Positions 1 to 64,000 of a stretch of 64,000 nt of DNA are shown here, one piece after another. Made by a program: the position numbers and the translations under genes. The stretch lies in contig NZ_JACIDR010000001.1 in NCBI RefSeq assembly GCF_014196425.1, forward strand, positions 744,001 to 808,000, in the 5' to 3' direction. Numbering within the stretch: the first letter of the stretch is position 1; each line of letters opens with the position of its first letter. Source of the DNA: Hansschlegelia beijingensis (lineage in GTDB: Bacteria > Pseudomonadota > Alphaproteobacteria > Rhizobiales > Methylopilaceae). Below the pieces are notes generated by a model. That model worked only from the letters and a program-made list of their open reading frames with translations. It did no database searches and had not been told where the DNA came from.

Positions 1-212
1 TGGCGCTGAAGGGCGGCTCCCAGGAGACGCGCGTGTTCCTGATGACGGGCGTGCTCGGCGGCTTCACGACATTCTCGGCCTTCTCGCTGGACGCCGTGGC
101 GCTGTGGGAGCGCGGCGCGGCCGGCCTTGCGGCAGGCTACGTGGCGGCCTCGGTCGCGCTCTCGATCGGGGCGCTGTTCGGCGGCCTCGCGCTTGGGCGC
201 GCTCTGGGGTAA
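1..212 (+). CDS. crcB: Fluoride ion transporter CrcB/FluC, C-terminal part (5' end outside window)
   Basis: The window opens inside a reading frame (codons from base 3) that ends at TAA 210-212. The last 69 residues contain GVLGGFTTFSAFSLD, the hallmark of the Fluc/CrcB fluoride channel, whose Phe residues line the fluoride path and whose TTFS segment lies near the central sodium site. Two hydrophobic segments remain: one around this motif and a final Ala/Gly/Leu-rich helix. The family forms antiparallel dimers in the inner membrane and exports fluoride. The next gene begins 91 bases downstream in the same direction. Confidence 0.93.
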   Translation, partial: ALKGGSQETRVFLMTGVLGGFTTFSAFSLDAVALWERGAAGLAAGYVAASVALSIGALFGGLALGRALG

Positions 213-303
213 AAGGCCAGTTCTTCTCACTCGAAACGCAAGTCGCCGACGCCCCGCAAGCCGGGCGTCGCGGCCGTGTCGGCGAACCGAAAGCACGTCC
301 CCG

Positions 304-1542
304 ATGGCCGACCGCCCCTCACGCGGACCCAAGCCAGGCTCCCGCCCCCCCGCGCGCACCAAGACCGGACGGCCGACCAAGGCCGCAGCTCGGGCCGCAG
401 CCGGCGCGGCGTTCCGCAATCCGGCGAAGAAGCCCGCCGCGCAGAAATCCTCCGGCGCGCCACGCTCCGCGGTGGAGAAGAGCCTTGCGATGGCCGTCAG
501 GCCGTTGCCGGCGCTTCCGGGCAAGTCCGCCGGCGTCCAGACGATCCCGGTCCGCGAGGCGGAAGAGGGCATGCGTCTCGACCGCTGGTTCAAGGAGCGC
601 TTTCCGGCGCTGGCGTTCGGGCACCTCCAGAAGCTCTGCCGGACAGGCCAGATCCGCGTCGACGGAGCGCGCGCCAAGACCGCGACGCGGCTCTCGGCCG
701 GCATGCAGGTCCGCGTCCCGCCGCTGAAGAACGAGGACGACGATGGGGAGGGGGTCGCCGCCCCCGCCGTCCGCCATCCGGCCAGCGACGACAAGGACGC
801 GCGGTTCCTGAAGGACATCACGCTCTTCGAGAGCCGCGACATCCTGGTGTTGAACAAGCCGTTCGGCCTGGCGGTGCAGGGCGGCTCGGGCACCACCCGG
901 CATGTCGACGGCCTGCTCGAGGCGCTGCGCGACCGGCAGGGCCAGAAGCCGCGCCTGGTTCACCGGATCGACAAGGACACCGCCGGCGTGCTGGTCGTCG
1001 CCAAGACGCGGCTGGCCGCCTCCGAGCTCGCGCGCGCGTTCCGCTCGCGTCTCACCCGCAAGATCTACTGGGCGCTCGTCGCCGGCGTGCCGCGGGTCCG
1101 GCAGGGCCGGATCTCGACCTATCTGGCGAAGGGCGAGGGCGACGGTCCCGAGGGCGAGCGCATGCAGGTCGCCGATCACGGCCACGACGGCGCCAGCCAC
1201 GCGCTGACCTATTATGCGGTGGTGGATCAGGCCGGGCAGAAGCTGTCCTGGCTGTCGCTGAAGCCGGTCACCGGCCGGACCCATCAGCTGCGCGCTCATT
1301 GCGCCCATATCGGCCATCCGATCGTGGGCGATCCCAAATACTTCAACGTCGAGAACTGGGAGTTCCCGGGCGGCTTGCAGAACCGGCTGCACCTTCTCGC
1401 GCGGCGGCTCGTGCTGCCGCTCGCCAATGGCGACGTGCTCGACGTCTCCGCGCCCTTGCCGCCGCATATGGCGCAGTCGTGGAGCGTTCTCGGCTTCGAC
1501 GCCAGCGATTACGACCCGATCGTCGACGCGCCGGAGGACTGA
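304..1542 (+). CDS. RluA-family 23S rRNA pseudouridine synthase (RluC-like)
   Basis: The 412-residue protein isomerises uridine to pseudouridine in ribosomal RNA. A basic, Ala/Lys/Pro-rich N-terminal tail of about 75 residues is followed by an S4 RNA-binding domain (about 88-140, RLDRWFKERFPAL) and the RluA catalytic domain. The catalytic Asp is D223 in HRIDKDTAG, and the later motif KPVTGRTHQLRAH is typical of the family. I chose the ATG at 304 because earlier in-frame starts overlap crcB in another frame. The tail is longer than in E. coli RluC (319 residues) but such tails are common in alphaproteobacteria. RluC or RluD specificity cannot be decided from the sequence alone. Confidence 0.9.
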   Translation: MADRPSRGPKPGSRPPARTKTGRPTKAAARAAAGAAFRNPAKKPAAQKSSGAPRSAVEKSLAMAVRPLPALPGKSAGVQTIPVREAEEGMRLDRWFKERFPALAFGHLQKLCRTGQIRVDGARAKTATRLSAGMQVRVPPLKNEDDDGEGVAAPAVRHPASDDKDARFLKDITLFESRDILVLNKPFGLAVQGGSGTTRHVDGLLEALRDRQGQKPRLVHRIDKDTAGVLVVAKTRLAASELARAFRSRLTRKIYWALVAGVPRVRQGRISTYLAKGEGDGPEGERMQVADHGHDGASHALTYYAVVDQAGQKLSWLSLKPVTGRTHQLRAHCAHIGHPIVGDPKYFNVENWEFPGGLQNRLHLLARRLVLPLANGDVLDVSAPLPPHMAQSWSVLGFDASDYDPIVDAPED

Positions 1543-1594
1543 GCGGCCGTCGGTCCCCGGGTCGCTTGTGCGCGTGGGCCCGCGGGCTTAGTTC

Positions 1595-2275
1595 ATGACC
1601 ATGAAGCTCGTCATCTTCGACGTCGACGGCACGCTCCTCGACAGCCAGCACGCCATCGTGGCGGCGATGGCGAAAGCCTATATCCAGCATGGCCTGCCGG
1701 CGCCCACGCGCGAGGCCGTGCGGGCGATCGTCGGGCTCTCGGTCGCCGAAGCGGTGGCGGCGCTTTCGGCGGAGGCGTCCGACCACCCGCTCCAGGACAT
1801 CGGCGACGCCTTCAAGCGCAGCTTCATGGAAAGCCGCAAGAGCTCGCCCGACGGGATGGCGCTCTATCCGGGCGCGCTCGAGATCATCGAAACGTTGGCG
1901 GCCCGCCACGACGTCCTCCTCGGACTCGCCACCGGCAACTCACGGCGCGGCGTGGCGCATTTTCTTGAACGTTTCGGCATCGAGGACCGCTTCGTCACGC
2001 GCCAGACGGCCGACGACGCGCCGTCGAAGCCGCATCCGGCGATGGTGCTCCAGGCGATCGCCGAGGCGGGCGTGTCGCCCGAATGCGCGGTGATGATCGG
2101 CGACACCACCTTCGACATGGAGATGGCGCGGGCTGCGGGCGCGCGGGCGATCGGCGTCGGGTGGGGCTATCACCCGCGCGAGCGCCTGTTCGCCGCCGGC
2201 GCCGAGACCATACTGGAGAGCTTCGAGGAACTGCCGGGGGTTCTCGGGCTGCTGGACGCCGTGGAGGCCGCGTGA
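1595..2275 (+). CDS. HAD-superfamily phosphatase (phosphoglycolate phosphatase-like)
   Basis: The 226-residue protein begins with the HAD motif I, FDVDGTLLDS, giving the nucleophile Asp9 and acid/base Asp11. Motif II is the Thr in GLATGNSRRG, and motif IV is VMIGDTTFDMEMARAAG, which binds magnesium. A helical cap lies between motifs I and II, as in the Gph/PGPase subfamily, so the likely substrate is a small phosphorylated metabolite such as 2-phosphoglycolate. The TGA at 2273-2275 overlaps the ATG of the next gene by one base (TGATG), so the two genes are probably translationally coupled. ATG 1601 is an alternative start. Confidence 0.9.
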   Translation: MTMKLVIFDVDGTLLDSQHAIVAAMAKAYIQHGLPAPTREAVRAIVGLSVAEAVAALSAEASDHPLQDIGDAFKRSFMESRKSSPDGMALYPGALEIIETLAARHDVLLGLATGNSRRGVAHFLERFGIEDRFVTRQTADDAPSKPHPAMVLQAIAEAGVSPECAVMIGDTTFDMEMARAAGARAIGVGWGYHPRERLFAAGAETILESFEELPGVLGLLDAVEAA

Positions 2276-3018
2276 TGGTTGAGATCGCTCCGGAGGCGCT
2301 CGGGAAGGCTCCGCTCCCGAAGCGATTCTATACGCAGGTCGAGGTTCTCGACGAGGCGGGGCGTTTCTTCGTGACGCTTGATCGCCGCAAGGTGAGGACT
2401 CCGGCCAAGGCCGCCCTCACCTTCGCGTCGCCCCCCCTCGCCGAAGCCGTGGCCGAGGAATGGCGCGCCCAGCAGGACGTCATCGATCCGCGGACGATGC
2501 CGCTCACCCGCATCGCCAACGTGGCGATCGACGGCGTCGCGCCCGAGCGCGAGGCGGTCCTGGCGGAGATCGTCAAATACGCGTCGAGCGATCTCGTCTG
2601 CTACCGGGCCGACATGCCGGATCGGCTCGTGGCGCGGCAGACGGAACATTGGGACCCGGTGCTGGCCTTCGCCCGCGACGATCTCGGGGCCCGCTTCGTG
2701 CTCGCCCAAGGCGTGATGTTCGTCGACCAGCCCGAAGAGACGCTCGAGGCGGTGCGGCGGGCGCTGCCCCGCGACGACCATTTCGTGCTCGCGGCGCTCA
2801 GCACGATGACCACCCTGACTGGCTCGGCACTGCTGGCGCTCGGGGTCCTGAGGGGCTGGCACACGGTCGAGCAGGCCTGGGCCGCCGCGAATGTCGACGA
2901 GGGCTGGAACGCCGATCTCTGGGGCCACGACGCCGAGGCCGCGGCCCGCCAGGAGGCGCGGCGCGTCGAGATGGAAGCCGCCGCCCGCATGATCGCTCTG
3001 AGCCTCTCGGCCCGCTGA
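2275..3018 (+). CDS. ATP12-family chaperone for F1-ATPase assembly
   Basis: The 247-residue product matches the ATP12 chaperone family, which binds the F1 alpha subunit during ATP synthase assembly. In bacteria the family is essentially confined to alphaproteobacteria, as expected for the ancestry of mitochondria. Recognisable conserved segments are PKRFYTQVEV and FFVTLDRRKVRTPAK near the N terminus, MPLTRIANVAID in the middle and SDLVCYRAD. The start ATG at 2275 overlaps the stop of the HAD phosphatase, and this phosphatase-ATP12 pair commonly occurs together in Rhizobiales. There is no signal peptide, consistent with a cytosolic chaperone. Confidence 0.93.
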   Translation: MVEIAPEALGKAPLPKRFYTQVEVLDEAGRFFVTLDRRKVRTPAKAALTFASPPLAEAVAEEWRAQQDVIDPRTMPLTRIANVAIDGVAPEREAVLAEIVKYASSDLVCYRADMPDRLVARQTEHWDPVLAFARDDLGARFVLAQGVMFVDQPEETLEAVRRALPRDDHFVLAALSTMTTLTGSALLALGVLRGWHTVEQAWAAANVDEGWNADLWGHDAEAAARQEARRVEMEAAARMIALSLSAR

Positions 3019-3191
3019 GGCGCCCGCGAGAACCGAGCCGGCTCCTCAGTCCCCGGAAGTGAGCGCCGCAGGGGAGGGAAAAGCCGCCTCCAGGCTCCGC
3101 CGTCTTCCTCCTTTGTCGACGTTGCCGGGCCGCGTCGGTCGGGCTAGGGCTGCACCGCAACATCCTTGATATTTGAAGGGCGGCGGTCGCG

Positions 3192-4718
3192 ATGAAGGAC
3201 ATTCTGCAGGAGCTCGAGCAGCGTCGCGCAACCGCCCGCCTCGGCGGCGGCGAGAAGCGCATCGCCGCCCAGCACGCGCGCGGCAAGCTGACCGCCCGCG
3301 AGCGTCTCGAGATCCTGCTCGATCCCGGCTCCTTCGAAGAATACGACATGTTCGTCGAGCATCGCTCGAGCGATTTCGGGATGGAGAAGCAGAAGATCCC
3401 CGGCGACGGCGTCGTTACCGGCTGGGGCACGGTGAACGGCCGCAAGGTCTTCGTCTTCGCCAAGGACTTCACCGTGTTCGGCGGTTCGCTGTCCGAAGCG
3501 CACGCCCAGAAGATCACCAAGATCCAGGACATGGCGATCCGGAACCGGGCCCCGGTGATCGGCCTGTTCGACGCGGGCGGGGCCCGCATCCAGGAAGGCG
3601 TCGCGGCGCTGGGCGGCTATGGCGAGGTCTTCCAGCGCAACGTGCTGGCCTCCGGCGTGATCCCGCAGATCTCGGTGATCATGGGCCCGTGCGCGGGCGG
3701 CGACGTCTATTCGCCGGCGATGACCGACTTCATCTTCATGGTCCGCGACCGCTCCTACATGTTCGTGACCGGGCCGGACGTCGTGAAGACGGTGACCAAC
3801 GAGACGGTCACCGCGGAAGAGCTCGGCGGCGCCAAGGTGCACACGACGAAGTCGTCGATCGCCGACGGGGCCTATGACAATGACGTCGACGCTCTGGTCG
3901 ACATGCGCCGGCTGATGGACTTCCTGCCGGGCAACAACATCGAAGGCGTGCCCGAATGGCCTTCCTTCGATGATCCGGACCGGCTCGACGCTTCGCTCGA
4001 CACGCTGATCCCGGACAACCCGAACAAGCCCTACGACATCAAGGAACTGATCCTGAAGACCGTCGACGAGAGCGACTTCTTCGAGATTCAGGAAGCCTTC
4101 GCGCGAAACATCGTCACCGGGTTCGGCCGGATGGAGGGCCGCACGGTCGGGATCGTCGCCAACCAGCCGATGGTGCTGGCGGGCGTTCTCGACAGCGACG
4201 CGAGCCGCAAGGCGGCGCGCTTCGTGCGGTTCTGCGACTGCTTCGAGATCCCGATCGTCACCTTCGTCGACGTGCCGGGCTTCCTGCCCGGCACCGCGCA
4301 GGAGTATGGCGGGCTCATCAAGCACGGCGCGAAGCTGCTGTTCGCCTACGCGGAGGCGACAGTCCCGAAGGTCACGGTGATCACCCGCAAGGCGTATGGC
4401 GGCGCCTATGACGTCATGGCCTCGAAGCATCTGCGCGGCGACGTGAACTATGCCTGGCCGTCAGCGCAGATCGCCGTCATGGGCGCCAAGGGCGCGGTCG
4501 AGATCATCTTCCGCGGCGCCGACGCGGACGGCATCGCGCAGAAGACCAGGGAGTACGAGGACCGTTTCATGTCGCCCTTCGTGGCGGCCGAGCGCGGCTA
4601 TATCGACGAGGTCATCCTGCCGCGATCGACCCGCCGCCGCGTCGCCCGCGCGCTCGCGATGCTCCGCGGCAAGCGGCTCGAAAACCCCTGGAAGAAGCAC
4701 GACAACATTCCGCTTTGA
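3192..4718 (+). CDS. pccB: Propionyl-CoA carboxylase, beta (carboxyltransferase) subunit
   Basis: The 508-residue protein is the carboxyltransferase half of a biotin-dependent acyl-CoA carboxylase. It moves the carboxyl group from carboxybiotin to propionyl-CoA, giving methylmalonyl-CoA. The N-half crotonase fold carries GGARIQEGV and [16 protein letters not shown] (oxyanion hole). The C-half carries [16 protein letters not shown] and [16 protein letters not shown]. Asp407 in GAYDVM occupies the position where Asp favours propionyl-CoA and Ile favours acetyl-CoA in Streptomyces enzymes, which supports the pccB call. The biotin-carrying partner is pccA about 5.5 kb downstream on the same strand. 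A GAAGGGCGG stretch lies before the ATG. Confidence 0.96.
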
Positions 4719-4778
4719 GGCTTTTCGTCCCGAAATGGCACGTAACGGCGGATGCGGCTTGACAAAAAAGTTCGCCGG

Positions 4779-4794
4779 TTAACCTTCCGTTAAC
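4779..4794 (+). promoter_or_regulatory. CtrA box 1 (TTAA-N7-TTAAC)
   Basis: The 16 bases TTAACCTTCCGTTAAC match the full CtrA recognition sequence TTAA-N7-TTAAC with no mismatch. The site lies in an A/T-enriched patch, unusual in this GC-rich sequence, 126 bases upstream of the desaturase start at 4920. CtrA is the cell-cycle response regulator of alphaproteobacteria. Occupancy is inferred, not observed. Confidence 0.72.
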
Positions 4795-4817
4795 TTCCGA
4801 CTCGCTTTTTCCGGGCG

Positions 4818-4833
4818 TTAACGCTTCATTAAC
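4818..4833 (+). promoter_or_regulatory. CtrA box 2 (TTAA-N7-TTAAC)
   Basis: The 16 bases TTAACGCTTCATTAAC are a second perfect TTAA-N7-TTAAC site, 39 bases downstream of the first. The spacing is close to four helical turns, so two CtrA dimers would sit on nearly the same face of the DNA. The site ends 87 bases before the desaturase start codon. A nearby TTGACA at 4759-4764 has no convincing -10 partner. Confidence 0.72.
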
Positions 4834-4919
4834 CCTCGCGATCGGGAGCGAGGGCGTGCGCCTGCGCCGCTGACAAAGCGGCGCTCCGTGGCTGATCGCG
4901 TGTAGCGATGAGGTCAGGA

Positions 4920-5870
4920 ATGGTCGCACTCGATCTTGCCCCGCTCCACGGCGAAGCCGAGGAGCGCGTTCACCCACGCAAAGGCGTCAAGGTCGGTGGC
5001 CCCGACGCCCTCTGGAAACGGCTGGAATACGGCACGCTGATCGGCGGCATGGCGATCGGCGCCATGCTCGGCGTCTGGTGGATGTTCACCCACCAGATGA
5101 CCTGGATCGAGTGGACCTCGCTGGCCGTGGGCTACGTCGTCATCAATGTCGGCGTCGGCATGGGCTACCATCGCTATTTCACCCACCGCGCCTTCGAGAC
5201 CTCGAAGCCGATGCGCTATGCGATCGGCGTCCTGGCGCAGCTCTGCTGCCAGGGCTCGGTGCTGCGCTGGGTGGCCGATCACCGCCGCCACCACGCGCAC
5301 GCGGACCAGTGCGGCGACGTCCACAGCCCGGTCGTCGACGGCATGTGCAACAACGAGGGCACGCTGAAGGGCCTGTTTCACAGCCATATCGGCTGGCTCG
5401 CTGACGCCACGACGACGGACCTCGACGTGTTCGCGCGCGATCTCCAGCAGGACCCGGTCATCATGTGGTGCCACCGCACCCGCTGGTTCTGGGCCTTCGT
5501 CTCGATGGCCGGCGCGCCCTTCCTGTTCGGCTACGCGTTCGGCGGTCTCGAGCACGGCATCGGCTCGATGCTGGTCGGCGGGTTCCTCCGGACGTTCCTG
5601 TTCCTCAACATCGTCCTCGCGGTGAACTCGATCGGCCACACCTTCGGTTCGGAGCGGTTCGAGAACCACAGCCACGCCAAGAACAACTGGATCCTGGCTC
5701 TGCTGACCTTCGGCGACGGCTGGCACAACAACCACCACAAGCACCCGCGCAACGCCTATGCGGGGCTCGCCTGGTACGAGATCGACGTGAACGGCTACAT
5801 CATCTCCGGCCTGGAGAAGCTGGGGCTGGTGTGGAACGTCGTGCGCGTGCCGACCGCCAAGGCCGACTGA
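4920..5870 (+). CDS. Membrane acyl-CoA / fatty-acid desaturase (delta-9 type)
   Basis: The 316-residue protein is a membrane di-iron fatty-acid desaturase that introduces a double bond into an acyl chain. All three histidine clusters are present: HRYFTH (84-89), HRRHH (121-125) and HNNHH (269-273). An extra conserved His pattern is in NSIGHTFGSERFENHSH. Hydrophobic segments around 38-80 and 187-240 fit the usual four-helix topology. I prefer ATG 4920 to ATG 4908 because GAGGT stands at Shine-Dalgarno distance from 4920. Two CtrA boxes lie upstream and a terminator follows. The substrate could be acyl-CoA or a phospholipid-bound acyl chain. Confidence 0.93.
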   Translation: MVALDLAPLHGEAEERVHPRKGVKVGGPDALWKRLEYGTLIGGMAIGAMLGVWWMFTHQMTWIEWTSLAVGYVVINVGVGMGYHRYFTHRAFETSKPMRYAIGVLAQLCCQGSVLRWVADHRRHHAHADQCGDVHSPVVDGMCNNEGTLKGLFHSHIGWLADATTTDLDVFARDLQQDPVIMWCHRTRWFWAFVSMAGAPFLFGYAFGGLEHGIGSMLVGGFLRTFLFLNIVLAVNSIGHTFGSERFENHSHAKNNWILALLTFGDGWHNNHHKHPRNAYAGLAWYEIDVNGYIISGLEKLGLVWNVVRVPTAKAD

Positions 5871-5882
5871 CCCGTCGGTTCC

Positions 5883-5907
5883 CTCTCTCTCTCTCTCTCT
5901 CTCTCTC
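5883..5907 (+). repeat. CT dinucleotide tract, (CT)12
   Basis: Twelve uninterrupted CT units plus one C lie 12 bases after the desaturase stop codon and 9 bases before the terminator stem. Long perfect dinucleotide runs are rare in bacterial chromosomes and prone to slipped-strand length change. It lies outside coding sequence. Confidence 0.97.
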
Positions 5908-5916
5908 AACTTGTCC

Positions 5917-5943
5917 AGCCGGAGCCTTGCGCTCCGGCTTTTT
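5917..5943 (+). terminator. Rho-independent terminator of the desaturase gene
   Basis: A perfect 9-bp stem, AGCCGGAGC pairing with GCTCCGGCT, encloses the loop CTTGC and runs into a five-T tract. It closes the desaturase transcription unit. Confidence 0.92.
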
Positions 5944-6041
5944 CGTATGCGCGGATTTGCGCGTTGAGGGGAAAGCACTTTTGGCCCGGGATCACATATA
6001 CGTAAGCGATGCCCGGGCAACGCTTGGGGCGTTCGGGCGAG

Positions 6042-7334
6042 ATGATGCGCGTATTGGTCGTGTCGATCGGCACATATGGCGACGTGCTGCCATTCATCGC
6101 GATGGCGGCGGAGCTCGGCCGCCGCGGCCATGAGGTCACGCTCGCCAGCGCCGAGACGTTCGAGGCGCCGGCGCGGCGGGCGGGCGTTCCCTTCGAGCCG
6201 CTGATGTCGACGGCCGAATACGCCGGCCTGTTCGATCATCCGGATTTCTGGCGGCCATGGCTGGGACCGCAGCGCCTGTTCTCGGCGCTTCCGGAGCTGG
6301 CGCGGCCGACCTACGAGTTCATCGCGCGCAACCACCAGCCGGGAGAGACGGTGGTGGTCGCCTCCGCGCTGGCGTTCGGCGCCCGCGTGGCCGAGGAGAT
6401 CCTCCGGGTCCCCGTGGTCTGGGCGCATCTGACGCCCATCCTGCTTCCGAGCCGCCACGAGCCGCCGCGGCTGCCCTTTCTGCCGCTGCCGCGCTGGCTC
6501 CCGCCGGTCATCAAATGGAAGCTCCAGACCGGGGCGTACAAGTTCGCCATCGCGCCTCGACTGCGGCCGAAGCTGAACGCATTCAGGGCCGAGCTCGGCC
6601 TGCCGCCGATCGAGAACCTGCGCAAGTGGTGGCGGCCGCGTCGGCGCATGGCGCTTCTGTTCCCGGACTGGTTCGCGGCCCCGCAGCCGGACTGGCCCGA
6701 GCAGGCCCGCCAGCTCGATTTCCCGCGGGCGGATCTCTTCGGCGCGCGGTCGGAACGCCTCGATCCGGCCCTCCAGGCGTTTCTGAGCGCCGGGGAGAAG
6801 CCGATCGCCATCACGTTCGGATCAGCGCGGTTCGGGTCCGACAAGCTCTATCGCGCCGCGATCGAGGCCTGCGTGCGGCTCGGTCGGCGGTGCCTCGTGC
6901 TCTCCCAGCAGCCGATGGAGGCGGTCGAGGGCCTCGAGCACGCCGCCTTCTTCACTGAATACGCGCCGCTGAGCCAGGTTCTGCCGAACTGCGCGGCCCT
7001 GGTTCATCATGGCGGCGTCGGCACTGTCTCGCTCGCGCTCGCCGCCGGCGTGCCGCAGTTGATCGCGCCGATGGCGTTCGATCAGTTTGATCACGCGGCG
7101 CGCGTGCGGCGGCTCGGTTGCGGCGCCTCGCTCTCCCGCCGGCGGTTTGGGGCGCGCAGCGCCGCGAGCGTCCTGGCTCGCATTCTCGACTCCCCCGAGG
7201 TGGCCGCGAGTTGCGCGGCTGCGGCCGCGCGCAGCGGTCGGGGCGACGCGATCATCGACGCCTGCGACCTGATCGAGCGGGAGGGGACGCCTCGCTCCAT
7301 GGCCGCGCCGGCGCGCCGTCGCAGCAGCGTTTGA
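6042..7334 (+). CDS. GT1-type glycosyltransferase, first of a tandem pair
   Basis: The 430-residue protein has the GT-B fold of the UGT/GT28-like family (relatives include RhlB and sterol glucosyltransferases), which move a sugar from a nucleotide donor to a lipid or other hydrophobic acceptor. The N-terminal domain opens RVLVVSIGTYGDVLPF. The C-terminal donor domain has HHGGVGT followed by PQLIAPMAFDQFD, the family's nucleotide-sugar signature. There is no signal peptide or clear membrane helix, so it is probably cytosolic or membrane-peripheral. ATG 6042 and 6045 are both plausible starts. It resembles the next gene along its whole length. The acceptor is unknown. Confidence 0.88.
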   Translation: MMRVLVVSIGTYGDVLPFIAMAAELGRRGHEVTLASAETFEAPARRAGVPFEPLMSTAEYAGLFDHPDFWRPWLGPQRLFSALPELARPTYEFIARNHQPGETVVVASALAFGARVAEEILRVPVVWAHLTPILLPSRHEPPRLPFLPLPRWLPPVIKWKLQTGAYKFAIAPRLRPKLNAFRAELGLPPIENLRKWWRPRRRMALLFPDWFAAPQPDWPEQARQLDFPRADLFGARSERLDPALQAFLSAGEKPIAITFGSARFGSDKLYRAAIEACVRLGRRCLVLSQQPMEAVEGLEHAAFFTEYAPLSQVLPNCAALVHHGGVGTVSLALAAGVPQLIAPMAFDQFDHAARVRRLGCGASLSRRRFGARSAASVLARILDSPEVAASCAAAAARSGRGDAIIDACDLIEREGTPRSMAAPARRRSSV

Positions 7335-7403
7335 CGGCGCCCGCTGGCCGGGTCATGAAATTGGGGAAGACCGCAGGTCCATCGGGCCGGCGACCTCCGC
7401 CTC

Positions 7404-8681
7404 ATGCACGTGCTGATTGCGGCGATCGGCAGCTCCGGAGACGTCCTCCCGCTGATCGCGATAGGAGGCGAGCTTCAGCGACGCGGGCACCGGGTGACGA
7501 TGGCCGCGCCGGCGCCGTTCGGCCCGATGGCGGCGCGCGCCGGCATCGGCTTCGAGGCTCTCGGGACAGAGCGGGATTACGCGGCCGCCTTCGCTGATCC
7601 TGCGCTCTGGAGCTCCCGCCGCGGAGTGCGCACGCTGTTCGCGGCGGTCGCAGCCGCCATTCCGCCGACATTCGCCTTCGTGATGCGGCGACATCGCCGC
7701 GGCCGCACGATCGTCCTGGCCTCCTCGCTGGCGCTTGGCGCGCGCGTGGCGGTGGGCGTCCGACGCGGTCCATACATCGTCGTCCACCTGCAGCCGGTGC
7801 TGATGCAGAGCCGGCATGAGGCGCCCAGACTGCCGGGACTGTTCAGCCTGGGCTGGCTGCCGGCAGAGCTGAAGTGGCGACTGCAGATCGGCGCCGACAG
7901 ATACGTCATCGATCCGGCCCTGCTCCCCGCGCTGAACGCGTTTCGCGCCGAGATCGGACAGGATCCCGTGCGTCGTCTGCGCCATTGGTGGAATGCGCGC
8001 GGCCGGGTGCTGCTGCTCTACCCGCCATGGTTCGCGGCGTTCCAGCCGGACTGGCCGAAGAACGCGCGTCAGGTCGGCTTTCCTTGCGCGGACATGGTCG
8101 GAGCGCCGGACGAGGGCCCGGAGGCGCTCGCCGCGTTTCTGGACGCCGGCCCCAAACCGGTGGCCGTGACGTTCGGCACCGGCATGCTGCACGGGGAAGC
8201 GATGTATCGGGCGGCGATCGCCGCCTGCGCCGCGCTCGGGCTCCGCTGCGTGGTGTCGTGCCCCCATCCGCTCGAGATTCCGCCTGAGGGGCGGGGTCAG
8301 GTCTTCGTCCTTCGCTATGCGCCGTTCAGCGTTCTGCTGCCGCGCTGCCGCGCGATCATTCATCACGGCGGCATCGGCACGGTCGCGCAGGCCTTCGCCG
8401 CGGCGATCCCGCAGCTGATCGTGCCGCTCGCCTTTGACCAGTTCGACAATGCGGAACGCGTGAAACGGCTGGGCTGCGGGCTCGTTCTGCGCCGCGAGGC
8501 GTTTGGCGCGCGCATAGCCGCCCGGCGACTGCGGGGCCTGCTCGCCTCGACCCGGGTCTCCGAGGCGTGCGCGGGCGTCGCGCAGCGCTGCGTCGGAGCC
8601 GACGCCATCGGGAGGGTCTGCGAGGAGGTCGAGGCTGTCTTCGCGGAAAGCAGGGCGCTGCGCGGCGGAGGAGATCGATAG
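7404..8681 (+). CDS. GT1-type glycosyltransferase, second of a tandem pair
   Basis: This 425-residue protein is a paralogue of the preceding gene. It shares the opening HVLIAAIGSSGDVLPLIAIG, the central ALNAFRAEIG, the HWW and WFAAFQPDWP segments, and the donor-binding HHGGIGT with LAFDQFDN. The two proteins are clearly diverged, so the duplication is old, and they may add successive sugars or use different acceptors. The intergenic gap is 69 bases and both genes point the same way, so one transcript is likely. The closeness of a desaturase and a membrane hydrolase suggests a glycolipid, but this is inference. Confidence 0.88.
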   Translation: MHVLIAAIGSSGDVLPLIAIGGELQRRGHRVTMAAPAPFGPMAARAGIGFEALGTERDYAAAFADPALWSSRRGVRTLFAAVAAAIPPTFAFVMRRHRRGRTIVLASSLALGARVAVGVRRGPYIVVHLQPVLMQSRHEAPRLPGLFSLGWLPAELKWRLQIGADRYVIDPALLPALNAFRAEIGQDPVRRLRHWWNARGRVLLLYPPWFAAFQPDWPKNARQVGFPCADMVGAPDEGPEALAAFLDAGPKPVAVTFGTGMLHGEAMYRAAIAACAALGLRCVVSCPHPLEIPPEGRGQVFVLRYAPFSVLLPRCRAIIHHGGIGTVAQAFAAAIPQLIVPLAFDQFDNAERVKRLGCGLVLRREAFGARIAARRLRGLLASTRVSEACAGVAQRCVGADAIGRVCEEVEAVFAESRALRGGGDR

Positions 8682-8739
8682 ACGGGCGTCCCGCTCCATC
8701 TGAGGATACGGGCGGGGGAGCCCGACGGGAGGTGGAGCG

Positions 8740-10134
8740 ATGCGCTTGTCTGACCGGGCGGAGATGGAGCCGACCCAAGCCGCGTGCGCCTCCACGACGT
8801 CCCGTGGCGACGAGGTGCGGCCCGACGAAGGACGTCCGCCGGCCGCGGAAGCCGAGCCGTCGGCTCAGGAGGTCCGGCGCCGGCACGTCCTCTACATCCA
8901 GGGCTACGATCCGCGCGGTCCGGCGGAGTACCGGCGGCTGATCGCGCTCGAACTCCGGCGCTTCGCGCGTCTCTGGGGCGCGACCGCGAGCATCAAGCCC
9001 GGCCTTGTCGAGGACGCCCGCACGCCGAGCGCTGAATGGGCGGCCTCCGTTCGGGGCGGCGAGGCGCAGGTGGCGGTTCGCTACGAAACCCTGCGGTGGG
9101 ACGACCTGGTGCAGAAGGACTTCGCTGCGCCGCTCCCGGTTAAGGTGCTGCGCGGCTTCGTGACGCTTTGGGACGCGGTGACGTCGGGCCTGCTGTGGCG
9201 GGTGGCGCGGGCCTCCCCGCGCTGCGCCATCGCGTGGAGCTATCCGGTGGCCGTGATCCTGCTGATCACCGCCCTCTCGGCGGCGGCAGGGACGGGCGCC
9301 TGCGCCTGGGTGGCGGCGCACGGTCCCTGGCCGCTCGCGCTGGCGCTCGGAGCGGCGGTCGCGGTCGCGCTCCTGCTGGGCGCGCTGCAGCTCGTGAAAC
9401 GGGCCGGCGGCTTCGTCTTCCACCTGATGGACGACGGCCGCTCGCAGCGGCGTTACGCCCGGCGCGAGGACGCCGCCCTGCATGCCCGCGTCGACCGTTT
9501 CGCCGACCGGATCCGAGAGGTCGTCGCGGCCGGAGAGGCGGACGAGATCCTGGTGGTCGGCCACAGCAGCGGCAGCTTCCTTGCGATCGACGCCCTCGCG
9601 CGCGTCTATGAGCGCGACCCGGACTTCGCCGCGCGGAGCCGTTCGACGCTCTCGCTGCTCACCGTCGGGGCGACCGAACTCCTGATCGGGCTGCACCCCA
9701 AAGGCGGCTGGTTCCGGGAACGGCTCGGCCGACTGGCGGGCGAGCCGACGCTGTTCTGGGCCGAGGTGGTGGGCCCCTGGGACTTCCTCAACTTCCCGCA
9801 CCGCGACCCGGTCTCTGAGCTTCGCCTCTCGCCCGGAGAGAAGCCTTGCAACCCGACGTTCCGCAGAGCCTATCTGACCAAGATGCTCGGCAAGCAGAGC
9901 ATCGATCGCATGCGGCGGCGCTGGCAGGTGTTCCGCCTGCACTTTCAGTTCATCATGGCGAACGAGGTGAAGGGTCCGTACGATTACTTCTCGCTCGTCT
10001 GCGGACCATGGACCGCGCGCAGCCAGTTCGCGCGCACGGCGCGGGGATCGCTGATGGCGCCGCTGCTCGGCCCGCCCCCGCCGCCGCTGCCGCGGCCGTC
10101 CTACCTGCCGCCATTGCCCGGCGCGAAGCGCTGA
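8740..10134 (+). CDS. Membrane protein with alpha/beta-hydrolase (lipase-like) motif, function unknown
   Basis: The 464-residue protein has a charged N-terminal region, then a beta strand with RHVLYIQGYDPRG. Two hydrophobic segments follow (about 168-188 and 196-218). The second half contains VVGHSSGSF, a nucleophile elbow G-x-S-x-G with Ser277 as candidate nucleophile. Candidate acid and base residues lie in WDFLNFPHRDP further on. The end is Pro-rich (GPPPPPLPRPS). A GGGAGGTGG sequence precedes the ATG. The membrane helices split the hydrolase fold, an arrangement seen in uncharacterised alphaproteobacterial proteins. It follows two glycosyltransferases and may act on the same lipid. The substrate is unknown. 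Confidence 0.75.
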   Translation: MRLSDRAEMEPTQAACASTTSRGDEVRPDEGRPPAAEAEPSAQEVRRRHVLYIQGYDPRGPAEYRRLIALELRRFARLWGATASIKPGLVEDARTPSAEWAASVRGGEAQVAVRYETLRWDDLVQKDFAAPLPVKVLRGFVTLWDAVTSGLLWRVARASPRCAIAWSYPVAVILLITALSAAAGTGACAWVAAHGPWPLALALGAAVAVALLLGALQLVKRAGGFVFHLMDDGRSQRRYARREDAALHARVDRFADRIREVVAAGEADEILVVGHSSGSFLAIDALARVYERDPDFAARSRSTLSLLTVGATELLIGLHPKGGWFRERLGRLAGEPTLFWAEVVGPWDFLNFPHRDPVSELRLSPGEKPCNPTFRRAYLTKMLGKQSIDRMRRRWQVFRLHFQFIMANEVKGPYDYFSLVCGPWTARSQFARTARGSLMAPLLGPPPPPLPRPSYLPPLPGAKR

Positions 10135-10256
10135 ACGCGGTCGTTCCCTTCGTCCTTCGGCCGATGGACGAGCGCTCCGCAGCTACCGTAATAACGCGCG
10201 TTCCCTCCGTCCTGTCCCGCTAGGGACGCCGCCTCCGTCTGGGGATTTCAGCCTCC

Positions 10257-12278
10257 ATGTTCAGCAAGATCCTCATCGCCAACCGTGGCGAGATCGCCTG
10301 CCGCGTCATCAAGACCGCCCGGCGCATGGGGATCGCGACCGTCGCGGTGTTTTCGGACGCTGACCGCGATGCGCTGCATGTCGAGATGGCCGACGAGGCG
10401 GTGCATATCGGGCCGCCGGCGGCCGCGCAGTCCTACCTGCTGATCGACAGGATCGTCGCCGCCTGCAAGCAGACGGGCGCGCAGGCCGTGCACCCCGGCT
10501 ATGGCTTCCTCTCCGAGCGCGCCGCCTTCCCTGAGGCGCTCGCGGCCGAGGGGATCGTGTTCATCGGCCCGAACCCCAGGGCGATCGAGGCCATGGGCGA
10601 CAAGATCGAGTCCAAGAAGGCCGCGGCCGCCGCCAGGGTTTCGACCGTGCCGGGCAATCTCGGCGTGATCGAGACGCCAGAGGACGCGGTGCGGGTCGCC
10701 GAGGAGATCGGCTTCCCGGTGATGATCAAGGCGTCAGCCGGCGGCGGCGGCAAGGGCATGCGGATCGCCTATTCGGCGAGCGACGTCGCGGAAGGCTTCC
10801 GGGCCTCGAAGTCGGAGGCGAAGTCGTCCTTCGGCGACGACCGCGTGTTCATCGAAAAGTTCATCGTGAACCCGCGCCACATCGAGATCCAGGTGCTCGG
10901 CGACAAGCACGGCAACGTCATCTATCTCGGCGAGCGCGAATGCTCGATCCAGCGCCGCAACCAGAAGGTCGTCGAGGAGGCGCCGTCGCCACTGCTCGAC
11001 GAGGCCACGCGCCGGGCGATGGGCGAGCAGTCGGTCGCTCTCGCGAAGGCGGTGGGCTACGATTCCGCCGGCACGGTCGAGTTCGTGGCCGGGCAGGACA
11101 AGTCCTTCTACTTCCTCGAGATGAACACCCGGCTCCAGGTCGAGCATCCGGTCACCGAGCTCGTCACCGGCATCGACCTCGTCGAACAGATGATCCGGGT
11201 CGCTGCCGGTGAGAAGCTGTCGATCAGCCAGTCCGACGTGAGACTCGACGGCTGGGCCGTCGAGAGCCGGATCTACGCCGAGGACCCGTACCGCAACTTC
11301 CTGCCCTCGATCGGCCGGCTCACCACCTACCGGCCGCCGGCCGAGTCCACCGAGGACGGGATCACGGTCCGCAACGACACCGGCGTGACCGAAGGTGGCG
11401 AGATCTCGCTGCATTACGACCCGATGATCGCGAAGCTCGTGACGCATGGCCCGACCCGCCTGGCCGCCATCGAGGCGCAGGGGGCGGCGCTCGACGCCTT
11501 CGCGATCGACGGCATCCAGCACAACGTCCCGTTCCTCGCAGCGCTGATGGAGCACCCGCGCTGGCGCGAGGGCCGGCTGTCGACCGGCTTCATCGCCGAG
11601 GAGTTTCCGGACGGCTTCGCTCCGCGAAAGGCCGAAGGGGAAGTGGCCGACACGATCGTGGCGATCGCGGCCCAGATCGACTGGCTGGTGATGGAGCGCC
11701 GCCGGCTGATCTCGAACCAGCTGCGCAAGGGCGCAGCCACAAAGGAGCGGCTGCGGACCGTCCTGCTGGACGGCGAGGCGACAAGCGTCGAGACCAGCGC
11801 CGACGGCGACGTCGTGATCGTCCGGACGCTGGATGAAGCGGGGAGGGAGACCGCCATCCGGCGGGTCGTCACCAGCTGGCGGCCGGGCGAGCCGGTGTGG
11901 AGCGGCGAGATCGACGGCGTCGCGGTCTCGGCCCAGGTTCGTCGCCGTCGCGGCGCCTATGGCTACGACATCGCCCATCGCGGCGTCGCGGTCTATGCGC
12001 GCGTCCATGGCGGGCGCATCGCCGAGCTGCTCGCGATGATGCCCGAGAAGGCCGTCCCGGACACCTCCAAGCATCTGCTGTGCCCGATGCCGGGCCTCGT
12101 GGTCTCGATCGCGGTCGAAGAGGGGCAGGAGGTCAAGGTCGGCGAGACGCTGGCGGTCGTCGAAGCCATGAAGATGGAGAATGTGCTGCGCGCCGAGCGC
12201 GACGGCACCGTGCACAAGGTCCACGTCAAGGCCGGCCACAGCCTTGCGGTCGACGCGGTGATCCTCGAGTTCGTCTGA
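10257..12278 (+). CDS. pccA: Propionyl-CoA carboxylase, alpha (biotin carboxylase / carrier) subunit
   Basis: The 673-residue protein carboxylates biotin with ATP and bicarbonate and carries it to the beta subunit. The biotin carboxylase domain (about 1-450) starts KILIANRGEIACRVI and contains the glycine-rich ATP loop KASAGGGGKGMR and the active-site segment EMNTRLQVEHPVTE. A BT linker domain follows. The C-terminal biotinyl domain has VVEAMKMEN with Lys639 as biotin site, 34 residues from the end. The length is typical of PccA rather than of stand-alone AccC (about 450). It works with pccB at 3192-4718. Confidence 0.96.
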   Translation: MFSKILIANRGEIACRVIKTARRMGIATVAVFSDADRDALHVEMADEAVHIGPPAAAQSYLLIDRIVAACKQTGAQAVHPGYGFLSERAAFPEALAAEGIVFIGPNPRAIEAMGDKIESKKAAAAARVSTVPGNLGVIETPEDAVRVAEEIGFPVMIKASAGGGGKGMRIAYSASDVAEGFRASKSEAKSSFGDDRVFIEKFIVNPRHIEIQVLGDKHGNVIYLGERECSIQRRNQKVVEEAPSPLLDEATRRAMGEQSVALAKAVGYDSAGTVEFVAGQDKSFYFLEMNTRLQVEHPVTELVTGIDLVEQMIRVAAGEKLSISQSDVRLDGWAVESRIYAEDPYRNFLPSIGRLTTYRPPAESTEDGITVRNDTGVTEGGEISLHYDPMIAKLVTHGPTRLAAIEAQGAALDAFAIDGIQHNVPFLAALMEHPRWREGRLSTGFIAEEFPDGFAPRKAEGEVADTIVAIAAQIDWLVMERRRLISNQLRKGAATKERLRTVLLDGEATSVETSADGDVVIVRTLDEAGRETAIRRVVTSWRPGEPVWSGEIDGVAVSAQVRRRRGAYGYDIAHRGVAVYARVHGGRIAELLAMMPEKAVPDTSKHLLCPMPGLVVSIAVEEGQEVKVGETLAVVEAMKMENVLRAERDGTVHKVHVKAGHSLAVDAVILEFV

Positions 12279-12331
12279 GCTGTTCCGACCGCCGGCTTGC
12301 CGTCCACGGCCACGCGACCATCTCACCGGGC

Positions 12332-12622
12332 ATGACCGAAGCCGTCGAACGCATCGAGATCACCGGCCGCGTGCAGGGCGTGGCCTACCGCAAATGGGCC
12401 CAAGACAAGGCCCGATCGCTTGGGCTGCGCGGCTTCGTGCGCAACCGCAGCGACGGCTCGGTGGAGGCGGTCGTGGCCGGACCGCAGGCCGGCGTCGACG
12501 CCTTCGCCGAAGCCTGCCGCGAGGGCCCTGGCCCGGCGAGGGTCAGTTCGGTGCGCCGTTCGGCGGCTGACGCCTCGGACGTGGCCGGCCATGACGGCGT
12601 CCATGTCGCGGACGACGCCTAG
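12332..12622 (+). CDS. acyP: Acylphosphatase
   Basis: The 96-residue protein hydrolyses carboxyl-phosphate bonds such as acetyl or carbamoyl phosphate. The signature [11 protein letters not shown] contains the catalytic Arg, and the catalytic Asn is in [12 protein letters not shown]. The C-terminal third is less typical than in well-studied acylphosphatases. It lies 53 bases after pccA on the same strand. Its TAG stop overlaps the end of convergent lipB by four bases, so the two genes share no terminator. Confidence 0.92.
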
Positions 12623-13344
12623 GCGTCCTCAGCGGTCGTCGGCCCGAAGATCTCCTCGAACGTCTCCCGCAGAGCCATGTCGACCTCGGCCATCGAGACG
12701 ATTCGGCCGAGGTCGGCGAGACTCGTGACGCCATGGTCGCGGACGCCGCAGGGCACGATGCCCGCGTAGTGCGACAGGTCCGGCTCGACATTGAGACTGA
12801 CGCCGTGGAGCGTGACCCAGCGCCTCACCCGCACGCCGATCGCCGCGATCTTGTCCTCCGCGTCGCGTCCTCGTTCCGGACGGCGCACCCACACGCCGAC
12901 CCGGTCCTCGCGGCGCTCGCCCGTGACGCCGAAGCGGTCGAGCGTGGCGATCAGCCACGCTTCGAGCGCGGCCACGTAACGGCGCAAGTCCGGCGCGCGG
13001 CGCCGGAGGTCGAGCATCGCATAGGCCACCCGCTGGCCTGGCCCGTGATAGGTGTATTGGCCGCCGCGACCGGTCGCGAACACCGGCAGCAGGTCCGGCT
13101 GCGTCAGATCCGCCGCCTGCGCGCTGGTGCCGGCCGTGTAGAGCGGGCGATGCTCGAGCAGCCAGACCAGTTCGGGCGCGCGCCCATCCGCGATCTGGGC
13201 CGCGCGCGCCTCCATGGCGGCCATGGCCTCCTCGTAGCCGGTGAGGCCCTCGGTGACGCGCCACGCCACGGGCGCCGCCGGCGCCTCCGTCAGGAAGCCG
13301 CCAGCGAGCGAATCGCGTCGTCTCGGAGGCGCAGGATCAACCAT
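12619..13344 (-). CDS. lipB: Octanoyltransferase LipB
   Basis: The 241-residue protein moves octanoyl groups from acyl carrier protein to lipoyl domains, the first step of lipoate assembly. The signature [16 protein letters not shown] is complete. The catalytic dyad is visible as Lys165 (DKIAAIGVR) and Cys199 ([15 protein letters not shown]). An N-terminal extension of about 25 residues precedes the core. The gene converges on acyP with a four-base overlap. It diverges from the FliN-like gene across a 67-base gap that must contain both promoters. Confidence 0.95.
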
Positions 13345-13411
13345 GCGTTAACCATGTCCGTGGCGTGATCGGCTGGCGCGGATACGGCCGCGCGGGCGGA
13401 GACGACGTTTC

Positions 13412-13696
13412 GTGCCACCGATCAGCAAGGTCAACCTCGAGATTTCGGTGGTGCTGGGCGCCACCAAAATGCCCATCCACCAATTGCTGCGGATGGGCCG
13501 CGGGGCCGTCATCGAACTGCAGGCGAGCGAGGATGACGCCGTGACGCTGCTGGCCAACGACCATCCGATCGCGAGGGGAGCGGTGTTCGTCAGCGGCGAC
13601 CGCATCGGCGTCGAGATCACCAGCATGCTGCTGCGCGACGAGCGTGGACGCACCGAGCGCGAGCCCGCGGAGGGGCTGCCGGACGTCGCAGCCTGA
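13412..13696 (+). CDS. Stand-alone FliN/FliM-like SpoA-domain protein
   Basis: The 94-residue protein is a single SpoA (surface presentation of antigens) domain like the C-terminal domain of FliN. ISVVLGATKMPIHQLLRMGRGAVIEL is the typical start of that domain (only part need be compared), and RGAVFVSGDRIGVEIT is its end. SpoA domains build the C-ring of flagellar switches and sorting platforms of type III secretion. The start is GTG, with GGCGGAG upstream. There are no flagellar genes anywhere nearby; neighbours are lipB and tRNA-Leu. It may be a dispersed flagellar gene or a repurposed domain. Confidence 0.82.
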   Translation: MPPISKVNLEISVVLGATKMPIHQLLRMGRGAVIELQASEDDAVTLLANDHPIARGAVFVSGDRIGVEITSMLLRDERGRTEREPAEGLPDVAA

Positions 13697-13750
13697 GAGC
13701 CGCCGAACGTGCTTGTGGTCCGGAGATCGATTTGTTATCAGCACGCCGCC

Positions 13751-13835
13751 GCGGTCGTGGCGGAACTGGTAGACGCGCAGCGTTGAGGTCGCTGTGGGGC
13801 AACCCGTGGAAGTTCGAGTCTTCTCGACCGCACCA
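13751..13835 (+). tRNA. tRNA-Leu (anticodon GAG)
   Basis: The 85-nt gene has acceptor stem GCGGTCG with CGACCGC, discriminator A and an encoded CCA. The anticodon loop TTGAGGT places GAG at 13785-13787, reading CUC and CUU. The long variable arm around CTGTGGGGCAACCCGTGG is typical of class II tRNAs. The T-loop is TTCGAGT. Confidence 0.98.
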
Positions 13836-13900
13836 ACTGAACTGGACTGAAGATCGCCGGAGACCCCGACAACCGTCGGACCCCCGGACCTCCGATCGAA

Positions 13901-13933
13901 AAAACGGCCCGCCTTCGAGCGGGCCGTTTTCGT
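13901..13933 (+). terminator. Rho-independent terminator after tRNA-Leu
   Basis: A 12-bp perfect stem, AAAACGGCCCGC with GCGGGCCGTTTT, encloses CTTCGA and is followed by CGTTT. Flanking A and T runs mean it could work on either strand, but only plus-strand transcripts (tRNA-Leu and perhaps the FliN-like gene) enter it. Confidence 0.92.
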
Positions 13934-14094
13934 TTGCGGCGCCCATGGCCGCGCAAAGTCATGGCGCCCGCACGAGCCTCCAGATCCAGACGTTCTTGAG
14001 CTCGCACGCGGGCGGCGCCTGAGTTGCGGCGCGGCGCCGGACGACCTACACCGCGAGCGCGCTGCCGCTTCCATCCCGAACCCGTCGAGGGCGC

Positions 14095-15516
14095 ATGACC
14101 GCTGACGCCGATCCGCGCGACGCGACGAGCGAGCTCGAGCCTGAGATCCGGGACGAGGACGGGCGACTCGCCTCGGGATTCGTCGAGGAGGTCGCCGAGG
14201 CGATCTCCGCGAATGACTCGGCGCGGGTTCGCGATCTTTCGGGGCGCCTCCACGAATCGGATCTGGGCGACCTGATCGAGACGCTCGGCCCGGACGACCG
14301 GCCGAAGCTGATCGAACTGCTCGGCAAGGACTTCGATTTCGCGGCGCTGACCGAGATCGACGAGACCGTGCGTGTCCAGCTCCTCGAGGAGCTGCCGCCC
14401 GAGACCGTCGCCAAGGGCATGCGGGAGCTCGACTCCGACGACGCCGTCTACATCCTGGAGGACCTCGACGAGGCGGACCGCGCGCGGATTCTCGCGCAGA
14501 TGCCGGCGCTCGACCGCGTCGCGCTGACCCGCAGCCTCGACTACCCGGAAGATTCCGCCGGCAGGCGGATGCAGACCGAGTTCGTAGCCGCGCCTCCGTT
14601 CTGGACCGTCGGCCACACCATCGACTACATCGCCGACACCGACGGCCTGCCTGACACCTTCTACGAGATCTTCGTCGTCGACCCCGCGCACAAGCTGCTT
14701 GGCTCGGTGCCGCTGGATCGCCTGCTGCGGACGCGCCGCAGCCGGCTGCTCTCGGAGATCCTGGAGGAGAACCCGCGCACGATTCGCGCGACGGAAGACC
14801 AGGAACAGGCGGCGCGCATGTTCGAGCGCTACAACCTGGTCTCGGCCGCGGTCGTCGACGACGCCGGACGGCTGGTCGGCGTTCTCATGGTCGACGACAT
14901 CCTCGACGTCATTGAGGAGGAGGCCGACGAGGATCTCCGCGCGCTGGGCGGCGTCACCGGCGACGAGGAAATCTCCGACCCGGTGCTCTACACCGCGCGA
15001 AGCCGCATCTTCTGGCTGCTCGTGAACCTGGCCACCGCTTTCGTCTCGGCCAGCGTGATCGGCCTGTTCGAAGGCACCATCCAGCAGATGGTGGCGCTCG
15101 CGGTGCTGATGCCGATCGTCGCCTCCATGGGCGGCAACGCCGGCACCCAGACGATGACGGTGGCGGTGCGCGCCCTCGCCACGCGCGACCTCGGCAGCCA
15201 CAACGCCCGGCGGCTCGTCCGCCGCGAAACGCTGGTCGGGCTCGTGAACGGCGTCATTCTTGCGGTTCTGGTCGGCACGTTCGCGGGCGGCTGGTTCCAG
15301 AACGCGCAGCTCGGCCTGATCATCGGCGCGGCGATGGTGACCAATTTCGTCTGCGCCGGCCTATTCGGCATCCTGATCCCGCTCACGCTGGACAAACTCA
15401 AGGCCGACCCGGCCGTGGCGTCCGGCGTGTTCCTGACGACTGTCACCGACACCGTCGGGTTCTTTTCGTTCCTGGGGCTTGCGACCTGGTGGTTCGGGAT
15501 TGGGCTTGGCGGCTGA
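14095..15516 (+). CDS. mgtE: Magnesium transporter MgtE
   Basis: The 473-residue protein is a homodimeric inner-membrane Mg2+ channel. An acidic helical N domain (about 30-150, with LPPETVAKGMRELDSDDAVYILEDL) precedes paired CBS domains (about 150-275, ending VLMVDDILDVIEEEADEDL). Then come five transmembrane helices with the selectivity motif PIVASMGGNAGTQT. The N and CBS domains sense cytosolic magnesium and close the pore. I see no M-box riboswitch in the 160 bases upstream. Length is standard for the family (about 450). Confidence 0.96.
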   Translation: MTADADPRDATSELEPEIRDEDGRLASGFVEEVAEAISANDSARVRDLSGRLHESDLGDLIETLGPDDRPKLIELLGKDFDFAALTEIDETVRVQLLEELPPETVAKGMRELDSDDAVYILEDLDEADRARILAQMPALDRVALTRSLDYPEDSAGRRMQTEFVAAPPFWTVGHTIDYIADTDGLPDTFYEIFVVDPAHKLLGSVPLDRLLRTRRSRLLSEILEENPRTIRATEDQEQAARMFERYNLVSAAVVDDAGRLVGVLMVDDILDVIEEEADEDLRALGGVTGDEEISDPVLYTARSRIFWLLVNLATAFVSASVIGLFEGTIQQMVALAVLMPIVASMGGNAGTQTMTVAVRALATRDLGSHNARRLVRRETLVGLVNGVILAVLVGTFAGGWFQNAQLGLIIGAAMVTNFVCAGLFGILIPLTLDKLKADPAVASGVFLTTVTDTVGFFSFLGLATWWFGIGLGG

Positions 15517-15602
15517 AACATGGTGAGCGGAGTGTTAACGCTTTCGCCACCTTTCGAGATTTACGCTGCGCGTGATCCGACAGTCACTGGAGTGCCCCTG
15601 CG

Positions 15603-15773
15603 ATGATTGACCCGATGATTGGACGCCTTGCGGGATGTCTCGTGTTCGGCGGCCTGCTCTTCGGTATGGTCACGCTGGTCGACGGGACGAGGGACACCCG
15701 GGCCTCGCAGCGCGTCGCTGCGGCCGAGGTCCAGCAGCGCGTGCTGAACCACACTTCGTTCACGCGTCCGTGA
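15603..15773 (+). CDS. Small single-helix membrane protein, 56 residues
   Basis: The ATG is preceded by GGAG about 10 bases upstream, and the frame stays open to TGA at 15771-15773. The product has one hydrophobic segment (about 9-25, LAGCLVFGGLLFGMVTL) followed by a charged helical tail rich in Arg, Ala and Gln. I do not recognise a family. It lies between mgtE and a lipoprotein gene on the same strand. Confidence rests on the start signal and sensible topology only. Confidence 0.55.
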   Translation: MIDPMIGRLAGCLVFGGLLFGMVTLVDGTRDTRASQRVAAAEVQQRVLNHTSFTRP

Positions 15774-15831
15774 ACAGCGCGGGGTCGCGATCGGACTAAG
15801 ATACCTCCGCCAACGGGGAGCGATCGGGGCC

Positions 15832-16656
15832 ATGCGAGTGAACGGGGGACGCGCTGCGCGCTTGCGCGGCTTGGGCGTCGCGATCGCGGCGTTCGCCGTG
15901 ATGGGGCTTGGCGCCTGCTCTTCGGTGAGCGGCGACGTCGACATTCAGCCGACGCGGCTCACCACCACCGTCGACACTGCGACCGGGCTGTCCTCTCCGC
16001 TTTCGGGCGTCGTCACCACGCCTGACGATCACGGCATCAAGGGCATCGACGTCTCCAAGTACCAGGGCCCGATCGACTGGGCGACGGTTCGGGCGTCGGG
16101 CGTCTCCTTCGCCTATGTGAAGGCGACCGAGGGCGGCGACCGCGTCGATGATCGCTTCGCCGAAAACTGGGCGGCCGCGAAGGCCGCCGGCGTCCCGCGC
16201 GGCGCGTATCATTTCTACTATTTCTGCCGCACCGGCGCCGAACAGGCCGCCTGGTTCATCCGCAACGTGCCTGCCGATCCGGACGCCCTGCCGCCCGTGC
16301 TCGACATGGAGTGGAACCCGGATTCCCCGAGCTGCAAGCGCCGGCCGCCGGTCGCCGAGATCCATCGCGAGATGGCGAGCTTCCTGCGCATCGTCGAGAA
16401 GCATTACGGCAAGCGGCCGATGATCTACACCAGCGTCGACTTCCACCGCGACGCGCTGGTCGCCGCTTTTCCGCAGCACCATTTCTGGCTTCGCAGCGTC
16501 GCCGGCCATCCTTCGCTGAAGTATGGTTCGCGCAGCTTCGCGATGTGGCAGCACACCGCCACCGGTCGGGTTCCGGGCATCAGCGGCAACGTCGACCAGA
16601 ACGTCTTCGTCGGCGGGTCGAACGACTGGCGCCGGTTCGCCTCCACCGGCCGCTGA
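15832..16656 (+). CDS. GH25-family lysozyme-like lipoprotein
   Basis: The 274-residue protein begins with a lipoprotein signal peptide and lipobox GLGAC (Cys29 to be lipidated). The GH25 muramidase domain starts GIDVSKYQGPIDW, where the Asp and following aromatic residues line the active site. It contains PVLDMEWN with the catalytic D-x-E pair and ends with AMWQHTATGRVPGISGNVDQN. GH25 enzymes cleave the beta-1,4 bond between MurNAc and GlcNAc in peptidoglycan. As a lipoprotein it should act in the periplasm, probably in cell-wall remodelling rather than phage lysis, because no holin or phage gene is nearby. Confidence 0.93.
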   Translation: MRVNGGRAARLRGLGVAIAAFAVMGLGACSSVSGDVDIQPTRLTTTVDTATGLSSPLSGVVTTPDDHGIKGIDVSKYQGPIDWATVRASGVSFAYVKATEGGDRVDDRFAENWAAAKAAGVPRGAYHFYYFCRTGAEQAAWFIRNVPADPDALPPVLDMEWNPDSPSCKRRPPVAEIHREMASFLRIVEKHYGKRPMIYTSVDFHRDALVAAFPQHHFWLRSVAGHPSLKYGSRSFAMWQHTATGRVPGISGNVDQNVFVGGSNDWRRFASTGR

Positions 16657-16772
16657 GGGCTGACCGCCGGCCGGCCAACGCGCCTCAAGGGCGCCCTTGA
16701 AGGCGGCTGGGGTCTCGCGCCGTGGTCGGCTGAGCATCAGGCGCTCCAGCGCGACCGAAGCCTCGCGGCCCC

Positions 16773-17846
16773 TCACGCGATGGCGAGGCGGCGCCGGATC
16801 GCTGCGGTGAGGGGGCTGATGAACCGGCCGAGCGGCCGCTCCACGTAGTTCGCCGAGAGGGCGCCCGCTGCGAGCGCGAGCGGCAGGGCTGCGAGGAAGA
16901 CCTGGATCGCGGACCATTCCGGCGCCGCGTCGGCGATGAACTGCTCGATCATGTAGCCCCAGATATAGAACCCGTAGGACCAGGCCCCGAGCTGGGCGAG
17001 GGCGGCGGTCAGGCGGCCGCCGAGAAATCCGATGCACAGGGTCGCATAGGCGATGAGGATCAGGCCCGCGAGCGCCGCCACGTGCGAGTAGGCGAGGGGC
17101 GCCGTCAGCACGACGATCACGAGGAGGATCCGGTTGGACACCGGCACCCGGTCGGCATAGAGCGAGAGCACTACGCCGATGCCGAAGGCGGTGGTGAACC
17201 GCACCATGTGGTGGAGCGAACCCAGATAAGCGTAGGTTTCCCCGTTCCAGAACCAGCCCAGGTTGACCACCGCGGTCAACGCGAGCCCCGCCAGCGCCAG
17301 TCGGCGCCAGCGCAGGAGGCCGAGGGCCCAGATCGCCACCAGCGTCACCTCGAACACCAGCTGGTAGTGCACGGTCCAGAGCGGGACGAAGAGGATGCCC
17401 GGCTGGGGGCTCTCCATGAAGACGCCCGGCAGCGTGGCGTTGACGTCGTAGAGGGTCGTCACAACCAGGATGAACCGGAGCAGGTCCAGGCTGAAATAGT
17501 CGCGGAGCGTCAGCGTGGTGACCAGCGGCCCCAGCACGATCGTCGCGAACAGCGCGGCGACGAAGATCGGCGGCAGATAGCGGATCAGGCGCGAGACGAC
17601 GAAACGGAGCCCGTCCTGCCGCCGCATGAGGCTGCGCGTCACCAGCATGCCCGACAGGATGAAGAAGGCGTGTACGCCCTGGAAGTCCGGCGAGAAGCCG
17701 AAGATATGGAAGAAGTCCGCCGTCTCGATGCCAGGCGTGGTGACGACCCACGCGTGGCAATACAGGACGGCGGTCGCAGCCAGCAGCCTGACGGCGGCGA
17801 GGTCGTTCGTCTCGCGCTGGAAGCACTCGTCGAGGGTGGCTGGCAA
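16773..17846 (-). CDS. Acyltransferase-3 family membrane protein (OafA/YrhL-like)
   Basis: The 357-residue protein has about ten hydrophobic segments and the acyltransferase-3 signature: FFILSGMLVTRSL near residue 70, preceded by AATAVLYCHAWVV, whose His is the presumed catalytic residue. Family members O-acetylate sugars in LPS, capsule, Nod factors or glucans, taking the acyl group across the membrane. There is no fused SGNH domain. The start is ATG at 17846. Neighbours give no clear clue to the acceptor. The gene diverges from the YdcF-type gene. Confidence 0.9.
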   Translation of the reverse strand: MPATLDECFQRETNDLAAVRLLAATAVLYCHAWVVTTPGIETADFFHIFGFSPDFQGVHAFFILSGMLVTRSLMRRQDGLRFVVSRLIRYLPPIFVAALFATIVLGPLVTTLTLRDYFSLDLLRFILVVTTLYDVNATLPGVFMESPQPGILFVPLWTVHYQLVFEVTLVAIWALGLLRWRRLALAGLALTAVVNLGWFWNGETYAYLGSLHHMVRFTTAFGIGVVLSLYADRVPVSNRILLVIVVLTAPLAYSHVAALAGLILIAYATLCIGFLGGRLTAALAQLGAWSYGFYIWGYMIEQFIADAAPEWSAIQVFLAALPLALAAGALSANYVERPLGRFISPLTAAIRRRLAIA

Positions 17847-17887
17847 CCGACGAAACCTCTCGTGGCGCGGTGCTCTGGAACCGTCCC

Positions 17888-17893
17888 TATAAT
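17888..17893 (+). promoter_or_regulatory. Candidate -10 element (TATAAT) for the YdcF-type gene
   Basis: A perfect TATAAT lies 60 bases upstream of the ATG at 17953 in otherwise GC-rich sequence. No good -35 is visible at 16-18 bases upstream, so this is a candidate only. Confidence 0.4.
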
Positions 17894-17952
17894 CGCGCTT
17901 TCATGAACAAAGCGTCGAGTCGATCCCAGAGCCGCGAGTTGGGCAGGCCGTC

Positions 17953-18744
17953 ATGTTCTTCGTTCTGTCCAAGGTTATGGGCTTTCTCACGACGCCTTCA
18001 AACCTGGCGGTGATGGCCGGGCTCGCCGGCGGGCTCGCGGCCATGCTGGGAGCGCGCGGGTTCGGCTCCGCCCTGATGGGGGCGGCGATCCTGTCGCTGG
18101 CGATCGCGGGGCTGTCGCCGCTCGGCAACCTGCTGCTCATTCCGCTCGAGGAACGTTTTCCGCGCGCATCGGACGATCCGGCGCCGACAGGGTTCATCGT
18201 GCTCGGGGGTTCGTTCGACACCGTGGTCGCGGCGTCTCGCGGGGAGATCACGCTGACCAAGGCGGCGGGACGGCTGACCGAGATCGCCGAGCTCGCCCGC
18301 CGCTGGCCGCAGGCGCGGATCGTGTTCTCCGGCGGATCGGGCGCCCTGCTGTTCGACGGCGCCACCGAGGCCGATCTCGCCGCGCGGCTGCTGCAGAGCT
18401 TCGGCGTCGACCCGGAGCGGATCCTGCTTGAGGATCGCTCCCGGAACACGATCGAGAACGCGCGCTTCACGCGCGAACTGATCGACCCGCGCCCCGGGGA
18501 ACGATGGCTGCTGGTGACGTCCGCCTACCACATGCCGCGCTCCATGGGCTGTTTCCGCGCCGTGGGGCTGCAGGTCGAGGCCTGGCCGGTGGACTTCCGG
18601 ACCCGCGGATCGGAGGACGCCCTGCGGCCCTTCCGGTCGGTGAGCGCCGGGCTCAGCCGCGTGGACGTGGCGGTGCGGGAATGGGTCGGCCTTGTGACCT
18701 ATTGGCTGTTGGGCTATGTGAGCGGCCCGTTGCCCCGCCCCTGA
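17953..18744 (+). CDS. YdcF/ElyC (DUF218) family membrane protein
   Basis: The 263-residue protein has two N-terminal transmembrane helices (about 14-55) and a DUF218 domain from about residue 75. Typical signatures are GFIVLGGSFD, IVFSGGSGAL, the acidic segment PERILLEDRSRNTIENARF and LLVTSAYHMPRSMGCFRAVG. ElyC and SanA relatives in E. coli affect peptidoglycan or envelope-lipid carriers at the outer face of the inner membrane. The enzymatic activity is not settled in the family, so I do not name a substrate. It is probably followed by kup in the same direction. Confidence 0.9.
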   Translation: MFFVLSKVMGFLTTPSNLAVMAGLAGGLAAMLGARGFGSALMGAAILSLAIAGLSPLGNLLLIPLEERFPRASDDPAPTGFIVLGGSFDTVVAASRGEITLTKAAGRLTEIAELARRWPQARIVFSGGSGALLFDGATEADLAARLLQSFGVDPERILLEDRSRNTIENARFTRELIDPRPGERWLLVTSAYHMPRSMGCFRAVGLQVEAWPVDFRTRGSEDALRPFRSVSAGLSRVDVAVREWVGLVTYWLLGYVSGPLPRP

Positions 18745-18819
18745 TCACTCACAGATATGCCTACGCGCCGTAGGTTGTGCAGCGCAACGTTCCGCCGTGG
18801 ATGCGGCTCAAGGGTCACG

Positions 18820-20799
18820 ATGACGACAAGCTCCGACGAAGGCGCGGCCTCGCAGACCGCGGCCTCGAGCCAGGCCTATGACGGCCAGACCGCCGGGGCG
18901 AGCGGGACTCATGGCGCAAGCGTCGCTCAGGAGGCGGCGGTCAAGGGGAAGCGCCACGGCTTCTGGACCATGACGATCGGCAGCGTCGGCGTCGTCTATG
19001 GCGACATCGGGACGAGCCCGCTCTACGCGATGCGGGAGTCGCTGCTCCATCTCGGGCGGGTGCCGAACGCCGAGGAGATCATCGGCGTCGCCTCGCTGCT
19101 GATCTGGTCGCTGATCGTTGTGGTGACGCTGAAATACGTCATCATCCTGCTGCGCGCGGACAACCACGGGGAGGGCGGCACGCTCTCGCTGATGGCGCTG
19201 GCGCGGAACGCCCTCGGACGGCGCTCCAACATCGTGCTGGCGCTGGGCGTCGTCGGGGCCGCCCTGTTCTACGGCGACGCTGTGATCACGCCGGCGGTCT
19301 CGGTGCTGTCCGCGACCGAGGGCCTGAACGTCGCGGCCCCGGCGCTCGGCCCGTACGTGCTGCCGATGACGCTCGCGATCATCATCGGACTGTTCGCGGC
19401 GCAATCCTATGGCACGGGTCGGGTGGCGGCGCTGTTCGGTCCGCTGATGGTGGTCTGGTTCCTGTCGCTGTTCGGGCTCGGGCTCTACCACGTGTTCGAC
19501 GCGCCCAGCGTGCTGGTGGCGCTCAATCCCTATCACGCGCTCCTTTTCCTGTTCGACCACGGCTTTCTCGGCTTCGTGGTTCTGGGCGCGACCTTCCTCG
19601 CGGTGACCGGCGCGGAGGCGCTCTACGCCGACATGGGCCATTTCGGCCGCGGTCCGATCCGCACGGCGTGGCTCAGTCTCGTGCTCCCGGCGCTGGTGAT
19701 GAACTATCTGGGCCAGGCCGCGCTCGCCACGACGCAGCCGGAGGCGATCAGCAACCTGTTCTTCCTGCTCGCGCCGGAATGGCTGCGGCTGCCGCTGGTG
19801 CTGTTCTCCTGCGTGGCGACGGTGGTCGCAAGCCAGGCCAACATCTCGGGCGCCTACTCGCTGACGCGGCAAGGCATGCAGCTCGGCCTGCTGCCGCATC
19901 TCGAGGTCCAGCACACCTCCGAGACCCAGCACGGGCAGATCTACATGCCCAAGGTGAACTGGCTGATGCTCGCCTGCGTGCTGTTCCTGGTGATCGCCTT
20001 CCAGACCTCCGGCCGGCTCGCCGCCGCCTACGGCCTGTCGGTGATCGGCACGATGATCATGACCACGATCCTCGCCGTGGTGGTGATCGCGAAGGCCTGG
20101 AAGCTCGGCTGGCCGCTCGCGCTGCTGATCATGGCGCCGCTGGTGGTGACCGACGCCGCCTTCCTCAGCGCCAATCTGCTGAAGATCAAGGACGGCGGCT
20201 ATATCCCGCTTATGCTGGGCTTGATCGGCGTGGTGCTGATGTGGACCTGGATCCGCGGCACCCGTTACGTCCAGGGCCGAATCGAGCACGAGGCGATACC
20301 GATCGGAGAGTTCGCCAAGTCGATGTCGACCAGCTCCGCGACGCGCGTGAAGGGCACGGCGATGTATCTTACGTCGTCGGCCGGCATCACGCCGCCGGCG
20401 CTGCTGCACAACCTCAAGCACAACAAGGTGCTGCACGAGCGGAACGTCATCGTCACCGTGCACACGCTGAACCAGCCGGTGGCGCCGTCGGAGGAGCGGA
20501 TCAGCCTGACGCGGGTGTCGGAGGACTTCTCGACGCTGGAGCTGCGCTACGGCTTCATGGAGGACCCGAACCTGCCGCGGGCGCTCTCGCTCGCCAAGGA
20601 GCACGGCCTGCCGTTCGACATGATGAAGACGTCGTTCTTCGTCGGGCGTCGATCGTTCCGGGCGTCGGCGAGCGTGGGCATGCCGCTCTGGCAGGACCAC
20701 GTCTTCATCTTCCTGGTCCGCCAGTCCTACGACGCGACCGAGTACTTCCGGATCCCGGCCGGCCGCGTGGTCGAGCTCGGCAACCAGATGGTGGTGTGA
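18820..20799 (+). CDS. kup: Potassium uptake protein Kup
   Basis: The 659-residue protein is a KUP/HAK/KT-type potassium-proton symporter. The hallmark GVVYGDIGTSPLYAMRESL sits in the first transmembrane helix. About twelve helices follow, and a cytosolic C-terminal domain of about 190 residues ends the protein. An N-terminal soluble segment of about 40 residues is rich in Ser, Ala and Gly. I chose ATG 18820 because AAGGG stands five bases before it; a longer reading from 18757 lacks such a site. Confidence 0.95.
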   Translation: MTTSSDEGAASQTAASSQAYDGQTAGASGTHGASVAQEAAVKGKRHGFWTMTIGSVGVVYGDIGTSPLYAMRESLLHLGRVPNAEEIIGVASLLIWSLIVVVTLKYVIILLRADNHGEGGTLSLMALARNALGRRSNIVLALGVVGAALFYGDAVITPAVSVLSATEGLNVAAPALGPYVLPMTLAIIIGLFAAQSYGTGRVAALFGPLMVVWFLSLFGLGLYHVFDAPSVLVALNPYHALLFLFDHGFLGFVVLGATFLAVTGAEALYADMGHFGRGPIRTAWLSLVLPALVMNYLGQAALATTQPEAISNLFFLLAPEWLRLPLVLFSCVATVVASQANISGAYSLTRQGMQLGLLPHLEVQHTSETQHGQIYMPKVNWLMLACVLFLVIAFQTSGRLAAAYGLSVIGTMIMTTILAVVVIAKAWKLGWPLALLIMAPLVVTDAAFLSANLLKIKDGGYIPLMLGLIGVVLMWTWIRGTRYVQGRIEHEAIPIGEFAKSMSTSSATRVKGTAMYLTSSAGITPPALLHNLKHNKVLHERNVIVTVHTLNQPVAPSEERISLTRVSEDFSTLELRYGFMEDPNLPRALSLAKEHGLPFDMMKTSFFVGRRSFRASASVGMPLWQDHVFIFLVRQSYDATEYFRIPAGRVVELGNQMVV

Positions 20800-20806
20800 G
20801 CAGGCG

Positions 20807-21196
20807 TCACAAACCCTTCGCGAGCAGTGCCTCGATCGCCGCCTTGTCGGTGGCTCCGACGGAGCGCGCCACCTCCCGTCCGCCTTTGAACACGATGATC
20901 GTGCTGCGATCGGGCGCGTTCAGCGCCCGCATCGCTTTCTTCTCGGTGTCGTAATCGACCAGGAAGGCGCGGAACGCCGCGAACCGCCCGTCTTCGAGAA
21001 GCTTCGCCAGAGCGGGTCGCTGCGCCCGGCAGGTCGGGCACCAGTCGGCGTCGATATGCGCGACCACAGGGCCGCCCGCCGCCAGCGCTGCCTCGAAGTT
21101 GACGTTGGCGTAGCGCTGCATGCCCGCGGCGTCCGCCAGGGACGGGATCAGCGCCGCCGCGGCGGCGGCGAGCAGGATCTGGCGGCGGTTCCGCAT
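20807..21196 (-). CDS. Exported thioredoxin-like protein
   Basis: The 129-residue protein begins with an export signal (RRQILLAAAAAALIPSLADA) and carries a thioredoxin fold with active site WCPTC (Cys53 and Cys56). The later segment APDRSTIIVFKGGREVAR corresponds to the cis-Pro loop, but Pro is replaced by Thr or Ser there, so partner specificity may differ from classical thioredoxin. It should work in the periplasm, for example in delivering reductant for disulfide isomerisation or cytochrome maturation. It converges on kup with a gap of only seven bases. Confidence 0.88.
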   Translation of the reverse strand: MRNRRQILLAAAAAALIPSLADAAGMQRYANVNFEAALAAGGPVVAHIDADWCPTCRAQRPALAKLLEDGRFAAFRAFLVDYDTEKKAMRALNAPDRSTIIVFKGGREVARSVGATDKAAIEALLAKGL

Positions 21197-21230
21197 GGAC
21201 GCCTCGCGAGACGGATCGAACTGCCCGTCT

Positions 21231-21575
21231 CTACGGGTCCGTCGGCGGATTGGTTACGCCGTCGTCGCCGATCGTCGTCGGGGCGGGAGACTCAATCTGC
21301 TCCGGCTCGTCGCCGGCGCCTTCAGGCGGCAGGCCGATGCGGTAGACGCCCTTGAAGGTTTCCGGATCGACGGGCTTGCCCTTGCGGTAGATCGCCAGCC
21401 GGCCGCGCCGCGCCAGCCGCGTCGCAGCCGCCTTCACGCCGCCGAGCCGGCCCTGCCAATCCTCTTCGCCGCGCTGTTCGGCTGCGGCCTTGGCGGCTTC
21501 GGCCGGGCTGATCGTCTTGCCGGCGCCGCGCTCGGTCGCGAGCCGCAGCACCAGATCTTCGATGGTCTCGCTCAT
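21231..21575 (-). CDS. DUF3253 family protein
   Basis: The 114-residue protein matches the DUF3253 pattern: a predicted winged-helix region with [13 protein letters not shown], then [30 protein letters not shown]. The last 30 residues are acidic and Pro-rich. No function is established for the family; the fold suggests nucleic-acid binding. Its ATG (21573-21575) overlaps the stop of trmFO (transcribed just before it) by four bases, so the two are translationally coupled. Confidence 0.85.
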
Positions 21576-23005
21576 TCGGCGGCCTCGGCGGCGGGCGTCG
21601 TGTCGCCGGACAGCCAGCGCGCGAGATCGACGCGGGCCCGGTCGGTGAACATGCGTTTCTTCGCCTGCGCCTTGGCGGCGCCGCGGGGACGCGAGCCGTC
21701 CGGAGCGCGAAGCGGCCCCTCGATCGGCGGGAACAGGCCGAAGTTCACGTTCATGGGCTGATAGCTCTTCGGGCCTTCACCCTCCACCGAGAGATGACCC
21801 CCGGTGACATGGCCGAGCAGCGCGCCGAGCGCGGTGGTGGCGGGCGGCGCGGCGACGCAGCCGCCGAGCCGGTCTCCCGCCGCGAACCGGCCGGCGAGAA
21901 GGCCGATCGCGGCGCTTTCCACGTAACCCTCGCAGCCCGTCATCTGCCCGGCGAAGCGCAGGCGCGGCTCGGCTTTCAGCCGAAGCGAACGGTCGAGCAG
22001 CTTCGGGCTGTTCAGATAGGTGTTGCGATGCAGACCGCCGAGCCGGGCGAACTCCGCCCGCTCCAGCCCCGGAATGGTGCGGAACAGCCGCACCTGCTCG
22101 GCGTGGCGGAGCTTCGTCTGGAAACCCACCATGTTGAACAGCGTGCCGAGCGCGTTGTCTTGCCGGAGTTGGACCACCGCATAGGGCTTCTCGTCCGGCT
22201 TGTGCGCGTTGGTGAGGCCCATCGGCTTCATGGGGCCATGGCGCAGCGTTTCGGGTCCGCGCTCGGCCATGACCTCGATCGGCAGGCAGCCGTCGAAATA
22301 GGGGGTCGAGGCCTCCCATTGCTTGAACGAGACCTTCTCGCCCGCGACCAGCCCCGCCACGAAGGCCTCATACTGCTCCCGCGTCATGGGGCAGTTGAGG
22401 TAGTCCGCGCCGGTCCCGCCGGGCCCGACCTTGTCGTAGCGCGACTGCCTCCAGGCGACGCTCATGTCGATCGTCTCGGCGTGGACGATCGGGGCGATCG
22501 CATCGAAGAACGCGAGTTCGCCTTCGCCGGTGAGCTTCGCGATCGCCTCGGCGAGCGGATCGGAGGTGAGCGGGCCGGTCGCGACGATCACGCTGTCCCA
22601 TTCGGCGGGCGGCAGGCCCGCGACTTCCTCGCGCCGGATCTCCACCAGGGGATGTTCTTCAAGCGCGGCCGAGACCGCGGCCGCGAAGCCGTCGCGGTCC
22701 ACCGCGAGAGCGCCGCCGGCCGGGACCTGGTTGGCGTCGGCCGAGCGCATGATCAGCGAACCGAGCGCGCGCATCTCCTGGTGGAGAAGGCCGACCGCGT
22801 TCTGCTCGGCGTCGTCGGAGCGGAACGAGTTCGAGCAGACGAGCTCGGCGAGCGAGTCGGTCTGATGCGCCTCGGTGGAGCGTTGCGGCCGCATCTCGTG
22901 CAGCACGACGCGGACGCCAGCCTGCGCCAGCTGCCAGGCGGCCTCGCTGCCGGCGAGGCCGCCGCCGATGACGTGGACGGGTGCAGGGTCGGGGGTGTCG
23001 ATCAT
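21572..23005 (-). CDS. trmFO: Folate-dependent tRNA (uracil-54-C5) methyltransferase TrmFO
   Basis: The 477-residue flavoprotein makes ribothymidine at position 54 of the tRNA T-loop using methylenetetrahydrofolate and FADH2. The dinucleotide-binding start is [17 protein letters not shown]. The conserved [10 protein letters not shown] contains Cys57, matching the catalytic Cys of characterised homologues. [21 protein letters not shown] is the C-terminal FAD motif. TrmFO replaces TrmA in many Gram-positives and alphaproteobacteria. The downstream DUF3253 gene overlaps it by four bases. Confidence 0.95.
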
Positions 23006-23104
23006 CGCGCGACCGTAGTGGGCGCGCCCGGCGCGGGCAACGGCGCCCCACCGGACAAACAGACCCGGGGGGCCGTGACGCGCTGATCCGCAGAGAAGCC
23101 GGGA

Positions 23105-23269
23105 TCAGGAAGAGGCGAGGGCCGCCTGTCGCGCCACGCGCGGGATCTCGCTGCGCGCTACGTTGATGTCGGCCAGCGCGCGGTCGTCGAGGCTGGCGAG
23201 CTCCTCGAGTGTTGCGCGATAGCTCCGCCAGGTCCGGTAGCGCTTGAGGAGGAAGGTCCAGAACAGCAT
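23105..23269 (-). CDS. DUF1127 (YjiS-like) small protein, 54 residues
   Basis: The predicted product has the DUF1127 layout: a short N-terminal part with FLLKRYRTWRSYRATLEELASLDD and then RALADINVARSEIP. Small DUF1127 proteins of Rhizobiales and Rhodobacter are linked to phosphate, carbon or stress responses, and some bind RNA. I chose ATG 23269 because the family starts there; a longer frame runs to 23398 but is unlike the family and crosses an inverted repeat. Upstream SD is weak (GGACGA). Confidence 0.85.
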   Translation of the reverse strand: MLFWTFLLKRYRTWRSYRATLEELASLDDRALADINVARSEIPRVARQAALASS

Positions 23270-23378
23270 TTCGGTCGTCCAAAGGTCATGGGCGCGAGCG
23301 AGCGGAACGCGGCTCGCCGGCCCTATGCGAGGTGCGTTGGAGCGACCACGTAGGGAGCCTGAGCTTGATGCAGAAGAA

Positions 23379-23408
23379 CTGGGCGCACAGTGCTGCACTG
23401 CGCGCCAG
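23379..23408. repeat. Near-palindrome upstream of the DUF1127 gene
   Basis: CTGGGCGCACAGTGC and GCACTGCGCGCCAG form an inverted repeat around a central T, with one extra base and one mismatch. The inner arms CAGTGC/GCACTG are perfect. It lies about 110 bases upstream of the DUF1127 start, where an operator or RNA hairpin could act. No family is recognised. Confidence 0.6.
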
Positions 23409-23449
23409 TCATGGGCGCGGTCATAAAATATAGAGGAAGTTACGGATCA

Positions 23450-23470
23450 GTCTTGCGGCGGCCGCAAGAC
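23450..23470 (-). terminator. Inverted repeat downstream of uvrA, possible terminator
   Basis: GTCTTGCGGC and GCCGCAAGAC are perfect inverted arms around one G, 37 bases beyond the uvrA stop. In RNA the centre would open to a five-base loop on an eight-bp stem. No clear T tract follows on the minus strand, so termination is uncertain. Confidence 0.45.
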
Positions 23471-23506
23471 TTGGCCGCCTGCCCAGAAAGCGGCTCTGCC
23501 CAGGAT

Positions 23507-26527
<3,021 letters not shown>

Positions 26528-26632
26528 GTCGCATCGTCCCGTGGCGGGGGAGGGACCGCCGGTCGTCCGTTAGGTCGTGTCGCTCGGCGCCGGGTCAAGG
26601 AGCGCTTGCGACTCCCGACGCCGGATGATAGA

Positions 26633-26647
26633 GAACATAAAAAGAAC
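26633..26647. promoter_or_regulatory. LexA (SOS) box, GAAC-N7-GAAC
   Basis: GAACATAAAAAGAAC is a perfect alphaproteobacterial LexA site (read as GTTC-N7-GTTC on the other strand). It lies between divergent uvrA (start 106 bases away) and ssb (start 117 bases away), both classic SOS genes. The A-rich spacer stands out in this sequence. One box could repress both promoters. Confidence 0.85.
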
Positions 26648-26763
26648 AAGCGCGCCAGCGGCGGGCATTTTCCCAAACGGCGCGCTTGTGGACAAGACGG
26701 CGCATCGGCGCGACCGGCACGTCCGTTCGGCGTAAGGTGCCCTCTTAGCTTCAGGAGATCGCC

Positions 26764-27267
26764 ATGGCGGGCAGCGTTAACAAGGTCATTCTGGTCGGCA
26801 ATCTCGGCCGTGACCCCGAGGTCCGCCGGCTGAATTCCGGCGAGCCCGTGGTGAACCTGCGGATCGCCACCTCGGAGAACTGGCGCGACAAGCAGAGCGG
26901 CGAGCGCCGCGAGCGCACCGAGTGGCATCAGGTGGTGATCTTCAACGAGCAGCTCGCGAAGGTCGCCGAGCAGTACCTGCGCAAGGGCTCGAAGGTCTAC
27001 GTCGAGGGCCAGCTCCAGACCCGGAAGTACACCGACGCGCAGGGAGTCGAGAAGTACTCCACGGAGATCGTGCTGCAGCGCTATCGCGGCGAACTCGCGA
27101 TGCTCGACGGCCGCGGCGGCGGGGACAGCGGCGGCGACTCCTATGAGGGCGGCGGCAGCGAGAGCTTCGGGCGGTCGAGCCCCACGGAGCGTCGCGCGCC
27201 GGCGCCGGCCAGCGGCGGCGGGCGCGGCGGCTACAGCGACGCCATGGACGACGACATTCCGTTCTGA
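26764..27267 (+). CDS. ssb: Single-stranded DNA-binding protein
   Basis: The 167-residue protein has an N-terminal OB fold ([18 protein letters not shown], then [22 protein letters not shown]) and a Gly-rich flexible linker. It ends with the acidic tip MDDDIPF, which recruits repair and replication partners. AGGAG precedes the ATG by seven bases. It coats single-stranded DNA in replication, recombination and repair. It is divergent from uvrA and shares its LexA box. Confidence 0.97.
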
Positions 27268-27581
27268 GAACCCGCTGCGTCCCCGCCGCGCGGTGTCGCG
27301 CAGCGGGGCTCCGGGACGGCAGGCGCCTTCGCGACTTGTGCGCGATACGGGCCCCGGCTGGTCAGCGCCGCCGGGCTGCCTTGCGGCGTGATCGGCGCTC
27401 CGCCGCACGCCGTATGATCGGGCGCGCTTCCGAGCATAGTTCGGCGCTGCGCTGGAACGCGCCGGCAAGATATTGAATTTTCTGCGCTATTGCCCCGGGT
27501 GAGCGGGCAGGGAAAAGTGGCGTTCCGGAGCGGAATCGTCTAGGGTCGCGCGCGCAAAGCGACAGAGAAAGCCCCTAAATC
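27268..27581 (+). other. 314-base gap between ssb and gyrA with two hairpins
   Basis: No gene is visible. Hairpin one (27271-27307) has a perfect nine-bp stem CCCGCTGCG/CGCAGCGGG just after the ssb stop but no T tract. Hairpin two (27384-27412) has outer stem CGGCGTG/CACGCCG and inner CGGCG/CGCCG around CTC, with a two-base bulge. An A/T-richer stretch near 27468-27490 may hold the gyrA promoter, but I cannot place -35 and -10 elements. Confidence 0.5.
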
Positions 27582-30311
<2,730 letters not shown>

Positions 30312-30392
30312 CCGTCGCGGCTCCGCTCCAGATTAACTCTAATCCGAGCGTTTCCTTGCCGGCTACCGGCCCTCATGGGAGGATCGGTCGTC

Positions 30393-30467
30393 GGCCCGGT
30401 GGGGGAATGGCTACCCGGGGGGCGGGAACGTCTCCTCATCCTGGTTCAAGTCCAGGCTGGGCCTCCA
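30393..30467 (+). ncRNA. tRNA-like RNA with a GNRA-capped anticodon stem (no anticodon loop)
   Basis: The 75 bases have a seven-bp acceptor stem GGCCCGG/CTGGGCC, discriminator T and encoded CCA. The T-arm is perfect, CCTGG-TTCAAGT-CCAGG. T8, A14, G18-G19 and A21 are present, and the D stem pairs GGG with CCC. The anticodon arm does not fold normally: GGGGGCG (30418-30424) pairs with CGTCTCC (30429-30435) around GGAA, a GNRA tetraloop, leaving no seven-base loop and no U33. The three G-U pairs are tolerated in RNA. A weak promoter TTGCCG-N17-GAGGAT sits at the right distance upstream, and a terminator follows. The first three acceptor pairs and U73 are as in tRNA-Cys. Function is unknown. Confidence 0.72.
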
Positions 30468-30472
30468 AGATT

Positions 30473-30508
30473 GAAGCAGCGTCGCCTCAGGGGCGGCGCT
30501 GCTTCCGT
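30473..30508 (+). terminator. Intrinsic terminator of the tRNA-like gene
   Basis: A 14-bp stem (one G-T wobble), GAAGCAGCGTCGCC with GGCGGCGCTGCTTC, encloses TCAGG and is followed by CGTTT. It begins only six bases after the CCA, so the tRNA-like RNA seems to be the last product of its transcript. The T tract is short. Confidence 0.75.
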
Positions 30509-30526
30509 TTAGGGCCATGCCATGGA

Positions 30527-30563
30527 CGAAAAGTCGCCCGGCCGCTCCCCATGCGGCCGGGCG
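30527..30563 (-). terminator. Rho-independent terminator of the 55-residue membrane protein gene
   Basis: An 11-bp perfect stem, CGCCCGGCCGC with GCGGCCGGGCG, encloses a seven-base loop. On the minus strand it is followed by ACTTTTCG. It lies 65 bases beyond the stop of the small minus-strand gene. Confidence 0.8.
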
Positions 30564-30627
30564 TCCTCGTGCGTGTTCGGAACGGAGAGGGGCGGGTATC
30601 CGGTCCGTCGCCGGTTCGCGGCGGGGG

Positions 30628-30795
30628 TCAGCGCCCGAGGGGGCTCAGGTCGAGGGGCGGGCGGGCCGGAAGGCGTGTCTCGCCGCCCGTGCTCGCGGTG
30701 GCGAGCACTGCGAGCGCCGCCGCCGCGCACAGGACCGCGAAGGCGGTCACCGCCGCCTTCCATCCTGTCATGCGTGCGCCGGGCTCCGCAGTCAT
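30628..30795 (-). CDS. Small membrane or secreted protein, 55 residues, unknown
   Basis: The reading frame has an excellent start: GAGGAG six bases before the ATG. The product has a short N terminus with MTGWKAAV, one hydrophobic helix (TAFAVLCAAAALAVLATA) and a Pro/Arg-rich tail ending DLSPLGR. It could be a single-pass membrane protein or a signal-peptide-bearing small protein. A good terminator follows on the same strand, so this is an isolated one-gene unit between the tRNA-like gene and coaD. No family is recognised. Confidence 0.7.
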   Translation of the reverse strand: MTAEPGARMTGWKAAVTAFAVLCAAAALAVLATASTGGETRLPARPPLDLSPLGR

Positions 30796-30942
30796 CGCCT
30801 GCTCCTCGAGATCGTGCGCCCAGCTTAGCGGGCGCCACTGAACGGAGGCCGGCCACGCCGTTCATCGATGGTTCACCCGAAGCGCGCTTGCAGCCGCCGG
30901 GGGGCGCGGGGTAAGCACGGCGGTCAACCGCCCGGATGCCCC

Positions 30943-31440
30943 ATGCCGCGCACCGCTTTCTATCCGGGCTCGTTCGACCCGGTGACACATGGCCATCTCG
31001 ATGTCCTGACCCGGGCTTTCCGGCTGGCGGACCGGGTCGTGGTCGGCGTCGGCGCGAACGCCGGCAAGACGCCGCTGTTCGCCGCCGCAGAGCGCGCGGA
31101 GCTGTTGCGGGCCTGCGCCGCGCCGCTCGCCGACGCTGCGGGGGCGACGTTCGAAGTGGTCGTGTTCGAGGGTCTTGTGGTTGAGGCGGCGGCGCGCAGC
31201 GGCGCCTCTCTGCTGGTGCGCGGGCTGCGCGACGGCGCCGACTTCGACTACGAGATGCAGATGGCGGGCATGAACGGAGAGCTTGCGCCAGGCCTCCAGA
31301 CGGTGTTCCTGCCTGCGGCGCCGGGCCTGCGCGCGATCAGCGCGACGCTTGTCCGGCAGATCGCCGCGCTGGGCGGCGACGTCGCCGCGTTCGTGCCGCC
31401 CGCCGTCGTGGAACGGCTGGCCGCCCGCTTCCCCCGATGA
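30943..31440 (+). CDS. coaD: Phosphopantetheine adenylyltransferase
   Basis: The 165-residue protein transfers AMP from ATP to 4'-phosphopantetheine, the penultimate step of coenzyme A synthesis. The nucleotidyltransferase signature [12 protein letters not shown] is at residues 8-19. [22 protein letters not shown] and [17 protein letters not shown] are also diagnostic. I chose the ATG at 30943, where the family starts; a start 75 bases earlier would add an atypical basic tail. It heads a plus-strand run of genes through tgt. Confidence 0.95.
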
Positions 31441-31474
31441 GCCAGCCGCCGCGGCGTCAGTCCCGAGAGGTCAT

Positions 31475-32011
31475 ATGATGAGAATCCTGCTCGCGTTCCT
31501 GGTCGCCCTTGGCTTCGCGACCGTGGCCCAGGCCGCCGGCCCCGCGCCGTCGATCGTGATGGAGACCACCAAGGGAACGGTCACGATCCGCCTGCGGCCG
31601 GATCTCGCGCCGAACCATGTCGCCCGCATCGAACAGCTCGTCCGTGAGAAGTTCTATGACGGGGTTCCGTTTCACCGCGTGATCGCGGGCTTCATGGCCC
31701 AGACCGGCGACCCCACGGGCACCGGCGAGGGCGGCTCCAAATACCCCGACCTCAAGGCCGAGTTCTCGAAGGAGAGCTTCAAGCGCGGCACCGTCGGAAT
31801 GGCCCGTACGTCCGACCCCGACACGGCGAACAGCCAGTTCTTCATCTGCTTCGGGCCCGCCTCCTGGCTGGACGGCCAGTACACGATCATCGGCGAAGTC
31901 ACGTCCGGCATGGACGTCGTGGACAAGCTGAAGAAGGGCGCCGCCGGCAGCGGGACGGTCCAGAACCCCGACAAGGTGAAGTCGATCAGGCTCGCCGACG
32001 GCCCCGCCTGA
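31475..32011 (+). CDS. Periplasmic peptidyl-prolyl cis-trans isomerase (cyclophilin)
   Basis: The 178-residue protein has a signal peptide (MMRILLAFLVALGFATVAQA) and a cyclophilin domain with the active-site segments [31 protein letters not shown] and the loop WLDGQYTIIGEV. It accelerates folding of proteins at proline bonds in the periplasm, like E. coli PpiA. GAGAGG precedes the start. The following gene encodes a cytosolic paralogue, separated by 31 bases. Confidence 0.94.
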   Translation: MMRILLAFLVALGFATVAQAAGPAPSIVMETTKGTVTIRLRPDLAPNHVARIEQLVREKFYDGVPFHRVIAGFMAQTGDPTGTGEGGSKYPDLKAEFSKESFKRGTVGMARTSDPDTANSQFFICFGPASWLDGQYTIIGEVTSGMDVVDKLKKGAAGSGTVQNPDKVKSIRLADGPA

Positions 32012-32042
32012 GCGCGGCCGCACCGACTACAAGGAGACGACC

Positions 32043-32507
32043 ATGAGCGATCCCGAAAACACCCTGCTGATCGAGACCTCGCAGGGGCCGGTGAAGGTCG
32101 AGCTGAGGCCTGACCTCGCGCCCGTCCACGTCGCCCGCATCAAGGAGCTGGCCCGCGAGGGGTTCTATGACGGCGTCGTGTTCCACCGCGTCATCGAAGG
32201 CTTCATGGCTCAGACCGGCGACCCGGAGGGCACTGGCCGCGGCGGTTCCGGCAAGAAGCTGAAGGCCGAGTTCTCCAAGGAGAAGCATGTCCGCGGCACC
32301 GTCTCGGCGGCGCGCGCGATGGATCCGGATTCCGCCGACAGCCAGTTCTTCATCTGCTTCGGCGACGCCCCCTGGCTCGACGGCCAGTACTCGGTGTGGG
32401 GCAACGTCGTCGAAGGCATGGAGAACATCGACAAGATCAAGCGCGGCGAGCCCGTGCGCGATCCGGACCGCATCGTGTCCATGAAGGTCGCGGCCGACGT
32501 GGCCTGA
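32043..32507 (+). CDS. Cytosolic peptidyl-prolyl cis-trans isomerase (cyclophilin)
   Basis: The 154-residue protein lacks a signal peptide and is otherwise closely similar to the preceding cyclophilin: [45 protein letters not shown]. It corresponds to the PpiB type. The tandem of one exported and one cytosolic copy points to a local duplication followed by loss or gain of the signal peptide. GGAGACG lies ahead of the ATG. Confidence 0.94.
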
Positions 32508-32522
32508 CGCGTCAACGGGGCG

Positions 32523-32975
32523 ATGGCCGGCCCTCTGCTCTGCGCCCTGCTCGCCGTCGCGCTTGGTTGCGCGATGGCGGTGCAGGGCGTCGTCAACGCC
32601 GGCCTCGGCCGCGCGCTGGGATCGAGCGTCCTGGCCGCGGCTGTGTCGTTCTGGGTCGGCGCGATGGCGCTTGCGGGCGTCAGCCTGGCCGCAGGAGGCA
32701 TCGGGCCGGCGCTGGCCTCCGCCCGGGCCCTCGGACCGGGCTGGTGGATCGGCGGGGGCCTGCTCGGGGCCTTCATCGTCGCCTCCATCGCCTTCGTGGT
32801 CCCGCGCCTCGGCGTCGGTCCGGCGATGGCGTTCGCGATCGCGGCGCAGCTGATCACCGCGGTCGCGCTCGACCATTTCGGGCTGCTCGGAACCGAGCAG
32901 CATCCCCTCGGCGCCGCGCGCGCGGCAGGCGTCGTCCTGCTGGTGGCGGGCGCGCTGCTGATCCAGTTCTTCTAG
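32523..32975 (+). CDS. DMT-superfamily small transporter (DUF606/YdcZ-like)
   Basis: The 150-residue protein has about five transmembrane helices and the DUF606 repeat features: an opening helix with [22 protein letters not shown], a central [12 protein letters not shown] and [22 protein letters not shown], and the final [17 protein letters not shown]606 proteins act in the drug/metabolite transporter superfamily, usually as a dimer, with unknown substrates. It sits 15 bases after the second cyclophilin gene and 23 bases before queA, so co-transcription is likely. Confidence 0.88.
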
Positions 32976-32998
32976 GCGTCCGCCAGGACGACAGGACC

Positions 32999-34090
32999 GT
33001 GGACGTCTCGCTTTTCGATTTCGAGCTCCCCGAGGAGCTGATCGCCCTCCGGCCGGTCGCGCCGCGCGACGCCGCTCGCCTCCTGGTCGTTCGGCCGGGC
33101 GGGTCGCCCGAATTGGAGGACCGGCGCGTCTCGGATCTTCCGGCGCTGCTCGCTCCGGGTGACGCCCTGGTGGTGAACGCGACCCGCGTCATACCGGCCC
33201 GTCTGCGCGCGCTGCGTCGGCGAGGCGAGGCGGCTGCGCGCGTCGAGCTTCTGCTGCACCAGCGGCTCGACGCCGCCCGCTGGCTGGCCTTCGCGCGGCC
33301 GGCGAAGAAGCTGGCGGTCGGCGACCGCGTCACGATCGGCGACGAGCGCGCCGGGGAGGCCTGTCTGCTGGGCCGCCTGGAGGCGACCGTCGAGGCGCGT
33401 GGCGACGGCGGGGAGGTGACGCTCGCCTTCGACCTCGCTGGCCCCGATCTCGATCTCGCCATCGCGTCTGCGGGCGAGCTGCCGCTGCCGCCCTACATCG
33501 CCGGCCGCCGCCCGACAGACGAGCGCGACGTCGCGGACTATCAGACGGTCTTCGCCCGCGAGCCCGGCGCCGTCGCCGCGCCGACCGCCGGCCTGCATTT
33601 CACCCCCGAATTGCTTGCGGCGCTCGACCGCCGCGGCGTCGTCCGCCACGAAACGGTGCTGCATGTCGGCGCCGGCACCTTCCTGCCGGTCAAGGTCGAG
33701 GACACCGACGACCATCGGATGCACGCCGAAAGCGGCTTCCTCGACGCGGCCACGGCCGAAGCGCTCAACGCCGTCCGCGACGCCGGCGGCCGGATCGTGG
33801 CGGTCGGCACGACGGCCGCGCGCTTGCTCGAGAGCGCTGTCGGGGACGACGGCCGCATCGCCGCCTTCTCGGGCGAGACCGACATCTTCATTACCCCCGG
33901 CTTCCGCTTCTGCGGGGTGGACGCCCTGCTGACGAACTTCCACCTGCCGCGCTCGACCCTGATGATGCTGATCTCCGCCTTCGCCGGGCTGGACGTGGTG
34001 CGCCGCGCCTACGCGCACGCGATCGCCGAGCGGTACCGGTTCTATTCCTACGGCGACGCCTGCCTGTTTCTCCCGGAGCGCCGCGCGTGA
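32999..34090 (+). CDS. queA: S-adenosylmethionine:tRNA ribosyltransferase-isomerase QueA
   Basis: The 363-residue protein converts preQ1 in tRNA to epoxyqueuosine. The start is GTG (reading [18 protein letters not shown]), with AGGA just upstream. Diagnostic segments are [29 protein letters not shown] and [19 protein letters not shown]. Its final TGA overlaps the GTG start of tgt by four bases (GTGA), so the two queuosine enzymes are translationally coupled. Confidence 0.95.
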
Positions 34091-35220
34091 GCCGCATCCC
34101 TTTCCACGTCAACGCCAGCGAGGGCGCGGCGCGCGTCGGCGAGCTGGTGTTCCCGCGCGGGACGATCCGGACGCCCGCCTTCATGCCGGTCGGAACCGCC
34201 GCCACCGTGAAGGCGCTCTACCCCGAACAGGTGCGGGGGACGGGCGCCGACGTCGTGCTCGGCAACGTCTACCATCTGATGCTGCGCCCCGGCGCGGAGC
34301 GCGTCGCATCGCTCGGGGGCCTGCACGCCTTCATGCGCTGGCCGCACCCGATCCTGACGGATTCCGGCGGCTTCCAGGTCATGTCGCTCTCCGCGCTGCG
34401 GAAGCTCGACAAGGACGGAGTGACGTTCCGCTCGCATCTCGACGGCTCGACGCACCGCCTGACGCCAGTGCGCTCGATCGAGATCCAGAGCCTGCTCGGC
34501 TCCGACATCGCGATGCAGTTCGACGAATGCGTGCGGCTGCCTGCGCCGCGCTCGGAGATCGAGCGCGCCATGCTGCTGTCGCTCGACTGGGCCGAGCGCT
34601 CCAAGGTCGCTTTCGGATCGCCCGAGGGGCGGGCGCTGTTCGGGATCGTGCAGGGCGGCGACGACGCCGCGCTGCGGAGCTTCTCCGCCCGCCGGTTGGT
34701 CGAGATCGGCTTCGACGGCTACGCGGTCGGCGGGCTGGCGGTCGGCGAGCCCCAGGCCACGATGCTCTCGGTGCTCGACGATGTGGTTCCGGAATTGCCC
34801 GTCGGGCGGCCGCGCTACCTCATGGGGGTCGGCTCTCCGGACGATCTTCTCAAATGCGTCGCGCGCGGCATCGACATGTTCGACTGCGTGATGCCGACCA
34901 GGGCGGGCCGCCATGGCCAGGCTTTCACCCGCTTCGGCAAGATCAACCTGAAGAACGCCCGGCATGCCGACGATCCGCGGCCGCTGGACGAGGAAAGCGA
35001 CTGCCCCGCGCTCAGGGACTATTCGCGCGCCTACCTCCATCACCTCGTGCGCTCGGGCGAGATCCTCGGCATGATGCTGCTGAGCTGGGCCAACGTGGCC
35101 TACTATCAGCAATTGATGGCCGGCGCCCGGGAGGCGATCGCGGCCGGCCGCTTCGCCGACTACGCAGAGACGGCGCGCGCGGGTTGGGCCAGAGGCGACA
35201 TACCGCAGCTGCCCACTTGA
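34087..35220 (+). CDS. tgt: tRNA-guanine transglycosylase lacking most zinc ligands
   Basis: The 377-residue protein swaps guanine 34 for preQ1 in tRNAs with GUN anticodons. Asp92 ([11 protein letters not shown]) and the nucleophile Asp266 ([10 protein letters not shown]) are kept. The family's structural zinc is normally held by C-x-C-x2-C plus a His about 26 residues later. Here the four positions read Ser304, Cys306, Leu309 and Ala335, so only one ligand remains, although the surroundings ([20 protein letters not shown]) are well conserved. The start GTG overlaps queA. It may still fold without zinc. Confidence 0.94.
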
Positions 35221-35370
35221 GATAGTTTTTACCCTCGCGCGTTGAGCCGGCTTTCCATCCGTCGGCCGCGCCTAGGTTCCTACGTACGCAGTCGATCCGG
35301 TTGCGGCGGGAGCTTGCCTCAGCATACTTCGCGACGAGGCGAGCGCGCGGGCGTAGGGAACAAGACGTCC

Positions 35371-37119
35371 ATGGCGGAGACGAAGACGGAAGCGACCGGC
35401 GCGGGCGCCGAGGCCCTGAAGCAGGTGCTTCGGGAACTGCGCTCCGCCGTGGGCCTGCTCGCGATCTTCAGCATAGCCATCAACCTGCTGCTGCTGGTCC
35501 CGTCTCTTTACATGATGCAGGTCTACGACCGCGTCCTGAGAAGCGGCGTGGTGGAGACCCTGATCTACGTCACGCTGATCGCCGCGGGGGCGATCGCGGT
35601 CTACGCGGCTCTGGAGGCGCTCCGCCTGCGCGCGCTCGCACGGATCGGCGAGTGGATCGAGGACACGCTGTTCGAGCCGGTCTTCGCCGCCGCGCTCACC
35701 GCCGAGCGCGGGCTCATCAAGACCTCGGGCGCGCAGGAGGGCACGCCCTTCACCGACCTCAGGACGGTGCGCAGCTTCCTTTCCGGACCGACGCTGCCGT
35801 CGCTCTGCGACATCCCCTGGATGCCGATCTTCCTGCTCGGCTGCACGCTCATACACCCCTATCTCGGCCTGCTCGGACTGGTGTTCTCGGTCCTGATCGT
35901 GGCGCTCGCGGTGCTGAACGACCGCGTCACCAGGCCGGCGGCGGAGCGGGTCGCGAAGGGTCAGCAGGAGGCGCAGCGCGTGCTGGCCGAGGCGGCGCGG
36001 AATGTCGACAGCGTGTCGGCGATGGGGCTCGGCCGTCCGCTCGCCGCTCAGGCGAGCCAGGTGAACGCCGCCGCGACCCTGACCCTGGGCGCCGCCGCCG
36101 ATCGTGGGACGGTGATGATCGGAGCGGGCAAGTTCCTGCGCGTCGTCGCCCAGATCGCGACTCTCGCGCTCGGCGCGTACCTCTCCCTCCAGGGCCACAT
36201 CACGCCCGGCGGGATGATCGCGAGCTCGATCCTGCTGTCGCGCGCGCTGGCGCCGCTCGACCAGTCGATCGCGGCGTGGCGCGGCCTGCAGCAGTGCCGC
36301 ATGGCGTGGCGCCGGATCTCGGCGCTGCTTAACGCTTCGGGCGCCGCGGTCGACGACCCGATCGCGTTGCCGGCCCCTGAAGGCCGGGTGAGCATCGAGG
36401 GCGTGACGGTCGTGGCCGGAGGCGGCAAGGCCATCCTGGCCGGGGTGTCCCTCGCCATCGCTCCCGGCGAGAGCGTGGCCTTCATCGGGCCTTCCGGCTC
36501 CGGCAAGAGCACGCTGTGCCGCGCGATCGTCGGCAGCCGCGCGCCGACGCGCGGCGTCGTGCGGCTCGACGGCGGCGACATCCTGTTGTGGCGCGACGAC
36601 CAGCGCCGCCGCTATGTCGGATATCTGGCGCAGGGCACGGAGCTGTTCTCGGGCCGCGTGCGCGACGTCATCGCCCGCTTCGACGAGCCGGACGACGAGG
36701 CCGTGGTGGCCGCGGCGAAGCTCGCGGGTTGCCACGATCTCATCCTCGGACTGCCGCAGGGCTACGACACCCATCTGGCGAATGGCGGCGCCATGCTGTC
36801 GGGCGGGCAGCGCCAGCGGGTGGCGCTCGCCCGCGCGGTCTATGGCGAAACCCGCCTCGTGGTGCTCGACGAGCCGAACGCCAGCCTCGACGGAGAAGGC
36901 GAGCGGGCGCTGGTCGCCTGCATCGCGGCTCTGAAGCGGCGCGGCGTCACGGTGTTGCTTGTGACCCACAAGCCCGCGCTCGCGCATCTCGCGGACCGCG
37001 TGGCGGTCATGCAGAACGGGCAGCTCGTGAAGGTCGGCCCGCCGACCGAGATCCTACGCGAACTGGTGGCGCCGGTGCCCTCGTCGGATGTGCGCTCCAT
37101 TCCGGGGGCGGCCCGATGA
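35371..37119 (+). CDS. Type I secretion system permease/ATPase (PrtD-like)
   Basis: The 582-residue protein is a half-size ABC exporter. The membrane domain (about 20-310) starts with LLAIFSIAINLLLLVPSLYM and MQVYDRVLRSG, typical of PrtD/HasD/LapB-like exporters without an N-terminal peptidase domain. The ATPase domain has Walker A GPSGSGKS (373-380), signature LSGGQRQRVALARA and Walker B VVLDEPNASLD. It powers export of unprocessed proteins with C-terminal signals. ATG 35371 is used, although no strong SD is visible. The adaptor gene overlaps by four bases. Confidence 0.93.
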   Translation: MAETKTEATGAGAEALKQVLRELRSAVGLLAIFSIAINLLLLVPSLYMMQVYDRVLRSGVVETLIYVTLIAAGAIAVYAALEALRLRALARIGEWIEDTLFEPVFAAALTAERGLIKTSGAQEGTPFTDLRTVRSFLSGPTLPSLCDIPWMPIFLLGCTLIHPYLGLLGLVFSVLIVALAVLNDRVTRPAAERVAKGQQEAQRVLAEAARNVDSVSAMGLGRPLAAQASQVNAAATLTLGAAADRGTVMIGAGKFLRVVAQIATLALGAYLSLQGHITPGGMIASSILLSRALAPLDQSIAAWRGLQQCRMAWRRISALLNASGAAVDDPIALPAPEGRVSIEGVTVVAGGGKAILAGVSLAIAPGESVAFIGPSGSGKSTLCRAIVGSRAPTRGVVRLDGGDILLWRDDQRRRYVGYLAQGTELFSGRVRDVIARFDEPDDEAVVAAAKLAGCHDLILGLPQGYDTHLANGGAMLSGGQRQRVALARAVYGETRLVVLDEPNASLDGEGERALVACIAALKRRGVTVLLVTHKPALAHLADRVAVMQNGQLVKVGPPTEILRELVAPVPSSDVRSIPGAAR

Positions 37120-38453
37120 CGGCTTCGAAGACGACGGCTCCGCTCCCCCCGCGGCCGGCGCGGCTCGCGGTGCGGCTGCGAGGCGTGGCGATCGCGGGCG
37201 GCGTGGTGATCGTGGGCTTCATGGGCGGCTTCACCGTGTGGGCGGCCACGGCGCCGCTGGCCGCCGGAGCGGTCGTTCGCGGCGTGGTCGGTCCCGAGGC
37301 CAGCCGCAAGTCCGTCTCCCACCTCGAAGGCGGCATCATCAGCGAGATCCTGGTCAAGGATGGCGACTACGTGAAGCGCGGCGCGCCGCTGGTCACGCTG
37401 CAGCGGGCCCAGGCCCAGGCCATGGTCGGTCAGGTCCGGGGGGCGCTGTCCCGTCGCGAGGCCGAGGCGGCGCGGCTCGCCGCGCAGCTCGCCGGGTCGG
37501 ATCAGATCGATTTTTCGGCGGCGCTGGCAGTTGCGGGCGACGACCCGCAGTTCGCGACGTTCCTGAACGGCCAGCAGCGGCTGTTCGAGACCTCGGTCAA
37601 GGGACTGCAGGAGAAGCAGGACCTCCTGCAGACGCAGATCTCGCGGCTGCGCGCCGAGGTGGAGGGCGCCCGCGCGCGCATCAGCGGCTCCGAGGAGCAG
37701 CGCGCGCTGGTGGACGTCCAGATCGCCGACACGCAGGGGCTGTTGGAGAAGGGCCTCGCCCGCAAGCCGCAAATGCTCGACCTGCAGCGCCGCAGGTCGG
37801 AGCTCGAGACCGAGGTCGCGGCCCTGAGAGCGCAGATCAAGCGCTCGGAGATCGAGGCGGTCGAGAAGCAGATCACGCTTCAGAACGCGGGCACCAGCTA
37901 CCTGAACGACGTTTCCGCCGAACTCGCCAAGGCGCGGGCGGAGATCGCCGGCATGCGGGCCAAGCTCGCCGCCAGCGACGACGTGCTCACCCGCACGCAG
38001 GTGCTCGCCCCCGACACGGGCTATGTGCTGAACCTTCAGGTGAAGACGGTGGGCGGGGTGGTGAAGGCGGGTCAGGAGATCCTGCAGATCGTCCCCACCG
38101 AAGGGGACCTCGTGATCGAGGGCAGGGTGTCGCCGCAGGAGATCCGCAGCATCGAGGCGGGCCAGGCGGCGCGCGTCTCGTTCACCACCTTCCCCATGCG
38201 CGACATGCCGATGATCCCGGGCCGCGTCGTCAAGGTGGCGGCCGACATCATCACCGACCCACAGACCCGCGAGAGCTTCTACACGGCCCAGGTCGCCGTG
38301 GACCGCTCCGCCTTCAGCGCCTATGCGAACCCCGCCGACATGAAGCCGGGCACGCCCGTCGAAGCCTATGTCGAGTCGAGGAAACGGGTGGCGATGGAGT
38401 ATTTCATCGAACCGGTGGTGCACTCCTTCCGGAAAAGCTTCCGGGAACAGTGA
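37116..38453 (+). CDS. Type I secretion adaptor (HlyD/PrtE family)
   Basis: The 445-residue protein is the periplasmic adaptor of a type I system. One membrane helix (about 26-50) is followed by a lipoyl half-motif (EGGIISEILVKDGDYVKRGAPL), a long coiled coil (about 115-310) with many Glu, Gln, Arg and Leu, and the second half (VLAPDTGYVLNLQVKTVGGVV) leading into a beta-barrel. ATGA overlap with the ABC gene shows coupling. The outer-membrane channel and a secreted substrate are not encoded next to it. Confidence 0.93.
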   Translation: MTASKTTAPLPPRPARLAVRLRGVAIAGGVVIVGFMGGFTVWAATAPLAAGAVVRGVVGPEASRKSVSHLEGGIISEILVKDGDYVKRGAPLVTLQRAQAQAMVGQVRGALSRREAEAARLAAQLAGSDQIDFSAALAVAGDDPQFATFLNGQQRLFETSVKGLQEKQDLLQTQISRLRAEVEGARARISGSEEQRALVDVQIADTQGLLEKGLARKPQMLDLQRRRSELETEVAALRAQIKRSEIEAVEKQITLQNAGTSYLNDVSAELAKARAEIAGMRAKLAASDDVLTRTQVLAPDTGYVLNLQVKTVGGVVKAGQEILQIVPTEGDLVIEGRVSPQEIRSIEAGQAARVSFTTFPMRDMPMIPGRVVKVAADIITDPQTRESFYTAQVAVDRSAFSAYANPADMKPGTPVEAYVESRKRVAMEYFIEPVVHSFRKSFREQ

Positions 38454-38501
38454 CGCGGCGGCGATCGCCGTCGGCCGCGGGTCTCACCTCGTGAGGAACC
38501 A

Positions 38502-38533
38502 GGTCTCCCGCTGGCGGTTGTCAGAGGGAGACC
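38502..38533. repeat. Inverted repeat before the PPOX-family gene
   Basis: GGTCTCCC and GGGAGACC form a perfect eight-bp stem with a 16-base loop, 33 bases upstream of the ATG at 38566. It could be an operator or leader hairpin. A competing fold pairs GGCGGT in the loop with ACCGCC. Confidence 0.4.
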
Positions 38534-38565
38534 GCCGCCATGCGCGGTCCTTGCGAGGAGCACCA

Positions 38566-39054
38566 ATGACGACCAATTCCGACATCGATCGCGTCTGGCG
38601 CCTCGTGGACGAGATTCGCGTCTGCATGCTGACGTCGAAGCAGGGCCGCGCTCTGCGCGCCCGTCCGATGCACGCCATCGTGGATCGTGAAGCGGGCGAA
38701 ATCGCTTTCCTGACGGACGCGCGGGCGCACAAGGACGACGAGATCGCCGCGGACCCCGAGGTGTGCCTCGCCTTCGCGAAGCCCGGCTCCAACGATTACG
38801 TCTCGATCTCCGCGACCGCCGAGGTGAGCGACGATCGCTCGGCGATCAAGGCGCATTGGTCGGAGATGGCCAAGACCTGGTTCCCGGACGGCCCCGACGA
38901 TCCGAACATCCGTCTCCTGAGGGTCATCCCGCACTCGGCGGAGTTCTGGGAGGGCGTCTCAAATCCGTTCGTGGTGGCGTTCGAGATCGCGAAGGCCCGG
39001 GCGAAGCACGAGCGGCCCGATCTTGGCGAGGCCGGCAAGGTGGCGCTCGGCTGA
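38566..39054 (+). CDS. Pyridoxamine 5'-phosphate oxidase-like (general stress protein 26 type) protein
   Basis: The 162-residue protein has the split-barrel flavin-binding fold of the PNPOx-like family. The N-terminal part has VCMLTSKQGRALRARPM, the next strand EIAFLTDARAHKDDEIAADP, then VCLAFAKPGSNDYVSISATAEV and a C-terminal part with WFPDGPDDPNIRLLRV. Members bind FMN, FAD or F420, and most act in stress responses rather than vitamin B6 synthesis. GAGGAG stands at ideal distance from the ATG. Confidence 0.88.
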   Translation: MTTNSDIDRVWRLVDEIRVCMLTSKQGRALRARPMHAIVDREAGEIAFLTDARAHKDDEIAADPEVCLAFAKPGSNDYVSISATAEVSDDRSAIKAHWSEMAKTWFPDGPDDPNIRLLRVIPHSAEFWEGVSNPFVVAFEIAKARAKHERPDLGEAGKVALG

Positions 39055-39112
39055 CGCGGCCCGGGGGCCGCGGACCAGCCGCATCCGACGCTTGATGATC
39101 AAGGAGGCCCAG

Positions 39113-39289
39113 ATGGGACCCAATGTGCCGAATCCGCCCATGCCGGGCGAACCGATCAGCCCGCCCACGCCGCAGGAGACCCCGGTCCAGGATCCGGACA
39201 TCGTGCCGAATCCGGAGCCGGCGATCGATCCGTCGATCGACGAGCCAGGGGAGCCCCCGGCGGAGCCGATCATCAACCCGCCGATGTGA
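39113..39289 (+). CDS. Small acidic proline-rich protein, 58 residues
   Basis: A strong AAGGAGG five bases before ATG 39113 supports translation. The product is about one-third proline and strongly acidic, with repeated P-x-P and D-P-D units (NPPMPGEPISPPTPQ, NPEPAIDPSIDEPGEPP). It has no hydrophobic segment and should be disordered in the cytosol. It ends 10 bases before the tRNA-Lys gene on the other strand. No family is recognised. Confidence 0.7.
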   Translation: MGPNVPNPPMPGEPISPPTPQETPVQDPDIVPNPEPAIDPSIDEPGEPPAEPIINPPM

Positions 39290-39298
39290 TCGGACAGG

Positions 39299-39374
39299 TG
39301 GTGAGCGCGCTGGGACTCGAACCCAGGACCTACAGATTAAAAGTCCGTTGCTCTACCAGCTGAGCTACGCGCTC
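39299..39374 (-). tRNA. tRNA-Lys (anticodon UUU)
   Basis: On the minus strand the 76-nt gene has acceptor GAGCGCG/CGCGCTC, discriminator A and encoded CCA. The anticodon loop CTTTTAA gives TTT (complement of 39339-39341), reading AAA and AAG. The D-arm GTAGCTCAGCTGGTAGAGC and T-loop TTCGAGT are canonical. Confidence 0.98.
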
Positions 39375-39438
39375 CTGCGACGCGCTGCGTCGCGGGGCGT
39401 CATCTAGCATCTCATTCGCCGGCGCGCGAGCCTCGATG

Positions 39439-39696
39439 TCACGCGCGCGGATCGGAATTAGGACCGGCCGACCGGATCAGGAAGCTGAGCCCGGCGCCTT
39501 CCGGGCGGATCGCCAGAAGCTCCGCGCCTGCTTCCCGCGCGGCGTTCGGGACATCGATCCGCGCCAGCGGATCGTCGGCCAGCACGTTCAGCACCCCGCC
39601 GGCAGGCGCGCGTCTCAGGGCCTTGAGCGTCCTGAGCGCGGGCAGGGGGCATCTCAGCCCCCGAACGTCCACCTCAGTCACAGATGTCTCGTCCAT
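39439..39696 (-). CDS. TusA-family sulfurtransferase-like protein
   Basis: The 85-residue protein has the TusA fold signature DVRGLRCPLPALRTLKAL with the CPxP motif (Cys16, active sulfur carrier). The later RIDVPNAAREAGAELLAIRPEG matches the second half of the family. TusA relatives pass sulfur for tRNA thiolation, molybdenum cofactor synthesis or sulfur oxidation. No tusBCDE genes are nearby; a moeA gene lies 1.5 kb away, but on the other strand. Confidence 0.9.
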   Translation of the reverse strand: MDETSVTEVDVRGLRCPLPALRTLKALRRAPAGGVLNVLADDPLARIDVPNAAREAGAELLAIRPEGAGLSFLIRSAGPNSDPRA

Positions 39697-39742
39697 CCGT
39701 CCTCCGGAGCCGGCGCAGCGTCGCCGGGGACCAGGGGCCGGG

Positions 39743-39771
39743 GCTGGCCGCAGCCACTATCTGCGGCCAGC
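39743..39771. repeat. Perfect 11-bp hairpin between two minus-strand genes
   Basis: GCTGGCCGCAG and CTGCGGCCAGC are perfect arms around CCACTAT. It lies between the stop of the 47-residue gene (39810) and the start of the TusA-like gene (39696), both on the minus strand. No T tract follows, so it may be a weak terminator, an RNA stabiliser or an operator. Confidence 0.55.
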
Positions 39772-39809
39772 GACCCGATTCAAGCTGGACGAGAAGAGCC
39801 GGCCTGGAA

Positions 39810-39953
39810 TCAGAGGCCGAACGGGAAGTCCCGATGCGCGCGGTGGATGGCGCGGCCCTGCTCTTCGAAAAAGGCGTCGAACCGGGTGATGAACCCGGAC
39901 AGGAAGCCCGCGAACGGCGAGCGGGAGATCATTTCGACGACGACAGCGGTCAT
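39810..39953 (-). CDS. Small protein, 47 residues, unknown
   Basis: GAGGTG seven bases before the ATG supports this start. The product begins MTAVVVEMISRSPF, continues with an aromatic amphipathic stretch (GFLSGFITRFDAFFEEQG) and ends in AIHRAHRDFPFGL. It has no clear transmembrane helix but could bind membranes through its Phe-rich face. It is followed on the same strand by a hairpin and the TusA-like gene. I do not recognise a family. Confidence 0.6.
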   Translation of the reverse strand: MTAVVVEMISRSPFAGFLSGFITRFDAFFEEQGRAIHRAHRDFPFGL

Positions 39954-40370
39954 GGTTTCGCACCTCGGCTGGGGCGCTAGGGCCCGATTATCTGCCGTGG
40001 TATGTGGCATGCCAGACGAAGGGCTTGAACCATCGGACCCGCATGGCTGTCCTGCAAGCGGGAATAGCCCACGCCTTACGTTTCGTTAGGTTCTGCCAGG
40101 GGGCTCGCCGGAAAGGCCTCAGGAGCGCGGGTCGCTTCCAATCCCCGTGGGGTCGGCTATTGATCGAGGCGCCGTAGCGCGGCTCCGCCGCCTCGCGTGA
40201 GGATCGCCGAGAATGTCGACCCTTCAGACGTTCCCGAACGCAGCCCGGCCGCAGGGTCCGGGCCCTGCATGGGCGCCAATGGGCTGCCTTCCCGTCATCC
40301 GCGGCTCCGCGGCCCGCGTCGTGGGTGATCGCATGGACGTGGCGACCGCCGCTCGCGACGGGGCGAACTC
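39954..40370. other. 417-base stretch without a supported gene
   Basis: It holds the upstream regions of the 47-residue gene (leftward) and the Sel1 gene (rightward). Small hairpins are visible, such as GCAGGG-TCCGGG-CCCTGC near 40254 and CCGCGG-CT-CCGCGG near 40303. A T-arm-like piece near 40018-40035 does not extend into a tRNA. I see no conserved coding frame. Confidence 0.5.
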
Positions 40371-41198
40371 ATGAGCTGGCTCAAGACATTCTTCAAGAGC
40401 GCTTTCCAGGACGAGACCGAGGAAGAGCAGGACGACGGCGACCTCGCTGCGCTGCTCGACTCGGCCTTCAGGGCCGCTTCGAGAGGCGATTACGAAACTG
40501 CCGTCGCGATGTGGCGGCCGCTCGCGGAGAGCGGCGTTCCGCAGGCGCAGACGAGTCTCGGCGCCTGCTGCGCTGAAGGGCTCGGGACGCCGCGCGATCC
40601 CGCCGCGGCCGCTTCATGGTTCCGGCGCGCCGCCGCGGAAGGCGACGCCGTCGGGCAGCGTCACCTCGCGGCGCTCCACTTCAAGGGCGAAGGCGTGCCC
40701 CAGGACTATGAGGAAGCCCTCCGCCTCTATCGGCTCGCGGCCGAGCAGGGCGACCCTGCGGCGCAGGACATGCTGAGCTGGATGCTGCTGGAGGGGCAGG
40801 GCGGTGACTCGGATCCCGTCGAGGCGCGCCGCTGGGCGCTCGCCGCAGCAGAGCAGGAGATCGCGAGCAGCATGACGCGGCTTGGCCTGATCGCCCAGGA
40901 CGCGCTGGGCATGGAGCGTGATTCCGAGGAGGCCGCCCGCTGGTGGTACGAAGCGGCGCGGCGCGGCGACGCCGACGGGCAGGCGATGCTCGGGGCTGCG
41001 CTCCACCTCGGCGCAGGCGTCGAGAAGGATGATCGCGCGGCGCTGATCTGGCTGCTGCGCGCGGACGCCGCTGGCAGCGCGCTCGCTGAGCGGTTCATTG
41101 GGCCCGCGCGCGACTCGCTTTCGGCGGAGCAGATCGCCGAGGCCGAGCAGGCGGCGCAGCGCACGCCCTATCGGCCCGGCGCCGAGGTGGCGGAGTGA
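40371..41198 (+). CDS. Sel1-like repeat (tetratricopeptide-type) protein
   Basis: The 275-residue protein is a solenoid of about five Sel1 repeats, each with the pattern A-x2-LG-x2-Y/C-x2-GxG-V-x-D-x3-A-x2-W-x3-A-A-x-G-D/x. Examples are AQTSLGACCAEGLGTPRDPAAAASWF and the unit starting GQRHLAALHFKGEGVPQDY. A short acidic N-terminal segment (ETEEEQDDGD) precedes it, with no signal peptide. Such proteins scaffold protein complexes. Its stop overlaps the GTG start of moeA by four bases, so the genes are coupled. Confidence 0.92.
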   Translation: MSWLKTFFKSAFQDETEEEQDDGDLAALLDSAFRAASRGDYETAVAMWRPLAESGVPQAQTSLGACCAEGLGTPRDPAAAASWFRRAAAEGDAVGQRHLAALHFKGEGVPQDYEEALRLYRLAAEQGDPAAQDMLSWMLLEGQGGDSDPVEARRWALAAAEQEIASSMTRLGLIAQDALGMERDSEEAARWWYEAARRGDADGQAMLGAALHLGAGVEKDDRAALIWLLRADAAGSALAERFIGPARDSLSAEQIAEAEQAAQRTPYRPGAEVAE

Positions 41199-42475
41199 CC
41201 GCCGGCGTGCGCTCCATCGGCGAAGTCGGTTCTTTGCTCGCCAGCGACATCTGCGGAGATCCCGGTCTGCTTTCGGCCATGTCGGCGCAGGAAAGGGCGG
41301 CCGCCCTGGTGGCCGGCCCGGTCAAGGCGGAAACCGTCGACCTGGCGCGGCTGCGCGGCCGCATCTCCGCCGAGGACGTCGTGAGCCCGACGCCGCTGCC
41401 GCCGTTCGACCATTCCGCGATGGACGGCTACGCGGTCGCGAGCCTCGACCTTGATCACGTCGTCCGAAGCCGGCTGGCCGCGGGCGCTTCGGGCGAGCCG
41501 GAGACGCTTCGGCCCGGAGACGCGGCGCGCATCTTCACCGGCGCGCCGCTGCCGCCCGGCGCCGTAGCGGTCGCGATGCAGGAGCGCGCCCGCCGCGAAG
41601 GCGACCGGATCCGCCTGGAGTTCAGGCCGGATCACGGCGCGAACATCCGACGCCGGGGCGAGGACGTGGCCGCGGGCGACGTGATCGTGCCGGCGGGAGT
41701 CAGGCTCGACGCGCGCCATCTCGCGATCCTCGCCTCGGCAGGGGTCGAGGCCGTCGCGGTCCGGCGGCCGGTGGTCGTCGGCCTCATGTCGACCGGCGAT
41801 GAATTGCTGCGGCCCGGCGAACCGCTGCGCGCGGGCAGAATCCATGACGCGAACCGACCGATGCTGGCCGCCATCCTCGCGCGGCCGTCGCATGAAGTGG
41901 TCGACCTCGGCGTCGCGCCGGACGATCGGCCGACCCTGACGAAGCTGCTGCTCGAGGCCGCCGAGCGCTGCGACGTGATCGTGACGAGCGGCGCGACGTC
42001 GGTCGGCGACGAGGATCATCTCGCCGCCTCGGTCTCTGCCGCGGGCGGGCGGCTCGATCTCGCGCGGGTGGCGCTCAAGCCGGGCAAGCCGGTCGTGGTC
42101 GGCCACGTGGGCGGCGCGGTTCTCATCGGCCTGCCCGGAAATCCGTTCGCCGCGCTCGTGGCTCACATGCTGATCGGGCGTGTCGCGCTCGAGCGGCTGG
42201 CAGGCCTGACGCCGCGACCGCTGCGGCCGCTGCCGGCGATCGCGGCTTTCGGCCAGCGCGGTCCCGGCTCGCGCACCGAGTTCGCGCCGGCGGCGCTGCT
42301 CGGCGCCGATTCGCGCGGCGTCCTGAGGGTTGAGAAGCTCGGACGCGGCGGGTCGGCCCGGCTCGCGCCGCTGATCGCGGCGGACGGCCTCGCCGTCATT
42401 CCTGCAGGGCGTGAGGAAATCCGGCCGGGCGATCCGATCGGATTCCTCCCCTTCGAAGCCGCGATGGAACTCTAG
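41195..42475 (+). CDS. moeA: Molybdopterin molybdotransferase MoeA
   Basis: The 426-residue protein inserts molybdate into adenylated molybdopterin. Signatures are PLPPFDHSAMDGYAV, the domain with IRRRGEDVAAGDVIVPAG, GLMSTGDELLRPGEPLRAGRIHD, and DVIVTSGATSVGDEDH with LPGNPFAALV. The GTG start at 41195 overlaps the previous gene (GTGA) and has GAGG upstream; ATG 41279 would give a protein closer to the usual length and is a fair alternative. No other molybdenum cofactor genes are adjacent. Confidence 0.94.
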   Translation: MTAGVRSIGEVGSLLASDICGDPGLLSAMSAQERAAALVAGPVKAETVDLARLRGRISAEDVVSPTPLPPFDHSAMDGYAVASLDLDHVVRSRLAAGASGEPETLRPGDAARIFTGAPLPPGAVAVAMQERARREGDRIRLEFRPDHGANIRRRGEDVAAGDVIVPAGVRLDARHLAILASAGVEAVAVRRPVVVGLMSTGDELLRPGEPLRAGRIHDANRPMLAAILARPSHEVVDLGVAPDDRPTLTKLLLEAAERCDVIVTSGATSVGDEDHLAASVSAAGGRLDLARVALKPGKPVVVGHVGGAVLIGLPGNPFAALVAHMLIGRVALERLAGLTPRPLRPLPAIAAFGQRGPGSRTEFAPAALLGADSRGVLRVEKLGRGGSARLAPLIAADGLAVIPAGREEIRPGDPIGFLPFEAAMEL

Positions 42476-42480
42476 GGGCA

Positions 42481-42506
42481 AAAAAAACCGCCCGAACGAC
42501 GGGCGG
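42481..42506 (-). terminator. Rho-independent terminator of the opgGH operon
   Basis: CCGCCCG and CGGGCGG pair around AACGA. On the minus strand the stem is followed by seven T residues, making a strong terminator for the leftward opgG-opgH transcript. It lies five bases after the moeA stop and could help end moeA transcription too. Confidence 0.9.
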
Positions 42507-42609
42507 CAGGCTTGGTTGCGCTTGGCGGCGCCACGAAATTCATCGCGCCGCCAGGAGGGGATTGCCTATACAACAAGCCGAATAAGGCCGAGTTCCGGCG
42601 GGCGCGCAT

Positions 42610-44811
42610 TTATTGTGAGGCGCCGGCGACCTCGATGCGATCGGCGGGCGCCTCGCGCGGCAGCCGCGCCAGGAGCGCCAGAAGGGCCCGGTCGTGCAGC
42701 ACGACGGTCTTCTCCTTGGGCGTAAGCCAGGCGACCGCGTCGCCGAGGTATTCCGCATCCGAGAGCTTGGCCGCCGCCATCACACGGTCGGTCTCGATCG
42801 CCCCCTTCGGGCGACGGGGCGCGGCGGGCAGCATGCGTTCGTGCTCGGCGAAGAAGTTCGGGTCCTGGTGGATGGCGACGAGCGCCTCGGCGTCGTCCGA
42901 GCCGCCTTCGGCCAGCGCCGCGGCGTTGGCGCGCGCGGCGACCGCGATCTCCGGCGCGATCGTCTCTTCCGGGATGAGCATCAGCCCCAGCCGCCGCAAT
43001 GCGAGCCCGGAGCCGAGATGGCCTGACAGCCACGACAGCGGGATCGCAAGCAGCAGTCCGGCGATGGTGGGGGACATCCAGGCCACCAGCGACGGGGCGA
43101 TCGCGGCGCCCGTCACCAGCGTCACGACGCCGAGCGCCGTGTGCCAGCGGTGCCGCTGGACGATCGCCGAGAACGGGATCGAGCCATCGTCGCGCCGCTG
43201 CGGGTTCCAGCCGGTGGCCCGGCCCGCCAGGATCTGGAACACCGAGCCGGACTGGACCAGCATCATGATCGGGGCGAACAGCGAAGACAGGATCACCTCC
43301 AGGACGGAGGAGACGAGGATGCGGATCGTGCCTCCTCCGGCGCGCCGCGACGGGCCGTGCAGCAGGTAGAGCAGCAGTCCGAAAACTTTTGGCGCGAGCA
43401 GGATCGCCATCGTCACGCCGAACAGCGTCAGAGCGCGTTCCGCGTCGAAGCGCGGCCAGGCGGGGAACAGCGAGAACTCGTCGGTGAAATATTCCGGGCG
43501 GATGAACTTGGACTGCAGGGCGAGGGCGATGCCGCAGAGCAGCATGAACATCCAGAACGGCGAGGCGAGATAGGAGAAGATGCCGTTCAGGAAGTGGTAG
43601 CGGCTCAGCGGGTGCAGCCCCCGGGCGTTGAGCAGCGCGGAATGCTGGAGGTTGCCCTGGCACCAGCGCCGGTCGCGCTGCGCCACGTCGATCAGCGACG
43701 GCGGGCTTTCCTCGTAGGAGCCCTCGATCCGGGGCAGCATGTAGACCGCCCAGCCCTTTCGGCGGATCAGCGCCGCTTCCACGAAATCGTGGCTGAGGAT
43801 GAGCCCCCCGAAAGGCGGCTTGCCGGGCAGGTCCGGGAGGCCCGCGCCCGACGCGAAGGCTTCGGTCCGGATGATCGCGTTGTGGCCCCAGTAATTGCCG
43901 TCGCGGCCGTACCAGACGGTGATGCCTGCGGCGATCACCGGGCCATAGACGCGTGACGCGAACTGCTGGACGCGCGCGAAAAGCGTGTTGCGGTTGATGA
44001 CCAGCGGCAGCGTCTGGATGATCCCCGCGTCGGGATCGGCCTCCATGGCGGCGGCGAGCGCGATCACCGCATGGCCGGTCATCAGGCTGTCGGCGTCGAG
44101 CACCAGCATGTGGTCGTAGGCGCCGCCCCAGCGGGTCACGAAGTCTTCGATATTGCCGGCCTTGCGGCGGTGGTTCTTGGCGCGGTGGCGGTAGAACACC
44201 CGCGCGTCGGGCCCGAGCAGTTCGCGCAGCCGCAGGAACGCGCGCTCCTCCGCGATCCACACGTCCGGGTCGGTGGTGTCCGACAACAGGAAGCAGTCGA
44301 AATGGTCGCCGAAGCCGAGCCGCTGCACGTCCTCATAGGCCGCCTGTACGGCGCCGAACACGCGGCTCGGCTGCTCGTTGTAGATCGGCATGACGATCGC
44401 GGTGCGGCTCGTCAGCTTTTCCGGAAGGTCAGGGCGCGTGAGCGCCGCGCGGCCGAACAGGGCGAAGAAGCCAACCACGCTGCTGATGAACGCCAGCGCG
44501 ATCCAAGCGAAGTTGATGACGAACAGCGCAAGCAGCGCCCATTCGAGCACGGTGACGCCGCCGACCTCGACCACGCGGTACATCTCGCGTGCGCCGAAGC
44601 CGGTGACCACGATCGCCCCGACCCCGACAAAGGCGCGCGTCGCCCAAGGGGTGCTCCACGCCTCGGGCCGCGCGCGCGGGCGGGCCTGATCTCGCGACCA
44701 GGCCCGGAGCGGCTGCGCGGGCATCGCGAGCGGCGCCTCCGGCGGCATCGCTTCGGGCGTGTTGGCGCCCGCGGCGCGCGGCGCCCCCCGCTCCTCGATC
44801 ACGCGGTCCAT
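42610..44811 (-). CDS. opgH: Glucan biosynthesis glucosyltransferase OpgH (MdoH)
   Basis: The 733-residue inner-membrane GT2 enzyme polymerises glucose from UDP-glucose into the backbone of osmoregulated periplasmic glucans. Several transmembrane helices flank a cytosolic glycosyltransferase domain with TAIVMPIYNEQPSR, MLVLDADSLMTG (D-x-D), a later catalytic Asp (LSHDFVEAALIRRKGW) and QRDRRWCQGN. I chose ATG 44811, which overlaps the end of opgG by 13 bases; a longer frame to 44874 is within opgG. C-terminal cytosolic tail after the last helix is about 170 residues. Confidence 0.95.
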   Translation of the reverse strand: MDRVIEERGAPRAAGANTPEAMPPEAPLAMPAQPLRAWSRDQARPRARPEAWSTPWATRAFVGVGAIVVTGFGAREMYRVVEVGGVTVLEWALLALFVINFAWIALAFISSVVGFFALFGRAALTRPDLPEKLTSRTAIVMPIYNEQPSRVFGAVQAAYEDVQRLGFGDHFDCFLLSDTTDPDVWIAEERAFLRLRELLGPDARVFYRHRAKNHRRKAGNIEDFVTRWGGAYDHMLVLDADSLMTGHAVIALAAAMEADPDAGIIQTLPLVINRNTLFARVQQFASRVYGPVIAAGITVWYGRDGNYWGHNAIIRTEAFASGAGLPDLPGKPPFGGLILSHDFVEAALIRRKGWAVYMLPRIEGSYEESPPSLIDVAQRDRRWCQGNLQHSALLNARGLHPLSRYHFLNGIFSYLASPFWMFMLLCGIALALQSKFIRPEYFTDEFSLFPAWPRFDAERALTLFGVTMAILLAPKVFGLLLYLLHGPSRRAGGGTIRILVSSVLEVILSSLFAPIMMLVQSGSVFQILAGRATGWNPQRRDDGSIPFSAIVQRHRWHTALGVVTLVTGAAIAPSLVAWMSPTIAGLLLAIPLSWLSGHLGSGLALRRLGLMLIPEETIAPEIAVAARANAAALAEGGSDDAEALVAIHQDPNFFAEHERMLPAAPRRPKGAIETDRVMAAAKLSDAEYLGDAVAWLTPKEKTVVLHDRALLALLARLPREAPADRIEVAGASQ

Positions 44812-46349
44812 CGATAGAGCCAGGTTTCGCTGATCGGGCCGCCGTCGGCCTCGAGCACCAAGCGCAATTCGCAAAGCTCCTCGCCGGCGGGGTCAAGGTC
44901 GAACGTCACCCGGTAGCCCTTTATTTCCGGATTGGGGCGCCCGGACGGCTCGATCACCTTGCCTGCGGAGGTGGAGACATTGGGCCGGATCGCCGCGGCG
45001 CGCGCCGGATCGGCCACGGCCTCGCCGGCGAAGTCCACCACGAAGCGGCGGCGCCTGCCTCCCGCGCTGCCCGTCGTGGTGCCATAGACGATCGCCCCGG
45101 CCGGGCGGTCCGGCGGCGTCCAGCACCAGTGCATGCGGTACGCCATGGAGACGCGCGCGCCCGGCTCCAGCCCCGCCTTCGGCCGCCAGTACGCGACGAT
45201 GTTCTCGTTGATGTCGGTGTCCGTCGGGATCTCGATGAGCTGGAACTGGCCTTCGCCCCAATCGCCGATCGGCTCGACCCAGACGCTCGGCATCCGGTCG
45301 TAGCGGCGGCCGAGATCGTTGTAGGCCGCGAAGCCGCGCTGGCGCTGCAGCAGCCCGAAGCCGCGCGGGTTCTTGTCCAGAAACACGCTGATCTGGAGAT
45401 CGCCCGGGTTGTTCAGGGGGCGCCAGACCCACTCGCCCGCGCCGTTCCAGATCTGCAGCCCGTCGGCGCGGTGGACCTGGCCTCGCACGTCGTCGACGCC
45501 CGCGCGGTCGTTCGGACCGAACAGGAACATGGACGTCATCGGGCCGATGCCGACATGCCCGACCGCCTCGCGCGGGAACAGCGTCAGCTCGACGTCGACC
45601 ACGGTGATCTCGCCGGGCCGCAGAGTGAACCGGTAGGCGCCGGTCAGCCGCCGGCTGTCGAGCAGCGCGTGCGCCACGACGCTTGGGGCGCCGGGGTTGG
45701 GCCGCTCGATCCAGAAGGCACGGAACAGCGGGAACTCCTCGCCGTTCGGTTCGCCGGTGTCGATCGCCAGCCCGCGTGCGGAGGTGCCGAAGATCTGTCC
45801 GCGCGCCAGCGCGCGGAAGATCGTGGCCCCCTGGAAGGTCGCGAAGTCGCGGAATTCCTCGGGCCGGTCGATCGGCGCCCGGGCGCTGAAGCCGGAGAAC
45901 GGAAACGGCTTGTCCGCCGGAGGCTTCGGAGCCTTTCCGTAGTCGAACCAGGACGGGTCGTCCGGCAGCATCCGGACATGTCCCTCGTCGACCGTCGCGA
46001 TGCGGACGGGGGACCGGAAGATGAATCCGCCCGGCAGGAGATCGAGGGTGAAGCCCCGGTTCTCGGCCGCCCAGGGGGCGCGATCCGGCAGCATCCGGAT
46101 CGTTCGGAAGACGTCGAGCGGCAGTTCGGCGTAGCCGTCCGGCAGCAGCGATCGCGGAGCCTCGAAGCCGCGCGTTGCGAGCAGGCGCGCGTGCTCCTCC
46201 AGCGCCTCCCGGCTGAACGGGGCGCCGTCAGCGTAGAGATCCGGCGGGGAGGGCGCGGGCGCAGGGCCGGGCGCGGCCTCTTGCGCGCGGGCGACCCCCG
46301 ACATCAGAGCGGCGACCGAGACGCCGGCGCAAAATTCCCTACGGTTCAT
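44799..46349 (-). CDS. opgG: Periplasmic glucan biosynthesis protein OpgG (MdoG), Tat-type signal
   Basis: The 516-residue protein acts in the periplasm to branch or trim the glucan made by OpgH; recent work on the family shows beta-1,2-glucan hydrolase activity in some members. The N terminus, MNRREFCAGVSVAALMSG, carries a twin-arginine motif rather than the Sec signal of E. coli OpgG. Family segments include DVFRTIRMLPDRAPW, FRAFWIERPNP and MPSVWVEPIGDWGEGQFQLIE. opgH follows with a 13-base overlap. Confidence 0.94.
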   Translation of the reverse strand: MNRREFCAGVSVAALMSGVARAQEAAPGPAPAPSPPDLYADGAPFSREALEEHARLLATRGFEAPRSLLPDGYAELPLDVFRTIRMLPDRAPWAAENRGFTLDLLPGGFIFRSPVRIATVDEGHVRMLPDDPSWFDYGKAPKPPADKPFPFSGFSARAPIDRPEEFRDFATFQGATIFRALARGQIFGTSARGLAIDTGEPNGEEFPLFRAFWIERPNPGAPSVVAHALLDSRRLTGAYRFTLRPGEITVVDVELTLFPREAVGHVGIGPMTSMFLFGPNDRAGVDDVRGQVHRADGLQIWNGAGEWVWRPLNNPGDLQISVFLDKNPRGFGLLQRQRGFAAYNDLGRRYDRMPSVWVEPIGDWGEGQFQLIEIPTDTDINENIVAYWRPKAGLEPGARVSMAYRMHWCWTPPDRPAGAIVYGTTTGSAGGRRRRFVVDFAGEAVADPARAAAIRPNVSTSAGKVIEPSGRPNPEIKGYRVTFDLDPAGEELCELRLVLEADGGPISETWLYRWTA

Positions 46350-46493
46350 CGGCTTAGCGCAAGGCCGGCCGCATCAAGCGGCGAGGCCCGGAGAAAGGGG
46401 CAGGACGGAAGACGGATGATGTTGCGCTCCCACGGCAAATCCAGTGTTGAGCAAGCGCGCGACACCGCCCCAGCTGCGCGATCGCCCGGACGT

Positions 46494-47096
46494 TCAGGGC
46501 CGCATCAGCGGCTCTCCGCCGAAGATCGTCGTATCGCAGGCAAAGCCCTGATCTGCAAGGGTCGCGCAAGCCTGATCGGCCTCCGCCCGGCTTGCGAATG
46601 GGCCGGCGACGAGGTCGACCAGCGGCCCGCCATTCTGGCGGAGCGCTCGTGGCGTCAGCTTGGCCAGCGCCTGGGGGTAACGCGCGGAAAGCGCTCCCCA
46701 GCGGCGGCGCACCGCATCTATCGAGGCGTCGGGGCCCAGAGAGACGGCGAACTGTTGGCCCCGTTCTTCCGGGGCCGCTGGACGGCGGATCGAGCCGGTG
46801 ACCTCCGGCGCGCCGACGGCGGCGGCCAGCTTGAGTTCGCCGAGGCCGCGCTCCAGCCGGGCGACCCGCTCCGCCAGCTCGTCACGCTGGGCGGTCAGCT
46901 CGTGCAGGCTGCGCCGCAGTTCCTGAGATCCGTCAGCTGCGATCAGCCGCTCGGGCGGCGCGCCGCCTCCGGTCCAAGCGGTCACGCTCGCGGCCGCTAT
47001 CGCGACGACCATGAGCGCGCCCCAGATCACGGCGGGCGACGCGGGCGACAGCCCCTCTTCTGAGTGGGCCCGCTCGTCATAATGGCGGTAGTCCAA
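46494..47096 (-). CDS. Membrane protein with coiled coil and SPOR-like C-terminal domain
   Basis: The 200-residue frame begins at TTG 47096 with AGGAG eight bases upstream. A short cytosolic segment is followed by one membrane helix (about 22-41, AVIWGALMVVAIAAASVTAW) and a coiled coil (about 55-90, LRRSLHELTAQRDELAERVARL). The C-terminal 75 residues look like a SPOR fold: GQQFAVSLGPDASIDAVRRRW and LVDLVAGPFASRAEADQACATL. SPOR domains bind denuded peptidoglycan at division sites. It diverges from glmU. Start choice is not certain. Confidence 0.72.
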   Translation of the reverse strand: MDYRHYDERAHSEEGLSPASPAVIWGALMVVAIAAASVTAWTGGGAPPERLIAADGSQELRRSLHELTAQRDELAERVARLERGLGELKLAAAVGAPEVTGSIRRPAAPEERGQQFAVSLGPDASIDAVRRRWGALSARYPQALAKLTPRALRQNGGPLVDLVAGPFASRAEADQACATLADQGFACDTTIFGGEPLMRP

Positions 47097-47261
47097 GCGG
47101 GCGGCTCCTGCGCACCGGTTACGCGGCGCCACAATAGCTGAGTCGGGGCCCTGGCCGGCGCGCCGCGCGGGCTCGGGAGTTGCAGGCGCCGCCACGAGAC
47201 GCCACTGTCTGCCTCGCTCCCGCCTCCGACGGTTCGCCGCCGCCGCCTTCTCGAGTTTGTA

Positions 47262-48623
47262 ATGACCGCCTCTGATCCGCATCGCCGTTGCCTGACCATC
47301 GTGCTCGCCGCCGGCGAAGGCACGCGAATGCGGTCTGATCTGCCGAAGGTCCTGCACAAGGCGGCGGGCCGCACGCTCGTGGCCCACGTGCTCGCCGCAG
47401 CGGCGGAAGCCGGATCGGACGCTCTCGCGGTCGTCGTCGGGCCCGGCCGCGAGGACGTGGCGCAGGAAGCCGTCCGTGCGGCGCCGGAAGCGCGCGTCTT
47501 CGTCCAGGAAGAGCGGCGCGGGACCGCCCACGCCGTGCTGACCGCGCGCGAGGCGATCACGGAAGGCTTCGACGATGTGCTGGTCGTCTACGGCGACACG
47601 CCGCTCGTGCGGCCTGAGACCCTGCGTCGCCTGCGCGCCCCTCTGGCGCATGCCGCCTCGGTCGTGGTGCTGGGCTTCGAGGCCGACGATCCGACCGGCT
47701 ATGGCCGGCTGATATCCGATGGTCCGAACCTCGTCGCCATTCGCGAGGAGCGGGACGCCACGGAGGAAGAGCGGGCGATCAAGCTCTCGAACGCCGGGCT
47801 GATCGCGATCTCGGGCGCTTGCGCGCTCGAACTGCTCGAGCGGATCGGCGATGACAACGCCAAACGCGAGTTCTACCTCACCGACATCGTTGAGGTGGCG
47901 GTGAGGCGGGGCCTCGCGGTCGCCGCGGAAGCAGCCTCCGAGGCGGAGGTTCGCGGCGTAAACACGCGCGCCCAGCTCGCCGAGGTCGAGGCCGCCTTCC
48001 AGGACAGGCTGAGGGCGGCCGCGATGGACGGGGGGGCGACCCTGATCGCGCCCGAAACCGTGTTCTTCTCGCACGACACAAAACTCGGACGCGACGTCAT
48101 CGTGGAGCCGAACGTGGTGTTCGCCACGGGCGTGACGGTCGCGGACGGCGCCGTGATCCACGCCTTCAGCCATCTCGACGGCGCCGAGGTGGGGGCCAGC
48201 GTCTCGGTGGGTCCGTTCGCGCGGCTGCGGCCGGGAACGCGGCTTGCGGCGGGCGCCCGCGTCGGCAACTTCGTCGAGGTCAAGAACGCCGAAGTCGGCG
48301 AAGGCGCCAAACTCAACCACCTCACCTATGTGGGCGACGCCTCCGTCGGAGCGCGCGCCAATCTCGGCGCCGGCACGATCACCTGCAACTATGACGGCGT
48401 CGCCAAGCACCGCACCACGATCGGCGCGGACGCCTTCATCGGCACCAACTCTTCGCTCGTGGCGCCCGTCACGATCGGCGACGGCGCCTATGTGGGCACC
48501 GGCAGCGTGGTGACCGACGACGTGCCCGCTGACGCGCTGGCGATCGCGCGCTCGCGCCAGGTCACCAAGCCGGGCCGCGCCGCAAAGCTGCGCCAGGCGT
48601 TCAAGGTGCGGCGGGACGCCTAG
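47262..48623 (+). CDS. glmU: Bifunctional GlmU (GlcN-1-P acetyltransferase / GlcNAc-1-P uridylyltransferase)
   Basis: The 453-residue protein makes UDP-GlcNAc. The uridylyltransferase domain starts [21 protein letters not shown] and has VYGDTPLV with the metal-binding Asp. The left-handed beta-helix domain has hexapeptide repeats and the acetyl-CoA site [25 protein letters not shown]. Length is standard (E. coli 456). glmS follows 97 bases downstream, so the two hexosamine steps may share transcription. Confidence 0.97.
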
Positions 48624-48720
48624 TCCTCGTTTCGCCTTGTTTTCACGACGCTCCTTCAGCCGGCGCTAAGCACTCGCGTGCTATCGGCGTGCGGCGGGAC
48701 GATCTGGAGAACTGAGCGGC

Positions 48721-50544
48721 ATGTGCGGCATCGTTGGCATTCTGGCGCGTGATACCGTGGCCCCGCAGCTCGTCGAAGGGCTGAAGCGGCTCGAGTATCG
48801 CGGCTACGACTCCGCCGGCGTGGCGACCCTCGATCATGGCCGCATCGTCCGGCGCAGGGCCGAGGGCAAGCTGCGGAACCTGGAGGCGGCGCTCGCCGCG
48901 GCGCCTCTGGCCGGACGTTCGGGGATCGGCCACACGCGGTGGGCGACGCACGGCGCCCCGACCGAAGCCAACGCGCATCCGCATGCGACCGAGACCGTCG
49001 CCGTCGTCCATAACGGCATCATCGAGAATTTTCGCGAGCTCCGCGACGAACTGACGGCGCAGGGCGCGGCGTTCACGAGCCAGACAGACACCGAGGTGGT
49101 CGCTCACCTGGTGAGCCACGCGCTGGCCGCCGGAGCGACCCCGCGGCTCGCCGTCCAGCAGGCGTTGAAACGGCTGCGCGGGGCGTTCGCGCTCGCCTTC
49201 CTGTTCGCCGGGGAGGACGATCTTCTGATCGGCGCCCGGCGCGGCAGCCCGCTCGCGCTCGGCCATGGCGACGGCGAGGTCTATCTCGGCTCGGACGCGG
49301 TGGCGCTCGCGCCGTTCACCGACGAGATCACCTATCTGGAGGATGGCGACTGGGTCGCCCTAACGCGCGACAGCGTGGAGATCTTCGACGAGGCCGGGGC
49401 GCTGGTCGAGCGCGAGACGGTGCGGTCCTCGGTCGCCTCGGTGGTCGTCGACAAGGGCGCTCACCGCCACTTCATGTCGAAGGAGATCGCGGAGCAGCCG
49501 GAGGTCGTCGGCCACACGCTGGTCCGGTTCATCGACATGACCTCGGGCCGGGTGCGGTTGCCTGCAGGCGGCGATTTCGACTTCTCCGGCCTCGACCGGC
49601 TGGCGATCTCGGCCTGCGGCACCGCCTATTACGCAGGCCTCGTCGCCCGCTACTGGTTCGAGAAATTCGCTCGGCTTCCGGTCGACATCGACATCGCCTC
49701 GGAGTTTCGCTACCGCGAGCCGCCGCTGACGCCGGGCGGTCTGGCGCTGATGATCTCGCAGTCCGGCGAGACGGCGGACACGCTCGCGACGCTCCGCCAT
49801 TGCCGCGCCCAGGGCATGAAGATCGGCGCGGTCGTCAACGTGCCGACCTCGACGATCGCCCGGGAGGCCGACGTCGTGTTTCCGACCGTCGCCGGCGTCG
49901 AGGTCGGGGTCGCGTCCACCAAGGCGTTCACCTGCCAGCTCGCCGTGCTGGCGGCGCTCGCCATCAAGGCGGGCCGCGACCGGAAGGTTCTGTCGGAGGA
50001 GGATGAAGCCAAGCTTGTGGCGTCGCTGATCGAGTTGCCGAGGCTGATGGCCGAGACGCTGCGTCTCGAGCCGCAGATCGAGAAGCTGGCGCAGACCTTC
50101 TCGAAGGCGCTCGACGTGCTCTATCTCGGCCGCGGGACGAGCTATCCCATCGCGCTCGAGGGCGCGCTGAAGCTCAAGGAAATCTCCTACATCCACGCCG
50201 AGGGCTACGCTGCGGGCGAGCTCAAGCACGGGCCCATCGCGCTCGTCGACGAGAACGTGCCGGTGGTCGTGCTCGCGCCCTACGACGCGCTGTTCGAGAA
50301 GACCGCCTCCAACATGCAGGAGGTCGCGGCGCGCGGCGGAAGGATCGTGCTGATCACCGATCGGGAGGGCGCGGGCCACGCCGGCGACACGCTCGCGACC
50401 ATCGTCGTGCCGGACTCCTACGCCTTCGTCAGTCCGCTGATCTACGCCATCCCAGTGCAGTTGCTCGCCTATCACACGGCGGTGTTCATGGGCACCGACG
50501 TCGATCAGCCGAGGAACCTGGCGAAGTCCGTCACGGTGGAGTGA
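48721..50544 (+). CDS. glmS: Glutamine--fructose-6-phosphate aminotransferase (isomerising)
   Basis: The 607-residue protein makes glucosamine-6-phosphate. Cys2 in MCGIVGI is the glutaminase nucleophile. Two SIS domains follow, with SACGTAYYAGLVARYW and SQSGETADTLATLRHC, and the ending PRNLAKSVTVE is the universal GlmS C terminus. GGAGAAC is upstream. I see no glmS ribozyme ahead of it. The 3' end overlaps a convergent DUF454 gene by 14 bases. Confidence 0.97.
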   Translation: MCGIVGILARDTVAPQLVEGLKRLEYRGYDSAGVATLDHGRIVRRRAEGKLRNLEAALAAAPLAGRSGIGHTRWATHGAPTEANAHPHATETVAVVHNGIIENFRELRDELTAQGAAFTSQTDTEVVAHLVSHALAAGATPRLAVQQALKRLRGAFALAFLFAGEDDLLIGARRGSPLALGHGDGEVYLGSDAVALAPFTDEITYLEDGDWVALTRDSVEIFDEAGALVERETVRSSVASVVVDKGAHRHFMSKEIAEQPEVVGHTLVRFIDMTSGRVRLPAGGDFDFSGLDRLAISACGTAYYAGLVARYWFEKFARLPVDIDIASEFRYREPPLTPGGLALMISQSGETADTLATLRHCRAQGMKIGAVVNVPTSTIAREADVVFPTVAGVEVGVASTKAFTCQLAVLAALAIKAGRDRKVLSEEDEAKLVASLIELPRLMAETLRLEPQIEKLAQTFSKALDVLYLGRGTSYPIALEGALKLKEISYIHAEGYAAGELKHGPIALVDENVPVVVLAPYDALFEKTASNMQEVAARGGRIVLITDREGAGHAGDTLATIVVPDSYAFVSPLIYAIPVQLLAYHTAVFMGTDVDQPRNLAKSVTVE

Positions 50545-50971
50545 GGCGCTGCGGGGGGCGCTCAGCCTTCGGGCGCGACGGCCTCGTCCCCACGTACAGA
50601 GCGCCGGCTGCGATCAGCGCGGCGGTCGAGACGATGGCGATCGGGGGCGCGTCCGACACGCTGACCAGCGCGAGCGAGAAGCCCATGCCGACGAACGCCA
50701 GGATCTTCGCCCTGACAGGGATCACCCCGTCCCGCCTCCAGGCCACCACCGTCGGCCCGTACCTCGGGTGCTCCAGCAGCCAGCGCTCCAGGCGCGGCGA
50801 CGAGCGCGTGAAGCAGGCGGCGGCAAGGATCAGGAACACGGTCCCGGGCATCAGCGGCAGGATCAGCCCGACGACGCCGAGACCGGTGAGCGCGACGCCG
50901 AGCGCCAGCCAGGCCCAACGCGCCACGCGCGCACGGGCCCCATGTTTGCTGGTCCGCTCCGAAGCCCTCAC
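50531..50971 (-). CDS. DUF454 (YbaN-like) inner-membrane protein
   Basis: The 146-residue protein has the DUF454 pattern: an Arg-rich start, a first helix with GVALTGLGVVGLILPLMPGTVFL, then LAAACFTRSSPRLERWLLEHPRYGP and two C-terminal helices. I chose GTG 50971, which has AGGAGG nine bases upstream. The function is unknown in the family. It converges on glmS with a 14-base overlap and diverges from the DUF502 gene. Confidence 0.88.
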   Translation of the reverse strand: MRASERTSKHGARARVARWAWLALGVALTGLGVVGLILPLMPGTVFLILAAACFTRSSPRLERWLLEHPRYGPTVVAWRRDGVIPVRAKILAFVGMGFSLALVSVSDAPPIAIVSTAALIAAGALYVGTRPSRPKAERPPQRLTPP

Positions 50972-51081
50972 GCCGTAGCCCCTCCTATCGTCATGTCGCC
51001 GCCCCAGATGATATCGCCTATTGTGCGTCGCGGCGCCCCGACGGCGAGCGGACGTGCGAACAACGGAGGCAGCCAGCCGCG

Positions 51082-51813
51082 ATGACGCAACCCGTCTCAA
51101 GTCCTCTGGGAGCTCTTCCGCCGCCTGGGCCGGCCCCAAGCCCCTTGGCCCGCTTGCGGACATACTTCCTGACCGGCTTGGTCGTGGCCGGGCCGGTGGC
51201 GATCACCATCTGGCTGACCCTGTGGCTCATCGGGCTGATCGACGGCTGGGTGAAGCCGCTGATCCCGCAGGCATGGAACCCGAACAGCTACCTTCCCGTG
51301 GCGGTGCCGGGCGTCGGCGTGCTGGCGGCGGTGATCGGGCTCACCATCCTCGGATTCCTGGCCGCGAACCTGGTCGGGCGCGCCGTCGTGCAGTCGGGCG
51401 AGCAGGTGCTCAACCGGATGCCGATCGTGCGAAGCCTGTACAAGGGCGTGAAGCAGATCTTCGAAACGGTGTTCAAGCAGGACGGCACGAGCTTCCGCCG
51501 CGTCGGCCTGATCGAATGGCCGGGACCTGGCCTCTGGTCGCTCTGCTTCATCACCGAGCCGGCGCGCGGCGCGCTGGCGGCCGGTCTGCCGTCGGCCGAC
51601 CATGTCTGCGTTTTCGTGCCCTGCACGCCGAACCCCACCACCGGCTATCTGGTGATGATGGAGGCCTCCAAGGTGACCGAAATCGGGGTCACCACCGACG
51701 AGGCCTTCAAGCTGATCATGTCCATGGGCATCATCCAGCCGCGCGACACGCCTCCGGCGCAGCTCGCCGAGCCTCCTCAGCGCATCGACGGCTCGTCGCT
51801 CGCCGCCGAGTGA
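51082..51813 (+). CDS. DUF502 family membrane protein
   Basis: The 243-residue protein has two N-terminal transmembrane helices (YFLTGLVVAGPVAITIWLTL and the segment around VGVLAAVIGLTILGFLAANL) and a soluble domain with the DUF502 signatures MPIVRSLYKGVKQIFETV, FVPCTPNPTTGYLVMM and TTDEAFKLIMSMGI. Function is not established; plant relatives (LCV-like) are also uncharacterised. The start ATG follows AACGGAGG. It is divergent from the DUF454 gene across 110 bases. Confidence 0.9.
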   Translation: MTQPVSSPLGALPPPGPAPSPLARLRTYFLTGLVVAGPVAITIWLTLWLIGLIDGWVKPLIPQAWNPNSYLPVAVPGVGVLAAVIGLTILGFLAANLVGRAVVQSGEQVLNRMPIVRSLYKGVKQIFETVFKQDGTSFRRVGLIEWPGPGLWSLCFITEPARGALAAGLPSADHVCVFVPCTPNPTTGYLVMMEASKVTEIGVTTDEAFKLIMSMGIIQPRDTPPAQLAEPPQRIDGSSLAAE

Positions 51814-51913
51814 CATTCCGATTAAGCGCAGCCGCCATGCGTCGGGCGGGAACGATCAGGCGCGGTGATTGCTTGCCTCCTTGCTCGGGGACGTTCGAGC
51901 AAGGAGCGTCGGC

Positions 51914-52090
51914 ATGGGAATAGCCGAACTCATCGTCGCGGTGTGCCTGCAGGCGGAGCCTGCGGCCTGCATGGTTCACCACCGCCAGTCCGCCGCCATC
52001 AACGGCTGCGCCGTCGTCGAAGACATCAGCGACCTCGCGGCGCCGCCGGGCTGGTACGTGGCGCGCTGGACTTGCCGATGGCGCCGCTGA
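51914..52090 (+). CDS. Small Cys-containing protein, 58 residues, unknown
   Basis: AAGGAG seven bases before ATG 51914 supports this start. The product is MGIAELIVAVCLQAEPAACM followed by a stretch with CAVVEDISDLAAPPGWYVARW and CRWRR at the end. It has four cysteines and no strong membrane helix, although the first 12 residues are hydrophobic. It stops three bases before the convergent end of recG. No family is recognised. Confidence 0.6.
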   Translation: MGIAELIVAVCLQAEPAACMVHHRQSAAINGCAVVEDISDLAAPPGWYVARWTCRWRR

Positions 52091-52093
52091 CCT

Positions 52094-54196
52094 CTAGCCC
52101 GCCCGCAGCAGGCGCACCGCGGCGTCGCGTTCGAACAGCTGCAGGAGCAGCCTGAGAGCCTGGCCGCGCGGGCTCGTCAGCGCAGGATCCCGCGCCAGAA
52201 GCAGCGCGGCGTCCTGGTGCGCGGTGCGCACGAGTTCGCCATGAACCTCCATGCGGGCGAGCCGGAAGCCCGGCGCGCCGCTCTGGCGCGATCCCAGCAC
52301 CTCGCCTTCGCCGCGAAGCTCCAGGTCCTTCTCGGCGATCACGAAACCGTCCTCGGTGTCGCGCAGCGTCTCGAGCCGGGCCTTCGCGGTCTCGCCAAGC
52401 GGGCCTTTCCAGAGCAGCAGGCAGGTGGAGCGGCCGGCGCCCCGCCCGACGCGGCCGCGCAGCTGGTGGAGCTGGGCGAGGCCGAAGCGCTCGGCGTGCT
52501 CGATGACCATGACGGTCGCCTCCGGCACGTTGACGCCGACTTCGATCACCGTGGTGGCGACCAGCAGCGGCGTCTCGCCCGAGACGAAGCGCGCGACCGC
52601 CGCATCCTTCTCGGTCCCCTTCATCTTGCCGTGTACGAGCCCGACCTTGCCCGGTAAGGCTTCAGCAAGCGACGCGAAGCGGTCTTCCGCCGCAGCGACG
52701 TCAAGCGTCTCGGACTGCTCGACCAGAGGGCACACCCAGTAGACGCGCGCGCCCTTCGCCATGGCGCGGCCGATCGCATCCACCGTCTCGTCCAGCCTGT
52801 CGAGACTGACGAGCCGGGTGTCGATCGGCGCGCGCCCGGGCGGCTTCTCGTCGAGCGCCGAATGATCCATGTCGCCGAACGCCGTCAGCACCAAAGTGCG
52901 GGGGATGGGCGTGGCGGTCATCACCAGCACGTCCACCGCGACTCCCTTGGAGGCGAGAGCCAGCCGCTGCCGGACGCCGAACTTGTGCTGCTCGTCGACG
53001 ACCGCCAGCGCGAGGTCGCGGAACACGACGTCTTCCTGGAACAGGGCATGCGTCCCGACCAGGAGATCGATCTCGCCGGCCGCCAGCCGGGCGAGGACGT
53101 CGGCGCGCTCGCGCCCCTTCTCCCGGCCGGTCAGCACGGCGACCCGCAGATCGGCCGCCGCGGCGAGCGGCTCCAGCGTCGCGAGGTGCTGGCGCGCAAG
53201 GATTTCGGTGGGCGCCATCAGGGCCGCCTGCCGGCCCGCCTCCACGGCGGTCGCGGCGGCCAGCAGCGCGACCACAGTCTTGCCGGAGCCGACGTCGCCC
53301 TGCAGCAGGCGGAGCATCCGGGTCTCGGCCGCCATGTCGTCCCGGATGGCGGAGACCGCGCGGGTCTGCGCGCCGGTCAGCGCGAAGGGCAGGGCGGCCT
53401 CGATCCTGCGGGAGACGCGACCGTCGCCGGCGCTGCTGCGCCCGGCGCCGCGACGCATATGCGCCCGCACGAGCTGGAGCGCGAGCTGATTGGCCAGCAG
53501 TTCGTCATAGGCGAGGCGCGTGAGGGGCGCGCCTTCCGGCGCGACGTCGCGCGGCGTCTTGGGGACATGGAGCGCGTTGAGCGAGGCGCCGAAGCCTGCG
53601 AAGCCGCGCTGCGCGAGCAGCGTTTCGTCGAGCCATTCCGGAAGCGCGGGAAGCCGCTCCAGCGCGGCGCGCGCCAGCCTGCCGAGCAGCCCGTGCGTCA
53701 GCCCCTCGACGAGCGGGTAGGTCGGCTCGACGGGGGGCAGCTTGCCGAGGCCTTCGGCGTCCAGCACGTGGCTCGGATGGACCATCTGGAAGGAGCCGTC
53801 GAAGAGCTCGGGCGTCCCTGAGACCCAGCGTCTTTCGCCCAGCGGCAGAAGTCGCTCGATGTAGCCTGCCTGCGCCTTGAAGAAGACCAGGCTCATCGCC
53901 CCGGTCTCGTCCGCCACCACGACGCGGTAGGGCGCGCGGGGACTGCGGGGCGGCTGGTGGCGCTCGACCTCGACCTCGACGGTCGCCACCTCGCCCGCGG
54001 TCAGCTCCGCGATCTTGGGCCGCGCCCGCCGGTCGATCGCGCCGCTCGGGGCGTGCAGCAACAGGTCGAGCACCCGCGGCTCGCCGCCCGAAGGGGAGCC
54101 GTCGAGCAGCCGCGCCAGAGCCTTGGCGACCTTCGGTCCGACCCCGGTCAGAACGGTCGCTTCGGCGAACAGGGGATCGAGCCGCGAGTCGCGCAT
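52094..54196 (-). CDS. recG: ATP-dependent DNA helicase RecG
   Basis: The 700-residue helicase remodels stalled forks and branched DNA. An N-terminal wedge domain with an OB fold precedes the helicase core: LLQGDVGSGKTVVALLAA (Walker A), VDEQHKFG (DEQH box), MTATPIPRTLVLTAFGDMD and HQLRGRVGRGAG (motif VI). I chose ATG 54196, where the family begins (DSRLDPLFAEATVLTGVG); a longer frame adds an odd Pro-rich tail. It diverges from sdhE and mfd, an order seen across Rhizobiales. Confidence 0.96.
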   Translation of the reverse strand: MRDSRLDPLFAEATVLTGVGPKVAKALARLLDGSPSGGEPRVLDLLLHAPSGAIDRRARPKIAELTAGEVATVEVEVERHQPPRSPRAPYRVVVADETGAMSLVFFKAQAGYIERLLPLGERRWVSGTPELFDGSFQMVHPSHVLDAEGLGKLPPVEPTYPLVEGLTHGLLGRLARAALERLPALPEWLDETLLAQRGFAGFGASLNALHVPKTPRDVAPEGAPLTRLAYDELLANQLALQLVRAHMRRGAGRSSAGDGRVSRRIEAALPFALTGAQTRAVSAIRDDMAAETRMLRLLQGDVGSGKTVVALLAAATAVEAGRQAALMAPTEILARQHLATLEPLAAAADLRVAVLTGREKGRERADVLARLAAGEIDLLVGTHALFQEDVVFRDLALAVVDEQHKFGVRQRLALASKGVAVDVLVMTATPIPRTLVLTAFGDMDHSALDEKPPGRAPIDTRLVSLDRLDETVDAIGRAMAKGARVYWVCPLVEQSETLDVAAAEDRFASLAEALPGKVGLVHGKMKGTEKDAAVARFVSGETPLLVATTVIEVGVNVPEATVMVIEHAERFGLAQLHQLRGRVGRGAGRSTCLLLWKGPLGETAKARLETLRDTEDGFVIAEKDLELRGEGEVLGSRQSGAPGFRLARMEVHGELVRTAHQDAALLLARDPALTSPRGQALRLLLQLFERDAAVRLLRAG

Positions 54197-54300
54197 CGGG
54201 CCTAAGGGAGGCGAGCCGGGGAGGCGGCGCAAGAGGAGAAGCTGACACGGCGGCGTCGGGCTGGTAGGAACCCGCACCGCGCTCCATCTCTTTCCCGCAC

Positions 54301-54603
54301 ATGACCGGAACCACCAGAACAGCCGAGGGCCTGGATCCTCGCCGCCGCCGCGCGTTGTACCGCTCCTGGCGGCGCGGAACGCGCGAGATGGACCTCCTGA
54401 TGGGCCGTTTCGCCGACGCCGAGATCGACGGCTTCAGCGACGACGAGTTCCGGGCCTTCGAGGCGCTTATCGAGCTTCCGGACCGCGAGCTGTTCGCCTG
54501 GATCGCGGAAAGGGAGCCCACGCCCGCCGAGCATGACAGCCAGGTTTTCCGGCGGCTCAAAGCCTTCCACCGAGCCTTTCCCACGACCGAGCATATCGGC
54601 TGA
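54301..54603 (+). CDS. sdhE: FAD assembly factor SdhE (succinate dehydrogenase)
   Basis: The 100-residue protein helps attach FAD covalently to the SdhA flavoprotein. The essential RGxxE motif is RRGTREMD, in SWRRGTREMDLLMGRFAD. The family's helical bundle is visible as DDEFRAFEALIELPDRELFAWIAE. It sits between recG and mfd in the conserved Rhizobiales order, although sdh genes themselves are elsewhere. The ATG at 54301 is the first in the frame. Confidence 0.94.
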   Translation: MTGTTRTAEGLDPRRRRALYRSWRRGTREMDLLMGRFADAEIDGFSDDEFRAFEALIELPDRELFAWIAEREPTPAEHDSQVFRRLKAFHRAFPTTEHIG

Positions 54604-54657
54604 GCCGCGGCGGCGGCTCTGCAGTCCAGCGCTTCGGCGTCCCCAGACCAGAAGACC

Positions 54658-57600
54658 ATGACCCTGAAGCTCGACGCTCTTCTCGACCGCAAGCCCGCGA
54701 CCGTCGGCGGCGTCCCGGACGGTTTCGACGCGCTGCTCGTCGCAGATCTCGCGCGCGCCCTTTCGGCGCGGAGCCACGCGGCCGGCGGCGTCGTCCACAT
54801 CTCGCGCGACGGCGCGCGGCTGGCGGCGATCGATCGGGCGCTCGCCTTCATGGCGCCGGAGGTCGAGCGGCTGGTTTTCCCCGGCTGGGATTGCCAGCCC
54901 TATGACCGGGTTTCGCCAAACGGGCCGGTCGTCGCGGCCCGGATGACGACGCTGGCGCGGCTCGCCGCGACACGCGGCGGCGACAAGCCCCGCATCGTGC
55001 TGACCACCGCCGGGGCGGCCCTGCAGCGGGTCGCGACGCCCGAGAGCGTCGCCCGCCAGAGTTTTTCGGCCGCGCCCGGCAACGTCGTCGACCTCAAGGC
55101 CTTGGGCGAATGGCTCGAGACCAACGGCTTCCTGCGGTCCTCGACGGTGCGCGACTATGGCGAGTACGCCATCCGCGGCGGCATCGTCGACCTGTTCCCG
55201 GCGGGGCACGCCGAGCCGATCCGCCTCGATTTCTTCGGCGATACGCTTGAATCCATCCGCCCGTTCGACCCGGAGACGCAGCGCTCCACGGGCCAGCTTC
55301 GCGCTCTCGACCTCGTGCCGATGAGCGAGGTGCAGCTCACCTCCGACACCATCCGGCGCTTCCGCCAGGCCTACGCCGCGACCTTCGGCGCGCCGGGACC
55401 GAATGATCCGCTCTACGCCGCGATCAGCGAGGGCCGGCGTTATCCCGGCATGGAGCACTGGCTGCCGCTGTTCCACGAGCGGCTCGGCACGCTTTTCGAC
55501 CACCTGCCGGACGCGCGCTACGTGCTCGATCCGCTGGCCGAGGATTCCGCGGGCGAGCGGCTCGCGCAGATCGCCGACTACTACGACGCCCGTCAGACCG
55601 CCCGGCAGCACGACAGGTCGCCGACCGCCTACAAGCCGCTGAAGCCCGACGCGCTCTACCTCACCCCGGAGGAGTGGCGCGAGCGCATCGAGGAGGCGGC
55701 TCCGATCCGCCTGACGCCGTTCACGCCGCCCGACGCAGGCAAGGGCAGCGTTTTCGACGCCGGGGTCCGGAGCTCACGCAGCTTCGCGGCTGAACGGGCG
55801 GACGAGAACGCCAATGTGTTCGAGGCGGTCGTCGGCCACATCCGCGCCCTCAAGGAGGACGGCAAGCGCGTGCTGGTGGCGGCCTGGACGGACGGCGCCC
55901 GCGACCGGATGGCGACCGTTCTGGGCGACCACGGCGTCGCCGCGCGCCGCATGGCTGCGAACTGGCGCGAGGCTCTGGCGCAGCCGAAGGACGCCGTGGC
56001 GTTCGGCGTGCTCGGTCTGGAGCAGGGGTTCGAGACGGACGACGTCGCCGTCATCGCCGAGCAGGACGTGCTCGGCGACCGGCTCGTGCGCGGCAAGGCG
56101 AAACGCCGCCGGCCCCAGGATTATCTGACGGAGGCGGCCGGTCTCGCCGCCGGCGACCTCGTCGTCCATGTCGATCACGGCATCGGCCGTTTCGTCGGCC
56201 TGCAGAGCATCGACGTCGCAGGCGCGCCGCATGACTGCCTCGAGCTGCATTATGCGGGCGGCGACAAGCTGTTCCTGCCGGTCGAGAACATCGAGCTTCT
56301 GACCCGTTACGGTTCGGAAGGAACGGAGGCGCAGCTCGACAAGCTCGGGGGCTCGGGCTGGCAGGGCCGCAAGGCGAAGCTCAAGAACCGCATCCGCGAG
56401 ATGGCGGGCGAGCTGATCAAGATCGCCGCCGCCCGGCTGACGAAGGAAGCGCCGCGCGCCACGCCGCCCGAAGGCCTCTACGACGAGTTCGCAGCGCGCT
56501 TCCCCTATGACGAGACCGACGACCAGCAGGCGGCGATCGACGCGGTGCTGGACGATCTCGCCGCCGGCCGCCCGATGGACCGGCTGGTCTGCGGCGATGT
56601 CGGCTTCGGCAAGACCGAGGTCGCGCTGCGCGCGGCGTTCGTGGTCGCGATGAGTGGCCGGCAGGTCGCGGTCGTCGTTCCGACGACCCTGCTCGCGCGG
56701 CAGCACTACGCCACCTTCGCGGACCGCTTCCGCGGGCTGCCTCTCAAGGTCGCGCAAGCCTCGCGCTTCGTCGGGACGAAGGAGACCGCCGAGACCAAGA
56801 AGGGTCTCGCCTCGGGCGACGTCGACATCGTGGTCGGCACCCATGCGCTGCTCGGCAAGTCGATCGAGTTCAAGGATCTCGGCCTCGTCATCGTCGACGA
56901 GGAGCAGCATTTCGGCGTGACCCACAAGGAGCGGCTGAAGCAGCTGCGCGCCGAGGTCCATGTGCTGACTCTGTCGGCGACTCCGATCCCGCGCACGCTG
57001 CAGCTCGCCATGACGGGCGTGCGCGATCTCTCGATGATCGCGACGCCGCCGGTCGACCGTCTCGCGGTCCGCAGCTTCATCGCGCCCTTCGATCCGCTGA
57101 TCGTGCGCGAGGCGCTGCTGCGCGAACGCTACCGCTCCGGCCAGTCCTTCTTCGTCTGTCCGCGCGTCGAGGACATCGCGGACGCGCGCGCCTTCCTGGC
57201 CTCCGAGGTTCCGGAGGTGAAGGTCGCGGTCGCGCACGGCCAGATGGCGGCGAGCGAGCTCGAGAAGATCATGACCGAGTTCTACGAGGGCCACTACGAC
57301 GTGCTGCTCTCGACCGCGATCGTCGAGTCGGGCCTCGACATCCCGAACGCCAACACGCTGATCGTCTACCGCGCCGACATGTTCGGCCTCGCGGCGCTCT
57401 ATCAGCTGCGCGGCCGCGTCGGCCGCTCCAAGACGCGCGCCTATGCGCTGTTCACGGTGCCGGCGAACAAGACCCTGACGCCGAACGCCGAACGGCGGCT
57501 CAAGGTGCTGCAGTCGCTGGAGGGCCTCGGCGCGGGCTTCCAGCTGGCGTCGCACGACCTCGACATTCGCGGCGCGGGCAATCTGCTCGGCGAGGAGCAG

Positions 57601-58170
57601 TCGGGCCACATCAAGGAGGTCGGCTACGAGCTCTACCAGCAGATGCTGGCCGACGCGGTCGAGGCGCTGAAGGAGGGCGGCGCGGAAGTCACGCAGGACC
57701 AGTGGTCGCCGCAGATCACGCTGGGCGCGCCGGTGATGATCCCGGAAGACTACATCGCCGACATCGCGATCCGGCTGTCGCTGTATCGCCGTCTCGCCGA
57801 GATCGACACCGACGAGGCGCTCGACGCCTTCGCCAGCGAGCTGGCCGACCGCTTCGGGCCGCTGCCGACCGAGGTGAAACAGCTGCTGGAGACGGCCGCC
57901 ATCAAGGCCCTGTGCCGGCGCGCCAACGTCGAGAAGATCGATGCGGGCCCCAAGGGCGTGGTGCTCTCCTTCCGCGAAAACTCCTTCGCCAATCCGGAAG
58001 GGCTCGTCATGCACCTCGCGCGCGAAGAAGGCCCGAACGCCAAGGTTCGGCCGGACATGAAGGTCGTGTTCAAGCGCGAGTGGAGCACGCCCGAGAAGCG
58101 GCTGAAGGGCGCGGCCAAGCTGCTTCGGGAACTGGTCAGGATCGCCGAGGCCCCGAAGAAGGCGGCGTGA
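54658..58170 (+). CDS. mfd: Transcription-repair coupling factor Mfd
   Basis: The 1170-residue translocase removes RNA polymerase stalled at lesions and recruits UvrA. An N-terminal UvrB-like region (with FPGWDCQPYDRVSPN) is followed by the RNA-polymerase-interacting domain (GDLVVHVDHGIGRFVGLQ) and a RecG-like motor: VCGDVGFGKTEVALRAAF, VDEEQHFGVTHKERLK, TLSATPIPRTLQLA and YQLRGRVGRSKTRAYA. The C-terminal autoinhibitory domain ends the protein. Length is close to E. coli Mfd (1148). sdhE precedes it by 54 bases. Confidence 0.97.
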   Translation: MTLKLDALLDRKPATVGGVPDGFDALLVADLARALSARSHAAGGVVHISRDGARLAAIDRALAFMAPEVERLVFPGWDCQPYDRVSPNGPVVAARMTTLARLAATRGGDKPRIVLTTAGAALQRVATPESVARQSFSAAPGNVVDLKALGEWLETNGFLRSSTVRDYGEYAIRGGIVDLFPAGHAEPIRLDFFGDTLESIRPFDPETQRSTGQLRALDLVPMSEVQLTSDTIRRFRQAYAATFGAPGPNDPLYAAISEGRRYPGMEHWLPLFHERLGTLFDHLPDARYVLDPLAEDSAGERLAQIADYYDARQTARQHDRSPTAYKPLKPDALYLTPEEWRERIEEAAPIRLTPFTPPDAGKGSVFDAGVRSSRSFAAERADENANVFEAVVGHIRALKEDGKRVLVAAWTDGARDRMATVLGDHGVAARRMAANWREALAQPKDAVAFGVLGLEQGFETDDVAVIAEQDVLGDRLVRGKAKRRRPQDYLTEAAGLAAGDLVVHVDHGIGRFVGLQSIDVAGAPHDCLELHYAGGDKLFLPVENIELLTRYGSEGTEAQLDKLGGSGWQGRKAKLKNRIREMAGELIKIAAARLTKEAPRATPPEGLYDEFAARFPYDETDDQQAAIDAVLDDLAAGRPMDRLVCGDVGFGKTEVALRAAFVVAMSGRQVAVVVPTTLLARQHYATFADRFRGLPLKVAQASRFVGTKETAETKKGLASGDVDIVVGTHALLGKSIEFKDLGLVIVDEEQHFGVTHKERLKQLRAEVHVLTLSATPIPRTLQLAMTGVRDLSMIATPPVDRLAVRSFIAPFDPLIVREALLRERYRSGQSFFVCPRVEDIADARAFLASEVPEVKVAVAHGQMAASELEKIMTEFYEGHYDVLLSTAIVESGLDIPNANTLIVYRADMFGLAALYQLRGRVGRSKTRAYALFTVPANKTLTPNAERRLKVLQSLEGLGAGFQLASHDLDIRGAGNLLGEEQSGHIKEVGYELYQQMLADAVEALKEGGAEVTQDQWSPQITLGAPVMIPEDYIADIAIRLSLYRRLAEIDTDEALDAFASELADRFGPLPTEVKQLLETAAIKALCRRANVEKIDAGPKGVVLSFRENSFANPEGLVMHLAREEGPNAKVRPDMKVVFKREWSTPEKRLKGAAKLLRELVRIAEAPKKAA

Positions 58171-58215
58171 GCCTCGAGGCCCCCCGCGTTCACCCTCTGA
58201 AGCGTCGCCAACCTC

Positions 58216-58262
58216 CCTCATGCTGAGGAGCGAGCCGTCAGGCTCGCGTCTCGAAGCACGCA
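58216..58262 (+). repeat. REP-like palindromic repeat, left copy
   Basis: The order is CCTCATGCTGAGGAGC, a hairpin GAGCC-GTCA-GGCTC and GCGTCTCGAAGCACGCA. With flanking GC pairs the central stem is seven bp. CCTCA-TGC-TGAGG is itself palindromic. It follows the mfd stop by 45 bases. Confidence 0.85.
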
Positions 58263-58271
58263 TTGATCGGT

Positions 58272-58568
58272 TCAGCTTTCACGCCGCCGCCTCGATAGCT
58301 CCCGCAGACGGTCATATGCGCCGGCTATCAGCGCTTCCTTCTTGATTCTGGACCAGCCCTTAATCTGGCGCTCAGCAGCGACGGCGTCTTCGATCCGGTC
58401 GAACCCTTCTGAGAAGGCTAATTCAACGGGCCGGCGGCTCGCCGCGAAGCCGCCATATGCGCCGGCCTGATGTTCTGCGATCCGCTTTCCGAGGTCGCTC
58501 CCCCGTGCGCTACCGACATAATACGAGCCGTCAGCACAGCGGAGGATATAGACCCACGCGTTCGGCAT
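58272..58568 (-). CDS. GIY-YIG family nuclease (UPF0213-like)
   Basis: The 98-residue protein is one GIY-YIG domain: WVYILRCADGSYYVGSA gives the two conserved strands, KRIAEHQAG supplies the helix with Arg and His, and the catalytic Glu is in AVAAERQIKGWSRIKKEALI. It has no separate DNA-binding domain. I chose ATG 58568, where the family begins; the frame continues upstream into the right palindromic repeat. The stop lies only nine bases from the left repeat. Relatives are often called homing-type or structure-specific nucleases, with few tested functions. Confidence 0.9.
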   Translation of the reverse strand: MPNAWVYILRCADGSYYVGSARGSDLGKRIAEHQAGAYGGFAASRRPVELAFSEGFDRIEDAVAAERQIKGWSRIKKEALIAGAYDRLRELSRRRRES

Positions 58569-58580
58569 CGGGTTGATCCG

Positions 58581-58626
58581 TGCGTGCTTCGAGACGCCGT
58601 CCTGCGGACGGCTCCTCAGCATGAGG
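58581..58626 (-). repeat. REP-like palindromic repeat, right (inverted) copy
   Basis: Read on the minus strand it is CCTCATGCTGAGGAGC, hairpin CGTCC-GCA-GGACG and GCGTCTCGAAGCACGCA. The outer 16 and 17 bases equal the left copy exactly, while the stem sequence is different but still pairs, which points to selection on the hairpin. Confidence 0.85.
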
Positions 58627-58692
58627 AGTGGCGATGCTGATGGAAAGGCCAGCCGCTTGGTCGCTCATGAAAAAGCTCTCGCGGCTCGGCCC

Positions 58693-59349
58693 TTACGCCT
58701 CGTCCTCGTCGCCGAGCGCGCGGTCGATCGCCTCGACCAGCACCTCCGGCGGATGGGCGCCCATCACCACGAGCTTGTTCTCGAAGATGAAGCAGGGGAC
58801 GCCCTCGACGCCGATCGCGCGGGCCTGGGCGATCTCCTCGCGGACGTCCTCGACGTCCTCGTCGCTGTCGAGCCGGTCCCGCAGCGTCTCCCAATCGAGG
58901 CCGGCCTCCTCGGCCGCCCGGCCGATCACGTCGAGATCGGAGATGTCCTCGGATTCGGTGAAATAGGCCTCGAACAGGCGCTCGATCAGCGCGCCCTGCG
59001 CCACGGGGCCTTCTTCGGCGGCCCAGCGGATCGCGCGATGGGCGTCGAGGGTGTTCGGGGCGCGCGTGATGTCGGCGAACAGGAACGCGATGCCTTCGTC
59101 GCGGCCGATGGCGGTGACCTGATCGAGCGTCGCTCGCAGCCGGGCCACGTCGTCGAACTTGCTTTCGAGATACTCATCGCGGTCGAGCCCTTCCGGGGGG
59201 ATCGACGGATCCAGCTGATACGGCCGCCAGCGGATCACGGCGTCCACGTCCGGCCGGGCCGCGAGTGCGGCTTCGAGGCGGCGCTTGCCGATCCAGCACC
59301 AGGGGCAGACAGGATCGGCGAAGACGTCGATCGCGAGCGGAACGGACAT
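58693..59349 (-). CDS. DsbA-family oxidoreductase, FrnE type
   Basis: The 218-residue protein has a thioredoxin fold with an inserted helical domain. The N-terminal strand leads to the active site DPVCPWCWIGKRRLE (CPWC), and the cis-Pro loop is GVEGVPCFIFENKLVV. It lacks a signal peptide, so it is cytosolic, like the FrnE group implicated in polyketide synthesis and oxidative or metal stress. The acidic C-terminal end (GDEDEA) is unremarkable. It follows the adenylate-forming gene on the same strand. Confidence 0.92.
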   Translation of the reverse strand: MSVPLAIDVFADPVCPWCWIGKRRLEAALAARPDVDAVIRWRPYQLDPSIPPEGLDRDEYLESKFDDVARLRATLDQVTAIGRDEGIAFLFADITRAPNTLDAHRAIRWAAEEGPVAQGALIERLFEAYFTESEDISDLDVIGRAAEEAGLDWETLRDRLDSDEDVEDVREEIAQARAIGVEGVPCFIFENKLVVMGAHPPEVLVEAIDRALGDEDEA

Positions 59350-59373
59350 GAGGAAGAGCCTGTCAGCAAGATG

Positions 59374-59396
59374 AAGCCGCCGATATGGGGCGGCTT
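59374..59396 (-). terminator. Weak hairpin between the adenylate-forming gene and frnE-like gene
   Basis: AAGCCGCC and GGCGGCTT pair perfectly over eight bp around GATATGG. On the minus strand it is followed by CATCTTGC, with no T run, so it may attenuate rather than stop transcription into the FrnE-type gene. Confidence 0.45.
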
Positions 59397-59415
59397 GGTC
59401 GGGTTCGTAACCCCG

Positions 59416-60918
59416 TCAGGCCGCGCCGCGCGCGCGGTCGCTGACAGCGGAGGCCGGGAGCAGGGCCGGGCTGAACCCGGCGGCGAGAATGGCTTCCGCC
59501 GACGACGCGCCGTCCTCGACCGGGCCAAGGACGAAGCGGGCGCCGAAAAGCGCGTCGTCCTGCGCCTCCAGCTTCCCCGGAAGACTCGCGACCTGGGCCG
59601 CCATCTCGGCGTCCCCAAGGCTCACCGCGAGACCGCCGATCTGGGCCACGCCGCGCCGTTTGCCGCCGGGCAGGACGCGCCCCACGACGCGGTCGGCAAG
59701 CCCGATCAGACCGGTGTCGAGATAGCCGTCCGCTCCGAAGGGCGGGGTCGGCGCGCCCGGGTCGCCGGGAAACGCCGCCTGCGGACAGGCGGGGCCGCGG
59801 ACGAACAGTCGCCCGTCGGGAAGCACGCGCAGGTCGATCAGCGGCCCGAGCCCGTCGGGGCCGGAGGGGCCGAGCGGCAGCGGCGCGTGCAGCGTTTCGC
59901 TGGAGCGGGCGGCGGCCAGCAGCCCGAGTTCGCCGATCGCGACGGCGTCCACCACGGTCGCGCCCTCGACGCCGAGCGGCTTGGCGGGCCCGCGGCCATC
60001 AGGCGCCCGCCACAGGGCGGTGACGCCGTGGAGGCCGGCCTGGCCGAGGCCGCATTCCTCGATCAGACGGTCAGCGGCCCGCCCGGGCAGGATCAGATGC
60101 GTCGCCCCGATCTCACGCACCGCGGCGGCCAGCGCGGGGCCGTCGGAGGCCTGGTGGAACAGAACGGTCGCGGCGGTCGTCAGCCACGGCGCGAGGCCGG
60201 TCGCCAGGCCCGCCAGGCCGGCGAGATCGATTGTGGAGACGAGCGCCGCCTGCTCCGAGAGGCGCGCGGCCAGCAGCGGCGTCAGAGCGGCGGCGACCAG
60301 ATCGTTGTGGCTCCGCGGAACGGGCGCGCCGCCGGCCTCGAACGTGATGATCGCGACGTGGTCGGCCGCGTCTTCCGGAGGCGTGCGGCCGTCCCAGGAG
60401 ACGTCAGGCTCCGAGAAAGCCTCTTCGAGCGGGGTCGCGCCGTCGGGCGCGCCGTCGCCAAAGCAGCCGACGAAACGCACGCCCTCCAGCCCCCAGGCCA
60501 CCTCGCAGGCGATCTCGACGAGGGGCGCGCCTGCGGCGTGGGTCATGGTGATCATCGCGCTCGCGTCGACCGAGAGCAGCGCCCGCGCGACCTCGAACCG
60601 CCGCCACGCGAGCGGCAGCATCGCCGGCACGAGACCCGCGCGCCAGAGCCCGAGGCAGACCAGCGCGCCCTGCCAGCTCGAGCCGAGCTGGACGCCGACC
60701 ACCGCGTCTTCCCGCAGCCGCCAGGAGGCGAACACGGCCGCCAGCGCCGACACGGCCTCGTCGACGTCGCGCCAGGAGCCCGCGAAGGGCAGGCCGTCGC
60801 CCGCGAGCGCGCGGCGCTCCGGGCTGCGGCGCGCGTTCAGCGCCAGCACGCCGTCGAGCGTCAGCCGGCCTGCGACCGGGTTCGGCATCGGGTCGGGAGC
60901 GAATGGACTGAGGCGCAT
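59416..60918 (-). CDS. Degenerate acyl-CoA synthetase-like (adenylate-forming) protein
   Basis: The 500-residue protein follows the class I adenylate-forming fold: LTLDGVLALNARRSPERRALAGDG at the start, GVQLGSSWQGALVCLGLWRAGLVPAMLP in the middle, and GYLDTGLIGLADRVVGRV late. Key catalytic parts are missing. The Ser/Thr/Gly-rich ATP loop (usually TSGTTGxPK) reads TFEAGGAPVPRSHN, the usual TGD is TGL, and the C-terminal Lys domain is largely absent. It starts two bases after the solute-binding protein gene, so they are coupled. It is perhaps a binding or regulatory pseudoenzyme. Confidence 0.8.
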   Translation of the reverse strand: MRLSPFAPDPMPNPVAGRLTLDGVLALNARRSPERRALAGDGLPFAGSWRDVDEAVSALAAVFASWRLREDAVVGVQLGSSWQGALVCLGLWRAGLVPAMLPLAWRRFEVARALLSVDASAMITMTHAAGAPLVEIACEVAWGLEGVRFVGCFGDGAPDGATPLEEAFSEPDVSWDGRTPPEDAADHVAIITFEAGGAPVPRSHNDLVAAALTPLLAARLSEQAALVSTIDLAGLAGLATGLAPWLTTAATVLFHQASDGPALAAAVREIGATHLILPGRAADRLIEECGLGQAGLHGVTALWRAPDGRGPAKPLGVEGATVVDAVAIGELGLLAAARSSETLHAPLPLGPSGPDGLGPLIDLRVLPDGRLFVRGPACPQAAFPGDPGAPTPPFGADGYLDTGLIGLADRVVGRVLPGGKRRGVAQIGGLAVSLGDAEMAAQVASLPGKLEAQDDALFGARFVLGPVEDGASSAEAILAAGFSPALLPASAVSDRARGAA

Positions 60919-60920
60919 GG

Positions 60921-62780
60921 CTAACCGTCGGTGCCGGCCGGCGACGTCGCGCGCCACCAGGTTTCGAGTACAGGTCCGTAGAGCGGCGTGACGTCCGGGC
61001 GCTGGATCGCCTTCCAGCGCGCGATCCACTGCTCCCTCACGTGGAACAGCGGGACGACATAGAAGCCAGAGAGCAGGATTCGGTCGAGCGCGCGAACCGC
61101 CGAGACGAAGTCGGGCCGCTCCCGCGCCGCCAGCATGGCGTCGATCATGGCGTCGACCGCAGGCTCCTTGACGCCCATGTAGTTGCGCTCGCCGGGAGTG
61201 TCGGCGGCGGCGGCGCTCCAATACTTCTTCTGTTCGGTCCCGGGGGAGAGCGACGACACCCAGTTGTAGACGATCATGTCGAAGTCATAGGTCTGCAACC
61301 GCCGGAACGCCTGGATGGAATCCGCCAGCCGCACGTCCGCCCGCGCTCCGATCCGCTCGAGACCACGCGCGAAGGCGAGCGCCAGTCGCTCGTCCTCCTT
61401 GGTCGAGACCATGATCTCGAACCGGAACGGCGCCCCGTCCGAGTCGCGCGCCAGCGCGCCGCCCTTCAGCGACCAGCCAGCCGCGGCGAGCAGGTCGAGC
61501 GCCTTCCGCAACTGCTCGCGATCCCGGCCGGAGCCGTCTCCGCTGGGCGCGCTCCAGCGGCCCTCAAGAATGTCGTCCCTGACGACGCCCGGGAACCGCG
61601 CCAGCAACTCCCGCTCCCGCGCGTCGGCCGGCCGGCCGTGCGACGACAGCTCGGAGCCTTCGTAGTAGCTCTGGGTCCGCACCGTGGCGCCGCCGAACAT
61701 GTTCCGGTCGACCCACTCGTAGTCGAACAGGAAGCCGAGCGCCTCGCGCACCCGCACATCCGAGAAGATCGGCTTGCGGGTGTTGAACACGAAGGCGTTC
61801 ATGCCCCAGGGCAGGCCGGACGTGAAGCTCTCGAGCACGACATCTCCGCGGCGGACCGCCGGGATGTCGTAGCCGGTCGTCCAGCGCACCGGATCGGCCT
61901 CGATCCTTATGTCGACCAGGCCTCGCTTGAACGCCTCGAGCATCGCGTTGGCGTCGCGATAATAGTCGTAGCGGATCTCGTCGAAATTGTTCACGCCGCG
62001 GTTCACCGGCAGGTCGCGGCCCCAGTAGTTCGGGTCGCGCCGATAGGTGATCGAGCGGCCGGGATCGATCGCGCTCACGCCGTAAGGGCCGGTGCCGACC
62101 AGCGGCGTGAAGGTGGTCTGCTCGAACCGGCCGACATCCGTCGCGTGGCTCGCGAGCACCGGCATCAGCCCGAGAATCATCGCCAGTTCGCGGTCGTCCG
62201 TCGGCAGGTCGAATCTGATGGTGCGCTGATCGATCACCGCGGCGTTGCGGACGCGGCGGTAGTTTGACCGGAACGCCGGCTGCCCACGCTCCCGGAGCAG
62301 TTCGAAGGTGAACAGCACGTCCTCCGCGCCGACCGCCTCGCCGTCCGAGAAGCGTGCCCGCGGATCGATGTGGAAGACGATGAAGTCCCGGTCGTCGGGC
62401 AACTCGACGGATTCCGCGACGAGGCCATAGAGCGCGAACGGCTCGTCATAGTTGCGAGCCAGCAGGCTCTCATAGACGAACCCCTTGAGGCCCTGCGCCG
62501 GGACGCCCTTGTAGGCGTAGGGATTGAGAGTGTCGAAGGCGCCGAGCCAGCCGTTGGTCAGCCGGCCGCCCTTGGGAGCGTCGGCGCGGGCGTAGGGCAG
62601 GCGCTCGAATCCGGGAGGAAGAGCGGGCTCGCCATGCATCGCCACGCCGTGGCGTCGCGGAAGCGGTTCGTCGGCCGCCGCCGCCGGCAGGGGCCGGCAT
62701 AGCGCCAGAGCAAGCGCGGGCGCCGCTCTCAGCACATCCCGACGCGCGATCAATGGACCCTTCAACGGCTCGGTCGCCAT
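60921..62780 (-). CDS. Extracellular solute-binding protein, family 5 (peptide/opine type)
   Basis: The 619-residue protein is the periplasmic receptor of an ABC importer for peptides or similar molecules. A Tat-like signal (ARRDVLRAAPALALALCRPLPAAAA) leads the protein, followed by family 5 features: LPPGFERLPYARADAPKGGRLTNG, ARFSDGEAVGAEDVLFTFELL, and VREALGFLFDYEWVDRNMFGG. It belongs to the YejA-like group. No permease or ATPase genes are adjacent; an adenylate-forming gene follows instead. ATG 62780 is preferred over GTG 62837. Confidence 0.92.
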   Translation of the reverse strand: MATEPLKGPLIARRDVLRAAPALALALCRPLPAAAADEPLPRRHGVAMHGEPALPPGFERLPYARADAPKGGRLTNGWLGAFDTLNPYAYKGVPAQGLKGFVYESLLARNYDEPFALYGLVAESVELPDDRDFIVFHIDPRARFSDGEAVGAEDVLFTFELLRERGQPAFRSNYRRVRNAAVIDQRTIRFDLPTDDRELAMILGLMPVLASHATDVGRFEQTTFTPLVGTGPYGVSAIDPGRSITYRRDPNYWGRDLPVNRGVNNFDEIRYDYYRDANAMLEAFKRGLVDIRIEADPVRWTTGYDIPAVRRGDVVLESFTSGLPWGMNAFVFNTRKPIFSDVRVREALGFLFDYEWVDRNMFGGATVRTQSYYEGSELSSHGRPADARERELLARFPGVVRDDILEGRWSAPSGDGSGRDREQLRKALDLLAAAGWSLKGGALARDSDGAPFRFEIMVSTKEDERLALAFARGLERIGARADVRLADSIQAFRRLQTYDFDMIVYNWVSSLSPGTEQKKYWSAAAADTPGERNYMGVKEPAVDAMIDAMLAARERPDFVSAVRALDRILLSGFYVVPLFHVREQWIARWKAIQRPDVTPLYGPVLETWWRATSPAGTDG

Positions 62781-63043
62781 TCTCTCGTGCGGCTGGCGCG
62801 AGCCGCGATTCGCAAATCCTGAAAAGGAGGTTATCACAGGCGTGGTCTTGGGCGCGCCCTGCGCCGACGGGCCGCCGGGGGCGCCTGCCGGGTCACTGTC
62901 TCGCCGTATTTGCTGGACAGACAGCCGGTCACCGCTTTCGCAGTCGAGCGGCTTCCGCGTAGATGCGCGACGCGCAGGATTTCACTATAGACGCGCGGCG
63001 GCCGAGCGGGTCGGGTCGTGCTGAACGACAGGAAGGATACTGC

Positions 63044-63772
63044 ATGGAACTGGGTAAGATCGCGCGCCTCGCCCTGCTGTCCGCGGCGCTAGGCATGGTC
63101 GCCGCACCGTCCTACGCGCAGGACAAGCCTGCTGCGGGCGACGCTCAGAAGGCTCCTGACGCCGCGGCCGGGCCTGGTCCGATGTCGGCGAATCCGCCCG
63201 CCCCGCCGCAGCCGAACTGGGTCAAGATCTGCAACACCGACCCGAATGCGAAGAAGGAGGTCTGCCTGACCTCCCGCGACCTTCGGACCGAGACCGGCCA
63301 GACGATCGCCTCCATCGCCGTGCGGGTGGTGAGCGGCGAGAACAAGAAGTTCGTGCTCGCGGCTGTCCCCCCCGGCCTCCTGATCCAGCCGGGCGTGCGC
63401 ATCGCGGTCGACCAGAACAGCCCGACGAACGGCAAGTACTCGATCTGCTTCCCGAACGCCTGCTACGCCGAGCTCGAGATCAACGACGCCTTCTTCAACA
63501 ACATGAAGAAAGGCAGCAATCTCGTTCTGCAGGCGATGAACCAGCAGGCCAAGACGCTGAATTTCCCGATCAGCCTGGCGGGCTTCACCAAGGCCTATGA
63601 GGGGCCGGCCGCGGACCCGAAGGCGATCGAGGAATACAAGAAGGAAATGAACGAGGGGCTGAACCGCCTCGCGGAGCAGCAGCGCAACAAGCTGCAGGCG
63701 CCGAGCACGCCGGTCCCGCCGAGCGACGGCGGCCCCTCCATCGGCGACAAGGCGCCGGTCAAGGGTCAGTAA
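63044..63772 (+). CDS. Invasion-associated locus B (IalB) family periplasmic protein
   Basis: The 242-residue protein has a Sec signal peptide (IARLALLSAALGMVAAPSYA) and an IalB domain with WVKICNTDPNAKKEVCLTSRDL, GQTIASIAVRVVSG and KYSICFPNACYAELEI, including four conserved cysteines that likely form disulfides. A Pro/Lys-rich tail ends it. IalB was named from Bartonella invasion genes, but the family is widespread in free-living Rhizobiales. AGGAAGG precedes the ATG by seven bases. Confidence 0.92.
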   Translation: MELGKIARLALLSAALGMVAAPSYAQDKPAAGDAQKAPDAAAGPGPMSANPPAPPQPNWVKICNTDPNAKKEVCLTSRDLRTETGQTIASIAVRVVSGENKKFVLAAVPPGLLIQPGVRIAVDQNSPTNGKYSICFPNACYAELEINDAFFNNMKKGSNLVLQAMNQQAKTLNFPISLAGFTKAYEGPAADPKAIEEYKKEMNEGLNRLAEQQRNKLQAPSTPVPPSDGGPSIGDKAPVKGQ

Positions 63773-63799
63773 GCCCTTCAGGTCTTGAAAACGCGAAAC

Positions 63800-63826
63800 G
63801 CCCGGGCCTCGGCCCGGGCTTTTTTC
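63800..63826 (+). terminator. Rho-independent terminator of the IalB-family gene
   Basis: GCCCGGGCC and GGCCCGGGC form a GC-rich stem with a tiny loop, followed by six T residues. It lies 28 bases after the stop codon and separates this gene from the convergent partial gene. Confidence 0.92.
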
Positions 63827-63842
63827 TTCCGCTTCGTCGCGG

Positions 63843-64000
63843 TCAGTTCATGAAGAACCGGCGGATCCTGTACGAGCCGTCCTCGGCCCGCCGGAACATC
63901 GCCTCGACCTGCGGGTGGCGGACCGGCTCGCCGCTTATGTCCCGCTCGAGGTTCTGCTCCGAAACGTAAGCGACGTATTCGGTTTCCTCGTTCTCGGCGA
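63843..64000 (-). CDS. Hypothetical protein, C-terminal 51 residues (5' end outside window)
   Basis: The minus-strand frame enters from the right edge and stops at TGA (63843-63845). The visible end reads ENEETEYVAYVSEQNLERD, then SGEPVRHPQVEAMFRRAEDG and finally RIRRFFMN. It is charged and lacks membrane segments. I do not recognise a family from this fragment. It converges on the IalB gene across a shared terminator. Confidence 0.7.
   Translation of the reverse strand, partial: AENEETEYVAYVSEQNLERDISGEPVRHPQVEAMFRRAEDGSYRIRRFFMN

What the first reader, a model, noticed from the sequence alone, without database searches (positions are those of the whole stretch)
30393..30467. tRNA-like gene whose anticodon arm is a GNRA-capped stem
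Acceptor stem (7/7), T-arm (5/5, loop TTCAAGT), conserved D-loop G-G and an encoded CCA are all intact, which argues against a decaying pseudogene. But the anticodon arm forms a seven-bp stem closed by GGAA, a stable GNRA tetraloop, so the RNA cannot decode. The gene has its own terminator six bases downstream and a weak promoter at proper distance. The first three acceptor pairs and U73 match those of tRNA-Cys, so it might be charged and used outside translation, or serve as a decoy for tRNA-binding proteins. I do not know a described family with this design.
Basis: partly seen in the sequence, partly recalled or inferred. Interest (0 to 1): 0.82.

Follow-up and report, generated by a model that had tools for sequence, protein, structure and literature searches.

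The report
Conserved non-decoding cysteine tRNA relative
This is a small RNA gene that seems to descend from a spare copy of the cysteine tRNA, in which the part that reads the genetic code has become a closed hairpin while the part that carries the amino acid stayed intact; many related soil and plant bacteria keep it, so it may have a job outside protein synthesis.

Summary
Window 30393-30467(+) is a 75-nt tRNA-Cys paralogue: intact acceptor stem, T-arm, U73 and CCA, and a 7-bp anticodon stem capped by GGAA. The genome also has an ordinary tRNA-Cys(GCA). It is not a decaying copy: all 13 genomes of the genus that were searched (Methylopila/Hansschlegelia group) have it with GGAA, at 89% mean identity between flanks at 56-62%. 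Homologues occur in other Hyphomicrobiales families, including Bradyrhizobium, Tardiphaga and Afipia. In a 35-sequence alignment 6 of 7 anticodon-stem pairs carry compensatory changes. The cap varies (GGAA, UGCA, GUGCAA, CGACC...), while U73 is present in 103 of 103 distinct sequences. Rfam's tRNA model misses the window copy. A TTAA-SS-NTAA box lies about 60 nt upstream in 53 of 88 non-redundant loci and in none of 89 downstream control windows; in the window's genome the exact pattern precedes ftsE, ftsW, pal, flagellin and a motor gene, which suggests CtrA control. Best reading: a dedicated non-decoding, cysteine-accepting tRNA, working like the staphylococcal non-proteinogenic tRNA-Gly. 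Expression, charging, the regulator and the acceptor of cysteine are inferred, not shown. Rivals: a structural decoy or regulator, or a precursor of fragments.

The parts
30393..30467 (+). tRNA-Cys-derived, non-decoding RNA (75 nt)
   Evidence: ARAGORN 'tRNA-??? (ggaa)'
30393..30399 (+). acceptor stem, 5' strand (GGCCCGG)
   Evidence: G1-C72 and C3-G70 in 103 of 103 distinct homologues
30402..30416 (+). D-arm (3-bp stem, loop GAAUGGCUA, tRNA-Cys-type loop with G-G)
   Evidence: compare tRNA-Cys L047
30418..30435 (+). remodelled anticodon arm: 7-bp stem closed by GGAA (30425-30428)
   Evidence: covariation
30440..30456 (+). T-arm CCUGG-UUCAAGU-CCAGG; pair 51-63 is U-A where canonical tRNA-Cys has C-G
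30457..30467 (+). acceptor stem 3' strand, discriminator U73 (30464) and encoded CCA
30333..30342 (+). upstream box TTAACTCTAA (8 of 9 to TTAA-SS-NTAA), 60 nt before the RNA; CtrA-like by inference
30355..30360 (+). CTTGCC, possible -35 element (CTTG or GTTG at a similar place in most genus members, by eye); no clear -10
   Evidence: consensus scan negative
30473..30505 (+). 15-bp hairpin 5 nt after CCA, terminator-like, weak T-run; hairpin also in the 12 other genus members
   Evidence: terminator scan negative
27582..30311 (+). gyrA, upstream neighbour
   Evidence: NF004043, 1188 bits
30868..31440 (+). coaD, downstream neighbour
   Evidence: TIGR01510, 171.8 bits

Best explanation
The gene makes a dedicated non-decoding relative of tRNA-Cys. 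A second tRNA-Cys gene arose in Hyphomicrobiales and was released from decoding: its anticodon stem grew to about seven pairs and its loop shrank to 4-6 nt, in the window's genus a GGAA cap with no trace of GCA. The acceptor/T-arm half and the CysRS identity base U73 stayed fixed. The RNA is most likely charged by the ordinary CysRS (U73 suffices to give minihelices Cys identity in published work), is kept away from the ribosome by its closed loop and, in many lineages, by loss of G18-G19 and an altered T-stem, and hands its cysteine to a non-ribosomal acceptor. It is transcribed as its own unit, probably under the cell-cycle regulator CtrA. Shown here: paralogy, conservation, covariation, identity elements, upstream box, downstream hairpin. 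Inferred: transcription, charging, CtrA, exclusion from translation, the acceptor.
For: The own genome has a canonical tRNA-Cys(GCA) with the same D-loop type, GGC..GCC ends and U73. 13 of 13 genus genomes searched carry the RNA with GGAA; mean identity 0.893 in the RNA against 0.563/0.618 in 75-nt flanks. 35 structure-aligned homologues (34 distinct): anticodon stem 95.3% paired, 6 of 7 pairs with double changes; 73 double-change cells in the whole structure against 17.0 in shuffles. 103 distinct sequences: U73, G1-C72 and C3-G70 each 103 of 103; stem of 6 or more pairs in 96; loop of 6 nt or less in 90; GCA still in the loop in 86; nine further distinct sequences all have U73. Pair 51-63 is U-A in 90 of 103 against C-G in 34 of 35 canonical tRNA-Cys; G-G absent from the D-loop in 65 of 103. 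U73 alone gives Cys identity to minihelices (PMC9976931, passages). Loss of GG18-19 and changed 49-65/51-63 pairs mark staphylococcal tRNA-Gly thought to be set aside for cell-wall synthesis (PMC4052509, passages). Upstream box in 53 of 88 loci against 1.8% in shuffles and 0 of 89 downstream windows.
Against: No transcript, charging or phenotype data were available. The window's genus has lost GCA, a major CysRS determinant in E. coli, so its charging could be poor; it also keeps G18-G19. No partner enzyme found: one strong PF01406 (CysRS) match in 57 of 61 genomes and no second one, and the methyltransferase that neighbours the RNA in many Bradyrhizobium-family loci occurs without the RNA and has no match in the window's family. 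In the Bradyrhizobium family only 62 of 119 genomes have two or more matches, and 38 of the 39 genomes re-searched with laxer filters gained no strong second match, so the RNA is dispensable there. The box is absent or degenerate in 35 of 88 loci, among them all four copies of genus g3, and CtrA is a motif-level assignment. The effect of C51-G63 to U51-A63 on EF-Tu is unknown to me.
Confidence: 0.5

Rival explanations
1. Uncharged structural regulator or decoy: the RNA occupies a tRNA-binding protein (CysRS, EF-Tu, RNase P, a modification enzyme or a tRNA-cleaving toxin) or acts as an sRNA, and tRNA shape rather than cysteine is what matters.
For: The window's genus lost GCA altogether, as did other lineages (17 of 103 distinct sequences have no GCA in the loop); the cap differs between lineages while the closed stem stays; own upstream box and hairpin, as for an sRNA. 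The Bacillus cereus pseudo-tRNA tRNA-Other is poorly aminoacylated, off polysomes and regulatory (PMC3399842, passages).
Against: A pure decoy does not by itself explain U73, G1-C72 and C3-G70 fixed in 103 of 103 while other acceptor pairs change, some with compensation. Loops that vary argue against base-pairing through the loop.
Confidence: 0.28
2. Precursor of tRNA-derived fragments: the stable folded RNA is cut into halves that act as small RNAs.
For: Only general: tRNA fragments are discussed as regulators in a review (PMC4052509, passages).
Against: The anticodon arm, where halves would be cut, differs in sequence between genera; a closed tetraloop looks a poor cleavage site (inference).
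Confidence: 0.07
3. Still a decoding tRNA-Cys with an unusual 8-nt or breathing loop (for example a frameshifting tRNA).
For: GCA persists in 86 of 103 loops; 13 of 103 have loops of 7-9 nt by the automatic cut; second tRNA-Cys genes with normal 7-nt loops exist in related families.
Against: The window's genus has no GCA; the stem is held closed by covariation; an ordinary tRNA-Cys is present; G-G is missing from the D-loop in 65 of 103.
Confidence: 0.05
4. Non-functional tRNA remnant (pseudogene).
For: About half of the Bradyrhizobium-family genomes searched have only one match; the Rfam tRNA model misses it.
Against: Conserved body between diverged flanks; compensatory changes in three of four helices, six of the eight such pairs in the anticodon arm; conserved upstream box and downstream hairpin.
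Confidence: 0.03

Closest known systems
Non-proteinogenic tRNA-Gly isoacceptors of Staphylococcus (cell-wall glycine donors)
   Same: Extra tRNA isoacceptor thought to be kept from translation; loss of G18-G19 in many homologues here; changed T-stem pair 51-63; retained acceptor identity (PMC4052509 and PMC9976931, passages).
   Different: Here the type is Cys, the anticodon loop itself is closed by an extended covarying stem, the hosts are Hyphomicrobiales, and no transferase is known. G18-G19 is kept in the window's own genus.
tRNA-Other, pseudo-tRNA of Bacillus cereus
   Same: tRNA-like gene not used in translation, with its own regulation (PMC3399842, passages).
   Different: tRNA-Other keeps a Trp anticodon, lies inside longer RNAs and is found in some Bacilli; the present RNA looks like a discrete unit and its structure covaries across families.
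Canonical tRNA-Cys(GCA)
   Same: Acceptor G1-C72, G2-C71, C3-G70, U73, CCA, D-arm type, T-loop type.
   Different: 7-bp anticodon stem with a 4-nt cap instead of 5 bp and a 7-nt loop; 51-63 U-A instead of C-G; 75 nt or longer in 95 of 103 variants, 74 nt in 35 of 35 canonical genes.
tmRNA tRNA-like domain
   Same: Acceptor/T half kept, decoding arm replaced (recalled).
   Different: No messenger part; 75 nt followed by a hairpin; Cys-type U73 (that tmRNA is of Ala type is recalled).
Selenocysteine tRNA and allo-tRNAs
   Same: Unusual tRNA anatomy in bacteria (recalled).
   Different: Acceptor plus T-stem is 7+5 here, not 8/5, 8/4 or 9/3 (recalled); no long variable arm; no UCA anticodon.

Membership tests
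Functional (decoding) tRNA-Cys | 7-nt anticodon loop with U33 and GCA | tested here: not met
   GGAA on a 7-bp stem, 13 of 13 in the genus
Functional (decoding) tRNA-Cys | Discriminator U73 and G1-C72, C3-G70 | tested here: met
   window sequence; 103 of 103 distinct homologues
Functional (decoding) tRNA-Cys | Recognised by the Rfam tRNA model RF00005 | tested here: not met
   no match at E<=1 in 30300-30560; no match at the RNA in 9 related loci at the gathering score
tRNA pseudogene | Drifts like its flanks; helices not maintained | tested here: not met
Non-proteinogenic tRNA (staphylococcal tRNA-Gly type) | G18-G19 replaced | tested here: inconclusive
   no GG in the D-loop in 65 of 103, but GG kept in the window's genus
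Non-proteinogenic tRNA (staphylococcal tRNA-Gly type) | T-stem pairs that weaken EF-Tu binding | tested here: inconclusive
   51-63 U-A in 90 of 103 against C-G in 34 of 35 canonical genes; the effect on EF-Tu was not testable
Non-proteinogenic tRNA (staphylococcal tRNA-Gly type) | Aminoacylated and used by a non-ribosomal transferase | not testable with these tools
   needs biochemistry; no transferase candidate found
tmRNA | Messenger-like part with a tag reading frame | tested here: not met
   ARAGORN reports three tRNA genes and no tmRNA in the window; RNA is 75 nt
tRNA-Sec / allo-tRNA | 12- or 13-bp acceptor branch with 8/5, 8/4 or 9/3 split and long variable arm (recalled) | tested here: not met
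   7+5 pairs and a 4-nt variable region
CtrA regulon | CtrA box (TTAA-N7-TTAA or TTAACCAT, PMC11527210, passages) at the promoter | tested here: inconclusive
   TTAA-SS-NTAA at 8 of 9 or better in 53 of 88 upstreams; the distal half-site is weak; none of four g3 copies has it; binding not testable

The most novel reading that the evidence does not exclude
A CtrA-timed, ribosome-excluded cysteinyl-tRNA: Hyphomicrobiales evolved a dedicated Cys-tRNA whose decoding arm is closed into a hairpin, so that charged cysteine can be delivered in a cell-cycle-linked way to an unknown non-ribosomal transferase (envelope, pilus, flagellum or peptide modification).
Probability: 0.2. Interest if true: 0.92.

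Novelty: new variant of a known kind. Interest (0 to 1): 0.76.

Why it matters
The dedicated tRNAs for non-ribosomal use that I know of are mainly those for glycine in staphylococcal cell walls. A conserved cysteine-type RNA with a structurally closed decoding arm, missed by the Rfam tRNA model and present in plant symbionts such as Bradyrhizobium, would point to an undescribed cysteine-transfer reaction or a new class of tRNA-shaped regulator, and offers a natural experiment on which tRNA parts are needed without decoding. It can be tested directly with existing Bradyrhizobium transcriptome data.

Tried and rejected
Rejected as partner: the SAM-dependent methyltransferase upstream of the RNA in 36 of 64 loci examined (L083 and L273 appear to be the same record). 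It also occurs in Bradyrhizobium-family genomes where no variant RNA was found (G409, G414, G476, G485, G493; weak second hits of 37.5 and 42.3 bits in G476 and G493 were not inspected) and has no match in the 18 f1 genomes G000-G017, so it looks like shared gene order only. Rejected: a second CysRS (a strong PF01406 match in 57 of 61 genomes, no second strong one in the part of the list shown; in G026, G043, G053 and G059 the strong match was missing or partial).

Rejected: pairing or kissing through a conserved loop sequence, since the cap varies. Rejected as the main reading: a frameshifting or 8-nt-loop decoder.

The box TTAA-SS-NTAA was first treated as an unknown regulator's site; the CtrA reading came from the genes behind the exact sites in the window's genome. 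Against it: in G051 the pattern is not enriched over its reversed control (34 against 99 matches); the window's own site has one mismatch; none of the four g3 copies has it; the palindromic form GTTAASSWTAAC has a single site in G051, beside beta-barrel-like genes (by eye).

The first MAFFT alignment A1 mixed strands and was discarded. Segmentation is automatic and misplaces the T-arm frame in about ten sequences (the 'GG' and 'TC' cells), so T-stem counts are lower bounds. Sequences dropped before the counts: copies with a normal 7-nt loop and those ending ACCA or GCCA (other tRNAs). The scan listed 80 of its 111 stretches; the other 31 were read only (all 31 whole, all with U73, nine new distinct sequences) and are not in the 103. 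Counts by genome were read from the tables by me: 62 genomes with two or more matches, 49 with one, 8 with none; in one of the 49 (G445) the single match is the variant itself, and in some of the 62 the second match may be canonical (G427 has two of 74 nt) and was not inspected. In one search, 227 of 289 class genomes have a match at E<=1e-10 and only G000, G608, G742 and G791 have two; searches over 40 genomes use stricter filters that lose weak matches. Weak extra hits (37-45 bits) were mostly not inspected; of those opened, three were tRNA-Met or tRNA-Phe and one a tRNA with a long variable arm (L306). The 62-bit second hit of G418 was opened and is a variant-like copy.

Paper searches whose listings showed nothing on this RNA: (CC-licensed PMC papers only; listings and abstract starts seen). 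The Bradyrhizobium TSS paper (PMC4842269) was searched for passages only and its supplements were not available; the 2012 Bradyrhizobium sRNA paper is not held. PMC8450103 and PMC2877005 were seen as passages and are not used as evidence.

Full report
WHAT IS THERE. Window 30393-30467(+) lies between gyrA and coaD. It reads as a complete tRNA body of 75 nt: acceptor 7 bp, D-arm with the tRNA-Cys-type loop GAAUGGCUA, T-arm CCUGG-UUCAAGU-CCAGG, 4-nt variable region, U73 and encoded CCA. In place of a 5-bp stem and 7-nt loop, the anticodon arm is a 7-bp stem closed by GGAA. ARAGORN writes 'tRNA-??? (ggaa)'. Rfam's tRNA model does not report it even at E<=1, while the same model gives 44 matches elsewhere in the genome, so annotation that relies on such a model may miss it.

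IT IS A tRNA-Cys PARALOGUE. The genome has an ordinary tRNA-Cys(GCA), GGCCACG-UG-GCG-GAAUGGUUA-CGC..., the only match in the genome to a tRNA-Cys anticodon/T-arm pattern. The two share the GGC start, the D-loop except one base, the T-loop type and U73.

CONSERVATION IN THE GENUS. Of 101 genomes searched (own included) 17 have a match; all 13 genomes of the genus do, the 12 others at 87-95% identity to the window copy. GGAA is invariant in 13 of 13 while the stem changes sequence and mostly stays paired. Mean pairwise identity is 0.893 for the RNA and 0.563 and 0.618 for the 75 nt up- and downstream, with a shuffled baseline of 0.494. A strong hairpin follows the RNA in 13 of 13. gyrA lies beside it in 11 of 12 other genomes and coaD in 10 of 12, within the stretches held.

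WIDER FAMILY. A pattern scan of named genomes gave 111 stretches, of which 80 were listed; 79 of these could be cut out whole, and so could the 31 unlisted ones. The genus is named there as Methylopila, Hansschlegelia and Chenggangzhangella (one record is filed as Chelatococcus sambhunathii). Other carriers are Bradyrhizobium, Tardiphaga, Afipia, Pseudolabrys and unnamed Hyphomicrobiales. Model R1 found two or more matches in many genomes of the order (379 of 397 have at least one, which is mostly the canonical tRNA-Cys). With model R2, in the family of Bradyrhizobium 62 of 119 genomes have two or more matches; not every second match was read. In the class sample, of 227 genomes with a match only G000, G608, G742 and G791 have two. 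Copies with a closed or altered anticodon arm were read in the window's family (all 13 genomes of its genus and 4 of 4 of genus g3; none found in G013), in the Bradyrhizobium family, and singly in two further families (G141, G045). Some relatives have a second tRNA-Cys with a normal 7-nt loop (L304, L302, L303), which may be an earlier stage.

COVARIATION. On 35 structure-aligned homologues (34 distinct) 98.5% of pair cells are standard pairs. The anticodon stem has 7 pairs, none invariant, 6 with changes on both sides, 95.3% paired; the acceptor and D stems have one such pair each and the T stem none. There are 73 double-change cells overall against 17.0 in shuffles and at most 16 when partners are slid. 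The alignment was fitted to the structure, which favours it; the slide and shuffle controls and the smaller MAFFT alignment point the same way.

WHAT IS FIXED AND WHAT IS FREE. In 103 distinct sequences U73, G1-C72 and C3-G70 are 103 of 103; the CCA reads CCG in 2. The stem has 6 or more pairs in 96, the loop 6 nt or less in 90, GCA is in the loop in 86, and G-G is missing from the D-loop in 65 by an automatic cut. Common caps are GUGCAA (28), UGCA (22) and GGAA (11); others are GGCA, CUGCAA, CCGCAA, CGACC and GUGAAA. T-stem pair 51-63 is U-A in 90 of 103, against C-G in 34 of 35 canonical tRNA-Cys. U73 was not part of the pattern (C3 was), but it is part of the covariance models, which leans the set towards it. 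Nine more distinct sequences, read later, all have U73.

READING OF THE ANATOMY. A closed tetraloop cannot present an anticodon, so decoding is out by anatomy (inference). U73 is a major Cys determinant and alone confers Cys identity on minihelices (PMC9976931, passages); its complete conservation is best explained by charging with cysteine. Staphylococcal tRNA-Gly molecules thought to be set aside for the cell wall show replaced G18-G19 and weakened T-stem pairs (PMC4052509, passages); the present family shows the first in 65 of 103 sequences and a change at the same T-stem pair in at least 90 of 103. In the window's genus GCA is gone, so charging there may be weak. That is the main weakness of the donor reading, and it is why the decoy/regulator rival keeps 0.28.

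TRANSCRIPTION UNIT. No sigma-70 consensus promoter is found by the scan. Upstream sequences of the altered copies share a box: EM consensus CGTTAAcctTAA, mostly starting around -60 or one helical turn up around -70. Scored as TTAA-SS-NTAA at 8 of 9 or better it is in 53 of 88 non-redundant upstreams, against 1.8% in shuffled windows and 0 of 89 downstream windows. A stricter core is in 41 of 88 (shuffles: mean 0.9, at most 4 in 200), against 0 of 31 upstreams of other tRNAs of the own genome and 1 of 20 upstreams of normal-loop tRNA-Cys and other tRNAs. The exact pattern occurs at 12 distinct places in the own genome (16 rows over both strands, 4 in the reversed control). Ten loci holding such places were opened: eight have, a short way downstream, ftsE, ftsW, pal (NCBIfam equivalogs), flagellin, a MotA-family motor gene, an M23 peptidase, an SH3-domain gene and a beta-barrel gene; the other two were not identified. 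CtrA sites are described as TTAA-N7-TTAA and TTAACCAT (PMC11527210, passages; PMC7200025, one passage). That several of these genes are typical CtrA targets is recalled. The assignment to CtrA is therefore inferred. In G051 the pattern is not enriched genome-wide (34 against 99), and none of the four g3 copies has the box; two of these lie 46-47 nt behind greA.

CONTEXT. In the Bradyrhizobium family a frequent order is methyltransferase - RNA - carB; in genus g3 it is carB - greA - RNA. The shared carB/greA neighbourhood suggests common descent of the two groups, and the window's genus would then have a moved copy. No functional link to these neighbours is suggested.

VERDICT. The GNRA cap is one lineage's version. 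That it is a conserved non-decoding paralogue I hold at about 0.9; that it is a cysteine donor outside the ribosome at about 0.5; that CtrA controls it at about 0.55. Novelty: new variant of a known kind (tRNAs set aside for non-ribosomal work), with no described family found in the searches named.

Noticed in passing
L301:729-1430(-) (G045), RNA at L301:3037-3113(-): The gene for CtrA itself (NCBIfam NF045991, 422 bits) lies about 1.6 kb downstream of the altered tRNA-Cys copy in this genome.
   Followed up: partly
L205 / L265 (G473): Two different variant copies (76 and 75 nt) about 0.9 kb apart in one genome.
   Followed up: no
L304, L066-L069 (family f41), L302, L303 (family f6): Second tRNA-Cys genes with a normal 7-nt loop; those of f41 carry the T-arm CCUGG/CCAGG of the variant family. 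Possibly an intermediate stage.
   Followed up: partly
L363:227-302(-) (G791, same class, not marked as same order): A 76-nt tRNA-Cys-like gene with an odd anticodon arm; ARAGORN calls it tRNA-Ala(cgc). Possibly an independent case.
   Followed up: partly
L083:5289-5984 and homologues: A SAM-dependent methyltransferase (42-83% identical to the L083 protein in other loci) lies mostly 55-125 nt upstream of the RNA in 36 of 64 loci; it also exists without the RNA.
   Followed up: yes
L101 (JAUEPE010000011.1): A record titled 'Frankia sp. RB7' carries the Bradyrhizobium-type RNA; the record is perhaps misnamed or contaminated.
   Followed up: no
L146, L148 (Afipia), just downstream of the RNA: Sequence resembling a Ser-type tRNA gene starts within about 60 nt after the variant RNA (by eye).
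   Followed up: no
G000:C3:186414-186440 (L338/L341): Two TTAACCTTAA-type boxes 17 bp apart upstream of a flagellin gene, a candidate CtrA promoter.
   Followed up: no
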